Below are positions 1 through 64,000 of a stretch of DNA of 64,000 bases, piece by piece. Source of the DNA: Bryopsis sp. KO-2023. Its lineage: Eukaryota; Chlorophyta; Ulvophyceae; Bryopsidales; Bryopsidaceae. A model generated the notes under the pieces. It had not been told where the DNA came from and ran no database searches. It saw only the letters and a program-made list of their open reading frames with translations. The position numbers and the translations under genes are program-made. The DNA lies in contig BSYQ01000013.1 in NCBI GenBank assembly GCA_030272585.1, forward strand, positions 1,798,001 to 1,862,000. The letters are read 5' to 3'. The number at the start of each line of letters is the position of its first letter. Within the stretch, counting starts at the first letter, position 1.

Positions 1-1483
1 GTGGACACCAGCAGTTGCTTGGAAGAGCAGGTTCAAAGGAAGATTGACAAGAGGAACAAAAAAACATTGGATGGAAAGCCCAACGCACATCCAAGGAGGG
101 GTTTTTTGGAAATATGTGGGGGAAATGACAGCGCGCAGTCATGCTGGGCGGCTGCCTAAGAGAAAAAGATTTAATGCGGCCAGCCCGTGGAAATTGTTTT
201 CGCCTTTTCCGTGGCAGTGAAGGAAAAGAACGTTTTGCACGAAAAGAGCGATTGGAGGTGCCGCTTTGTGGCGGCGGGAACAAAAAGAACGAATAGCAGG
301 GAGGGTTATTCATACAGTTTCGACGAACAGTTCAACAACAATTGGGTTTACTAGCAGGGTGGGGTTTTCGACAAAAAAAAATTACACGGACGGTGACAGT
401 GGTGGTAAGATATTCGAAGGATCGGAGCAAACTTTTTTTGACGGGGTAAAAAATACAAAAACAAAAAACAAAAGAGAATCCAACGATGGTTTTTTACGTT
501 GAGGTTGGAATGGATCCGAAAAAAAGCAACACACAGAAGCAAATAAGGGGAACGGGAAACCATGAACGATTTCGACACCATCAAGGTTTTATTATTGAAC
601 ATCCAGCGGAGAACAGTGACGACGACAGAGGAAAATCGGCCCGCCCGCGGAAAAGGAAGGAATGGGCTTGGGTTAAATAGGCGCACATGCGTGTGTTGGG
701 AGGGCATCCCTTGCACAGACACGTCGTGGTTATGTTACGATAAAAAAAAAACCAGCGCGAGGGAAGATCGTGGAGCGTCACTTCGCTACATAGTTGTGAC
801 GCCGCAGTTCGCGATTTTGCGAAAAAAGCCAGCAGTGGTGGCAGAGCGTGGGCGGACGATTTTTCTCGATAAAAAGAAGAAAAAAAAAAAGGATCCAGCT
901 ACAGGGAGGCTCGTGTGTGGCAGTCAACCGGCTATGCTGAGTTTGGGACGGATGGAAGAAATGTATGAAAAGGTGGGGAACGGAGCAATATATATATTTT
1001 TGTTTCAAGCCATTGTTCAGTGAGAAACATCCTTACATGTGATATAATATATGATATGATATGATATATGATATGATATCTTAACATATGATATGTGCAT
1101 CATTTGGAAAAAAAAACTCATCATATATATCGCCTTTTTCGAAATAAACGAGGTCGGTGGCTGGTGTGGGGGCTCGAAGCTTGGACAGGGGGCAAAAATG
1201 GAGGTACGCAAGGACACACCGTGGCACAATTCCGCAGAAGGATAAAAACAGAAATCTCCATACTGTTCTGACACCTTGCTCTTTCCCCCCTATTTTTTTT
1301 TTGCTTCTCCCAGTGTCCCCTCCCCCCCCAAAAAAAAATCATGTGGTTGCACCGTTTTGCAATTTTTTTTTCTCGGACGACTCAGCAGCAATTTTACGTC
1401 ATGCTTTATATTGTCCACCACTGATGTAGAGTCAGCGAATATTTTGCAACACCAGACGAAAGGCCCATTCAGATCTTGCTGAA
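1..1483. other. intergenic, no recognised gene
   Basis: No open frame here resembles a known family. The longest frames are short and run through A-rich or T-rich tracts. An ATGAT-type low-complexity patch lies at about 1041-1080. The last few hundred bases are presumably the 5' flank and leader of the thioesterase gene that starts at 1484. Confidence 0.5.
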
Positions 1484-2140
1484 ATGGCGACGGATCGGTT
1501 TGAACGCGCGGAAAAGTTTATCAGCGAACAGCTGTGTGGCGCCAGCGATTCTTTCGAGCCAAAGGCAACCTCCATTTTCGATACGACGGCTCTGCATGGA
1601 ATTCGAGACTTTCGTTACGATGAGGGCAGTTGCCGTTGCATATTTCCTGTGACGGAGCGTGCCGCCAACACACTTGGAAGGCTGCATGGAGGTTGCGCAG
1701 GCAGGGATGTGGGTTCATGGCTTTCGCATGTTGGGGACTGGTTTTCAATGTCGACGGCTGGTGTTGCTTGCGTTTTTTTGGTCCTGCTGGGCGAGATGTT
1801 TTTTGGATGATCAGTTGCGTTATATGATCGAGCAGCTCATCCGATCGTGTGTGTGTGTTGTTTTTTTTCAGCGACGCTGGTGGACACCGTGACGAGCGGT
1901 GCGCTGCTGACGGTTTGCAAGTCGGTCGGGCTGAGCGTGCATTTATGGGTGACGTACCTAGCCGCTGCCAAAATCGGCGAGGATATCGAAATCCATGGTC
2001 GGGTCGTGAAAGTGGGGAAAACGCTGGCGTATATCGAAGCGGATCTTCGACGAAAGAGTGACGGGAAGAGGGTTGCGAAAGGAGGACAAGTAAAATTCAT
2101 CCTGGAGACAGACATGGGGTCCACTCTGTCGAAGCTATGA
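1484..2140 (+). CDS. acyl-CoA thioesterase 13-like hotdog protein (PaaI family)
   Basis: Two exons, 1484-1700 and 1872-2140, give 161 residues, close to the usual length of ACOT13-type enzymes. These single hotdog-domain proteins hydrolyse acyl-CoA thioesters in the cytosol or mitochondria. The diagnostic motif LHGGCAATLVD spans the splice junction. It carries the conserved His-Gly-Gly and the Asp of the active site. The C-terminal half has the family pattern in which a KIGEDIEIHG segment is followed by GKTLAYIEADL. To get the family-length motif the intron must start with GC (AG|GCAGGG), making it a GC-AG intron. A GT donor at 1691 would also keep the frame, but it shortens the motif by three residues and removes the second Gly. 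The gene converges on the Kelch gene that ends at 2426. Family assignment is firm; the exact physiological substrate is not visible. Confidence 0.88.
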
Positions 2141-2425
2141 AATCTATTTTTGGACTTGTCGAACCGTTTTTAAAAGGTTTTACTTCTTTTCTTTGGAGAG
2201 GTGTTTTGGGATTGAGTTGAATGACAGACCCATGAATGTAGCACAGAAGAGGATGGGTTTGCGAAAACGAATTACTAATTACATCACATGCTTACATGTC
2301 TGCCCAACGATATACATCTAACCACTGGCACTATGATTACTATATTTCCTTTCTTTTTGTTTCGGAGAGGGGGGGGGGGGGGCAGGAGGATATGGTGTGG
2401 TGATCAAAAAACTGTAGTTATATCA

Positions 2426-5400
2426 CTACTGCTGCCAAATGGCCACATCATTTAGAGCTCCACGGAGATTGACCCCTCCAAACACCATCATCGCCTGCGG
2501 GGGGTTGCATTAAGAAAAACCTCGGTCGCCAATTTGCTTCAAAAATGATACAGAAATGTGAGCTGCCCATGAAAAAAACTGCCCATGAAACATGAAGATG
2601 AGTCTGGCTTTGATTCGCCCTTGATAATATGATGTTTCTGGGTGGGGTTGGCTTGTTTTTTTTTGTTTTTTTTTTTTAATTGGGTAGGAAAAAAAATGGA
2701 AAATTAGGCCCACCTCTCCTGCATCTTCTTCTGCTACGCTGATTGCAGAATGCGCGAATCTAGGGGGTGGAATTTTTTGTGATTCGTTGCCGTGAGGACC
2801 AGGGCATAACAACCTCGTCTCCAGTGATTCTACACACAGAAAAAATTAAAAATAAAATGAAACACTCAAGAGGAGTTTCTGAAAAAGATTCCCAGCTCTT
2901 TCGAGTTTGATTTTAACAGCCTGGTTCAATTCCAATCACTATATGATATGATATGATATTAACACAACGTATGATAGAGTGAGAAATATTTTGTTCTCCG
3001 TAGGTGAAAACCTCACTGAAGCTTTCTTTCTTTGTGGAAAAGAAAATTTGGAAACGACAGCCAAACTGATTTCAACTGTCAGACCTCACACAACTCCAAA
3101 TATATGACTGATGTGGCCTTGAAAGCACAGAAGAAAATAAAATAAATTATATAAAAATATGTATTCTTACAGGAAGCATAACAAGGTCAAATCAACTCAC
3201 CGATATCCATTTCTAGTAAATCCCCTTCGACCACTTCCCCTGTGAATCCACCATATATCAAAACAGATTTCCGGGGCCGATTGTCGCTGTTTCCTTCTCC
3301 GTTTTGATCAGGGTCATCTGTCAACACATTCCAAAAATAAAAACCAATAACACCGATCAACCACCTTCAAATCGTCACCGCCGCCACACCAATGCACCAC
3401 CGATAAATCCGATCCACAGAATCAGATCAGATCAGGATTATCTACAGAATTGGACTGAGTTTTCGAAAACGTGTTCTGGAAGATGGTTTTCACAAAGACA
3501 AAAAAACAGAAAGCTCTCACCCCCCCCCCCCAAAAAAAAAAAAAAAGTACACAGTGCAAAACGAAACATGAATATTACGATTCCAACAAGAAAAGATACC
3601 CACATACTTTGCTTATGTGTGGTTTCGACAATGGTTGCAGTGTGAGCACATCTTTGAAAGGCTGTGTAAACGACGTTTCTCCATTGCATCATGTTGGAAT
3701 CGAAGAGGGCAGCATCGCACAGCACCCTAACCACACCATAGTAAGTTGACGACAGACAGAAAAAAAATGAAATTAAATCCACACATCTCTCGAATCGTTC
3801 AACTGTGCCCACAGTAAAACCGCACAGAAAGAAAAAAAACAAAACAAAAAAAATAATGCAGAAGAAGAAACAGCTTTCTTTTTGCATTCTTAAAGTTTTT
3901 TTTTTTTTTCCGTGACTTCCAACAGTCCATTCCACCGCAGCCGGAAATAAAAATTCAAAAAATTCAAAACAATTCTCTCTTTCTCTCTTTATACATATAT
4001 ATCTATGTCCCAAGTCCCACATGGCTTATATTCTATTGCCAAAATAAATCAAACAGGAAATAGAGGCTGCTACCTGTTCGAAAACCCTCTTCCTCCATAC
4101 ATCAACATGGTGCTGGGATCCACCATTTGAGTGACGTGCATTTCTCTGGGCATCGGCTGTCGTCCCTCAGGTGAATTCAATCTGTACCAATTGCAGTCCT
4201 CCCTTTTGAAAACCCACATGTCCGCCAAAAGCTCGCCTTGATGCCCGGACCCCCCGAAAATCAACTGCAATATATGACGAGTCCTCCATTGTCATTTCTT
4301 TAGCCTATTTCTTTGTTGGAATTTCTTTGTTTTGTACACAGCTGTGTTTGACTGTTTTTTTTTTACAATTTTGAGCATCCTTGTGGTGGCAATTTTGGAT
4401 CATATTTGTCCGATTTTTCTTTTTTTTTTCAATTTTGAGGAAGCTCTAACACAATGAAAGAAGGTGAACGACAGTTGGACAAGTGCTATGACCGTTTTTA
4501 CTGTCATATTGATATAAAAAAAACAGCAACTGGAAATGAAAAAAAACTCATCAGGGATGTTTCCCACCCACCAATGAATTTTCCTTCAGTATACAAGCTG
4601 AGTGAGAATGTCTGCCTCCCGGTTTAACAGCCACCTGTTTCATTTTTAGAAAAGTAATAAATAAATAAACAAAAGACAAACACAAGTTTGCAAAAATAAA
4701 AAAATAAAAAAAATAAAGTATATAAATGAAATAAGATACAGGGGGACCAGCCAGACACAAACGAAAACAAACCCTACAGATTTTTTTTTCAACAAAGCAA
4801 TTCAAAGGAAAGGACCCCCCAAAAAACAAAAAAAAAACGAAAAAAAACAATGCAAACCGTTGTCATATGTAGAATCCATCAAAAGAATGAAAAAAGACAA
4901 AAAGGATGAAAAAAAAAAACTGATTCGAAGCACTCCCTCTACGTCTCAAAATGAACCCCACAGCAAAAATAAAGTTGAAAAAAAAGAAAATTGGCTTCAT
5001 ACACCAGAAAATAATAAAAAAAATTCAGTCCAGTTTTATTTTCCTCATTTACCTTTACTAAATTCCATTCCATTTTTATAGAATCCAATTCCCACAGGTC
5101 ATCGTGAACTCTTCCTGTCTGTGGCTCCTGCAAGTACAAAAAATATATATATATACATATTCTTAAACGAAAAATCAGCAACTGGTATTAAAAGAAAGAA
5201 ACTTTATTCCTAACAACAAATTACTGATCCTGTGCAATTTTCGAAAACCTGATTTCTGTTCCTCCCCATGGTAAAATATTTTCCAACATCTCTATTTGAA
5301 AAAAACAACCCTCGCTGAAAGCTTTTAAAGATTTTCCTTTGAGGACGCTCTTTTTATTTCGCGACCTTCTGTCCTCCCCCCCCCCAAAAAAAAAATAATA

Positions 5401-6453
5401 ATAATTAAAAAAAATAAAAAAAATCCTCCATCAACACCAAAAACACAAACCACACAAAAACATGGATTTAAATTTGACCCTCCAAAAAATATATTATTAT
5501 ATTATTTTTTATTTTATCCTCCATGCCTTCGATGATCTAAAAACAAACCTTGGGTGCAGGATGGCATGGATATTTCTTATATACCGATATTTGGTGAAGT
5601 GAATTCACACCTGGCCTCCAAACAGATACACTGTGTCTCCAATCAACGTCAAAGATGCACCGGACAAGCCGATGGGCTTTCCCCTGCAAAATTGCAGCAG
5701 TAATGTCAGCCATGGGCTACCAAGCTCAAAGGCTCCAGTGAAACATTTTCTCTGTTTATTTTTCTGAGTTTTTGAAGGAAAAAAAAAGTCCAGGGGAAGC
5801 ATAGGTTATGGTGTTTTTACCCAGGTTGGCTGGGCATCACGGGGGTCCATCGACATTGGCCAGATCCTGCATGACAGTCCATCAGGCAACATTTTTCAAG
5901 AAAATTACCATTGATTAAGCACTAGGAAAAATAATCCAAGTTGAAAAATTTACCCTGAAATCCTGTCTAAAGAAATTAAGTTCGGACAAAAGTGTTATGC
6001 AAGAAACGCGACGACCCAAGCTCGTCAAGGCCGGGCTGGTTCTACAGGTGACGGGGGAAACGCTTGGAATTAATATAGATGGGGTAAAACAGGCAGGAGC
6101 TTCCAGCTACAGAGGCCCGTTGAATGTCAACGGCGACGACTCTGCGAGATCAGATGCAAGAAACGGAAGGAAAAAAAACACTGTCGCGATATTCTTAGTT
6201 CTTTCGTGTATTTCCCGTTTGTGGAACAAAGATGCCAAGCTCTCACCGAAATCCAGCAGCCAGAGGTCGTCATGGCCTTGAGCCTCGTGATTCGCCCCTC
6301 CGAAAATCAAGGCCTTGTTTCCCTCTAGCTTTACGCAGGAGTGCCCTCCGCGACTCGCGGGGACATTCTCCTCGACCACCTGAAGATGCCCCACGAGTGG
6401 TAAAAGAAAGGTAACCAGTCTACGAGGGACTGCCCAGCTTTGGTTTCTGTCAT
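2426..6453 (-). CDS. Kelch-repeat beta-propeller protein
   Basis: Exons on the minus strand: 6453-6424 (tentative first exon), 6379-6247, 5866-5821, 5683-5611, 5127-5053, 4634-4572, 4264-4074, 3726-3608, 3317-3201, 2829-2714 and 2494-2426 (stop TAG). All junctions are in phase, giving about 343 residues. Successive Kelch blades end in the double-glycine motif (ALIFGG, VYLFGG, LLIFGG, LMYGG, VLIYGG, MMVFGG), with Trp and Asp residues at the expected spacing. The whole protein looks like one propeller with little outside it, as in Rab9-effector/KLHDC-type scaffolds; I cannot name the partner. The first intron as modelled is only 44 nt and the N-terminus is the weak point. The remaining ten exons are well supported by phase and repeat spacing. 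Confidence 0.85.
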
Positions 6454-7051
6454 TCGATCAACGATCCTGGTATTCGAAAGATGGGGAAGCCCGTGGTTCC
6501 AACGGTCGTATATAGCTACCTACTTTGGGGAAGTACCAGTGCCCCATGGAAGGCGTCCTAGCTTCGGTCAATATGGCGGTGGTTGTCGAAAAAGCAGCGA
6601 CGACGTCCGAACCAACGCCAGAAATTCGAACGTCGTCCGGTCCGAAATTCGATCGAAGTCAAACACACCAGAGCCTTCCTTTCACAAAATCGATTGAGTC
6701 AGGCAAATAGATAATTGAACAACACCTGCTTGCCAAAAGATTGGGAGTCAGTGGTCTTGTTTGGGAGTGAAAGACCGGTTTGAGTGAAAAAAAAACGGTT
6801 TGGAGTGAAAACACCGGTTCTGAGTGGTTTTGAGTTCGAGGGGTAGGTGTGGATGAGAAAATTTGCACATGAACTTTTCAAGTGTAACCAAATGCTGGTG
6901 CGATTGATGGAGCGACCAATGAATCATTGGGTAACATTACAGGGTGGACAGTTGATGGTGCTGCTTTCCAAAAAAAATACCCGAATTGCTCGAAAATCCA
7001 ATTAAAAAATCAACCAGCTTGAGTCTTGTTCCCCTTGGCATTCTTCCGATA
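6454..7051. other. intergenic between two minus-strand genes
   Basis: About 0.6 kb between the Kelch start and the stop codon of the ligase fusion gene. I see no coding signal in the correct phase with either neighbour. It presumably holds the 3' UTR of the fusion gene and the promoter of the Kelch gene. A short imperfect repeat of GTTTGGGAGTGA / GGTTTGGAGTGA / GGTTCTGAGTGG type lies at about 6755-6830. Confidence 0.4.
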
Positions 7052-9027
7052 TCACGACCCAACCAAGGTTTGATAAACGAACCTGCCTTCATCCACCACA
7101 CCACCCTGTTCAAAGGAAATAGGAACTGTAAACATCGGGCCAGCATACACAAACGTGTGGAATTCACCGTTCTCCCCGCATGGATCCACCCCTGCTTTTT
7201 CGCACTCCTCCACAAACTCAACATCGAATTCCCGCCCAAGAAACTCGACCCCACATTGCTCCGTGTCCACCACCACCACGATCGCCTTCAGCCCGCTCCG
7301 TATCATTTCCAAAGCCACCCGTCGAGTTTCGATTTCCCCTTTCGTGTAGAGAGGAAACGAGGCATGCAACCCCAAATCCATCTTTTCCAAGCTGCTTTTC
7401 CTCCATTCCACGATTTCCGTCACGAACAGGTCCCCATAGCACACCGACGTGATGTCGAACTGCTCCTTGGCTGATATGAGTTTCTGTTTGACCGCTTTTT
7501 CGTATACGGTGTTGGGTACGGTGTCCTCCATGTTTATTTCGAGAAGGGGCAGCCCTATGGACTGTGCTTGCTCCCTCAGCAGAGTCAAAGGGACGGATTT
7601 GTGGACTTTCACATGGTCTCCTGATGTGTTAGTCATCAGAGCCTTGATTCCCCCTTCAATTCACCACACATTGAGCCTGAGTATACTTGTCTGTCATGGA
7701 AACGATCAGATTTAAGATCGAAATAGCCTGAGTATACTTGTCTGTCATGGAAACGATCAGATTTAAGATCGAAATAGCCTGAGTGTAATTGTCTGTCATG
7801 GAAACTATCAGATTCAGGATTTTTATGCGTATATCTAGTTTTTAAATACATCACAAAGGGTGGTCCATCTATCGATTTTTCAACCCAACAGACTTGGTCC
7901 ATCCATCAAACAGACGATTCACTGGAATAATAATGGCTGGTAATTTCACCTTTCATTACGTAATACGCCCAACAGCTGTCCTTCCCTGAACTCCACGACA
8001 TCAGCATTCGCCGAGCAGGCCACGCTCCGCAGGTTCGACAAAATAGAGTTTTGTCGGAGTACAAGTCGTGACCGCAACCCACGCAAGGCTGCGTCCCAGT
8101 GAATTTGCTCTCCACCCGACCGCTGGGGAAGCACCTCAAAAACGCTTTGAAATAGGTGGCGTGCTCCTTGTCTCGAATGACGACTTTGGCCTGATTAGCG
8201 TCAGGGATGTCGACGTCTTTCGCTTCCCAGAATCCAGGTTTGGACAGCAGCGTCGACCCGCTTCCCACTTCGATCGGATCTTTACGACGCCAGGCCGCCA
8301 GCGACTCCGGAAACGCTTCCCTCAGGCACAGCTTTCCAGTTTGGTGAAGTTCGCGAGGGTAGCCCGGATACAGCTCGATTGGCCTTTCCCCGATACAGTC
8401 CGCTTTTCCCAGAGTTAGCCCGAAATCAATGAAGGATTTTTGCAGGTATGGCGAAACGACCCGAGCACCGAGTTTGGCGCCAACTTTAGGGGCCGAGAAA
8501 CTCATTCCATCGACCATTGCTTTCCTGCGAATTGCAAACTCCTCGTCCCCGTAGCCCCAAAAGAACGAATATCCACCCAAAAGCTCATCAGAGCCGTCCC
8601 CCGTCAAAAAACGTCGAATGCCCGTTTCTTCCACGACCGTTTTAATTGCAAGGGCAGGGATCAACGAATTCCTGAGCTCCATCCCGTCGAACGTCTCCAG
8701 GGTGGCAACGCACAGGTCCAACAGCTCATCGTTCGCGATCAGGCTTTCGCAGGTCGTCTCGATTATTCTGTGCTCGACGCCGAACGCTTTCGCGACCTCG
8801 GGGGCGTATTTCCTGTCCGTGGCATCCTCCGACGCGAAAACGGTCACAACCAAGTCTGGCAAAGGGTACCGCGATCCGTCCTCATCGTTGAGCAACTTTA
8901 TCGCCTCCACGACGGCGGCGGTGTCGACGCCCCCGGATAATATAACGCCGTACGCTCCATCCTCTTGGTCCAGCACATCTCTCGTCGCTTTGATCAATTC
9001 CTTCCGCACGCCGGCCGCCGACGCCAT
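7052..9027 (-). CDS. fusion: asparagine synthase-type amidoligase + zinc ribbon + bacterial-type DPH6/DUF71 ATP pyrophosphatase
   Basis: Exons 9027-7950 and 7653-7052 encode 559 residues. Residues 1-300 form an asparagine synthetase C-terminal (PP-loop) domain without the glutaminase half. The P-loop reads SGGVDT (31-36, Thr replacing the usual Ser) and the second signature is TGDGSDELLGGY (142-153). A CxxC-x11-CxxC zinc ribbon follows (Cys 315, 318, 330, 333). From residue 341 a second PP-loop domain begins with SSGKDS (346-351) and ends with GENGEFHT (519-526), the hallmark of the DUF71/ATP_bind_4 family that includes diphthine-ammonia ligase. The wording of this second domain resembles bacterial members more than eukaryotic DPH6. 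Both domain types adenylate a substrate and transfer ammonia or an amine, but the substrate here is unknown. One continuous frame crosses from domain 1 through the zinc ribbon into domain 2, so the fusion is real at the DNA level. The ATG at 9027 directly precedes the domain; the frame stays open upstream to 9405 but overlaps the divergent gene. Confidence 0.88.
7675..7820. repeat. 51-bp tandem repeat, three copies, inside an intron
   Basis: Three head-to-tail copies begin at about 7675, 7726 and 7777, an exact 51-bp period. The first two are nearly identical; the third has drifted. Each contains the segment CTTGTCTGTCATGGAAAC or a close variant. The array fills about half of the single intron (7949-7654) of the ligase fusion gene. 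Confidence 0.9.
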
Positions 9028-9197
9028 TTCGAAAGCCCCTATGCAACACGTGCCGAAAAGACGCGCGCGCAATTTGCTTGCCCAAATAAAGCAGTCGCAA
9101 TTGCCACGTGGAGGATGAACCCTTTCCCCCCCCCCAAAAAAAAAGCAAAAAAAGCTCCTGCAATCGTTCCCCCCCCCCTCCAGAGGAATCAAACACC
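9028..9197. promoter_or_regulatory. short shared region between divergent genes
   Basis: Only 170 bp separate the start codon of the ligase fusion gene (minus strand) from that of PGAP3 (plus strand), so both promoters and leaders must be packed here. The stretch contains C-rich and A-rich homopolymer runs. I see no convincing TATA box. That it is a bidirectional promoter is inferred from geometry alone. Confidence 0.45.
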
Positions 9198-9471
9198 ATG
9201 CTCCGTTGCTTACTCGTCGTTCTCGCCGTGGTGAGGTGGAGTTTCGTTTCAGGAAGCCCTGGCGATCGATCTTCCCATTACAGACGATGTGTTTTGCGTT
9301 GCTCGCAAAGCGGGTGCGCTCGAATATGGCTGTCCGAAACGAGCAAAAACTCCACTGGAGTAGGGAAATCTTTCGACGTGTGTGAATTTCCCCAAGCGTG
9401 TCCACAATTCACATCGACACCTGTACCGGCAGAGCTTGCATTGACAAGGTGGAGCTGTGAGGCAAGACAGC

Positions 9472-9502
<31 letters not shown>

Positions 9503-12094
9503 ATATATGAAATATGAAAAAAAAAGCAAAAATAAGTGACATGAAAAGGCTAGCATGGTGCAAGGGCTGCATATGCATCTGTCAGCCATGGAAACATACA
9601 TCTGTACCATGCATCGGAGCAAATGTAGCCACACAGCAAATTCTTTTGTCAAAACAAATTCAAAAAAGAACCGAGGTGACTAAGAAATCTGCCCTGCTTG
9701 GTGTAGGATGACTGCCGATATCACTGCATGATGGCGATGGAGGAATTCCGAAAAAAAACATCGCACGGCCCTGTGAAATATCACGGGAAATGGCCGTTCA
9801 AACGAGTGTATGGTGAGAGCTGTTGCAGCTGTTACTCCTTCCATAATTATTTTTTTCAGAGGGGACCTCTGACAGAAAACAAGAATTAGGAAACCTCATA
9901 CGAATTCCCCCCTTGAAAAGGTTCACGCTGTCTGGATTAAGGAATGCAAAAATGGATTAAGGATGTAGGTGCTCATCCTGACAGTCATGCAGTAATTTGC
10001 ATGATTCAGGAAAATATGTAACAAATATATATATAGATTTCCTGGGAATTCAGGATTTGGGATGAGTAAGAATGTGACGGGCAGATGTCTTAACATGCTA
10101 GCCCTTAGTCAAACTCAGCAGTGCATTATTTTTGAGCAAAAAAAATGCAGCCACATACCACCCCATACCAGCAAAGAAAGAACGAATTTGGATGAAAACC
10201 TTATAACGCTTTTGGTCCATATTGGGTGGGGCTCGCTTGAACACATTGAAAAGAAGGGGAAAAATAAGCAAGCAGGGATAAGATCTGAAATGTTTTTGAC
10301 ATCATCATGTCGAATGTCGAATGTTGCAGGTACTCAAGAGATTTTCTCCTCGATGCTGTCCGTGTTGAATTTCCTGGCTCATGTCCACAATGCGATTGCG
10401 CTCCGGTCGAAAATCTCGATCACCAGAAAACAAAAAAAGGTTCGTCAACCCTCCCCTCCTTTTTTTTCTCCTTTTTTCTTGGTGTTTTCCGAAAATGCCA
10501 ACCGTAATTGAGTAAGTTTTTTTCGCTCTGAAACAGCTTCTCTTCGATTTCCTTTCTGCCAAAAAAATATGCTCATGCTAGAAATAAACAAACAGAAAAA
10601 AAATAAACAAGGAACTTCTTGTAAGGAATTGTTTGACAATGACGAAAATCTGGAGATCGATATCCGACAGCGACGACGTGAAGCATTTTGCAATCGCATG
10701 AAAAATGTGCGATTTTTTTTTGTCGATTTGCAGGTGATTTACCCATACTCCAGGCTCTGGTGGGCGTACGTGGCCACCCATTTGAATGCATGGTTTTGGA
10801 GCACTATGTTTCACGCAAGGGATGTAGGGGGGACAGAAAAGGCTGATTATTTTTCTGCGAGCTGGACTGTGTTTGTGGGGCTCTACGTGGCTCTGGCTCG
10901 ATGTGGGGAACTTCGGTGGGTCTATTTTTGCTTTTTGTTTTTATCGATCATGGCATTTTCGTGTCACAATGATCATTGTTTTGCTGTTACCAAATGTTTT
11001 TTGTTTTTTTTTAACTGAAATATATCACTGATCTTTTATGCATGAAAACTGAATGCTGCATGTGTCCAAAACTGTTCGGAACGGGCGACAGGAGCCCACC
11101 ACTCTCAGAAATTCCAGCAGTTCCCCAGGGGTGCATTTGGATTTTACCAGAATGCTCCAACTGTCGAGGGAAAAAAAACCCAGTAAAATAAAATGAAACA
11201 TAGTAAACTTTCTGACATATCCCTACAAAACAAGACTTTCTTATGCAACAGTAGCAGTTTTCCAGGTGATGTTCCAGAATTCGATGTTGTAAATCTGAAG
11301 TTGTGCAGCCGTAATCCTCCCCAAACAAACGTTTTTGTTTTTTTTTAATGTTCTAGGTCAGTGGCTAAGTGGATGGTGCTGATCACGCTGATGGCTTTTT
11401 ACTTGAGATTGGTTTATTACCTTAATATCATTCACTTCGATTACGGCTACAACATGGCGGTTTGCATCGTCCTTGGGATCGCTCAAGGGTTGATTTGGAT
11501 AGGATGGGCGTGGAGAACACGGCACCCATCGAGGTGAAATAAATATATAAAAAAGACAGCCATTAGTAATTCCTCCATGTTCGTTTTAAAATCTGTTTAA
11601 TATTTTGGCTGAAAGCCCCATGTAGCTTGTCTCTTTTGTGTGTGTTTTTTTTCTGGAACGGAGTGTCCTGTACACCCCTGATCGTACTTAATGTAGCCTA
11701 CGCTATTTCCGTAAAGCGCAGAAATTTCAGAAAACAGAAAATAGTGTAATACAGGGTCACACTATTTCCGAAATCGACACTTCTTGCTAACGTTTTGGTT
11801 TTCAATGCATGTAGCTACATTCTCTTCTATTTTTTTGTGCCAGGCATGAGATTATGCTTTTGGTGATTCGTTTGGTGGGTTTGTCCGTGCAGGAGGACTG
11901 TGTGGCTATTTTTCTTGGGACTGTATGGATCCATGCTGGCGGAAGTTTTCGATTTTCCACCTTTCGGACTGCTCGTCGATGCCCACGCTGTCTGGCATGC
12001 AGCCACCATCCCGCTCACCTACGTTTGGTACAAATTTATCTTTGACGATATCCGATGGTGGTCGGAATCTGTGCCGATGGAAAAGGGGGTGTGA
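9198..12094 (+). CDS. PGAP3: post-GPI attachment to proteins factor 3 (PGAP3/PER1)
   Basis: Six exons: 9198-9461, 9707-9812, 10330-10439, 10734-10915, 11357-11533 and 11893-12094 (346 residues; human PGAP3 has 320). The family removes the sn-2 acyl chain from GPI anchors in the Golgi. A hydrophobic signal peptide opens the protein, followed by a cysteine-rich lumenal part (DDCRYHCM, then YHGKWPF). The seven-helix core carries the Per1/CREST signatures NAWFWSTMFHARD, TEKADYF, HFDYGYNM and DFPPFGLLVDAHAVWH, with the conserved Ser, His and Asp residues. Intron 1 must use a GC donor (GAG|GCAAG). This gives exactly the family spacing before DDCRYHC, whereas the nearby GT donor puts a stop in the next exon. 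Intron 5 contains a MITE-like repeat. The gene is divergent from the ligase fusion gene. Confidence in identity is high. Confidence 0.93.
11671..11806. mobile_element. MITE-like dispersed repeat, truncated copy
   Basis: This intronic segment of PGAP3 shares most of its sequence with 16463-16670: a start like ACACCCCTGATCGTA, an internal block GAAAACAGAAAATAGTGT, then CACACTATTTCCGAAAT and an AACGTTTTGGTTTT-like block. The 3' terminal repeat seen in the other copy is missing here. It carries no coding capacity, so it would be non-autonomous. Confidence 0.65.
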
Positions 12095-12709
12095 ACCCCC
12101 CCCCAAAAAAAAAGAAAGCTGACACGCTTTCTGGGTGTCTTTTGCCTTTTTTATTTCGTTTTTGTTTATTTCTCAAGAATTCAGTCACAAATTTTGGGAG
12201 TGGTTTTGTTTGCCTTTTCTTTTCTTGGAGCTGGCTACTCTTGGGTATCCGCCAGAATCATTGATTATTTAAAACAAGATCAGTTTCCTTCTGTGTTGAG
12301 AAGAATGCAAGAATGTTTGAACGCAAAAATACAGGACAGGAATCTTTTTAAAACAACATATAGGCACCGAGAAATTGAAGTGGCAAAATATCAGCTACAG
12401 GGCTGTTCCAAAAGACAGCATTTCCTCGTTGTGTAGATAAACTGAAATGGACACCAACACCTCCACAGCCTAACCAAAGCAGTGTGTGATGCTATCCCAC
12501 ATTACACGATCATATCAGCTTTCCCATTAAAAAAACCCTCATTACTTGTTGTGCCTGGAATTGTGAGTAAAACAAATAAAAAAATTCGACCCCGAAGCAT
12601 GACTTTGATCCGTTTGGGTGGTCAAAACCAGTGCAGACGAAAAACAAAAGAAAGACCTTTCAAATTACCCCCATCAAATGCCCCGACTAGAACACACCAG
12701 CCCCCTGGA
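12095..12709. other. convergent intergenic region
   Basis: This lies between the PGAP3 stop codon and the UMP kinase stop codon, so both 3' UTRs are expected here. Short frames are present but none matches a family or continues either neighbour. Confidence 0.4.
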
Positions 12710-14999
<2,290 letters not shown>

Positions 15000-15387
15000 C
15001 GGAGAAAACAGAAAGAGATGGGAGAAAATGCCAGACAGATGGGAAAACGGTCAGAGCGCAAGCAGTTCTTTCCAGGTGTCACTGTCGATAAGAAAACGAA
15101 GTCCGTCCCAACGCAGACGAGAAAAGCGCCACCAGAAAACACCCGAATTATTACCAGCAATTTTGATGGAATGTGGGAGGAGTTCACCCACTTAGTAAAC
15201 GAATTAGTCAGGATGTACGGAGCAGTACATTATGAACAGTCAGACAACTGGGGGGTGGGAATGTGTTGCATTCTGGTTTCTGGTGAAGGCTCATGGGTTT
15301 TTGTTTCGACACTCCCTGAAATCATAACACTTTCGTCCCTTCGATTCACCCAGCCCCACGCCCATTTCCACACAACCTTTCGGGGTG
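15000..15387. promoter_or_regulatory. region between divergent UMP kinase and SirB1/TPR genes
   Basis: The 388 bp between two head-to-head start codons must contain both promoters and leaders. A plus-strand frame is open through part of it (to 15542), but it is a different frame from the first exon of the SirB1/TPR gene and runs antisense over the UMP kinase leader, so I treat it as non-coding. Confidence 0.4.
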
Positions 15388-18300
15388 ATGTCGAGTTGCG
15401 GATCGCTCGGCTGCGGCGGAAGAGGTGCGATCGTCACCACATCCATTCCTCGGTGGAGCCACGTGAAAGCAGACGCCCGAGTGTGGCGGGCAGGGCGTGT
15501 TTCGGCGGCCAGTGGAGAAGAAAGTGGCTGCGTCGAGGATGATGTGCGATACCGCAGGTGTGAAAAGGATCGTTTTACTGTTGCCCACCGAACGAAACTG
15601 AAAACCGCCCACTGGAGCGGGCGTCGACAGAATTGCGCTGGGGGTATCGTAGAATTCCATGCATTGAATGAACCAAACCATACATCTGGGTGGATAGTCT
15701 CCAACTGTTGGCTGAGCTGGTTAGATGAGGGGTCAAGATTCAAAGAAATTAGCATTCCTCCCCCCCCTTTCCCTTTGGGCCATGCATGTTGGGCAGATCA
15801 TGCTTCTTTCTTTTTTCCCCTCGAATCAGTTTGACTTTGGCTTGAGGGATTAGCGGTGTCCTTCGTAGGCTGGACTTCACTCAGCAACTGGCCTTCAACG
15901 CCCGGAAGGAGTTTGCTCGGAATCTGAGTAAAGGAGATGCATGCATGGATTTAGCTTTGGCAGCTGTACACATCGCCGCTGAAGACGATGCCCTCAGTAA
16001 GCAAACCCTCTTCCCGTTTATTTCTTAAAATCCTTTCCTTTTTTTTCTAAAAATTTATAAAATAATAAAAAATATATAAATTTATAAAAATATAGATATG
16101 CTCCCCCAGTTGAGTTCATCTGTTGATCGGTGGCGTGCAGTTTCAATTTCCCCTGTGGATTTTCCGGTCAAATCATACATGGACCGGATCGATCGATTGG
16201 CAACCAACCTGGGGAAGAGAATCAAATCGGCGTTGCCTGACCGTCTGATGCCCCCGGAGCAGGCCCTCCCGCTCGTCGAAAAATGCTTGTTTCAAGAAGA
16301 GAAGTTCAAGGTCCCATCGTTTGGGAAATCGAACATTCCTGAAGGGTAGGTCATGGACCGCCGATCAGATGGACTCTATTGCTGTTCCAAACGTTTTTAC
16401 ATCGAGGCTGGAGAGAAACCCCGGCCACTTGCAATCCGCCCCTTCTGGAAATTTCGACGACTCCACCCCCTTGATCGTATTTAGTGTAGCTTACACTATT
16501 TCCGAAAACGGCTGAGATTTCAGGAAACAGAAAATAGTGTGGGCCACACTATTTCCGAAATCTACACTTCTTGTTAACGTTTTAGTTTTGCATGGATTAA
16601 TGTGGCCTGCATTGTTGTTACTGGGGTTAATGCTATTAAATGACCCACACTAAATACGATTGAGGGTGTATATCATGGCCTATTCTTCATCCTAAGGCTT
16701 GAGGGTTGGATTGGCCTCCGATGTAATAAATTGAACTCTGTTCGTTGGAATAGGTCTTAAGATATTTCCTGTTGGTTTTTTTTTGGTTTTTTTTGTGTCT
16801 GTGTGAGTTGTGATCTTAAAACAGTTTTTGTGTTTTTTGTGTTTGTTGAAAAACAGGACTGTGGTGGACCATCCTGGGGTTTGGGAAGATCAAAAATATG
16901 CTTACATGAACGAGCTGCTGATACGAAGGGTCGGCACCCCGGCACTCGTCACGATTCTCTATCAGGACATAATGAAACGGCTGTTGCGAATGGAAGCGAT
17001 CGACTTCGTGGTCAACATGGATTGCCAGTGAGTAGTAGAACTCAAAAAAGAAACTTAGCCTCCGTACGTGGATAGAATTTTTTACCGAAAGCTGGTTGCT
17101 GTGGTTCTCGCACCACTTCTACCTTGCAACTCTAAACAATCTTTGCTGGTGGGAAGCAGCTTTGTGTGGTGGCGATTCTCAGTGACCATCCTATATATAT
17201 ATATTTGTATATATATATATATGTAGTCATGTCCACAGTGGAATCTAGAAATATGCTTTCTTTGGGTGCCTGTGAGTTGATCGCACACCATCGTTTTTTT
17301 CTCAACAGGGGTTTCACGCAGATGCCGAGAGCTCAAGTTTTGGCTGGGATGGATAGAGCCGTCGTTTTGAGGGAAGATGGGGTAATGCTCAACACGTGCT
17401 CCTCAGATGCATTGATCGAAGTTTTGCAGTTTTTGAAACGAGCCTTTTGGCCGTTCGAGTGGGACACCAACGAGCAGGATGGGGGAGGCTTCAGGTGGGT
17501 CCATCAAAATTGCAACCAAACCCCACCACCCTATTTTTTCGAAATCTGTCGAAATTTTGATATGATCGCAAAGATCATCCTCTCTTGGATTTCCCGTTTT
17601 TTTTTTTGTTTTTTTTTCAAGGGAAGTTTCCGGACTCAGCCACCAGGGTTGAGTATCGTTCTGACCATTAAGGGACTGCTGGAGAGACTAGCAGATGGGT
17701 GGGCCCCGTGACGGAGTGACATTACCTCCCACATGTGTTTCCAGTTCAGGGGTGCCGTGGCCATGTTGGTGGATGGGGAAATGAGCTCAGATCTTGAAGC
17801 CATTTCACGCACTGCAAAACACCGTCTGGAAAGAGGGATTTTCACCACCACTGGAGGTGGAGACGTTCGCAGGGCAGTCATTGCCTGTGAGAGGCTGGCT
17901 ATGCTCTGCGGTGACACTCACCCAATGGAAAGGTGTGAGTCTGACTGATCATTTGGGGGGCTGCCTGCGTTTGGAATAGGGTGTTGTCCAGGGGGGGATG
18001 TTGAAACACAGCTGTGCAAGAATATCAAGAAAATGACGGCTGGAAAAATGCACACACACACCCCTACAGATTTTGTGAGGTGAGTTTTCTTGTGTTTTGC
18101 GACAGACGGGATCTGGCAGTGTTGCTCAGTCATGTCGGTGAAATCGGAAGAGCCGGAGTGGAGCTTCAGTGTTACATGGAGAGTGCGGCGTTTCAGTCTG
18201 GCTCGTTGGAGGACAAACTTCCTGTGCAGCAAATGCATGCATTTCTGCAAGGCTTCGAAGACGTGCAGCAACCAGATATGTGAGCTCAGATATCGCCAGC

Positions 18301-18505
18301 AGTTTTTTGACCCTCGCAGACAGTTTTAACATTCAACCCTCCTGTTCAGGGGTTTTTTGTCTTCTGTTGCCCGTATATTTTCATTGCTTTGCTTTGTTTT
18401 TACTGGAGCTTTCGTTTGTCTGATAGGCCAATGAGCGTGGACTACATTTTGGGGTTGGACGCCCCAGTTCTTGATCCGGAAAGGAGAATATCCTTGACAT
18501 GGTGA
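15388..18505 (+). CDS. SirB1-type transglutaminase-fold / TPR family protein
   Basis: Nine exons: 15388-15557, 15854-15996, 16096-16345, 16857-17027, 17309-17494, 17627-17698, 17750-17932, 18106-18279 and 18427-18505, giving 475 residues with matching phases throughout. Plant homologues are annotated as transglutaminase-like/TPR proteins. Recognisable blocks are MDLALAAVHIAAEDDAL near residue 90, then RRVGTPALVTILYQDI (the SirB1 core), FLKRAFWPFEWD, and a TPR-like C-terminal half containing AKHRLERGIFTT, DVRRAVIACERLAML and DLAVLLSHVGEIG. The N-terminus is rich in Ser, Arg and Gly and could be a plastid transit peptide. The family's biochemical role is not established, and I do not assign one. 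The short exon 17627-17698 uses an unusual acceptor (GGAAG|T) and is the least certain part. Intron 3 carries a full MITE-like element. Confidence 0.82.
16463..16670. mobile_element. MITE-like element with terminal inverted repeats
   Basis: About 208 bp in intron 3 of the SirB1/TPR gene. The left end contains GATCGTATTTAGTGT and the right end its inverted counterpart ACACTAAATACGATT, about 25 bp of imperfect terminal inverted repeats. The interior has a smaller palindromic pair built from ACACTATTTCCG. A related truncated copy lies at 11671-11806. No transposase is encoded. Target-site duplications are not clear. Confidence 0.72.
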
Positions 18506-19554
18506 CTTCCCCACGTTCTTTGTCAAGTTCTTAATTTCTTTTTTTTTTCTTGTTGTAAAATCTTAAAGGGGGAGTGTGTTCCTCAAAAGCATTTGTTTTC
18601 CCTGCATATCATATGGTGTCACCACTGCCTTGCTGTGAAATCTACTTTTCGTATGCACCATATTTTTGAATCAGATGTCCCTTGGTGGTTGCTTGGGGAC
18701 TGACTCCTTTGTGTGTCGCTCCACACCATCCACCCATCCATCCATATTTGAAAAGCTTCCAACCAAACCAACAACCAATAATCACAACAAGGCAAAAGAC
18801 CAAACTGGATTAGGCACCACCCCATCCCAACAAAAAAAATTGAAAAATTAAAAGAAAATTGAAAGAAATTTACAGTACCATTCCATTGCATTCACGCAAT
18901 ACAACAGTAACTTCCAGCAGCTGCCGGCGAAATCTTCCAGGAATGTTGATGGTCGCTTCCTCCATTCGAAAGTTTGCATACAACACTCGAAGAAAAAAAA
19001 AAGCTCTGGCCTTCCTCCAGGATTCAATTGATCCGGTCGCATATTTGATACACTGGCACTCTGTACCAGTTTTTGGGTTTTTTCTTGTTTTAATTGGAGA
19101 AAGGTGTGAGGCGGGACGACTTTCACTGCGGCGAGCAGTTCGAGCGCGAATCCAGGAACAAGTTTTCCGAAACCCTTTTTGCCAAACCCAACCCCACCAA
19201 AAACCGACCTATCTCTTTGAACACGTTAAAGGAAGTCTTGCAAAGGACGGGTGCTCGATGTGGGAAGGTGTGCTTTCCGAAAAGAAGAAACAGGAAGAAA
19301 AAAAAACTGAAAGAAAGAAAAAAAACAGGACAGTTTTGCTCCCTGCCTTCCTTTCGAGACACAGCATTCAAATACAGTTCCGACCTCGCCATTCACTCAT
19401 CTGTCTTTCGTTCTCGCCCAGCTTGAGCGGAATTGACTGGGGCTGGAAAAAATATGTGTTTTCCTTTTTATCCTGAAGAAGGGGGGGGGGAATCAATGCA
19501 GGCTGCTTGTTACCTGGGTGACCTGTTTTTTGTTCTGTTTCTTGTGGAATTCAG
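18506..19554. other. intergenic plus probable 5' end of the splicing-factor gene
   Basis: No family-matched coding sequence. The downstream RS-rich exon needs an upstream exon ending in phase 1. One candidate is a tiny exon at 19258-19267 (ATG followed by a GAAG|GTGTGC donor), which fits the phase but is weak evidence. Frames to about 19476 are lysine-rich and look like translated A-tracts. Confidence 0.35.
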
Positions 19555-22500
19555 CTCGAAGGCGCCGCTACGGTTCCGATTCCCGTAGTCCTTCGCCAGT
19601 ATGGTACCGTTCTCGGTCCAGGTCAAGGTGTGTGTGTGTCGTCCCAAGGAAAAACATCTAATGGAAGCCCGGCTGCCTATCGGGACCGACGTCGTAGAGA
19701 CACACCAGTTCGCTTAAGGCCTTGTGCATTGCAAAAGGGTTTGGGGGGGGAACGACCCCCTTCTCCCCAACCTCTCCATGTTCCCTCTTCTCGTTGGACT
19801 AGGACTCGAAAGTCTGAATCGCAAGGGCGCTCAACAGAACAGCAAACGAAAAAAAAAAGAAGGGACGACCGTAGGGTTTGTTTTTTTTAATCTTTTCTTG
19901 GTGGATAGGGAACGGGGCTATGCACGTGATAGGCGCAGAACCCGGGAAAAGGACCGTTCGTTTTCGCGGTCGAGGTCACGAACGCGCTCGCGGTCGCGAT
20001 CCAGTCCTCGCTCGAGAGGAGTGCGTGATCGGTCTAGGTCGCGAGAGCGTTCGGAAAGGCACGAAAGGAGATGGGTGCACGATCGGTTCCGTCAGCTGGA
20101 GGAAGAAGAACTACACCACGAACACCAGAGGTGCGGATTTTTGCAGAGGTCGGGACCGACAGTCCGTCATACAGGGTTTCTGGACTCTGCCTCTTCGTCA
20201 AGGGGTCCCCCCCAACCATATCATATATGGCAGTGGTGTGGAACCCACACATGTCTGCACACCCAACATACCCTTGGGGTGATTTGAGGGCAAAAAAACA
20301 ACAGAATCACATACACTAAGGGGAAGACACAGACAGTCAGTCAGACAGACAGAGAGAGGGAAAGAGAGAGAGAGAGCGGGTGGTGGAATCCATCGTCCCA
20401 TGGTGGATTGTGGTGGGAAATGAACAAGAAAAAGAAAAAAGGAAGAAAAAAAAATTGACAAGGAAAGAGAAGGGGAGGAATTCAAGAAAAGAAAAAAAAA
20501 AGAGGGGAGAGAGAAGAAAAAAAAGAATGAACAGCAAGCTGAGAAAAAGAAGAACCCATGCGGACCAGGGGCGAGTCTCGCTGAACGCTGTGAATTTTTT
20601 GCAGGGGTTATGATGCTGAGAGATCTGGGCGGGACAGACATGGTAGGCATTCATGCATGCATGCATGTACATGCACATGCACATCTCCTGACACGTTGCA
20701 TGTCTCCATGCATGCATGGGGACATCTAGTAAAGTTTTGTTTGCACTGCAACCAAATGCAAGCGGTTTTGGATTGATGCCCTAAATCATCGTTTGGTGTG
20801 TATGCAGACAGTTCAGGGGGTCACATGCGCAATGGAAGGGAAAATTCAAACAGCAGGTTTCACAGAGACTCATATTACGATGATTTGTATGATGATCGGT
20901 GCTATGGAGGCAGAGATTCCCATCCTCGATCAGGTGAACCATTGAATCGTGACATTGGGGCGTTGTTGCAGCATCAAATTCAATGAAACTCAAACACAAT
21001 TAGCATTAGCTGATATTTGAATATATAAAAAAAATATATATATATATTGGTCTATTGTGGTGTTACTCTGCCTGGAAATGGGCCTTCCAGCTTTACATGG
21101 TGGGCGTAGGAGTGTTTTTCTTTCTTTTGCATGTTTATGCTTGACGAGCAATTCCTGTACATAAACTACCTACCTGTAATGGTAAGAAGTTGAAAAGCTG
21201 GTTTTTGGAGTTCCTGAATCTTGTATGGGAATTCTGCAACTGTTGATTCAGGGAGGCGATTGCACCGCTACAGCGATGATGACTACGATGATGATTGGGA
21301 CAGACATAGAGATCGAGGGAGGAGTCCCTATCGAAGGGGGCGACGAGAAGAGCCTTGTTCAGTCATCTATCTGAAGGTGCGTTGAGAAGGGGGAGGGGGG
21401 ATACTGGACTGAATATCTGTTTTGGAAACTACCATTGAATGTCCCCTCGGTTTCCTTTATTTTCCACTGGATTTTTACATGCAAAAAGGAGAAAGAGGTG
21501 GCTGGGAGGGGGTTTTCGAACGTTGTGCAAGTTATTTTCACTTTTTTCAAATTCTTGTGTAGTGAAAGAAGTGAAAAAAAAAAAAAAAAGTTAAATGAAT
21601 GCATGAGTAATTTTGAGAGAAACAAAAACTACTCATGCAAGCTGTAAGGGACAATGGCCCAATCTTTAGATAGGTGAAAAAGTAGTTTCCATGAAAACGA
21701 GAACCTTATGCTGTGATGTTGCTCTATCGAGGTTTGATGGGGACCATCAATCACGGCGGCCCTGGAAATAATCTCTGGAGGCATATTTGGAGCTGTTCTG
21801 AACTTGATGTATTTTTGCAGGGTGTGCCACTCGAAAAGGATGAAGGTGATCTTTACAAGGTTTTTGAAGGTAGGCCGTTGATCATGCCGTCGAGTGGCCA
21901 CAATTATCTGATGGGTTACTAAGCAAATGAGTGAAAAAACATTTGAGGAAAGAAAAAAATCAACATTTGGTTTCTGTGTTTTTGATTTGATATTGAGTCG
22001 CTGTTTGGGCAAGAAAAGTCTATGGAAGCAAGCAATAATGTCCCCGGATATTCTCTTGCTCTTTCTTTTTGTGTTTTTTTGGTACATGCGTGTTTCTAAT
22101 GATCCAGAGCACTCAGTGTGGGAATGTTGCAAAATAACAGGTCTACCAAGCTGCCCAAAAATTGAATCCATACGGATAATGAGGGACAGAATAACTGGGC
22201 AATCGCGCGGGTTCGCTTTTGTGGTAGGTGGTTCGCACAACATTGCAGCCCTCTTTGTGTCTTATCATATTTTTTTAATTTATTTTTTGTGTGTGTGTGT
22301 ATTTTTTTTTTCTTTCTGTGTGTCTTTCTTTTTGTGCGTGTTTCCCCCCCCCCTTTTTTTTTGGGGGGGGGGAGGGGGGAAAGGAGTGGTATTTTCCCAA
22401 TCAAACTCTCTTAACCAATGGAAGCCTTCCTCAAGAGATGCTGAAGTTTCTTCTGGATATGCATTCAGGACTTTTTTTTTTTTTTTTTACAGGATTTTGC

Positions 22501-25500
22501 GTCGGTGGATGATGCACGGAAGGTGATGGACGGCGGATTTTCTGGGCCGGTGGAAATCGATGGCTGCAGGCTCCACATGGAATACAGCAGTGCCCCTCTG
22601 CCAGCAAAACCATCCAGCGGTTCTGCTCATCTCGATTGGGTGTGCAACATGTGCGGTGCTGTTAATTTTGCCAGGTGAGTCCCATTGATGCTCAACGAGT
22701 ATTATTTATACACCCCAAAGAATGATCGAACCAAAGAGAAAAGAAAAAAACAGTTGTTTAGGGTGTTGCAACTCCATTTCCATGGATTGGCTGATCCATT
22801 CTCGCAATAATTTTGGTCATCTATTTCCAATTGCTGTTTTCTCGACACCTGGATGCAGAAAAGCTTACAAAAAATGTATTTTTAGTACGTCCCATTCATT
22901 TTTGCAATGCTTGTTGGAGCCGTAGTTTTTTTTTGCTTTTTTTTTTGCGAACACCTTTTTTGCCCTTCCAGAGACTGTCCGAGAAATGCTCCCATCCGGC
23001 TTGGACCCCTTTTTTCAAAATTTTGACCTTTTTCTTTTGATGCTCAGACGGCTGGAGTGTTATCAGTGCTGTGCACCTCGAGCGAAAGATGCACAAAGAG
23101 TCAGCAGCGATCCAGACGGACCTTCCTGTATTCTCAAGGTTTCTGGACTGGAGCAACAGACGAGGTGAAAAAATCAACCCTGTCAAAAGTGATTTCTGAT
23201 TTCTGCATCACATGTGTTTTCAGAAAACATATATATATATATATGTTTACATATATATGTTTATGTGTATATGTAAGGTCCCAAAAAGAAGTAATTAATT
23301 TTGCTTTGTTTTTTGAATTTTCTATTTTGTTTTTGACCTTTTTCCGTGGGTGATCTATTTTTTCACAGAATGAACTAATGCCTCATATCTGTTTGGGGCA
23401 ACAATCTTTGTGGGTTTTATTTATTTATTTATTTCTGTGTTGCTGATTTTATTCTGTTATGTTTTTGAACTGTGGCAGTGAGGATTCTCTATACCAACTC
23501 TTCGCTGCTCATGTCCCCGTCAAAGAAATCAGGATGGTTCTCGATAAATTCACGTCCGCACCTCGAGGATTTGCTTTCGTGCATTTCCACACCGTTGCGG
23601 ATGCTTCTCGAATGCTAAACATGTTTCAGGTGAGGGGGCGGCTGGCAGGAAGGATTTCCTAGCAGGCTACCTGCTTTTCTGGTTCTCGAGTCCATCCAGG
23701 GCTTTCTCCTGGTTGGAACTCCCTTTTTCTTAAAAGATTGAATTCGCACATTTGGGTGTTTTTTTCTGTGTTTTTTTTGGGGGGGCGGGGGGTATGTTAC
23801 GTATGGTGTGCGTACATTTTCAGAAATTTGAACAGGATTCTTCCCACGAAGCCAAACCAGCCTTTTCCATTGGAAATATCGTTCTCGCCTGACAGTCGTT
23901 TTTTTCTGAAGTGAATGCAAGCAATACATATTGGAGCTACTCCAATCTCTAATCCATTTTCGACACCTTTTTTCCCACCAGGGTCACGTCGTAACAGGGC
24001 AGCAATTGCCTCTGAAAGTGTGTTTCGCACGAGATCGGCTGGGGGGTCCTTTGGGGAAAGCTGCAAACGCGGCGGCAGCTGCCGTCGAAGCCGCACATGC
24101 AATGCAGCAATACTCCAGCTGGGAGCCGAAAGAGTTTGACCAGGAGGCGGTGCAAGTGGAAAAAAAAGAAACCTCCGAAGGGCCGCCATCCAAAGACACT
24201 GGGAATGAACAGGATGAGTCGGGGTATCAATATGACCCTGCTTCAGGTGGGTCACTTCGATTTTTTTGATTTTTTTTTGATTTTCTTCAAATTTTTTTCT
24301 TAGTTTAAAATATAGAAAAGGTGAAGGTGAAGTTCAGCAGTTTTTCATTGTTTGAATATCCTGAAGGTAGATTTTTTTCTTGTCGAGGAAAAACAAAAAA
24401 CTGAGAAAAAAGAGAAAAGAAACAATGGAAAAAGAAAGCTGCTGAGTGTGCTTTGCAGATATATTCCCAGAAAATTGAGATTGGATTTTTTTTGGTCTGA
24501 ATTGTTTTGTAGGTAGTAAAAGTCTGATTTATTTTTTTTTCTTGGCTTTTTTTTTTTTGACACAGGCTATTACTACCACTCGGGGACGGGGTTTTATTTC
24601 GACGCCAACACAGGGATGTATTTCGACAACCACAAGCAGCAATGGCTGATGTACGACCACGAAACGAAAGAGTACGCTCCTTACTCGGACGAAAAGGCGA
24701 AGATTCTGGCCAGGAAAAACTCTGAAAAAGAGTCTGACAGCAACAGCCAGGCGGTCAGCACTGCAGCTCAGAATGCTGTGGAATCGACCAACGCTGCTGT
24801 GGAGGTCGTGAAGGGGGAACATGCCGAGAAAGGGAAAACCGTGCGAAGGAAGGGAGCGACGATCGGGGCGGCTCCCCAGCTCAATCCGGAAGGACTGCTG
24901 GCAGCTGCCAAGGCTGAACAAGTAATATATTGATAACTATTTGAGATAGATGGCATGTTGTGTGTGTGTTGATGGGATGAAATCCCAAAATCCGAAATGA
25001 CGAAATGATAACTATTTTTTTTTTTGCAAGTAGTAATTAGGATTTTGAAAGAACGAAATAGTTGACAATGCAATTTTTCTTCTGTTTTATTTTTTGTATT
25101 ATTTTTATTTTTTTTTGGGGGGGGGTCAGGAAATATTCCTCTTGTCTTTCACATTAACCCCTCCCCCCCAAAAAAAGAAAAAAAGAAGAAAAGAGGAATA
25201 TTTCATGACAAGATCCAAATGGCCTCTTTTGCTCGACATTTGCTGCCTCTTGAACAATGCATTTCTCCAACTGCCGGTTTCTGGGGTTTTTCAGGAACAA
25301 AAACTCCTCAGGGAAGCTGCCGCCAGACGTGCCAATTTTCTCAAAAACCGAGCGTCCAAGCAAAAGAACAAGAAGAGTGGTAACAAAGCACCACCGCCAC
25401 CACTAGCAAACACACCCCGCGCGGGCAGCATGACTGCTGCCCTTTCGCGGATAACGAAACGAGACGGAAAGGGAGGCAATCCAGCAGATCCACAAGAAAT

Positions 25501-25618
25501 GGCTGAAGAAGAATCGCTGGTGGCGAATATCCCCCAGCCTCAACCAGCCAAGAGAGTGCAGGGGGTTATCCGGGGAGGTCGATGGGGTTCTGGTGCTCCC
25601 GGTGCTAAACCAATGTAA
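19555..25618 (+). CDS. RBM5/RBM10/SUA-like splicing regulator (RS, RRM, zinc finger, RRM, OCRE)
   Basis: Recognised exons: 19555-19627, 19909-20130, 20605-20642, 20808-20933, 21252-21376, 21821-21869, 22141-22223, 22493-22674, 23048-23164, 23479-23629, 23982-24246, 24566-24921 and 25295-25618. They encode about 702 residues and the phases agree. In order: an RS-rich region, an Asp/Tyr/Arg-rich stretch, RRM1 (SVIYLKGVP, GFAFVDF), a RanBP2-type zinc finger (WVCNMCGAVNFARR with CYQC), RRM2 (GFAFVHF), then an OCRE aromatic repeat (YYYHSGTGFYFD, NTGMYFD, QQWLMYD). This order matches RBM5/RBM10 and plant SUPPRESSOR OF ABI3-5, nuclear factors that control alternative splicing at the early spliceosome. 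The usual C-terminal G-patch is absent: the protein ends in a Gly/Arg-rich tail at 25618. The initiator exon is unresolved. An RS-like frame at 19670-19735 might be an alternative exon. Confidence 0.88.
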
Positions 25619-28254
25619 AAAGAGTTTTGATCGTGTGTTTTTTGTCATGTTTTTTTTTTTTCTCGAGTGGGGCGTAGAGGTGGAGGGGAAAACTGTACAA
25701 TGGAATTGAATCCTTCCAGTATCTGGGTAATATCTTTGGGGTGTCCGGGACGAGGGGTGTGTGTGTGTGTGGATATATTGGGATTTGGAGTTTGGTTGAT
25801 TTCGTCTTGGATTAGTTTATTTTTAGAGTGAAGAGGGATTGTGTGCCGTTGTTTTTGTGTGGATGGGTGTATGGAACGGGAAATGGGGGTTGGGGGGGGG
25901 GGGGTGGAGGACTTTGTGAAATGGAAAAATTCACGTATTCTCTGCCTGGGACATTGTAATCATGGATTTCAATTTTTCATTAGATTCTTGTATGTTTCTG
26001 CTTGGGGGGAGAGGTCTTGTGAGTCGACAACACGGAGTACAAAAGCAAGGAATTGGAGCATGTGATGATGGTTGTACCAAATATCTACGAATCATGAAAC
26101 CTGCCCTGCCGGCGCGTACGATACTGAAGCACTTAGAACGTGCATTCACGGAATATCATTTCCGTGGCGGTAATGCTTTTAGCTTTTTGGGAAATTGGTA
26201 AGGAGAGTTTATGGAGCTTTTGCCAGCGGAGTGCCACTCAGAACTGATGAAGAAGGTGGTGGTGGGAGTTTTCTGATTAGAAACTCTTAACACACAAAGT
26301 CCAAAAAGCGTTTGTGGCTTGACATTGAGGCTTGAAGTACCCATCGGTGGTATAAAAAATAAACAAGTTGGCTGTTACAGTCGCAAAACCTTTCTTGTAG
26401 GAGCTGTCTTGTCTCTCGCAACTCCCATTTTTATTTCATTTTTATTTCCGTCCACTGTATTGTGTATGGTGTAGTGTGAAACATCCATGTAATGGATGTT
26501 CAGACAGGTTGAAGGAGGCTGATGAGCCAGACGAGGGAGGCTGAGTAAGCTTTTGTGAATTGCAGGAAACAAAACCAGTTTTGGAACCAAGAGGAGTTAG
26601 TCTCTTTTTCGACAAGAGCCTTGTCGCTTTCAACACCCGGCCCAGAGAGTAGAAGGAAGGAAAGAGTTCTTGGAGAAAAAAGAGGTGCTGAGGCGTGGTG
26701 ATACCAGTTTAGGAATGAGGGTTTTTTCAGAGTAACTCAGAAAGAAAAATGTGCAAAGAAAGGACAACAAAAAAACAAAAAAAAACACTGGACAATGGAC
26801 AAGAAGAAAATAACAATGGACTAGAAAAATTATGTGGGAGTTTCAGTGGACAAGATGAGACCATGTAATTTTCTTGAGCAGTAAAGTTGAGTAAACGTCC
26901 GCTGGACATGATTTTTGTAAGTGTATATTAAGACAGTAAAGTAATAGCACAAGCTGGCAAGCCAGACGAACTGGTGGATGGCCTAGTTTAAGCTCAGCAA
27001 GACACTTGCCAACGCTAAGACTCAGTAAACCTTATTGATTCACTCATTCCTCTGTTTATGCTTCCTGACTATCGATCAGAAAACACCATTTTTGCGTGGG
27101 GAAAACATTAGACAACATCAGTTTTGCGTGGGGAAAACATCGGTGCTCCAAGAAGCCAAAACAAGATCGACCAATGAGAAATGATTGTGGATACAGTCCT
27201 TGGTTAGTTGATTCGAATGAGACAGCAATTCGTGGGGGATTATTTTTTGCCAGTTGTATTAGTTTTTTTCGAAAAAAACGAAAAAGAAAGTGATGTTGCT
27301 TTTATATTTAACAAAGGAGAATCGGGATTGATGACTGAGCGTCGAACACTCGTCGCGGGGCTAAGTTGGATTTGGCTTTGCCTTTTTCCGTTCAAGCCAG
27401 TCGCAACCTGTCCAAGCCTGACTGGTATTTTATTTTCGTTCCAAATGATTTAATAGAGAGGAAGAGAACGAAGGGGGTCTGATTGGAGAATGTATGGGCT
27501 GGTTGAAATCCAGGTATTCTTGATTCTATTTTCTGTTCTTTTTTCTATTGTTTTTTACTTGATGATTTTTCTATTCATTAACCGTGACTTTTTCGCTAAC
27601 CGTGATTTAATTTGACTATTTTTTTGGATTATCGGCTTATTGTGTGGTGACAGTTACAGAGACAGTATAAATGCCGTGCAATTATCCTTGTAACATCCTT
27701 CTTCTGTGGAACATTGAGTTGTCATAGTTTAGCGTGGGGAGCAACAATTGGCTATAACCCAAAAACGATCAATTGAGCAGCCAAATTTTTGACTCCTTGT
27801 TTCCGAGCGCAGAGCTGAATGATTTCGAGAATTCTGAAACTTGCTTGAGTAAAGGTAGAAGGAATGCGGTTAGGCTGGAGGAGATTGTCAGCGAATGGTC
27901 GATGCCAGAAAAGCAGCAAAGTGGATATTTAACCTTGCTTTTCGAAATATTTACGTCGGCTGCTTGAATTGCGATTGCGTACTGAGGAGCGGTTTTTTTT
28001 GCCAACTGGTAAGGGTTGATGCTCAAAACATTGCGACGAAGGAAAAACAAGTGGTTAACAGTTGTTTATCTTTTATTTTTCTTTTCGAAACGTGATCGAA
28101 TGGGCTATTAGAACTGATGATCAGAGAAAACACTTGGATTAATATACTGGTGAACACTTGTGCAAAAAACGGTCATTTTGACTGACTTAACTGAATTATT
28201 CTCTTGTAACACACCGATTCACTGAGCTATATCCCCACGCTCACGAAAAAAGAA

Positions 28255-28340
28255 CAGGTGTTGGTTGAATATTCAATAAAAGAAAAGCAGACGTTGGTTG
28301 TATATATTTAACAAAAGAAAAACAGATGTTGGTTATAGAT
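28255..28340. repeat. 33-35 bp imperfect tandem repeat
   Basis: Three partial copies start at about 28255, 28288 and 28323. Each opens with a CAGRYGTTGGTT-like segment and ends in AAAAGAAAA. The last copy is incomplete. Confidence 0.65.
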
Positions 28341-29930
28341 TCAGCCTAAAAAACAGTAGAGCTCAAACAATTTATGGAAAGGTAGAAAAGAAAACGCCCA
28401 TCCCGTTCCACGGAAATACGATGCAGGCTGTCTCACAGAAAAGAAGAACAATAACAACAACAAAACTGAATTGGCCGAATTCGAAACCTGGTGACCTGCC
28501 AGCCCTGAATAGGAAAACATATGAAAGAAAAAACATACATATGTGTTGGGCAGTCCTTTCTTTCGGAACAAATTCTTTTGCAACAAGATGGAACAAATTA
28601 TATCAGGACGTCGCTCTTGATCGACGCGTGCGGAAAAGAAGGCAATGGAGTCTTTCAAAACAGTGTTTATTTTAATGGCAATAAATCAGCAGTTGGGGGA
28701 AGCGCCTTTGATTTTTAGAACATGTGTTTCAGTTTTTTGGAGCAGATATTACCTTAATATAAATTTGCATCAACATGTCCAACATTTTTTCTTTTTTTTT
28801 TTCAGAATCTTTGATCAACAATGCTTTGACATTGTAAGCGTTTAGACTGTTTCTGTGAATTGTCATTTTGGCCGATGTGGATGAGAAGCAAAGGAAATCG
28901 TAAGCATAAACTTTGATATTTTTTTTTTCCTTCAAAATTGATGTGTCATATATATACAGCTGCAGTTTTGCAATTTTGTGAATGGTATGGAGATGTGAAG
29001 CGCGCTGTCAGAGTCTGACAGGAAGACAGGTATGTATTATGTAAAAGAGTTAGACGAGGGGGAGTTTGCAAGTCAGTATGACAGACTCATGGGAGTTCCA
29101 CCAGTCTGAACTCTCTCTCCCACATTTAGTTTATTGCTGGTCTAGAAGTTTTTGCAACGTTTTTTTGTCCAAGTGCTTGATTGAACGATTCTTTGGTTTT
29201 TGATTTCCCAAGTGATTGGGAAGTCTGTTTGTTGGTGACCTTAACGAGATCGGGGGGTGGCTTTCCGCCACGTCCGAGGGAGTGCAAAGGAAAATGATTT
29301 TCGACGCAGAATGGATTTGACACTAGGATGGGAATGCACTTTGGAGTAAGATGTAACACACAAGTTGGGCTGGATTCACTCCACCACTTACCTTTTGGTA
29401 TAAATCGTGGGGGTCGGGCTGATTTGGACCCCACCCTCCCACAGAGAAACAACAACGAAAATCCAAACTGCACTCGCGAACTCATATGCTCTGGGGAAGA
29501 AACAGCATCTATAGATGTTGTAGCTACAACCCAAACCTCATACATTTGAAGAAACGAACCGATTTTTGGAAGAGCAACGTCTTCAACCGACTTTATTAGA
29601 ACGATGAAACGGATGGGTCACAAAAAAATTGAGTCAGGGATTCCAGTGGGACTGGGGTGCTAGAACGGAGAGGACCACTGAGGCGAAAGATTGGTTGCGT
29701 AGACTCCGCCAGCAGAGGATTCTGGGTGGAGACGCGTCCGGTTTTTTCCCGATAACTTTCGATCGGGACGTCGGATTGGGTCGGGAATCGGACAACCCTT
29801 GCCTGGGAACACTGCTGGAAAAATCTTGACACGGACGGCAACGAGGTTCCACTGGATTTAGCAGTCCCACCTGTCACTCTTGTTGTTCCATCTGATCCAA
29901 CCCTTGTAAACGACAAACGCTCCAGTAATC

Positions 29931-30029
29931 CCTCGTACCCTTGGACTCGAGGTTGAGCGCGGATTATCAACGGCGTACCTGTTGATTCCTCGTACCCTTA
30001 GACTTGAGGTTGAGTGCCGATTATCAATG
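29931..30029. repeat. direct repeat upstream of the first amine oxidase gene
   Basis: Two copies of about 43 bp (29931-29973 and 29988-30029), each running from CCTCGTACCCTT through GAGGTTGAG to GATTATCAA. They lie about 120-215 bp before the start codon at 30146, where they could affect expression. That role is speculative. I did not see them upstream of the second paralogue. Confidence 0.75.
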
Positions 30030-30145
30030 GCTTATCCCCGTCTGCTGTTCACAGTCTTAAGCACCCTCCCTCCCCCCTCACACCAGACAGTCCCCACCGC
30101 CGTTTGTTTTTGTTAGGAGGGAACAAGTTTCACTAAGCGAGCGTG

Positions 30146-31585
30146 ATGTTTCCGACTCGCCACCACTGTCAAGCTCTTCTCGGGCTTGCGCTTGGAGCCC
30201 TGATCGCAACGACGTTCAACGATGTTTTCGTCGCAGCAGGGGACCCAGGGAACTGCCAATGGATGGAAGAAGTGGACGTCGCGATCGTCGGCGCAGGAGT
30301 TGCTGGTTTGATGGCAGCATACAAACTGGAAGAAGCAGGGTACAGCGTTAAAGTACTGGAAGCACGGAACAGGATCTGTGGACGACTCGAGAACCAGCCC
30401 GTTGGCGACACTGGCTACGTTGTTGAAGGTGGAGGCCAGTGGGTTGGGCCGACACAAGATCGAGTTCTGGCTTTGATTGATACTTTGGGGCTGGAGACTT
30501 TCAAGACCCACTTGACAGGATCTGGCAGGGTGCGCACGGGAGATGCAGTGACGCCTTTCGACGTCGACATCAACCAGGAAGATCCCGAACGAGATGCGCT
30601 GAGCGCGCAGCTGGATGAACTCGCGGCGAAAGTACCGCTCGACAAGCCGTGGGAAGCACCGAACGCGGAGGAGCTCGACGCGATGACGTTCGGGGATTGG
30701 GTGAAGGAGAACGTCAACACTACTGGTGGGGAGATGCTCATCAATGGCCTCTTGAACTCGGCGCTTATCGAACCAGACGCGAGCAAAGTGTCGATGCTGT
30801 TCATGCTGTATTGGCTGCGCTCCTTGGGTGGTGCGAAGATAACGACGGCGTTCCACGGAGGTGCCCAGGACTCGCGGGTGGTTGGAGGTACTGGAGCCAT
30901 TTGCGACTCGCTTATGAAACGATTAGGTGACGAGACTGTTCTGCTCGACACCCCTGTGACGGACATTATCCGCAAAAGGAACGGTGCTGTGGTGGAGTCG
31001 GCAAAAGTTATCGTGAAAGCGAAGAGGGTGGTTTTGACGTGTCAGCCGCAGACGTGCGGAAAGATCGAGTTCTACCCAGGCCTGCCGGCTGAGAGAATAA
31101 AACTGCAAGATGCTCTGCAGAAGCAAAAGCCCATCCCCAGCTCCACCAAACTGCACTTCGTGTATGAGACTCCGTTTTGGCGCGATGATGGGTTGTCTGG
31201 CTTCTCGTTGAGCACCATCACAGGCCTCTGCGTCGACAACTCGCCACCGGATGGGAAGATCGGGGTGATCATGTGTTTTGGAAGCGCGGATTCGGAACTG
31301 GAGGAGAAAGACTACTTGGAGGAGTTCGCGGTGTTGTACGGACCGAAGGCGTGGGACCTCAAAAGCAGGATCGTGAAAGACTGGAGCAAGGATGCGGAGT
31401 GGACGGCGACGTGCGTTACCAGCGTTCCTCCTGGAGTTATGACTTCGTCGTGGAAGACGATCAGGGAGCCCATTGGTGTCTTGCATTTCGCGGGCGGAGA
31501 AACCAGCCAAGTTTGGATGGGTTACATTGACGGAGCAGTGCGATCTGCAGAGATAGTAGCTGAAGAAATCGCCAGTCTTCTTTGA
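30146..31585 (+). CDS. secreted-type flavin monoamine/polyamine oxidase, copy 1 (intronless)
   Basis: A single exon of 479 residues. After a signal-peptide-like hydrophobic start (LLGLALGALIATTF) comes the FAD dinucleotide fold VAIVGAGVAGLMAAYKLEEAGYSVKVLEAR. The second flavin motif GGGQWVGPTQDRVLAL is typical of monoamine-oxidase-like enzymes. Further on are a Lys in the context TKLHFVYETPFWRDDGL and the C-terminal FAD-contact segment HFAGGETSQVWMGYIDGAV. The family oxidises primary amines or polyamines to aldehydes, releasing hydrogen peroxide and ammonia; the substrate here is not predictable. The usual GGR after the first fold is CGR. ATG 30146 is used; the GTG one codon upstream is not needed. 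It lacks introns in an otherwise intron-dense region, and a close paralogue lies at 36712. Confidence 0.9.
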   Translation: MFPTRHHCQALLGLALGALIATTFNDVFVAAGDPGNCQWMEEVDVAIVGAGVAGLMAAYKLEEAGYSVKVLEARNRICGRLENQPVGDTGYVVEGGGQWVGPTQDRVLALIDTLGLETFKTHLTGSGRVRTGDAVTPFDVDINQEDPERDALSAQLDELAAKVPLDKPWEAPNAEELDAMTFGDWVKENVNTTGGEMLINGLLNSALIEPDASKVSMLFMLYWLRSLGGAKITTAFHGGAQDSRVVGGTGAICDSLMKRLGDETVLLDTPVTDIIRKRNGAVVESAKVIVKAKRVVLTCQPQTCGKIEFYPGLPAERIKLQDALQKQKPIPSSTKLHFVYETPFWRDDGLSGFSLSTITGLCVDNSPPDGKIGVIMCFGSADSELEEKDYLEEFAVLYGPKAWDLKSRIVKDWSKDAEWTATCVTSVPPGVMTSSWKTIREPIGVLHFAGGETSQVWMGYIDGAVRSAEIVAEEIASLL

Positions 31586-33871
31586 GGATTTGGACGGTTT
31601 CGGTAATTTTTTTTTTCGTTGGATTGTGATATTTATGATTACTAATAATGGCAAATTTTTACAAGGAGCGGCTGATACTTGATTCCGAAGATATCGAGGA
31701 AAAGAACTTTTTACTGAACACAATTAAGAATTGAAGACTTCAACTACGATGTATTTGAATTTGCAGCAATATATATTTTTGAGTTTTCGCAGCATTATAT
31801 ATATATATATAGATATATTTTTTTTGAGTCGCTTGATGAAATCGAGCGTTGCATTAAGTAGATTCATAGGCATTATGCTTTTTTTTTTTAGGTGGGGGTG
31901 GGGAGGAGAAAAAAAATAAGTAAGGAAACTGTGAAGGGGTGGATTTTGTATTTCCTCTGCTCCACTTTTTGATTATAGAAGAAGCGCTTTCGGAGAGAGA
32001 GATGATTGGTCAGGATTTTGGTTAGGCAAGATTGATTATAATTGAACAAACTGTGCAAACGAACCTTTATTGAATTTGATGGGCTTTTACGATATATACA
32101 ATGTAATACTGATTTGATTTGATGGTGAACTTCTTTTGCCTCCTGGATTTTTTCCTCTCTGTGGTTCATATTTTTATAAACTGGCTCCCCTCTTTCGAGA
32201 AGTTTGTTTTGTTTTTTTTCCCCTCTTTTTGTCAATATCCATGACTTTGCAGCAACCACTTGCCCCTCTCGGAACTGATATATGTATACATGCTGTTTTC
32301 TCATCTGTACAAGGCAATCCAAAATATATTGATAATATATTAAATATATTAAATAATAAGAATACTAATTCAATAAATACTAAAATTGATTCCACACTCA
32401 AAGCCAACGGTTCTGAGAACAATCTGTTGGATAATGAACAGCGGACATTTTACTTGTTATATTTTTCTTTTGTTAAGGAAAAGCAACGGAGTATCATGCT
32501 CCCTGGAATCAGGCACCATCATGGATTCTGGAAGCGATTGCAGAACTTTGTTGCGTTTTGTGTGAGAGGAATCATGCGGATGGATGGAGGTGGCACGCCT
32601 GTCATACAGTCATACAGCCTGTCATATAGTCGGCGCCAGACAGTGGGCTTCTCCTGTCATGTCGTTCCTTTCACCGATCAATTTTATGGACACTTTCTTC
32701 TTTCAAACAAAACACAGTTTACTGGACACAGTCTCTGGAAACCTGGAGGATTTGATTCATTGCTTTTTCACACAAACAACAGACTGTTTCATGGTTCCTC
32801 CACACAAATACATACAAAACCCACTAGAATGGGCTTAGAGGTCAGAATTATTACTAGAAGAGGTAGGATAGTAAAGGAAGGAAGTGAACTCATAAACGGA
32901 CGGAATTTTTAGGAAAGATGACCTTGTTTCATATTAGTTAACAAGTGTAAAAACTTTGAGACAGTTGATGCTAAGTATATTGAGACATGTCTCAATACTC
33001 AATACTCAATACTGTACAGTAGCTGCTTTGTTGTAGTCGAGATGTTTTCAATGATGCACAGTCAAATATGCATTGGGCAGAGATATCGTTCCTGTCACTG
33101 TTGAGTTTGTTTCGAAGTTCAAAACGTAGAATAAAAAAAATTATGATTCCATGTCGCAAGTCGTCCTGCCCTTAAGGGAAGCTTCAAGAGAAATAAAACA
33201 AGAACAAACAAAAGATGCCATCCCATTCGAATGTACAAAACTGGCCCCCGCTGCGTAGCTAAACAACAAGACTTCTCTTCACCCCAAACTACAAACAGTG
33301 CTCGGTACAGATTTCGAAATCGTCCTCTTCAAAGAACTGCCGTGTTTCTCGTCAGAACCCAGCTTTCCGCCGCTCGTTTCTTTTCCAGAAATCTATTGTA
33401 TGCCCCCACGCTCAGCTTTATGGACCCTGCAACACGGACAGTTGAACATGAATTATCACGTCCACAACCACACGCATTGATTCGAGCTGGCGTTGGTGGT
33501 TCTCGTTGGAATGGGAAAACACATGTGTGGTTTTCGACCGTCCCAATATGTTACCTGAATCTCGCATAGCAGGGACCTCTTTGGATGGTTTCGACCTACA
33601 ATTCCAGTGAGTGAAAATATCTCTTGCACCTTCTTCTCCTGGGTTTCACAAAGGCAGTAAAATCAGCACCATTCGCTTTTTGGAACTGTGAGGTTGGCGA
33701 CCATCATGTCATATTGGCGTACCCCTGGCTGTGACTGGACAAGACGAGCTTTGCCGGAATTGGACGCCATCTTTAGGGAAAGACAACTTCTTGATCTCGG
33801 AACCGAAAACAGACTTTCGGATGGCTTCAGTCCATCCAGGAGGGGGGGGGAAATTGCTTGCACAAGATGGA
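31586..33871. other. intergenic, no recognised gene
   Basis: A 258-codon plus-strand frame (32136-32912) is open but begins at a non-ATG codon, is AT-rich at its start and matches no family I know. TA-rich microsatellite patches lie near 31770-31820 and 32330-32400. Confidence 0.4.
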
Positions 33872-34803
33872 CTACAATCGACATCCTGGTCCCCCGAGTG
33901 TCCTTTTGCGCTTCTTATTCTGGCACATTCCTGAAATCCGATTTCCCCTTTTAAGCAGAATCGACTTGATTTGGTGACGGTGTACTGTCAGCCACATATC
34001 AGCAAACTGAGAAGTCTCCCAGAGTCTAGCGTAACCCACCTCATACACCCCTTGCTCTAATTTTGAGAATATTGGCACTTTCTCGTTGAAGCGCGGGTCG
34101 TAAGGAAGGCTGCGCTTTCCAAAAACGATCAATGAAGACTGGATACCACCTCCGATGATCTCCTGGGCTCGTCGACGTTCTTGATTGGTAATAACGTGGT
34201 GGTCTAACACCCTGACCGACGGCAACTCATGGATAACGAGCAGCCGATAGTCTGGTTCTTCACAGCATGGGTTCCCCTGTGAAAATGTATTCGAAAGCTG
34301 AAACACATGTCGACGACTTCGCATTCACGCAAGAGATGTAAGTTTTTCACGATATGGAAAACGAATCTTCCTAACGAGGGCTTATTTTGCCTCACCTGCA
34401 GATTCAGGTGCGTCAGGAAACTGAAGCTCTTGAGATGGCATATCATTTTGTCCAAGTCGCGCAGCTCATTTCTGGAAAGGTCCAGTACTTCCAAAAACTT
34501 GAAGTATCGAAGGCTCCCCTTGAGACTGCAAATCGCATTGTCCTACATCACGTTCCGACTTCTCTGAGCTTGTGTCGATTCAACTGATCGTATATAGGAT
34601 ACACGACGCGCGTCCCCAGTCTACCAAAAAGATGTTTTTTCGACGCACCTGTGCATATAGGACCTTAATCCTGAAGTTTTTCCCAAGATTAGTGATGAAC
34701 TTGAGCCTGTTGTTGTTAATCCATAGCACCTCAAGATTCACGAGAGAATGAAAACCACTCAAATGCTCCAAACCCAATGATCCCATGTACAACTCCGTGC
34801 AGT
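33872..34803 (-). CDS. LRRC72-like leucine-rich repeat protein (partial model)
   Basis: Exons recognised on the minus strand: 34803-34649, 34542-34396 and 34276-34040, all in phase. The last may read on to a stop at 33872 or splice onward. Leucine-rich repeats appear as CTELYMGSLGLEHLSGF, LEVLWINNNRLKFI, LEVLDLSRNELRDLDK and LTHLNLQGNPCC. The cap-like segment YRLLVIHELPSVRVLDHHVI and then TNQERRRAQEII follow, as in LRRC72 and related SDS22-type axonemal proteins. The family is associated with cilia, which suggests that the organism makes flagella. The 5' exon is not resolved: a phase-1 donor after an ATG at 35027 (MPKRRRH) would fit but is weak. The gene lies on the opposite strand between the two amine oxidase paralogues. 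Confidence 0.72.
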
Positions 34804-36711
34804 CTGAGAACAATCCACACAAAAAACACCTATCATGCCTTGGAAACGAAAAAAAAAAATAAAACGACAGATGCGTCGATTGGCGTCGCGGGATATCGTT
34901 CACATGTAGATTTTTTCCTTGCAAGAATTTGGAACTAGAGGGCGTGGATGCTATGAAAAACTTCGCAGAAAACGATCTCTTGAAGAATCTGTGTGGAAAG
35001 TTCACAGTGGCGGCGGCGCTTTGGCATTGGCACGCTCAGGTCTAGAAATGTTAGCTGGGAGGGAACTTGAAATCGTTGATAAGCTGAGAAATGTTCGAGG
35101 GTGCGTAAAGATCGCAAGCAACTGCACGGCGTTGGCGTGGTATTAAGATTGTCCCTTTCCACAAAGGAGCGGTCCTCGTCACTTGAGAAAGTGCCGAAAC
35201 CCAAGACTAGCAAATCACAGCCAGGCGATTCTCGGTGGCTCTTAAATCGAAAAACTCTTCAGTCCAAATGATGCACTTTCTCTTAGACCCATTGAAGGTT
35301 TTTGGTTTCGCGTTGGCCTTGTTCAGTAGAACTTGGCTTTTGTGGGGATAAGTACTGGGGAGTCTATATCTTTTGCCCTTCTATCGAACAACGCAGTGTT
35401 TTCTGAACATGGATCTGCTGAACGAAAAGAAACCGAGCCGACGCAACCAGTCCACGAATGTGCACCCCAGCACAGCACACCATTTGCCAACACTGGTTGA
35501 CGGTCAGAACATAGTCAACTCTGAAAACTCACTCTTGACATGTTTCATGTTTTTCCCCTCCCCGGGCACCCTCTGCAGAGGACTCGTGATCGTTTGAGGC
35601 TCCATTATCAAAACCACAGTAGATGCTAGCTGGAAAACGAGCGGTTTTGTTTCCCGAAGTAAACAGAGCTTCCTTCGTGATCAATTGTTTATATCCACGA
35701 AAAGAAGCTTGGCTCGATAAAATTTCTGGTGTGGAGTGAAAAATAGTGTCGGTTGTGGTTTTTGTCAAGCATGACCACAACTTGGGCGTCTCCGTGTGGG
35801 GCCCACATATGTACATACTTTTGGTTTTGTTTCAACGGAGATAGCACCTCACGGTCCGAAGAATAGCTTGCATTAAGCAAACATATTTGTGCAATGGAGG
35901 AGGATTCTCCAGCCATAAATTGTTTTTGCTTTCTTTTCCTTGAATAAGATTAGTTTGTACCCTGGAAGGAAATCAAGGTCGCTTGCCAAGTCCATGGAAC
36001 TTGAACCTGAGATAAACGTCGTTTCCATTTCGGGTTGCCTCTGCTGTGGAAAGCTTGCATGTCGCACTATCGTGGCTGCCACTGCTTAATGTTCGCCTCG
36101 AGCTTTTGCGGACCAAGCTCCAAATACCGCCACTGTGCATTGTTGAAAATGTTCCGAGATATTTTTCTCGATTACTGTCTGGACCCGCAACACGAATTCT
36201 TCTCGTCTCGCAAGCCCAGTTTTCGCTCTAGTTCAGCGCTTCAAGGATATCAACTTCTGCGATATCGCCGACTTTGGTTTCGAAGGTTAATAATTTTACT
36301 GCGCACGCGCGTTGGCGCAGTCTTGCGGGCTCAGAGTTTTTCAGAGTTTTGTTTTCGGAAAGAAACTAGGTTCCGAAATGGTCAAGGGAACCAGCAAGCA
36401 TATTCATCTGGCAATGATGGACTCAAGTTTAAGTTAAGGTGCTGAAGTTATTGGGCTGGGCGCACAGACACCACTCGTCGCTGGTGATTTCGAGTACCCC
36501 ACCACTGGAAGCCGTCTGTTACGTCTCCCCCAACCCAACACCGTCCACCACACCACTGGAGATCCACGTGGACAGAATTACATGAAATCATGTGACGCTC
36601 AGTCAGGATGAGGATGAGGCCAGGGAGGGGGGGGGAATCCCCACTGAGGATGCTATCAAGAAGTACAAGAATTATCGTCTCTGTTCAGTTTTGCGAGAAG
36701 GGGAAAACGCG
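34804..36711. other. region upstream of the LRR gene and the second amine oxidase
   Basis: This should hold the missing 5' exon(s) of the LRRC72-like gene and the promoter of the second amine oxidase. Minus-strand frames at 34935-35213 and 35873-36082 could contain 5' exons, but neither can be joined confidently. Nothing else is recognised. Confidence 0.35.
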
Positions 36712-38139
36712 ATGTTTGTGGCGCGTCATAAGCTTCAAGCTTTGGGAGTGGTGCTTGGGGTGCTAGTCGCCACGTGCGGCGGTGTTTTTGTCGCAGCGCA
36801 AGACTCCACGAACAAGAACAGCAGGGTAGAAAAAGTAGACGTCGCCATTGTAGGTGCGGGAGTTTCTGGATTGACTGCAGCGTACAAACTGGAAGAAGCA
36901 GGATACAGTGTGAAAGTACTAGAGGCACGCGATAGAATCTGTGGACGAATCGAGAACCAGCCCGTTGGCGACACCGGCTACCTCGTTGAAGGTGGAGGGC
37001 AGTGGGTTGGGCCAACACAGGACCGAGTTCTAGCTTTGATTGATACTTTGGGGCTCGAGACTTTCAAGACGCACGTGACAGGATCTGGCAGAATACGCCT
37101 GGGGGATTTTGTGACTTCTTTCGAGGATACTGACGACCCCGAAGAAGATGCGTTGGCGAAGGAACTGGACAAACTCGCGGCGAAAATACCTCTCGACAAG
37201 CCGTGGGAAGCATCGAACGCCAAGGAGCTCGATGCGACGACGGTTGAAGAATGGGTGAATGAGAACGTCAAAACGGCTGGCGGAGCCCAACTCATTAGTG
37301 ACCTCTTGACGACTTCTCTTTCGGAACCAGACGGAAGCAAAGTGTCGCTGTTGTTCATGCTGTATTGGCTTCGATCAGTGGGTGGCGCGAAGATCGCGGC
37401 GGCGTTCGAGGGAGGTGCCCAAGACTCGCGCGTGGTCGAGGGCACCGGTGCGATCTGCGACGCACTCGCGGAACGATTGAGCAAAGGAACTGTCGCTCTT
37501 GAGAGTCCTGTGACGGACATCATTCGGAGGGGAAAGAAAGGCGCCGTGATAAAGTCTGCAAAAGTGACCGTGGAGGCGAAGAGGGTGGTATTGACGTGTC
37601 AGCCGCAGAAGTGTGGAGAGATTCGGTTCAAGCCCAAGCTGCCGAGAGACAGACGGAAACTACAAAAGGCTCTGGAAAAGCAGAAGCCGAAACCTGATTC
37701 CGTCAAGCTGCAGTTCGTGTACAAGAAACCCTTTTGGCGAGACGACGGGTTGTCTGGACTTTCTGTCGGCGCTGTCGGCGTGTGCGTGGATAACTCACCT
37801 GCGGATGGGAAAATCGGGGTGATCATGTGCTTTGGAAACGCCGATTCGGAGCTGGAGGAGGAAGACTACTTGGAGGAGTTTGAGGAGATGTACGGACCGA
37901 AGGCGAGGGACCTCAAAAGCAGGATCGTGAAAGACTGGAGCAAGGATGGAGAATGGACGGCGACGTGCGTTACCAGTGTTCCCCCTGGAGTTATGACTTC
38001 GTCGTGGAAGACGATCAGGGAGCCCATTGATATCTTGCATTTCGCCGGCGCAGAAACCAGCCAAGTGTGGATGGGTTATATTGACGGGGCAGTGCGATCT
38101 GCAGAGAGAGTGGCTGAAGAAATTGCTGGTCTTCTTTGA
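36712..38139 (+). CDS. secreted-type flavin monoamine/polyamine oxidase, copy 2 (intronless)
   Basis: A single exon of 475 residues, a close paralogue of 30146-31585 in the same orientation. A signal-peptide-like start (LGVVLGVLVATCGGVFVAA) precedes VAIVGAGVSGLTAAYKLEEA, GGGQWVGPTQDRV, KLQFVYKKPFWRDDGL and HFAGAETSQVWMGYIDGAV. Long stretches are identical to copy 1, especially the C-terminal third. The region around residues 140-240 and the basic segment before the Lys motif differ most. The frame stays open for 40 codons upstream of the ATG at 36712 but has no other ATG, so 36712 is the likely start. Like copy 1 it has no intron, and it keeps CGR in place of GGR. Tandem duplication followed by divergence is the simplest reading. 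Confidence 0.9.
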   Translation: MFVARHKLQALGVVLGVLVATCGGVFVAAQDSTNKNSRVEKVDVAIVGAGVSGLTAAYKLEEAGYSVKVLEARDRICGRIENQPVGDTGYLVEGGGQWVGPTQDRVLALIDTLGLETFKTHVTGSGRIRLGDFVTSFEDTDDPEEDALAKELDKLAAKIPLDKPWEASNAKELDATTVEEWVNENVKTAGGAQLISDLLTTSLSEPDGSKVSLLFMLYWLRSVGGAKIAAAFEGGAQDSRVVEGTGAICDALAERLSKGTVALESPVTDIIRRGKKGAVIKSAKVTVEAKRVVLTCQPQKCGEIRFKPKLPRDRRKLQKALEKQKPKPDSVKLQFVYKKPFWRDDGLSGLSVGAVGVCVDNSPADGKIGVIMCFGNADSELEEEDYLEEFEEMYGPKARDLKSRIVKDWSKDGEWTATCVTSVPPGVMTSSWKTIREPIDILHFAGAETSQVWMGYIDGAVRSAERVAEEIAGLL

Positions 38140-39952
38140 TGAGGATTGATGGATCGGCGGTGTTGGGAACATTACTGATAATTCCTTTTGTTGGATTTGT
38201 GAATTATCTGGGTTATTTATATAAAATGAGAAATGAGAAATTTGCAACGAAATAGGGCTGGGATTTGGAGACGATTACATGACATTCATTTCTTAATTTT
38301 CTGAGCTTCTTTTTTTGTGAATAGCAGAGTTTTTTTGGCGAGTGTGGGATGGGCTGATTCAGTTGGGGAGTTGGTATGCAGTTTTTACAGGTAGGACTCT
38401 GGGTTTTGGTATTTGAAGGGACTTTGGTTGGAATGGGGGTCGTACTTTTTACTGTAAGAATGTGAATTGAACCAGGGAGAGGTAGATAGAGAAAGATGGA
38501 TTTAAGCCACGACATTTGAATTTTTGCATCCGTTTTTCTTTTCTTTCCTCTCGGAGGTATTGTAGACAACACAATGGAACAGGGACAACACAGCGTGAAC
38601 ACAGTGTTACAGAGAAGCCCCTATTAATTCTTGAGTGCCGAATATATACCAACACCGGAGGCACAATCTGTGCTGCAACCACCTCACTTCATTCTTGGGT
38701 TCACGACAGAGGGGAGTTTGCATGCTGTTTGCAATGCCCTGTGGCTAAATGGAGTTGTTCTTATGGTTCCTTTCTAAAGGATGTTTGTAGTCCGGTCAGA
38801 TGAACCCCGCGCATGGGCTGTTATGTTATCTTCCAAAATTTTCATGAGAGTGTCGTGGTTGGGGTGCTGGTCCGCAAGCCAGCCCCTTGCCTCCATCAGT
38901 GAATGAAATTGAAAACATACCTGTAACCACAGTTAAAAGTTATGACGAACAAATGCACAATCATTTTGACATTATTTTGTTTCTCCTTCTTCCCCCCCCC
39001 CCCGCCTTTCCCTGAAAAAACCAAAGAGGATTGCAGATTTCTTTTTTAATAATACCTGCTCATGGGTTTTCGCCATCCCTCCTGTGAGAATCTAATCGGT
39101 GCATGCAGGACCCCCCCCCCCCCCCCCACAAAACAAAGAAAAAAAACCACCGAATCAACTTCCCCCACCATATGCCATATCCTCATTGGCACCCCCACCC
39201 CACCTTCTAATCTTTGACAACAGCCACTTCTGCTGAAATCACAAATTCAAAATTTCACTCAACTTTCATCATCATTCTCTAAACTTATTTGCCCGATATC
39301 AGGCGTAACCCCCTCCCCCCTGTTGTAATGATGGCAAGACGGATTTAAAAAAAATGATTTAAAGAAAAAAAGAGGAAAAGAAAAAAAGACCTGGCTCCAC
39401 CCAGTGACAAAGAGCGACATTGATAAATATATATTTTCTCACCCAGAAAAAGGAAACATAAAAAAAAGCCCCCCCCCCCCCCTCCTACAATCAACTCAAT
39501 ACTTTTGGATATCCGCCTGCGTCGAATACATACAAGTCTTGGTGCTTATAACAAAACAACTTTCGCTCTATCGAAACTGTCCTAATTTCTTGAACCCTTT
39601 CCCCCCTCCCCTCCCTTTCCACAAATTGAAAACGAAAAAAAAACAAAAAAAACAGTGATATTTCCAGGCGAAACCCATCATTCATCACTGCTCAAATTCA
39701 CACACTGTACATCAAGTTCCAAGCTTTTTTCTCTTTCCTTTTAACTTTTTTTTTTTCGTAACTTTTTGGTTTTGCTCTATCTTTTTTTTTGGTATTTTCT
39801 GGCGCTTTTTCCCCTGCCCCTCCCGCTGCTGTGTCCCGAAACACCACACTCTACGAAGCAGGAGCAAAAAATCACCATCCATATCCATATCCATCCATCT
39901 TCTCGACCCCTGCAAAAACCCGGTCAACACACACCCAGTAGGCCCCGTCCCG
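38140..39952. other. convergent intergenic region
   Basis: This lies between the second amine oxidase stop codon and the bZIP gene stop codon. It holds C-rich homopolymer runs (about 38994-39003, 39111-39127 and 39471-39482) and no family-matched frame. Both 3' UTRs are expected here. Confidence 0.45.
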
Positions 39953-42900
39953 TCACTGCTCGTCGGCATTCACATCATTGCCCCCTCCGACTGGCTGATC
40001 TGGTTGTTGATTCAGTGAGGTTTGCCCATCAGGAAAGGTGCCCACTCGAAACGGGGTGGCTTGGAAAAGGGTGACCCCTTGGGGTCGAAAAGGGTCGGGG
40101 GCCCCCACGACGATGGGCACGATCGGTGGGGTTTCTGTGGGAGGCAAAACGGAGATGTCTTCCCCGAGCTCGGACGCCACTGCCGAGGCGACTGCCAAGA
40201 GGTCAGGTTTGATGGGGTAAGCTTGCACCATGAGTCTGGCCACCTGAAGGGGCTCCAGAACCTGCCGAATTGGAAGGGGAAAAAAATAAAAAAATAATAA
40301 AGAAAATTATCACAGGTAGAATATATTGGGAAGGGAAAAAAACAGGTTGGAAACTGGGTAATGATCTGAAGCAGCTGCAGGCAGTAGCAAAGAAAAAACA
40401 TCGAAAGCACACATTTCCACACAGGGAAAAATTAAAGGGAAAAGCTGAGTGGAATCGGAGCTGAAGCTTTTCGACCACGTTCGGGGGGAATGGTTACCTT
40501 TTTGATTGTGGTGCAAACAAAGTCCAGCATGGCGTTGTGTTCTGCTCGCAGAATTTCCTTCAGACGAACCACCGCCTGGTTGGCTTTCAAATACTCCAAA
40601 GTGATCTTATGTCCGACCTGAACACAGACCCAACCTTTCACTCAGCAACCAGGGAGATCCAGGAGTTTTCAAAACAACAAAAAAGAACAGGCCATTGCAC
40701 CAGGCAATTTTCAGCGACATCACAACCCATTGGAGATAATTTCGTCCAACGGAAATTTGTGCTGGGTTTAGTATTTCGTGGAACCGTTCATCGACAGGCA
40801 CTATGTTCCAAAAATAATTAAAAAAACTGAAAAAAAAAACTGGAAAAAAAACACCAGCATTAAGACTGATTTATTGTTAATTTACCGTTGAGCTGGGCAA
40901 AGATGTCTGGATGGTAAGATTCAATTTCCTTCGCTCCTCGACTAATTGTTGGAGTTTTCTTAAGAGGATCCTTCTCAGTTGCATGACTTCGACCTTCTGG
41001 TCCCTCGTCATGTCAAGTGTTGCCTGTTTGCACAAAAACAGATTTCTTTTTTTTTAATTCACAATTAAAAATTACCGCTTTCTTTGACTTTCCTTCAAAA
41101 CCCTGATCTTTGCTTTGCCTGGATATAACCAGTATCAACACAGTCAACCCAGATTTTTTTGGAAATTATGTTTTGGAGAGTGGCAAAACACTCGAGGTTT
41201 TCCATTTTGTTTTCTTTTTTTGATTCTACTTGATTTATTTGAACTTTTAGAAACAAAAATAAAAAAGGGGGGGGGGGGGGTTGCTCCTACCGTAATCGTT
41301 TTCCACCGCTTCAATTCCTCCCCTTCCGACATGTGATACTGTCGGGCATGCCAAACTTTGCTGGATATCGGATTCAAGATCGAAAATCGCATGCACACCA
41401 AGCAGATCTCGTTGGTGAGCCGTTCGATGCGTCCCAAAGCTCCAGGGTTGTTGGAATTGGCATCCACCAGAGCCGCCGATATCTCAGTGACGTAAGTCTG
41501 GAGGGAAAAAAACAAAAGCAAAAGAAAACGATAGTCAGAAGCAACTCCACCGTCATTCAGGCATGCCACATGCCAGACTGGGCGGTTAAAAAAAAACACA
41601 AGTCATGTGCTCAACTCGATTCTTCTTTTTGTTATTATATAAATACTTAATGAAAATTTGAAAATGTGTGTAACTGGAATCATATGACAAAAAAAAGAAG
41701 AGAAATTGATTTTATCGTGTTTTCTCTCCGTCTGTATGGAGATCTGCATTTCCCCTCAAAAAAAATGAAAAAAAAAAAATAACTCAAACACATCATGGGT
41801 GAAAAAGTTTTTATTGTTGAAATTCTTTCTTTGAATTGAATCACCACAATTCAGGATTTGTACATAAAGACAGACTGACCTGCCAAAGTTGCATGACCTC
41901 CTCAGGTGACATTTTTTTGAGCATTTCACAAGTAATTTTGACGGGCTGGCCCTTGAGGGCCGTCAGTGTAATGGTGCACGATTTTTCCCCATCTTCTTTA
42001 CCCCCCAGATCCAGAATTCTGTTTTCGTCTTGCATCACATGAATTTGCTCGTCCCTCATTGCTAGCACCTGCCGAGAAATACACCCAGGTCCTCAATTAA
42101 CACAAACAATAACTCCACAAGAACACAAATATGTTCATGCATTTTGCGACCCCCCTCCCTCTCCCAAAAACCTATGTGGATAAGAGATTTCCCCTTAGAA
42201 AAAGGTGAGATTTAAAGGAAAAAAATTACCTTTTCGAGGATGCGATTCTGGCTTTGTCGTGCCGAATTCTCGAATTCCAGGGCATCCACTTTAGCTTTCA
42301 AATCTTCGATCTGAGTGTGTAGATCCTGCACCTTCGCTTTCTGGCGTTCCCGGAATCGTCGCTGGGCCAATCGGTTTTTCTCTTGAATGACCTTCTGTTT
42401 CGTTTCGGCCGAAGCATCCAGTTCGGCCGGCACGCTTTTCCTTCTGCGAGTTCCGCTGGTCGAACCTGGTGAGAGAGCCAGGAGCAATTAAATAAAACTT
42501 TTAAAAAACAAAACAAATAAAACGATGCCTTTTTCCCAGACATTTCCTTCTCCCAGTTGGCAGATTCATCAAAGCACTATCAAATATTTCTGTATTAAAC
42601 GGATTGAATGGCTGCTGTTGTTTGAAGCATCTCTGGGTAAATGGCCTGAGCTGATGCCCCATTTTTTATTTTTTTTGGCACATTTTGGTGAAGCCAGATT
42701 GTGTTGACCTCTGATTAGGATGATGTAAAAAACCATTGGAGGAAGCCCCTGACGTGGGGTAGCGCTGGTCCCCATGACAGACGCTGGAGCACCAAGAGCG
42801 AGCAACGACAAACAACGCGACAAATTATTTTAATTCACCCACCTGATTCCGCTGAGCTTTTCCCTCGCAACGCCACTTCGTCGCCAGCCTGGTAGGAGAA

Positions 42901-43185
42901 CCTCTGGGCGGGGTTGGGCGGATTCTCAGCGGGCCCCGCGACGAGATTCGTTTGGAAAGCCGTCGAATACCCCACGTTGCCTTCGCGTTTTGCCTCGCTG
43001 GCCTCCATTCCTTGCTGCAGATCCGCCACCGTTCTGGGTGCCGAAAAGATGTTTCCTCCGTTGAACGACATCGGATAATCTCCGAACTGGTCGTGCAGGA
43101 CACCGTCGACGACTGGTAACGCTGAGGTAACCGAATTCTCCAAGTCACGCCTTCCGAATCGAACACCGCTGTCGCTTCTTTCCAT
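39953..43185 (-). CDS. bZIP transcription factor
   Basis: Exons on the minus strand: 43185-42843, 42465-42230, 42068-41880, 41497-41291, 41023-40886, 40617-40498 and 40261-39953. They encode 513 residues in consistent phase. The basic region KNRLAQRRFRERQKAK carries the invariant Asn145-x7-Arg153 pattern. A leucine-zipper-like coiled coil follows and continues into the next exon. Downstream are further helical blocks (MSPEEVMQLWQ, RIERLTNEICLVCMRFS, VMQLRRILLRKLQQL, EHNAMLDFVCTTIKK, LQVARLMVQAYPIKPDLLAVAS), then a Pro/Gln-rich tail. The protein should be a nuclear, dimeric DNA-binding factor. The QRRFRERQK basic region is of the AP-1/Yap-like kind. I do not recognise a named plant subgroup. 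The C-terminal helical blocks may form a ligand- or partner-binding domain. Confidence 0.87.
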
Positions 43186-44146
43186 CCGTTGGTGTTGTCA
43201 CGCCCCCCCCCAAACTGCAAGCAGACAATGCCAAAAACATCGCTCGAAACAACGAAAGAAGTCACGTCAAGGCCAATCCGCGACGCATCCACCGAGAAGC
43301 TAGCGGAGCGGAGCGAAGCTAGCTTCACACTTTCCCCATGTTAACACTTCCTATCGCACACCATCAACGAGCCCGGAGGGCTCATCGTTGCGACAAAAAC
43401 AAACATTTTTTTCCGTTGTCTTCGCGCTTCGAATCACGAACAGCGAAACAACGACGCACCTCGCAAATCCCGTCGCTAGGTGGCTCTGTTTTCCCTGTCT
43501 CGTGTTTCTTTACGACGCTTTTCTAGATTGCTTTTCTTTTTGTCAGTATTGCTTGCCCTCGCGAAAGCCCGTCTCAACACATCGCGCTTTCAAAAATTGG
43601 ACAGAAACTTTTTTTCCGCCAGCCCAAGTTGCAAGCATACCGCTAACACCAACGTCATGGCAACGTTGCTATGTTGCACTCTCAAGCAATCGAACAGGAT
43701 TACGAGAGGTTCAACTAACCGCACCACACGCTGACTAGTCATTACATAATATCAACGAACCAGCATGGTTCGTACGAACTCATGAGGTTATTCAAAACCA
43801 GGAAAACGCAGCGAGATAATTCACCAACGCCGAAAACTGAATTCAGGAATCAGGAATCAGGAATCAGAACAATGAATTGTCCCTCCCACCACAAGGCATG
43901 ACAGAATGTAAAAAGTTGTACTCAGAACTGAACATCTATCTGTTACGGATTTTGTTCACTGTGGGAGACCATCTTCCGATCAATATGAATGAATGAATGT
44001 TTAATTTACATTAGGCAAACTTGCCCAACGAACAAACAAACAAACATCAAATAACGAAGGCCAACGAAGGCCGTCCCCAACGAGGTGATTTAGCCCCTTC
44101 TGATCAATATATATATATATATATATCCAGGGCCTGAAAATCGACG
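43186..44146. other. intergenic between bZIP gene and tRNA-like gene
   Basis: The region upstream of the bZIP start codon; its promoter and leader should lie here. A short direct repeat of the AATCAGGAATCAGG type lies near 43852-43868. TA repeats run just before the tRNA-like gene at about 44105-44126. No coding frame is convincing. Confidence 0.4.
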
Positions 44147-44244
44147 GGATGGGTAGTTCAGTTTGGTCAGAACATCGTAGTGATCACATCTCAAATTTGA
44201 GTTTGAGGCCGCGAAGGTCGTGGGTTCGACTCCCACTCCGTCCC
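44147..44244 (+). tRNA. tRNA-like gene with intron, anticodon possibly GAT (Ile)
   Basis: The cloverleaf can be drawn. The acceptor GGATGGG (44147-44153) pairs with TCCGTCC (44237-44243) using two G-T wobbles. The D stem is GTTC/GAAC, and the T arm GTGGG-TTCGACT-CCCAC contains a perfect B box. The A box TAGTTCAGTTTGG is acceptable. The anticodon stem TCGT/GCGA has an A-C mismatch at its base, and placing U33 gives anticodon GAT. An insert of about 23 nt then follows at the canonical intron position. A eukaryotic nuclear tRNA-Ile normally reads AAT or TAT, and the discriminator here is C rather than A, so the isotype is uncertain and a pseudogene is possible. Confidence 0.6.
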
Positions 44245-44697
44245 TGTTTTCCAAAAGGCTTTGACAAGAGAGTAAATGATTTTTTGAAGAGAATACACGT
44301 TTTTTCCTTCAGAACAAGAAGAAACTTCCCCACCCTCCGGACTTCAAATGCATCTCAGGCACACTCCAAACCTCAGTCTTTTTCCTCTGGTGGTGGAGGT
44401 GTCCCCAAAGAGCCAAAACAACTTTCATGTAGTTAGCTTGGTTTAGTGATGTTTCATTTTATTCTAAGTCATTTTATTTTCTGAAGGGGGGCGGGAGTTT
44501 CCTTTTGAACGAAATTGGAGGCATACTCCTTCCCGAACGCCACCACCCCACTGTTTGACTTGTGCAAGAAATCTGTTATAGATTTACACACCTCTTTGGC
44601 CAGCCACAGCAACCCGTCGTTGTATCTTGGCCTTTTTCTGTAAAATGTTTTGTGTCTACAACAGTCCTTTTCAGAAAGATATTAAAAAAATAAATAG

Positions 44698-44792
44698 GGG
44701 ATGGAGTGGGAGTTGAACCCACGACCTTCGCGATATGTCGACCTGTGAGTCGTGATCAATGCGATGTTCTGACCAAACTGAACTACCCATCC
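44698..44792 (-). tRNA. tRNA-like gene with intron, inverted partner of the copy at 44147
   Basis: On the minus strand the acceptor GGATGGG pairs with TCCATCC. The D arm is identical to the partner and the T arm is GTGGG-TTCAACT-CCCAC. The anticodon stem TCGC/GCGA is better paired than in the partner. Reading U33 gives the same GAT anticodon, followed by a shorter, unrelated intron of about 20 nt. Twenty or more bases before the gene (CCAGGGCCTGAAAATCGACG) are also identical to the partner, so the two arose by an inverted duplication. Confidence 0.62.
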
Positions 44793-47700
44793 CGTCGATT
44801 TTCAGGCCCTGGATATGTATATATCTGCAAAAGATGGATGTTCAGCTCAGCTTAAACTTCCTTTACACTTGTCCAGTTTTCTGAAACCAAAACAACACAC
44901 TTCCTCTCCTCACTCCACCTTAACTCACAACTTTCCTCCATTATCATTCACCACAAGCCCTGAGTAAACTTTGACTTCTTAACGAGAAGCTGTATCAACT
45001 CCAGCTAATCATAGGAAGCTAATTTCTCGTAGACTCTACGAGAAATTTCAGATTTCAGATTTCAGATTTCGGAAATCTGACTCCAAAAGTTTCAGAAAGT
45101 ATTTTTCCTGACTGACTTTCTGACCTTCTAGTTCAGTCACACATGCGTTGTACAACACCCTTCTCCATTCTTATGGGTTCTACAGCATCTGTTTGAAACG
45201 TGCTTTCCAAAACTGAAATGAAATCATGACAGCAGCGATACCCAACAGTATGTTTCTGCCGAAGACAGAGATTGCACGAATTCTGAATGTGTTTTTTTAA
45301 TATTCGAAACACCCAAAAAGGATACTTGTAAAACCTGACGAAACCCTTATTTTTTTTATATAATACAGAATTTTAGATTCTTCCCTGGGCAATATCATAA
45401 AAAACAACAACAAGTACATCGTTGAGCATCAAACTGCACTGTGGGAGAATGTGAAAATGAAACTAGGGTTGGATTAGTGGCTTGTGGGAGGTCGCATTAA
45501 AAGAGAGAAGAAAAAAAAATCAAATGTTTTTAATCGGAGTGATGCGCTGCAAAGAACAGCCAAATGAAATATGATCATTTTTGTTGAAAAAAAAAGGGAC
45601 AAATATTCTACAATTCCCTGTGCACGTAAAGACGCTTCAAAATTGTTTTGCCACAACATGCCGCATCCTGTGAAAAAAACCCACTCAGTGGAATCCACTT
45701 CACAATGTAATTGATGTTTGTTTGTTTGGAATCCACTTCTATTTTGAGATTCTGCAGTTATCGAACGACATGCTAGCAGATTTATTTATGGTTCTAAAAA
45801 GAAAAATTGGCAGAAACTATATATATACTAAGTATATATACATATAGTTGGAATGGAGATCTCCATGTTCTCTAGAGAACACTCGAAACCGAATATGCAC
45901 AGAGGAAGGACGAGACTTCAGTTGGGAAATCTGGGTGTGGTTCGGGCGTGAATGCAGGAAGCCGCCACCTTGTGGAGAGAGAGATTGCTTGGTTTTGTTT
46001 TACAATTTGATACGTATTCGTCTGGCCATCGCCCCACCATTTGGTTTCGAAAGAAGAATAAAGAAAAGAAGTTGAATGAACGACATCCATCGACGCAAAG
46101 ATGTTGTGTTGGCACTCAACGAAGCTCCATTGGGGGCTTGACGGATAAAACATTCCCAGAAGATGAAAACAAAACCCCAAATTAGAAAAAAAACCATCCC
46201 CACGGATAAAAGATTCCAAAACTGAAGAAAGCGCAGCGACCCATCTTCCTAGACGCTGTTTCTTTGGTGAAGGAGGCCAAAAGGAGTTTCAGAAATCGGG
46301 GATAATTCAATATTTAGACTTGAGTCTGGTGTGGACAGTGTGGTGAAAAAGAGAGAATCGGGAATACATGGGAAAGTTTGAGTAGAGAAAATGAGACTGA
46401 TTGGGACGCGAGGGTGTTTGCGGCTGAGTGGCCGAGTTGTGATAACGGGAGCAACTTGTGGTGGAAATGTGTTGAGGAATTGTGGCTGGGAATTCGAGAA
46501 GGAAAGAGAGAACGATACTTAAAGGAACTGTGGTTGTTGTAAGGACGCCTTATTTGTTCTGCGTTAACGGAGCGACTCGTTTGCGAACGTTTTATTCTGT
46601 TCTTTCACTTCAGTCTCAAACTCTACTCCACAACAGCATCAGCCCGAGTGGAAAGGGGTCATCTTGGTGGCGGCCAAAATGGCGGCGGAGCTGGCGTGTG
46701 CATGTAGCTTCCCACGTTTGGTGATGACTCGCCAGCCGCTCGTTTCGAAATGAAAAACTCCTTCAAAAAGATGTGAACTGTGTAACTCCCAGCCAGGGGC
46801 CATTCTCTTGATTGAACAGGCCAAAAAAGATATCCCACCCACCCACCACAACATAAAAAAAAGGAGATAAAAATATTCCAGAACAAGCAAAGACACAAAA
46901 CGACAACAAGTTGTAAAAAGAGTCTCAGGGTCCACAGTCCCACACACCACACCACAGTCACGATTCCAATAAGGGGTTCTGCTTTTTTCTTTTTCTTTTT
47001 CATTTTCCATTTTTTTCAATGATAAAAATGCTCTCTGAAATGGATGGTGTGGAGAATGGCAAAAATCAAACAAAGCTGGGGCCTCATGCATTCTTAATCA
47101 CTTGGAAGTACATCCAAAACAGGCGAGCAACAGGTAGTATATATAAAAAAAAAGAAGTAAAGAAAAGAAGTAAAAAAAAAAATCAAAGTCTTGTATCTAG
47201 AATAAAAGGGAAAAACAAAAGAGAGAGAACGAGAAAAAAACACACACAAAAAAATAGCGAGGGGATGCCGAATCCCCTCCTTTTTTTCTTTAGTTCAGCG
47301 TGCCTTCAAATTGCCAGTTTGCAATGCACACTTCCACTTGAACTTGCCTAAGCTTAGACGAAAAACTAAGCAAAACTAGAGGTACCCAAACCGTACCCAT
47401 TCCAATCAAATCCAATTCACATATACCCACCATCAAAACCCATACATTTTTTCCTTTTCTTTTTTGAAATATATATACATATATATATTTCTTCGGTCAC
47501 TGCATCATGTGTGGCTATATGCAGAACCCCCCAAAAAATTTCTCATTCTTGTAAAAAAAAAGAAAAGAAAAGAAAACACTTTTCTTTTCTTTTTTTTCTC
47601 TTGCGAATTGAACGCTGTTGCTTTTCCCCCAGACCTAGTAGGAGTTGCTGCAATCCACATTTTTTTTTCCACATTTTTTTCTTTTGCAGAAATTAACTTT

Positions 47701-49571
47701 TTTTTTTTTAACTTCTTTTTCTTCTTGTTCTTCTTTTTTTCTCTGATGAAAATTTACAAATAAAGATAGATGCAATATTTTCTTTTCTTTTTTTTTTTTT
47801 TTTTGATTTACTTTCGTCTTGCTCAAAATTATGTTCTTTTCGTAACGCACAAGTTTTTACTCAAAGAGCCTTAAAAATAATCAAAACAAAAAAAAACATG
47901 GCAAACACAGACCAAAATAGAAAAAGAAAATGAAATAACTGCTCCCTTCGAACTTTCATCGAACCACTTCACAAAATATGACATATTGGTTTCTTTCTTT
48001 CTTTCTTTTCAGAAAACTTTCATAGCTTCTTTCCTCCCCCCCCCCTCCCCCTTTCCCTTTTTTTTTTCCCTCATTCGGACAGAAACGCCATCCTGTTCCG
48101 CTGCGTAGTTTTCAACCCTTTTCATAATAGAAGAAAAAAAAGGCAAAAGACAAAAACCCCCACAAAAAACCCCCGAGAAACCATCCATAAAAAAAAAAAA
48201 GCAAGATTGAAAAAATTAGAAAATAAAGGGAATAAAAATCCACACACAAAAAAAACCAAACACAACACAACCCTGCTGACAGTCAATTCTGGCGGTCACA
48301 TATATGGACCGCAGAAAAAAAAGTGGAATTCGGTAACTCCACTTAAACTTTCCCCCTTTACACAAAACGACAATTAAAAAAAAAAAAAAAAAACACAAAA
48401 AACATATAAAAAAAGAAAGACAAAAAAAAGCAAATAAGAGAAGCACATATTCCATGCATAAGGCTTCATCTTTTTCTATAGACGGCTAAGCTCGGAATCG
48501 TAACACACATCTTTACTGTGGCCTATTTCCTGTTCCTTTCCCCCCTCAGTTCCTTTCCCCCAAACCCCCCACAAAGACCTCTATGAATTCACCAAAAAAA
48601 AGAAGAAAAAAAAAAAACACTAGTAACTGTGGTGCAGGGTACCTATGTCAAAAAGGAAGACAACTTCCTCCATGATTCCCCTAAAGCTGTGGGAATCACT
48701 TTCTAAATAAAAAAAAGAAACGTCATTCCATCTCGCACTATTCTTTTTTAATCCATCATATAACCCTTTCTTCTGTTTTTCTTTTCCTTTCTTTCTTTTT
48801 TTTTCTCTTTCTTTCAGGCTTTTTTCCTTTTTCTTTCGAAATATTTGATTGACTCTTTTTTTTGTGTTTTTTCGAAAAAAGGAAAAGACCTACCTTTGCA
48901 CCTATTTTCTGGCAAATGTCGTTCAACCCCCCCTTTTTTTTTTTTTTCCGTCCCAAAAACCCCCCGAATCGAAAGGGGCCATGATACACACATATTTTTT
49001 TATATTTAACTTTTGTTCTTGTTTTCGTTTCTGTTTCAATGGAAAACGAAAAATAACATTTTTAAACTTTCAACACGAGGCGTACAAGCAACACCACTCG
49101 CATTTTCCATTTGTGGGAAAAAAAAACACCCTTCTCTTCTTATGCAAAAAAAAAAATGGACTTCTTTTTTCCTTTTTCCTGTTTCCTTCCAAAGCAGCCT
49201 CAAGAGGGGAAAAAAAATATAAGGTGCTTTCTGTTTGTTTTCTTTAAAAAAAAAGCTGAAAATATATATGTATATATATGAGAAGAAAAAAAAAAACAAA
49301 CAAAACAAAAACCAAAAAAAAAAATACATTAAGCATTCTATCCGTGCTTTTTTCTTTTTTTTTTTCCTCACTTCCACCCGAACCCCACACATCCATCCCA
49401 CAAACCCTCATCCCCCAACCCCCATTTTTTTAACCTCCCAGGAGCAGTTCACCTTCACTCCCTCACACTTCTCTCACACTTTCCCCACTTTTCCCTCACA
49501 CTTTTTTTTTTCTTTCAATCCCCTCCCCCCACCTGCAAATACCCCTAACCCAATCCCCCTCCCTGTCCATT
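44793..49571. other. 4.8-kb stretch without a recognisable gene
   Basis: Unusually rich in A, T and C homopolymers, above all from 47.4 to 49.5 kb. All open frames are short or are translated lysine/phenylalanine tracts. I see no family match. The right end is the expected 3' UTR of the LisH gene. Confidence 0.5.
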
Positions 49572-52500
49572 TCAGGTCCCAGGGTTCAAAAAAGCTTCCA
49601 GGGTGTCGATGGGGTGGATAGCATCGAACCCAAGCGAGTCCATTTGCAACATTTCATTGCTCATTCCAGTCAGCATTCCGGCCGAGGAGCCCACGTCCAG
49701 CTCTGCAGAGTCCCATTCCAGAACAGAATCTTTTATCCCCAAGTTGTCCAGCCCCATCGCATCCTTATCGGACGATGGAGTGTCCAGCTGATTTCCGACG
49801 CCCCCCAGCTCCCCGTTCACGTCGGTGCTGGATGCTGAGGAGGAATTGCCGAGGCCGACGTTTCCGGTGTTGCTGACGTTTCCGTTATGCGTGCTGCTGG
49901 CTGTCGTGCCCTTCCCTTGACTAACGATTTCTTGAGCTTTTGAGGGGCTCTGACAATACCGGAGCGACACAGGAACCGTTTCACCTGATACAACAAAATA
50001 TGACTGGGGGTTGATACATCCTCTTCGAAAAAAAAACCAAAAAACACATGCATGCAACAGAGCAGGGAGTCGAATCGAACAGACGGATGCAGTCCATCAG
50101 CAGTCCATCCACGGACCTCGGTGGTGCCTGTTACAGTCAAGCTTCGGAGAAACTCGGCAACCAAAGAGGACAACCGACTGGAGTGTGCTGCTTTCCCCAC
50201 CTGGCGTGAGAATGTTGGAACCGCAAGGGCTGACTTCATTGACGGACGGCGACGCTCCTGCATGGAGCCCCTTCTCCTGCCCCAAAATGTCCACCTCCGG
50301 AATCCTCAAAGGTGCGATCGACCCACACTTCTGACCGTCGTCGCCTGCATCCCCACCAATCGCAGTTCTGATTGGTGTCAGCATGGGCGACCTGGGGGAG
50401 CCATCCACAGTGCCCTGAACTGAGGACTGCACCGTCCCACCAGCTTGCATATCCAGGCCGTGGTGAGCCTGCGATTGCAACTGCATGGCGTGGTGGAGCG
50501 ACCTGGGTGCCTGAATGGATGGGCTGAGGAGGTGCGTATTCTGGCTTGCTTGTTGCCATCCTCCAGCCATCATGTGTCCATTGAGCTGAGCTGAGGATGC
50601 CCGGCTGGGGAGCTGCACGGCAGGATTCGCCTGATTTCCAAAATGTGGCACAGGGACAGACCTGATGCCCCCAAGTCCCCCTCCATGCATGTTCTGAACC
50701 TGGCGGATGCTCTGCAACCCCGATGCTCCCCCAACCCAAGGGGAAGCAGGATGGCCACCTGTCAGATTGTACAAATGTGCTCCTCCTCCAGGCACCCCGT
50801 TGTATCCGGACAAGCTCGAGGACAGCCCAGGGGCATGCTGACTGGACAAATGCTGACTGGGGGATTGCTGCTGCTGCAACCCCAGCGAGTGCGCATTCAT
50901 GGATTGCCCCCCGTTGGCCACCATCCCATTCATTACGTGCAGTCCTCCACTGCCTGTGTTGGCTCCACTATTCGGTGCTCCTTGCAGATTGAGACCGCTG
51001 TTTTGGCGGTGCCGAATCCTCTGATACATGCTCCGCTGCTGTTGCAGCAGCCTGCATTGTTCTAACGTCAATGTGTGGCCTGTTGGAAGTTGGATCAGCT
51101 GCCGGTGCTGACTATATGGGGAGCCGTTTGGCATCATTCTCGCATCCATTTTACGTTTCCCTAAACCTGCTGTGAAGATATCAGACTTCCATGAGCAAGC
51201 AAGCCCCATGACCGGCAAATTGCACAGTTGGAGATTCGGCAAGCATCCAGTATTGATTAAAAAATGAGTTATTTTGAAAAAATCTGGATCCGGCAACCCA
51301 ACACTGACTCGGATCAAGCAAGTTCTTGCAGGGATGAAAAAGGAAAACATCGACCACTGCTCAGTATGTGTGTGTTGCCATTGTTAGTGTGGAGAGCTGG
51401 TCCTGTTGCCAACATAACCAGCTGAGAATGTATAAATTTGAACAGTCACCTGCCATGATTGGGACGCGTCCACAGGGTGCCCTCATTCTTTTCACCTGTG
51501 TGGAAAAGAAAAAAAGAGGTCAGTCCGCAGAGGTGCACGAAATTTCTCTGATGCAATTATGGCAGTCATAGGAGCCTCCAGAATATCAACCACAGAGAAA
51601 ATGCACTGAGAAAATGAGAATGTTAGAGGGAGGCTGACTCACTTCATTTCCATCCAATGCCCCTTGCCCGATTCCTGCAAGCAAACTAAATTTTAGTACG
51701 AGAGTAACACACACCCATTCAACCCACCAGGGCCTTGCAATGATTATTAGTCAATAGTTTGGATGCTTGGGCAGGTGGACCCCCAACGTCAACGAGTCAA
51801 CGAATCAACGAATCCCGCGCTGAACACCCCCCTTTTCCCCCCACATCCGATTTTCCAGCACTACGGCTGCTCCGCACTGAATATTTTTTTTTGAAGATCC
51901 CAGGTTCACCTTGCTGGTCGCTGGCCATAAGCAAACTTTCGTAAGCCGGTTGAGAAAGTTGCCCGTTTTGGGACTGGCTGCGTACTTGATGGGCTGGTGC
52001 TTGAATCTGCACGAATATAGAACAAACACGGTTGATCGGCATGCTGCGTCGTCACGTGCAACGACATGCGCTCTTGTGAAGTTTTGACTTTCAATTCCGG
52101 GGGAAGGTAGAAGACCCTTGAAGTCGTTAGTTACACTACTGAAGCTTTGGGAAGGTGCACGGGCCATGAATACGTGACGCTAGGAAAAATCAACGAATAT
52201 AGTTGGGAATAGGAAACCGATGATGCACGGTTGAGCTGGCAGCGAGGCACGCCCACCCGCACGACGGCGGATCCAGTTTCCCCCCCGCGCGCCAGGTTGC
52301 CTATTAGGACCTTTGTCTCGGTTTGCGTTCCCTCGTCGAGCGGCCAATCTGTTTCCGTCAAGCTCGTCGATGAGAAGTACTTCGACGCAGGGGTGACGTG
52401 TTACACACACGCTTGCCACCGAAATACAAGAGTGGACCTGCGCCATCAACGGCGACCTGCCTCGTCGTATTCGTTGTGGCCGTGGGTATCGGTTCGCTAG

Positions 52501-52884
52501 TTGGGAGGGACGACTTGGGGGGCGTCGAGTGAGACTTCGAGAAGGTCACCAGGGGGGGAGCCTTAGTTTAACAGAAGCAGTCCTGGCACGTACCTCCTTA
52601 CTCTGACCATTCAGATAGCCCAGGAATATCCCCACCAAGTCGTAATGGCTGGCCACTGCAACACAGTCCGAAAATAACGCGGATTCAGCTCCTTTCGCTG
52701 CTTTAGAATTGAGAACGAAAGGCAAGGGTGCTCGTCAAAAGGGAAAGAAAAAACCCTTCGGGCATCGAGCGTTCTTACCCGCTTGACTTTCGTCCATTCG
52801 TAATCTCTGCTTGAGGGCTGCATGAGCCTCAGTGAATCCACGGCTAGCCAAGTATTTCAGGACAGTTAAGTCCAGACTGCTCAT
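49572..52884 (-). CDS. LisH-domain, glutamine-rich putative transcriptional co-regulator
   Basis: Seven exons on the minus strand: 52884-52779, 52655-52594, 52006-51910, 51674-51643, 51495-51450, 51166-50201 and 49984-49572, all in phase, total 573 residues. The N-terminus has a LisH-like helix pair (VLKYLASRGFTEAHAALKQRL) followed by HYDLVGIFLGYLNGQ. The rest is low-complexity: Gln/Ser/Gly/Met-rich, with LTLEQCRLLQQQ near the middle and an acidic tail (LEWDSAELDVG, then MLTGMSNEMLQMDSLGFDAIHP) that could act as an activation domain. LisH motifs mediate dimerisation and tetramerisation in LEUNIG-type and other chromatin-linked proteins. That similarity is in the domain type only; I do not recognise an orthologue. 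The three short middle exons are placed by phase and splice motifs and are the weakest part. Confidence 0.68.
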
Positions 52885-53439
52885 ACACAACCAAGCAAGA
52901 GTGAAAAACACAATGCATGAATATCAACATAAGCATCAAAACGTAGTGGTGTGGAGCGGAGGAGGGGGGGGGGGTACGGGAGGGAGACAGTTCTACTGGA
53001 CACGAAAAAAAGTATGAGGCGTACACGGCGAGCACGTTGCCATTCGCCATCCTGAGTAGTGCTCTCCCCGAACGTGACGCCGTCGGTCAGGTTGGGTGCG
53101 GTCTTCTTCTTCAGGAGAGACGGAACCAGTCGACTAGCCTCCTACCAGTAGACGACAAAAGAGGGCGAGATGCTTAATGTCAGGGAATGGGCAGCTTCAG
53201 CATTCCTGGCGTTGCTTCTGCATGCCCGACATGCACACCAAGGCTGTTAATTTTAGGACTTTTCTCAGAGTGTTCCCTCGTTGGGTGGGCACATCATCGA
53301 GCTCCGCTGGTGTGGATTTCTGTTGGAACAGGAGCGTCTCCTGTAACATTCCGAAACTAACGCACACGACATAAATTGTGCGCTCTGTGTTGATCCTACC
53401 CTCCCTGTTCCACTCAAGGCGGCCCCGCGGTGTAGTCCC

Positions 53440-53572
53440 AGCCCGCCGAATCCCAACCCGCCGAATCCCAACCCGCCGAATCCCAACCCGCCGAATCCCA
53501 ACCCGCCGAATCCGACGTGGACACGAGCGCACGTGGCATTCTTTTCGTGCACTTTTCACGACGGTTCTACTC
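53440..53572 (+). repeat. left arm of GC-rich inverted repeat with 15-bp minisatellite
   Basis: About five tandem units of CCCGCCGAATCCCAA are followed by a unique block around GACGTGGACACGAGC, CACGTGGCATT and CACTTTTCACGACGGTT. The unique block recurs, reverse-complemented with a few substitutions, at 55163-55217. Confidence 0.82.
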
Positions 53573-55162
53573 GCGCCCAATATCAACAGCGCTTCCCTGA
53601 CCAAAGTGAAAGCAGCCCGTTTGCGTGTTGCGCGGACGCCCTTGCAACTGGCGTACCCGAGACGCCGCGAATGACAGCTTTCAACGGCCGGAATCTTTTC
53701 GTAGTGGTCGCAACACGCCAGGTCTAGTGGAACGGGGAGATCTGTTCCAAGGAGGTTCGATTCCTCCTCCTGTATGGAACCATTCTGCACTCTTCGATTC
53801 GTAATGCAGAGTTATCAAAGGCGGAAGGATGTTTCGGGCAAGTTTGGCGGATGGGTGAGTTTTTGGTTTCCATGATCTTGACTAGGAACAAGAGACCAGT
53901 GCTGTACTTGTTCCACACAGTCTAGGTTTCCCTTTTCTGGGGGTTTTAGGGGCGCAAGCTCTGAGACTTTTACATCTGACGGAGATCAGCTTTTGAAGGA
54001 CAGGGCTCTGTTCAGTAGCTCAAACCAAATAAGAGCTATTGCTAGGGGCATGGCAGGTTCTCAAATGGATAGGGGGCGTTATTTTGGTAGGTGGATGGGT
54101 TTTCCTTTTTTGGGGGGAAAGATGTGATATTTTTCATCAAAAAAACAAATTTCTGGCTCAACAAACTCTACTTGCCAGAGATACCCTTGAAAAATCCAGA
54201 CCAAAAAAAAACGAAGAATGTAAAAATAAAACCAGAATAAAGAATCCAAGTGTCCCCAAATACAATCTCTGTACATGTAAGAATCGTTGATGGCTGGTAA
54301 ATTTTACAGTATGAGATTTGTTTGTTCGATTTCATTCTCGAAGATAAATGATTAGTACAGTTCAAGAAGAATAGGCATCTGCTTCTTTATTAGTTATTCC
54401 TGAAAGTCTTTCTGGGAAAATGGGGGGAAAAAAGGATTTGGTGGAAAATAACATATCAGCATTGAAACAAAAATAACTGGAGTGATAAACTGGAAAAGAA
54501 TAGTCGATGAGTTCTGTTGCTCCGAGACCAAATTAATCTGAGCTTTATATATGGTGCTCTACTCCAAAGCCCCTTTACCAACAGTCAACTTCCAACGTTC
54601 AACTAGGATTACTTAAAATCCAATTGGGAGAATAAAACAGAACCAGAACTGGTTGTGTTCATTGAGTCACTGTTAGATAGGAGTTTCAGTGATTCAGAGA
54701 AAAAAAATTGGATGGTTCAGTACCCACCACTACTCCAGTATCTTTTTCCCCCTGTCTATTGTCTCTCTTCCTGCCTTCCCCCTTCCAAAAAAAAGAAGGA
54801 AACGAATGAAAATAGTTGAGAGATCGATACTTGCTCACCCACTAGGAGTTCCAACACCCTGAATCCACCTAACTCGCTGTCCTCTGTAGGGGAGCAAACA
54901 ACATGGAAGTCCATTGCTCTTCTTTATTTTTACTGTTTTTTGCCATTCATCGGAATCGTTGGCGCTTTGCTGCGAAGACGACAACGCTGCTGCGCAAGTT
55001 TGATCGCGACAGGAGAAGGACTCGAACCTCCTTGAAACAGGACACCCCGTTACCCCAACCCTGGCGTATAGCGAACGTTCCGCCGTTGCTTTTGTCCGTG
55101 GCGAAAAGGCGAACCAGTGGCACTGCAACACACGAAGCGCAGGCAACTTGCCGTTGGCGAAC

Positions 55163-55265
55163 AGAACCGTCGTGAAAAGTGCATGAAAAATATGCCACGT
55201 GCGCTTGTGTCCACGTCGGATTCGGCGGGTTGGGATTCGGCGGGTTGGGGATTCGGCGGGTTGTA
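55163..55265 (-). repeat. right arm of GC-rich inverted repeat with 15-bp minisatellite
   Basis: On the plus strand this reads AACCGTCGTGAAAAGTGCA, then GCCACGTGCGCTTGTGTCC and about three units of GGATTCGGCGGGTTG. It is the inverted, shorter counterpart of 53440-53572. Confidence 0.82.
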
Positions 55266-55767
55266 CCCGAACCGGCCCCGCGACGATGGGGTCGTCGACT
55301 TTTTGAGACGGCGTTCCGACCACGGTGACTAACGCTCGTTGGGCGGGAGGTGTCACGGCGAGCGTGTGAATGGCACGAGATGGGAGCAATTCCCATGAAT
55401 AAGACAAATCCTTGCACGCACCTGCCGCCTTGTGTGTCAAAAGCGACCACTGGACGGACAAAAACTCTCCTACCCCCGACGCGCGCTGGAAAATGAGCGA
55501 AAAATTGTCAGTAAAATCAATATAGCGCTTCGAAACGTCTCCCGTCGGGCATGGGCGCTATGTCAGATTTTTTCCAAGAAACAGTTATTGATCGTGGTGG
55601 TGTAGAGTTGGGGCGTTCCTGCTGCTGCGGTCGAGAAAAGAAAGAAAAAGAAAAAAAACGTTAACGAAAGGAATTCAATCGCAGAGCACGCCCAACGAAA
55701 AAAGAGAGAAAGAACATAGACATATTGTTGGACGATCTTTGGGGTTGAAAACGGCGTTCTTCCGCGC

Positions 55768-58700
55768 ATGGATCAACTGATCCACTTTGTGAAGGGCAAG
55801 AAATCTAGCTCCGGGGGGCGAGATTTTTGCGTTGCCCGCTACTGGTGCGTGAAGCATTCGACTTGGCGTGGAAAGTATCGCCGAATTTTCTGCATCTCCC
55901 CCACTGCGGTATTCACGCAGCGCGACAACGAGGATTTGGTCGTCACCAACACCTATTCTTTCGTGGGGGACTGTGACGTCGAGTCGATAACCTTGGGAAA
56001 GGTCGACGGCGAAATCGTTATCAATGGAAGAGCGGATAAAAAGGTGTTGAAAGAACCCCCAAAAAAACTCCTCCCCCCTTCCTTTCGCGAAAAACTTACG
56101 AAAAAAAAAAAGAAAAAAGAGAAGAAAAGCAATATGTCGAAACATTTCTCTTCTGCCTTTTCGTGTTATCGAACTCCGCTTTTTCCCCCGTCGCGAACGA
56201 AAAAGTTCCATTTATAGAACGAGTTTGGAAAAGGCGTGTGTTTCGTTTCAACGTTTGTCGACGACGTCGAAAGTGAGATCGTGTTTTTTTTAAATCCTTT
56301 TCCTTTTTTTCTCAAGAAAATAAACTCCCCTCCTTAAACAAGAAAACTGCTCAGGTCGACTGGGCAAAGGTGACTGGTGGAAGCAGCACCAAAAAGTCTT
56401 TTTTCAATTTTTTTTTTGAGCTTCTCCAAAATATATATTTTTTCATTTTTTGACTCAACCATGGGTCCACACCCTGAACTCAGTTCAAAGAGGCACAGCG
56501 CAATCTAAAATTGTTTGAAATTATTTAAATGCACAATGGCTCTTTATGCTCAGAATCAAATCAATGCTGAAAAAAAAGGGGGAAAGAAAACAAAGCTTGT
56601 TGAAAAACGAAACAAAACAAAATATCAGAGAAATATTTTTTTTCCACTTGTTTTTGCCTGATGTTGGTTGCTCATGACGTATTTTTTTCCCCCCCTCATT
56701 CACAGAGCAAATTCAAACCCATTCGCTTCCACTGCACGTTGAGGGCATCATTGTTGACAGATGTTTACCAGTGCTTGGAAGCTTCCAGGAGAGGGGGAAA
56801 TTCTCCTCTTTCAGCAAAAATCCTTGGGTAAGTATTCTTGCAAAATTTCCTTCCTTCCTTTCTTCTTTTCTTTTCTTTTCTTTTCTTTTCTTTTCTTTTC
56901 TTTTCTTTTCTTTTCTTTTCTTTTCTTTTCTTTTCTTTTCTTTTCTTTTCTTTTCTTTTCTTTTCCTTTCTTTTCCTTTCTTTCTTTCTTTTTTTCTTTC
57001 TTTTGGGGGGGGTGGGGGAGTGCACATCCTTCACAAAATTTTTTACCGTCCGTAAGTTGCTTGAATAAAAATGTACTGAATAATGGTCTGTACATAAGCA
57101 GGGATTGATATTGATAACCGGATTGTAACCACAGCCAGAAATGAGATGGGTTTTTTCTTTCACTGACAACGAATTTTTACAACATGCATGTTTTGCCAAA
57201 AGGCTTCTTTTTTTTTCTGTTGTCAGACCGACGGCGCAATTTCCTGCAGCATGGTTTGATGGTACGGAATGGAAATTGGTGGTTTTGAGGGTTGGTGCTT
57301 ACTGTATCGAATGCCAGCGTCAACATTCAGGTATTGTTTCGCTGCCCACATATAACATGCAATCTCTGCTCAGTTCCATCAAGTGTTTTTTTTTTCTTTT
57401 TTTTTGTTTTAAAGCACAAGGGGAGCAACCCGTCCAATCAGCAACATGGTCAAAAGGAATTAAAAAAAAAAAAAGCACAAAAGAAATGGTTTTGAGAGGA
57501 AAATCCAGACTTGCATGGCCAAAATCGAAAAGATGTTTTTTTTGCCAAGTGGTTCGATAAAGAGAGAACAATTGTAAGCCATGCAGCCCCCACACTCAAT
57601 TTTTCTATTTTTTTTTTTCAAAAATGTAAATTTAGTTTTAGTTTTTTTTTTTAAATCTAGTCCGCTACGCACCATCATATCTCCAGGGGTGTATATATAT
57701 TTTTTTCTGATTTTCTTGTTGAATCCAGAATGTTGTTATCGAAGGTAGAGTCGTGTGGAGGGTGGAGTATCGTCACATGGGCAGCCCCGGCGTTCGACTT
57801 CTCACTTCGAACAGCTCTTCCAACGATCCCGACGGCCCCTTTGCAATTTTCAGCAGGGTATGCAAACTGCCCAAAGTGTGTGCATGCGCGCAGAGAGAAC
57901 CCCTTTTGAAAGCTCTCCAAGAGGCCGGGTTGACGAAACTGGGGCTTTCATTGGCAGGTGAGGAATTTTTAATTTTGTGTTTTTTGTTCCGGATGAACGA
58001 TGTTTTGAAACATCAGAACTCTCGAAACGGTAGTTTTTTTTTGATTTTTATATATATATATATATTTGGGGGGTAAGTCTAGTTTCGTTTTTTTCAATTT
58101 TAAAGCAAATTTCAGTGAAGTATGAACCCTAGGTAATGGAGTCAACGATGGATTATCGGGTCCTACCATCGAGCAACCTAACTCTAAAGGAAAATGTAAC
58201 GATGTAATGGATTTTTATTGTAGAATGCAATAATTTTCAGGACAATTTCATGTACGAGTGATTTCTACCTCCCAGAAATATGTATGGTATTTTCACACAA
58301 ATATACGTGTCGTGCCCAATTTCCTGGCATCTTATGTTTTTTGCGTTTGCAGTCCCCCCCCCCAAAAAAAAAAAAAAAAAAAAGTATAATAAAATAAACT
58401 AAATAAATCTTTCTATCTTATTGTTTATGTACACATGCATTTTTTTTTGGATGTCAAGAAACAGTCATTTATGCGTTGCCGTATCTTTGTATGTCGATAC
58501 ATATATTTTTACATATTCCTTTTTTTTTTTTTTAAATGGAATTTGCCCACAGTGGACACCCAACCCAGGATGGGAGGCCAGGAATTATTGGAAGCTTGTG
58601 CTGCTGCCGAACGAGAAATGGCAGTCACTCCGTGGGAAGCCCCGATCTGCGAATGGGAAGTTGCCAGGGTCGAGATTCCCTTGGAAGGCCCTCCCTTGGT

Positions 58701-61700
58701 CGAACTCGGAACCCCCAGGGGTGAAATTCATAGAAGCGCATCTGATTTGGACACCAGATCCAAGCGTCTAGTTTTGACTCAGGTTAGCAACAGATGTTTG
58801 TTTTTTAACAGTTTAATATAATTTTATTTCCTAGTTTAATATAATTTTATTTTCTTTTTGATGAAAATTCATGAACTATGGGAACTATAAGATAGTCCAG
58901 GTATTTTTTTTTGTTGCAACATATATATACATGTTGACTTTCTCTGCTTTTGTTGGGATTCTTTTCCAATGTGTACCTAGTATCGATCGACAGCAGGTTA
59001 TACATTGCCTTTTTGTCTGTTTTCCTTTTTTCTTGCCCCAGGCCGTATTGCTCGAAAGACATGTCAAATCGTACGAGGTTTGCGAGAGGTTCACCCTGGG
59101 GGCAGCCTCGGCATTCGTGCGTTTCCTGGACGAACCCCAAAAATTTGGAATAGAGTGGGCCGATGGCAGCCCCCCCACGCTGTATGTCACCCCTGCTAGA
59201 GATGCCATCCTCGCAGCCCTGTTGGATGCAAGTCAGGTTTGTATGGGTTTTTTAGAGTATGAAGTCCAAACTGTCTTTTTTTTTTCTTTCTTCCTTTTGT
59301 GACAGGAAAGCAGACGGGGGCTCGGTAAGATACGTCCAGCAACGATATCTAATGTATCTAATTGAGCAAAGAAATTTACCTTTTGTTGCTACCCTCTTGC
59401 CATGCCAAAAACTGGATGCCATATAGAAGAGCATTCAACCCCCCCCCCCCCCGGGGTCTGACATGAACTATTCTCAAAGGCCCATCAATTTGGAACGTCT
59501 TTTCTGCTGTGCGTGCACTGAGATTTCCCCATTCTGGTCTGGTCAGACATCGGCCGGCCGTGCGGTTCCTGTATTGCCGGATCTTTCCCATCCAGGCGAC
59601 ACTGTCTTGGCGAATCGGAGCGTCTTGGGCTATAGCCTCCCCATCGAAACGATGGCAGACCTGGAGCAACTGTACGTGAAAATATTGGGCGACATTGGGA
59701 AATTCGTTCACACAGCAATGGATGAAGGGGGGGGAATGGAGAGGGATGTGCCGTACTCCATGGAAAGCGGATATGGTCCCGGGGTAGGGGGGCATTCTTC
59801 TGACGAAGAGGGTGGGGGGTTTTTGAGCGGGCGGGTGGCTTCAGCAAGAGGAAGCACTCTGCTGAGCGCTCGGAGCGGGGCCAGGAAAATGTTGAAAAAT
59901 CCAGGGCATCCGTTGTCAGCATATAATCTTACTGAGGTGAGGAAAAAATAATAATAATAATAAATATATATATATATATATATATCGCAAAGCCACGTCC
60001 CATTAAAACGAAACCTCTCTTACATACCTTTTTTTAATGTAAATAAAAGAAAAAAAAAGAAAAAAAAGGCCTTTGTAGACCTGCTTCTGGTGGCTGGGGC
60101 GTTTGATTGCCGGGATTCTTCAAACAAGAAAAGCTTAAATGACAGGTTATCGGAAAGAATGCGTTTGCTGGAGTGGAGGGGTAACGGGGCTGTGTGTGTG
60201 TGTGGAATTCAGCTGAAGGATCGACTGTGGCAGAGAGTGATGGAGTTCAATGCCTGTATACCATATTCGGGTGTGGCCCCTGGGACGGTGCTTCCCGAGG
60301 GGGCAATCCAAGCCATTTTCACTCTGTTGCCCCCACCCCCGCAAGACTCGATCAACACCCCACCTCCATCCCCGCCAGTAGCTGTCCAAGTAGGTTCCAC
60401 GACAAAAATAACAACAACAAAAGCCTCTGAGTAACGATGAGAACGACTTCTTGTTTTTTCAGAAGATTATATATATATAATCTTGTTTTTTAGAAGATTA
60501 TGAGTTCTTGTTTTTTGGAAGATTATGAATTCTTGTTTTTTTTTATAAGATTTTGAATTCTTGTTTTTTACAAGATGTGGTGCACCCTCCCCTCTGTTGC
60601 CTAGAGACAGAACCAGTGGTTTTCATTGGATTTTTGTGACATTTTTTTCCTTTCTTTGTTTTGTTTTTTGTGGGTGGGTGGGAATCCAGATGATGGCTGT
60701 GCTCCAGTGTCTACAGCGACTGGCGGCTTCGGCCCAGATGGTGCCGTCAATGTTGTTTTCACAGGATGGTATCGCCAGAATCTATAATGCACTCATGTGT
60801 GGCCATGACCATGTCGCTGCGGAGGCAGCCAGGTTGCTAGTCAGAATGTGGGCTCCAGCTGCGAGTCGGGCTGGCTCAGGTGCTGCTGGACAAACACACC
60901 TTTTTTTTCTTTTCTTTCCCCCCCCCCCCAGGCAAACGACACCTTACGAAATAATTCAGATCTGAAGATATCTTTTGGGCCCTTGATGAACTCAGGAAAT
61001 AGTCTGGTTATTTAAGAACCCCATTCCCTCCCCCCCTCTCTCCCCAATCCACAAGATATGGGTTTGATTTGTTGAGACTTTGTTCGTGTTTTTCTTTCCC
61101 AGGTCCGTGGAAACTATCCAGGGGGCTCCATACAGAAGACTCAGAATCTGCTCCATCCAACACCCCGGAAGAAAATCAAAGTGCCAGGTCGGCAAAGTCG
61201 ATCTGTCTGTCCCCCTTGGCGAAAAGATGCCAATCCTTGCTGCAGCCGTTGGGTCAAGCTTCTCGTCCATCCCCTCTTTTGTCGATGGCTGTGGTCGAAG
61301 CCATCGGATCGTTAATCTGCGAACCAGGGGCTCGGACCACGGACCACCCCATTTTTGAAAAGATGATGGAAGAGTGCTCCTCCATGGGGAGACCCCTGTT
61401 CGGGCTGTTTGACCATCCAGCACGTAAGTTATCTTCTTTAAGAAATGATCAAATTGTTTATGTTTAATTAATTTATAATAAAAGAAAGTTAAATAAAATC
61501 CGATTCCAAAAATTGTATATATGTAAATATATATACATATTTCAGGCTTACAGGTTCTTACAATTACAGCTTGAACGATTTCGGATTTTTTTTTTTATCG
61601 GCATATTTGGAGTTGATTGTTTAACAGCACGAGAAATGCAATTGAATCATTTATTGCTTATTTCCTAAAAACTCATTATAGATGGATTTTTCTATCCTTC

Positions 61701-64000
61701 AGTCCGTTCGTTGGTCTAGCCCAACACACAGATTTATCGGACGAAAAGTCTTTCCACCACACGTTCTCGGCCCCCAATTCTCATTTTGCATTCAAAAAAG
61801 AGGGAAAAAAAAAAGAAAAAGGAAAAAGAGCGGAGTGTGTCTGTGTGTGTGTGGTTGAAGGTCGTGTTTCCGATGGAGCTGCTGTCATAATGCGGAGCGT
61901 TGCGGAATGTGGGGCTGCAGCTGCCGCCCCCATGAGGGATTCTGCCTTGAGAGAAGGAGCCTTGTTGCACCATCTCTTTGCTGCTCTTTTCGGAAAAGGA
62001 CCCCGAAACAAACTCGGAAGGTGGGCAGCTCCACACCATGTATAACCCACTCCAAACTTGTTTCATCGAGGCAACCGCCCCATGCATTTTTATTTTTTTT
62101 ATTTTATTAGCCCGTATAATCCACTGATTCTGATATTGTGTAGAATTCAGCACAACGTCAGTGTTAGTGTGCTCGTTTGGAGCTGTTGTGGGGCCTTATC
62201 ACCCATTCATTTTTGCATAATAGACCTTATTTGTCGCAAATAAGAGAACACCTCACCAGAGGGGCTGGATTCTTGTTCAGCCAAATTTTTAACGAACTTG
62301 TCTGTGCTGGGTTGTTTTTTTTTTCCACCCAGAATTTTAGTTTACTGTGTTCTTTGTGCTGTCACAGAGAGCTGGTGGCTTTGTGGGCGACGGATCATCC
62401 GCCGTCCATGGACTTGCTGAAGAGAATTTTCCCTCCAGGGCTGATGCGTTTCCTCAGTCAGCCTCTGCCTGCACATCCGCCGGTGAATTCATGTTTGACT
62501 CTGTCACATTTTTCCTGAAAAAAAGAAAAAACGAGAAGGAAGAAAAAAAACCCAAAAAATGCTTCCTTCTTCTCCAGACAGAGAGAAAGACAACAGCACC
62601 ACTCTTAGATTTTTTTTTTCAAGAAGAAAATAAGAACACAAAAAAAAGATAGAGCTTTGTTGGTTCCATCACTCGTTACAGTAAAATGCCCTTTAATCTA
62701 GAGCGGTCGATTTTTTGCTTTTTTTTTGCAGGCCAGTGTTGCTCCGGCAGCTAAAATGCCTGAGGTTCCTCCTCGACATCCCCAGCGATCTGCAACTCCC
62801 GAAACCTCTACCACTGGCGAGCCTCAGGTGCCCCAAATAAACCACTCAATCAATCGACCAGGCTGTTTCACACCGTTTCATTTGCAGAGCAGCCATCAAA
62901 TTATATATAATAATAATAACAACGCTGGTCTAAAAAACGCTATTACGTACTTGTAAAACATTCAAAGGAACTTACCGTGGTTTGCTCCACCCGCAAACTT
63001 CTACAAGACCTCTGGCCTGCTGGTGGAGACAGAGGCATTTCCTCACGTATTGCTTGATTGACTGAGGGAAAAAAAAAGTAAAGTAAAGTTGGCTTTGCTT
63101 GCTGCAGGTGTCACTGAGGCCATCCCCTCAGCCGGCAGCACCGGCGACGAGAACGCTGTCCCCGGAGCCTTCCTTTTTTGCTACTGCCGAAACAAATCCT
63201 CTCACTTCTTCAAATGGGACCGGTGTGCAGCGGCCTCCTCCAAGCTCCCCACAAGCTGCCACAGCAGCCCCAGTGTAAGAGCCAGCGCCCCCAGAACTTC
63301 GTATTTTTGATATGTTGATTAACATATCAATTGTGTGTTGACTTACCAGTCACACACATAGCCAAACCCCCCATATGGTCGAGAGCAATGAAATTTTGGT
63401 CATTTCAACTCAAAAAAGGGATTTTTTCTTCAATTAGTGTCAATTTTTTTTTTCTTTTTTCGAATTTTGAGCAGGCGATCGCCCTCAGCATTGGGACATC
63501 CACCGCCTGCGGCTTCCCCCATCCGCCGATCAAGCTTGGACTTGTCGTTCGGGCCCCGAACGCAGTCAGAGCCCAATCCTCCCGAGGTTCCCCCCTCGCT
63601 TGCAAGAAGATCCCTGGACCGGCGACACAGCACCATCGGTGTTAAATCCATGAACGCCAGAGTATGTCACCGGGGTTTTATTCCCCCTGGGCACAACATG
63701 GAGAGAAAAAAATCACCCCTTTTTATCCCCATGTTTTGCCCAAGCGATCAATTTCTCCTGTTTCAGTGTATCTTATGGAAAAAAAAAGATGACAGCATTT
63801 TTGACCAAGTCGAGAGTTCTCCACACCGTGTCCTTTTAATTAATTTTCCCGATCGATTTTTTTTCCTTTCAGAAAGCTAACACATGCAACTGGGAAGCCT
63901 TCTGGACGAATGCGATGGAGGATCATTGCCACGCAGCATTGATATGGAACGAGCAAAATCGAGCGGAGCTTCGGGAGGCTCTGGAAATTGAGCAGAAGGA
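55768..64000 (+). CDS. GRV2: GRV2/RME-8 (DNAJC13 family) endosomal J-protein, N-terminal part, cut by window edge
   Basis: Exons: 55768-56043, 56706-56827, 57227-57330, 57745-57957, 58553-58782, 59042-59236, 59547-59936, 60213-60389, 60690-60879, 61103-61423, 61861-62020, 62368-62482, 62732-62827, 63108-63274, 63475-63661 and 63873 to the edge. They encode about 1,023 residues with consistent phases. The family is a large peripheral endosomal membrane protein that recruits Hsc70 for clathrin uncoating and vacuolar or retromer sorting. The order matches plant GRV2: an N-terminal PH-like part (HSTWRGKYRRIFCIS), AVPVLPDLSHPG, EFNACIPYSGVAPGTVLPE, PSPLLSMAVVEAIGSLICEP, then AAVIMRSVAE with MRDSALREGALLHHL and the LLKRIFPPGLMRFL helix. 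NWEAFWTNAMEDHCHAALIWNEQNR at the end is the block that precedes the DnaJ region in this family. The J domain itself would lie beyond 64000. An extra Pro/Ser-rich linker (exons at 62732, 63108 and 63475) seems lineage-specific. Intron 2 holds a long TTTTC microsatellite. Confidence 0.92.
56866..56980. repeat. (TTTTC)n microsatellite
   Basis: About twenty near-perfect TTTTC units in intron 2 of the GRV2 gene, with slight degeneration at the right end. It is a plain pentanucleotide microsatellite and probably length-polymorphic. Confidence 0.92.

Follow-up and report, generated by a model that had tools for sequence, protein, structure and literature searches.

In the DUF71/COG2102 family, short motifs set Dph6, with EGGE/D-x-E, apart from the DUF71-B12 subgroup, with ENGEF/YH, as described in the sections of PMC3541065 drawn on here. 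According to the same sections, 75 of 102 DUF71-B12 genes adjoin B12 transporter genes, 18 of 102 adjoin cbiB, and DUF71-B12 and CbiZ are strictly anticorrelated in bacteria. A B12-salvage role was predicted for the subgroup in 2012 and stands in those sections as a prediction only (PMC3541065); a search of PMC found no experimental test of it. GAT-II/AsnB-DUF71 fusions from a few archaea (Methanohalophilus, Methanosalsum, and Nanosalinarum) were reported in 2012, again in the parts of PMC3541065 used. Here, we describe a gene of the green alga Bryopsis sp. KO-2023 that joins an asparagine synthase (AsnS)-like domain to a DUF71 domain through a Cys ribbon.

A gene for two PP-loop domains

The gene lies on the minus strand of the window, the 64,000-nucleotide stretch of DNA that was analyzed, in a 3.1-Mb contig (C13) of a 91-Mb assembly with 28 contigs. 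Exon 1 (7950..9027) is an open frame encoding residues 1 to 359 and base 1 of codon 360. It contains the AsnS-like domain, the ribbon, and the start of the DUF71 domain, and it continues past the ribbon as far as the P-loop of DUF71 without a stop. A predicted 296-bp GT-AG intron in phase 1 (7654..7949) is followed by exon 2 (7052..7653), which supplies the remainder of codon 360 through residue 559 and the stop codon. Splicing in silico, by joining 9027..7950 to 7653..7052, yielded exactly 559 amino acids. The splice sites (AAAG/GTGAAA and TTGAAG/GGGGAA) are predictions that rest on frame, phase, and family alignment; the intron sits within the DUF71 domain in a consistent phase. The position of the start codon, 30 residues ahead of SGGVDT, roughly agrees with that of archaeal relatives.

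The AsnS-like PP-loop domain (8128..9027, minus strand; approximately residues 1 to 300) was delimited by Pfam, family alignments, and an AlphaFold2 model, with its SGGVDT motif at 8920-8937. The CxxC-x11-CxxC ribbon, a putative metal-binding element, occupies 8029..8085 (residues 315 to 333). On the same strand, the first part of the DUF71 domain runs from residue 343 (7950..8001; Pfam), with SSGKDS at 7975-7992, and its second part extends up to residue 539 (7115..7653; Pfam, signature, and tree), with the DUF71-B12 signature ENGEFH at 7157-7174.

Pfam assigned Asn_synthase to residues 7 to 156 (E = 1.5e-17) and Diphthami_syn_2 to residues 343 to 539 (E = 1.7e-24), both above the curated cut-offs, and detected no glutaminase domain in the 559-residue product. 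No NCBIfam family reached its cut-off for the fusion protein; TIGR03679 scored 65 bits, its cut-off being 197. Six PDB entries matched by sequence: asparagine synthetases in the first part, and the archaeal proteins 2d13 (PH1257) and 3rjz in the second. The AlphaFold2 model of exon 1 (mean pLDDT 87.4, pTM 0.87) had its best Foldseek matches among asparagine and beta-lactam synthetases, which supports the AsnS fold and says nothing about the substrate.

The first-pass annotation had proposed two PP-loop domains in one polypeptide, a ribbon between them, and no glutaminase half. The Pfam matches, the alignments, and the spliced 559-residue product agree with the first of these claims, the invariance of C315, C318, C330, and C333 in a 53-row alignment with the second, and the absence of a Pfam match, with 30 residues before SGGVDT, with the third. 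At the level of sequence, the architecture is real.

Three further features of the window were recorded. A 51-bp unit is repeated in 2.8 tandem copies (96% matches) at 7674-7814, within the intron. A Kelch-type exon lies directly downstream of the fusion gene (6107-6394, minus strand). Two similar long open frames on the plus strand, at 30143-31585 and 36592-38139, both match Amino_oxidase (Pfam, E = 2e-50 and 3e-51) and are probable paralogous flavin amine oxidases.

Family membership of the two halves

Residues 1 to 339 matched 73 of 389 Thermoplasmatota genomes at an E value of ≤1e-3. The five strong matches (E ≤ 1e-30) spanned nearly the full length, ribbon included. Among the weaker ones, L100 to L102 were set aside as longer, ordinary-looking AsnB-type proteins. 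A profile built from eight AsnS-ribbon proteins (A3) matched 219 of 398 Thermoproteota genomes at an E value of ≤1e-20, with weaker matches covering only part of it, and a further search of 300 genomes centered on G006 drew largely the same genomes. In the Thermoplasmata order to which G265 belongs, a near-complete AsnS-ribbon gene was present in 13 of 106 genomes and a partial one in 2 more. The four ribbon cysteines and the PP-loop residues G33 and D35 were invariant in the 53-row alignment (A6), and the fusion protein displays the traits of the family in both alignments (A3 and A6): SGGxD(T/S), TGDxxDE, a four-Cys ribbon, and no glutaminase. Judged by these shared features, the first half is a member of an archaeal glutaminase-less family ending in the same ribbon. 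In the tree, the AsnS half was sister to the Thermoplasmata members (100/98, and 100/99 without the longest other rows), on a long branch of its own.

This placement runs against the earlier view of the first half as an asparagine synthetase missing its glutaminase, as the archaeal family is naturally without one. Loss of the glutaminase from the asparagine synthetase of the host was likewise ruled out, because the archaeal family also has none and a distinct Asn_synthase match, spread over several exons, lies on host contig C15.

Compared with Escherichia coli AsnB, D238, D351, and K449 were kept in 17 of 17 family rows; E348 was replaced by D in all 17, and none had D at position 384. The fusion protein itself keeps the PP-loop SGGxD, K449, and D351, and two of the three acids of its aspartate pocket are changed (E348 to D and D384 to A). 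In human ASNS, the amino group of an inhibitor sits in a pocket made up of E364, D367, and D400, and the E364A, E364Q, and D367A variants are inactive, as stated in the part of PMC6748925 consulted; in the mapping made in this analysis, the three residues equal E. coli E348, D351, and D384. Since E348 is D and D384 is lost in the family rows, aspartate is probably not the substrate of the AsnS-ribbon half.

The second half carries GENGEFHT; the ENGE[FY]H motif is present and EGGE/D-x-E is absent. In a 97-row tree, it fell within an 84-row clade of bacterial-type sequences (100/99), away from the host DPH6. Its exact place within that clade lacks resolution, and its branch is long. Constraining it with the Thermoplasmata rows was not rejected (p-AU 0.50; 0.47 and 0.20 in further tests), a result that does not show membership. 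The top identity in that row set was 42%, to a gammaproteobacterial row. By signature and tree, the second half is a DUF71-B12 member with a predicted corrinoid activity, and its earlier assignment to the bacterial DUF71 branch rather than to Dph6 holds.

The host genome contains two further DUF71 genes. L001 (contig C3) is the host DPH6, with Ribonuc_L-PSP (RidA-like) stretches, and is the obvious diphthamide enzyme of the host; these stretches, like the intron of the fusion gene, mark the genome as eukaryotic. The other, at 1258-2247 of L002 (contig C11), formed a pair in the tree with a protein of Poribacteria (97/89). Because the host has its own DPH6, the L002 gene, and a separate Asn_synthase, the fusion is not the sole candidate for either textbook function. 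Beside the host DPH6, at L001 191-1207, we noticed by eye a frame resembling triosephosphate isomerase with a long N-terminal leader.

Gene pairs, cobamide neighbors, and host B12 context

An AsnS-ribbon gene followed directly by a DUF71 gene on the same strand was found at 7 of 67 loci (G654, G757, G574, G425, G659, G001, and G804), 4 of the 67 having less than 700 bp of downstream sequence. Coordinates added G803 and G805, giving nine archaeal genomes with the order seen in the fusion. In the order of G265, the pair was adjacent in 4 of the 13 genomes with a near-complete AsnS-ribbon gene. In G804 both genes share one frame, with a single TGA right after the ribbon, approximately 17 residues ahead of the DUF71 P-loop strand; minus this codon and with a shortened linker, the G804 sequence would match the eukaryotic architecture. 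The partner DUF71s placed in the tree fell in three different subtypes, so that the pairing probably arose or was kept more than once. The partners in L177 and L179 had been considered canonical Dph6, an assignment that was dropped: they carry GENGE[FY]H and form a separate, very divergent branch.

In a contig scan, L011 alone among the best 80 loci covered both halves, the other 79 matching from residue 306 on. When the first half was sought in these 80 loci, L011 and one weak match (L056, E = 4e-5) were obtained. L011 does not qualify as a genuine fusion: its DUF71 and AsnS genes differ in frame, and DUF71 could begin at GTG 5860, which overlaps the AsnS stop, or at CTG 5905. Viral contigs gave no match with the single sequence or with a 7-row alignment. 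Both halves belong, by their sequence relationships, to prokaryotic families, and the fusion would have been acquired horizontally; the transfer, its direction, and its date are what we infer.

Relatives of the pair adjoin cobamide genes in several archaeal lineages. Seven AsnS loci were read from the order of G265. A BtuF-like gene lies next door at five of them (L011, L125, L126, L127, and L221) and CobB close by at four (L125, L126, L127, and L223); six of the seven thus have one or both, and L222, with short flanks, has neither. The four CobB proteins scored 375 to 408 bits, above the NCBIfam cut-off of 254. The BtuF-like proteins scanned were Peripla_BP_2 in Pfam, the two tried with NCBIfam falling below the BtuF cut-off, and the BtuC-like and CobY-like proteins were also below their NCBIfam cut-offs. 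At L128 (G017, same phylum), none of eight cobamide-related query genes matched by tblastn. L129 has a Peripla_BP_2 gene overlapping the end of AsnS, and in L130 consecutive genes for an ABC ATPase, DUF71, CobS, and a CobY-like protein precede AsnS by approximately 3.4 kb.

In G654, G736, and G623, a CobY-like nucleotidyltransferase is fused to AsnS-ribbon beside CobS (L177 5971-7554, L193 6056-7642, and L194 3152-4738; CobY profile below cut-off). The gene order in L177 is CobS, CobY-like::AsnS-ribbon, and DUF71; in L193 and L194, CobS (a partial match in L194) lies beside the fusion. Searching PMC, we found no paper joining asparagine synthase with CobY and cobinamide.

Pfam annotation of 124 neighbor proteins from 23 loci gave 14 CN_hydrolase, 12 Peptidase_M48, 7 CbiZ, 7 MoCF_biosynth, 3 CobS, and 2 DUF71, counts that derive from the 25 families listed of 94 in all and from many loci of closely related genomes. 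CbiZ is near seven loci, and the two of seven CbiZ-cluster members that were rescanned were both CbiZ. CN_hydrolase is found near AsnS-ribbon in 14 of the 23 loci (L128 to L130 and L176 to L195) and might either supply ammonia or act as an amidase on the substrate that AsnS-ribbon uses.

Twenty more distant loci (L196 to L215) had no cobamide family among the 84 of 117 listed neighbors scanned with Pfam (14 loci), one of the 84 being a DUF71 (L215), and none of the 20 matched the eight cobamide-related queries by tblastn. These AsnS-ribbon genes adjoin Alba, Rpb6, UbiA, and aldo-keto reductase genes. Their role may differ, and because of these 20 loci corrinoid specificity may not extend to the entire family.

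Of 76 genomes compared, 56 have AsnS-ribbon and 20 do not. CobS was detected in 41 of the former and 2 of the latter (Fisher P = 9e-7), and CbiB in 37 and 2, respectively (P = 2e-5), tests that ignore the relatedness of the genomes and the incompleteness of some. By coordinates, read by eye, 10 of the 56 (G002, G654, G624, G425, G659, G736, G623, G634, G568, and G397) have an AsnS-ribbon gene no more than approximately 5 kb away from CobS or CbiB. CobS and CbiB had no match in G001, G363, G265, and G383, the nearest archaea tested, nor in G017 and G006.

In the host, the METH activation domain was found as three pieces on contig C10, one of which contains an internal TAG. CobS and CobT had no match in the host genome, where exon-wise searching can miss split genes. 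In the algal genomes analyzed in PMC4850488, neither cbiZ nor cbiB was found, as far as the sections consulted report. A loop-building role makes little sense because CobS was detected neither in the host (nor was CobT) nor in the nearest archaea (nor was CbiB).

Candidate functions and known systems

We consider a fused archaeal-type gene pair for corrinoid salvage the best-supported reading, with a probability of roughly 55%; the corrinoid substrate, the chemistry, the cooperation of the two sites, the horizontal acquisition, and the role in the host are what we infer. The first domain would be an AMP-forming amide ligase that has no glutaminase and ends in a putative zinc ribbon, and the second a DUF71-B12 PP-loop enzyme, both sites most likely working on imported B12-type corrinoids. 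A carboxylate would be activated by adenylation, and reaction with free ammonia or an amine would then yield the amide. The protein would thus probably process scavenged B12-type molecules rather than make asparagine or diphthamide.

Corrinoid salvage is favored because the DUF71-B12 signature and tree place of the second half come with a published B12 link (sections of PMC3541065 used here); because the AsnS-ribbon family is shared with archaea and the AsnS half is sister to Thermoplasmata; because the order of the pair is kept in nine archaeal genomes, with a shared frame in G804; and because of the BtuF-like, CobB, CobS, and CbiZ neighbors, the CobY-like fusions, and the co-occurrence with CobS. 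The host has METH, and the changed pocket makes aspartate unlikely. The case is weakened by the distant loci, L128, and L222, which are without such neighbors, by BtuF-, BtuC-, and CobY-like scores below cut-offs, and by neighbor evidence that comes from archaea and not from the eukaryotic gene. The RNA or protein substrate suggested in the first-pass annotation found no support, the neighbors of the archaeal relatives pointing to corrinoids.

CobB acts on side chains a and c of corrinoids. A tentative extension of corrinoid salvage, which we regard as rather unlikely in this specific form, is a repair ligase: on corrinoids that are damaged or incomplete, its two PP-loop sites would turn carboxylated side chains back into amides, letting a eukaryote unable to build the nucleotide loop use these corrinoids for METH. 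It is based on side-chain action on imported corrinoids making sense without loop-building genes. The gene would have arisen from two adjacent genes of a Thermoplasmata-type set (BtuF-like, CobB, AsnS-ribbon, and DUF71-B12) that passed to a eukaryote, by loss of the intervening stop.

Replacement of CbiZ by DUF71-B12 was proposed in 2012 (PMC3541065, in the sections used). Extended to the fusion, pseudo-B12 would be opened by the DUF71 half and remodeled, the AsnS-like domain re-forming the f-side-chain amide as CbiB does. The anticorrelation of CbiZ and DUF71-B12 in bacteria (same sections of PMC3541065) is in line with this, as are the AsnS-ribbon genes fused to CobY-like or beside CobS in G654, G736, G623, G425, and G659, four of which (not G654) have CobS and no detected CbiB. 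Yet an opened corrinoid would not be rebuildable by known routes, with CobS and CobT undetected in the host and CobS and CbiB undetected in G001, G363, G265, and G383, and CbiB is kept in 37 of 56 AsnS-ribbon genomes; we regard remodeling as doubtful. Similarly improbable is a two-site ligase for a non-corrinoid substrate, in which one site would feed ammonia or an adenylate to the other by putative channeling. Both halves are of the PP-loop type that carries out ATP-dependent amide chemistry, the CN_hydrolase near 14 of 23 archaeal loci might supply ammonia, and distant family members are without B12 neighbors, but in closer relatives both halves have B12 links.

A second diphthamide enzyme, in which DUF71 would amidate diphthine and the AsnS-like domain help supply ammonia, would suit the Pfam name Diphthami_syn_2 and the interpretation given to the published archaeal AsnB-DUF71 fusions (PMC3541065, in the sections used), but is very unlikely given ENGEFH in place of EGGE-x-E, the TIGR03679 score of 65 against 197, and a tree place away from the RidA-like-bearing DPH6 of the host. 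That the locus is two genes or a misjoined model is just as improbable: the genes are separate in archaea and the fusion is known here from DNA rather than from a transcript, but the exon 1 frame stays open across the ribbon and on into the P-loop of DUF71, the phase-consistent intron lies inside the DUF71 domain, and the contig is 3.1 Mb long.

Should the repair reading prove true, cofactor repair would gain an enzyme of a new kind, and DUF71-B12 a function. A partner gene that recurrently adjoins DUF71-B12, and that in a eukaryote has merged with it, narrows the chemistry to paired AMP-forming amide ligation. The fusion offers a single protein to purify and assay, and it may add a route of corrinoid handling in B12-using eukaryotes.

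Among known systems, asparagine synthetase B/ASNS shares the fold of the first half (Foldseek E = 7e-14 for human ASNS and 1e-12 for 1ct9) and the kept residues D238, D351, and K449; here there is no glutaminase, two pocket acids are changed, and identity in the structural matches is ≤24%. Beta-lactam and carbapenam synthetases are AsnS-fold ligases with products other than asparagine. They also match in fold (Foldseek E from 5e-10), but at 16 to 20% identity, with different neighbors and no ribbon in the match titles. Dph6, the diphthine-ammonia ligase, has the DUF71 fold and PP-loop in common with the second half and differs in signature and tree place. The DUF71-B12 subgroup of DUF71/COG2102 shares the PP-loop, ENGE[FY]H, and the tree clade (PMC3541065, sections used); here the domain is fused behind an AsnS-like domain and ribbon, in a eukaryote, and the function of the subgroup is itself predicted. 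The GAT-II/AsnB-DUF71 fusions of 2012, compared by their description in the parts of PMC3541065 used, likewise have an Asn-synthase PP-loop domain ahead of DUF71. The architecture, taken at first for an undescribed one, is in part known, as these glutaminase-bearing fusions precede it; what sets the Bryopsis protein apart is that it has no glutaminase and that a ribbon links its two domains.
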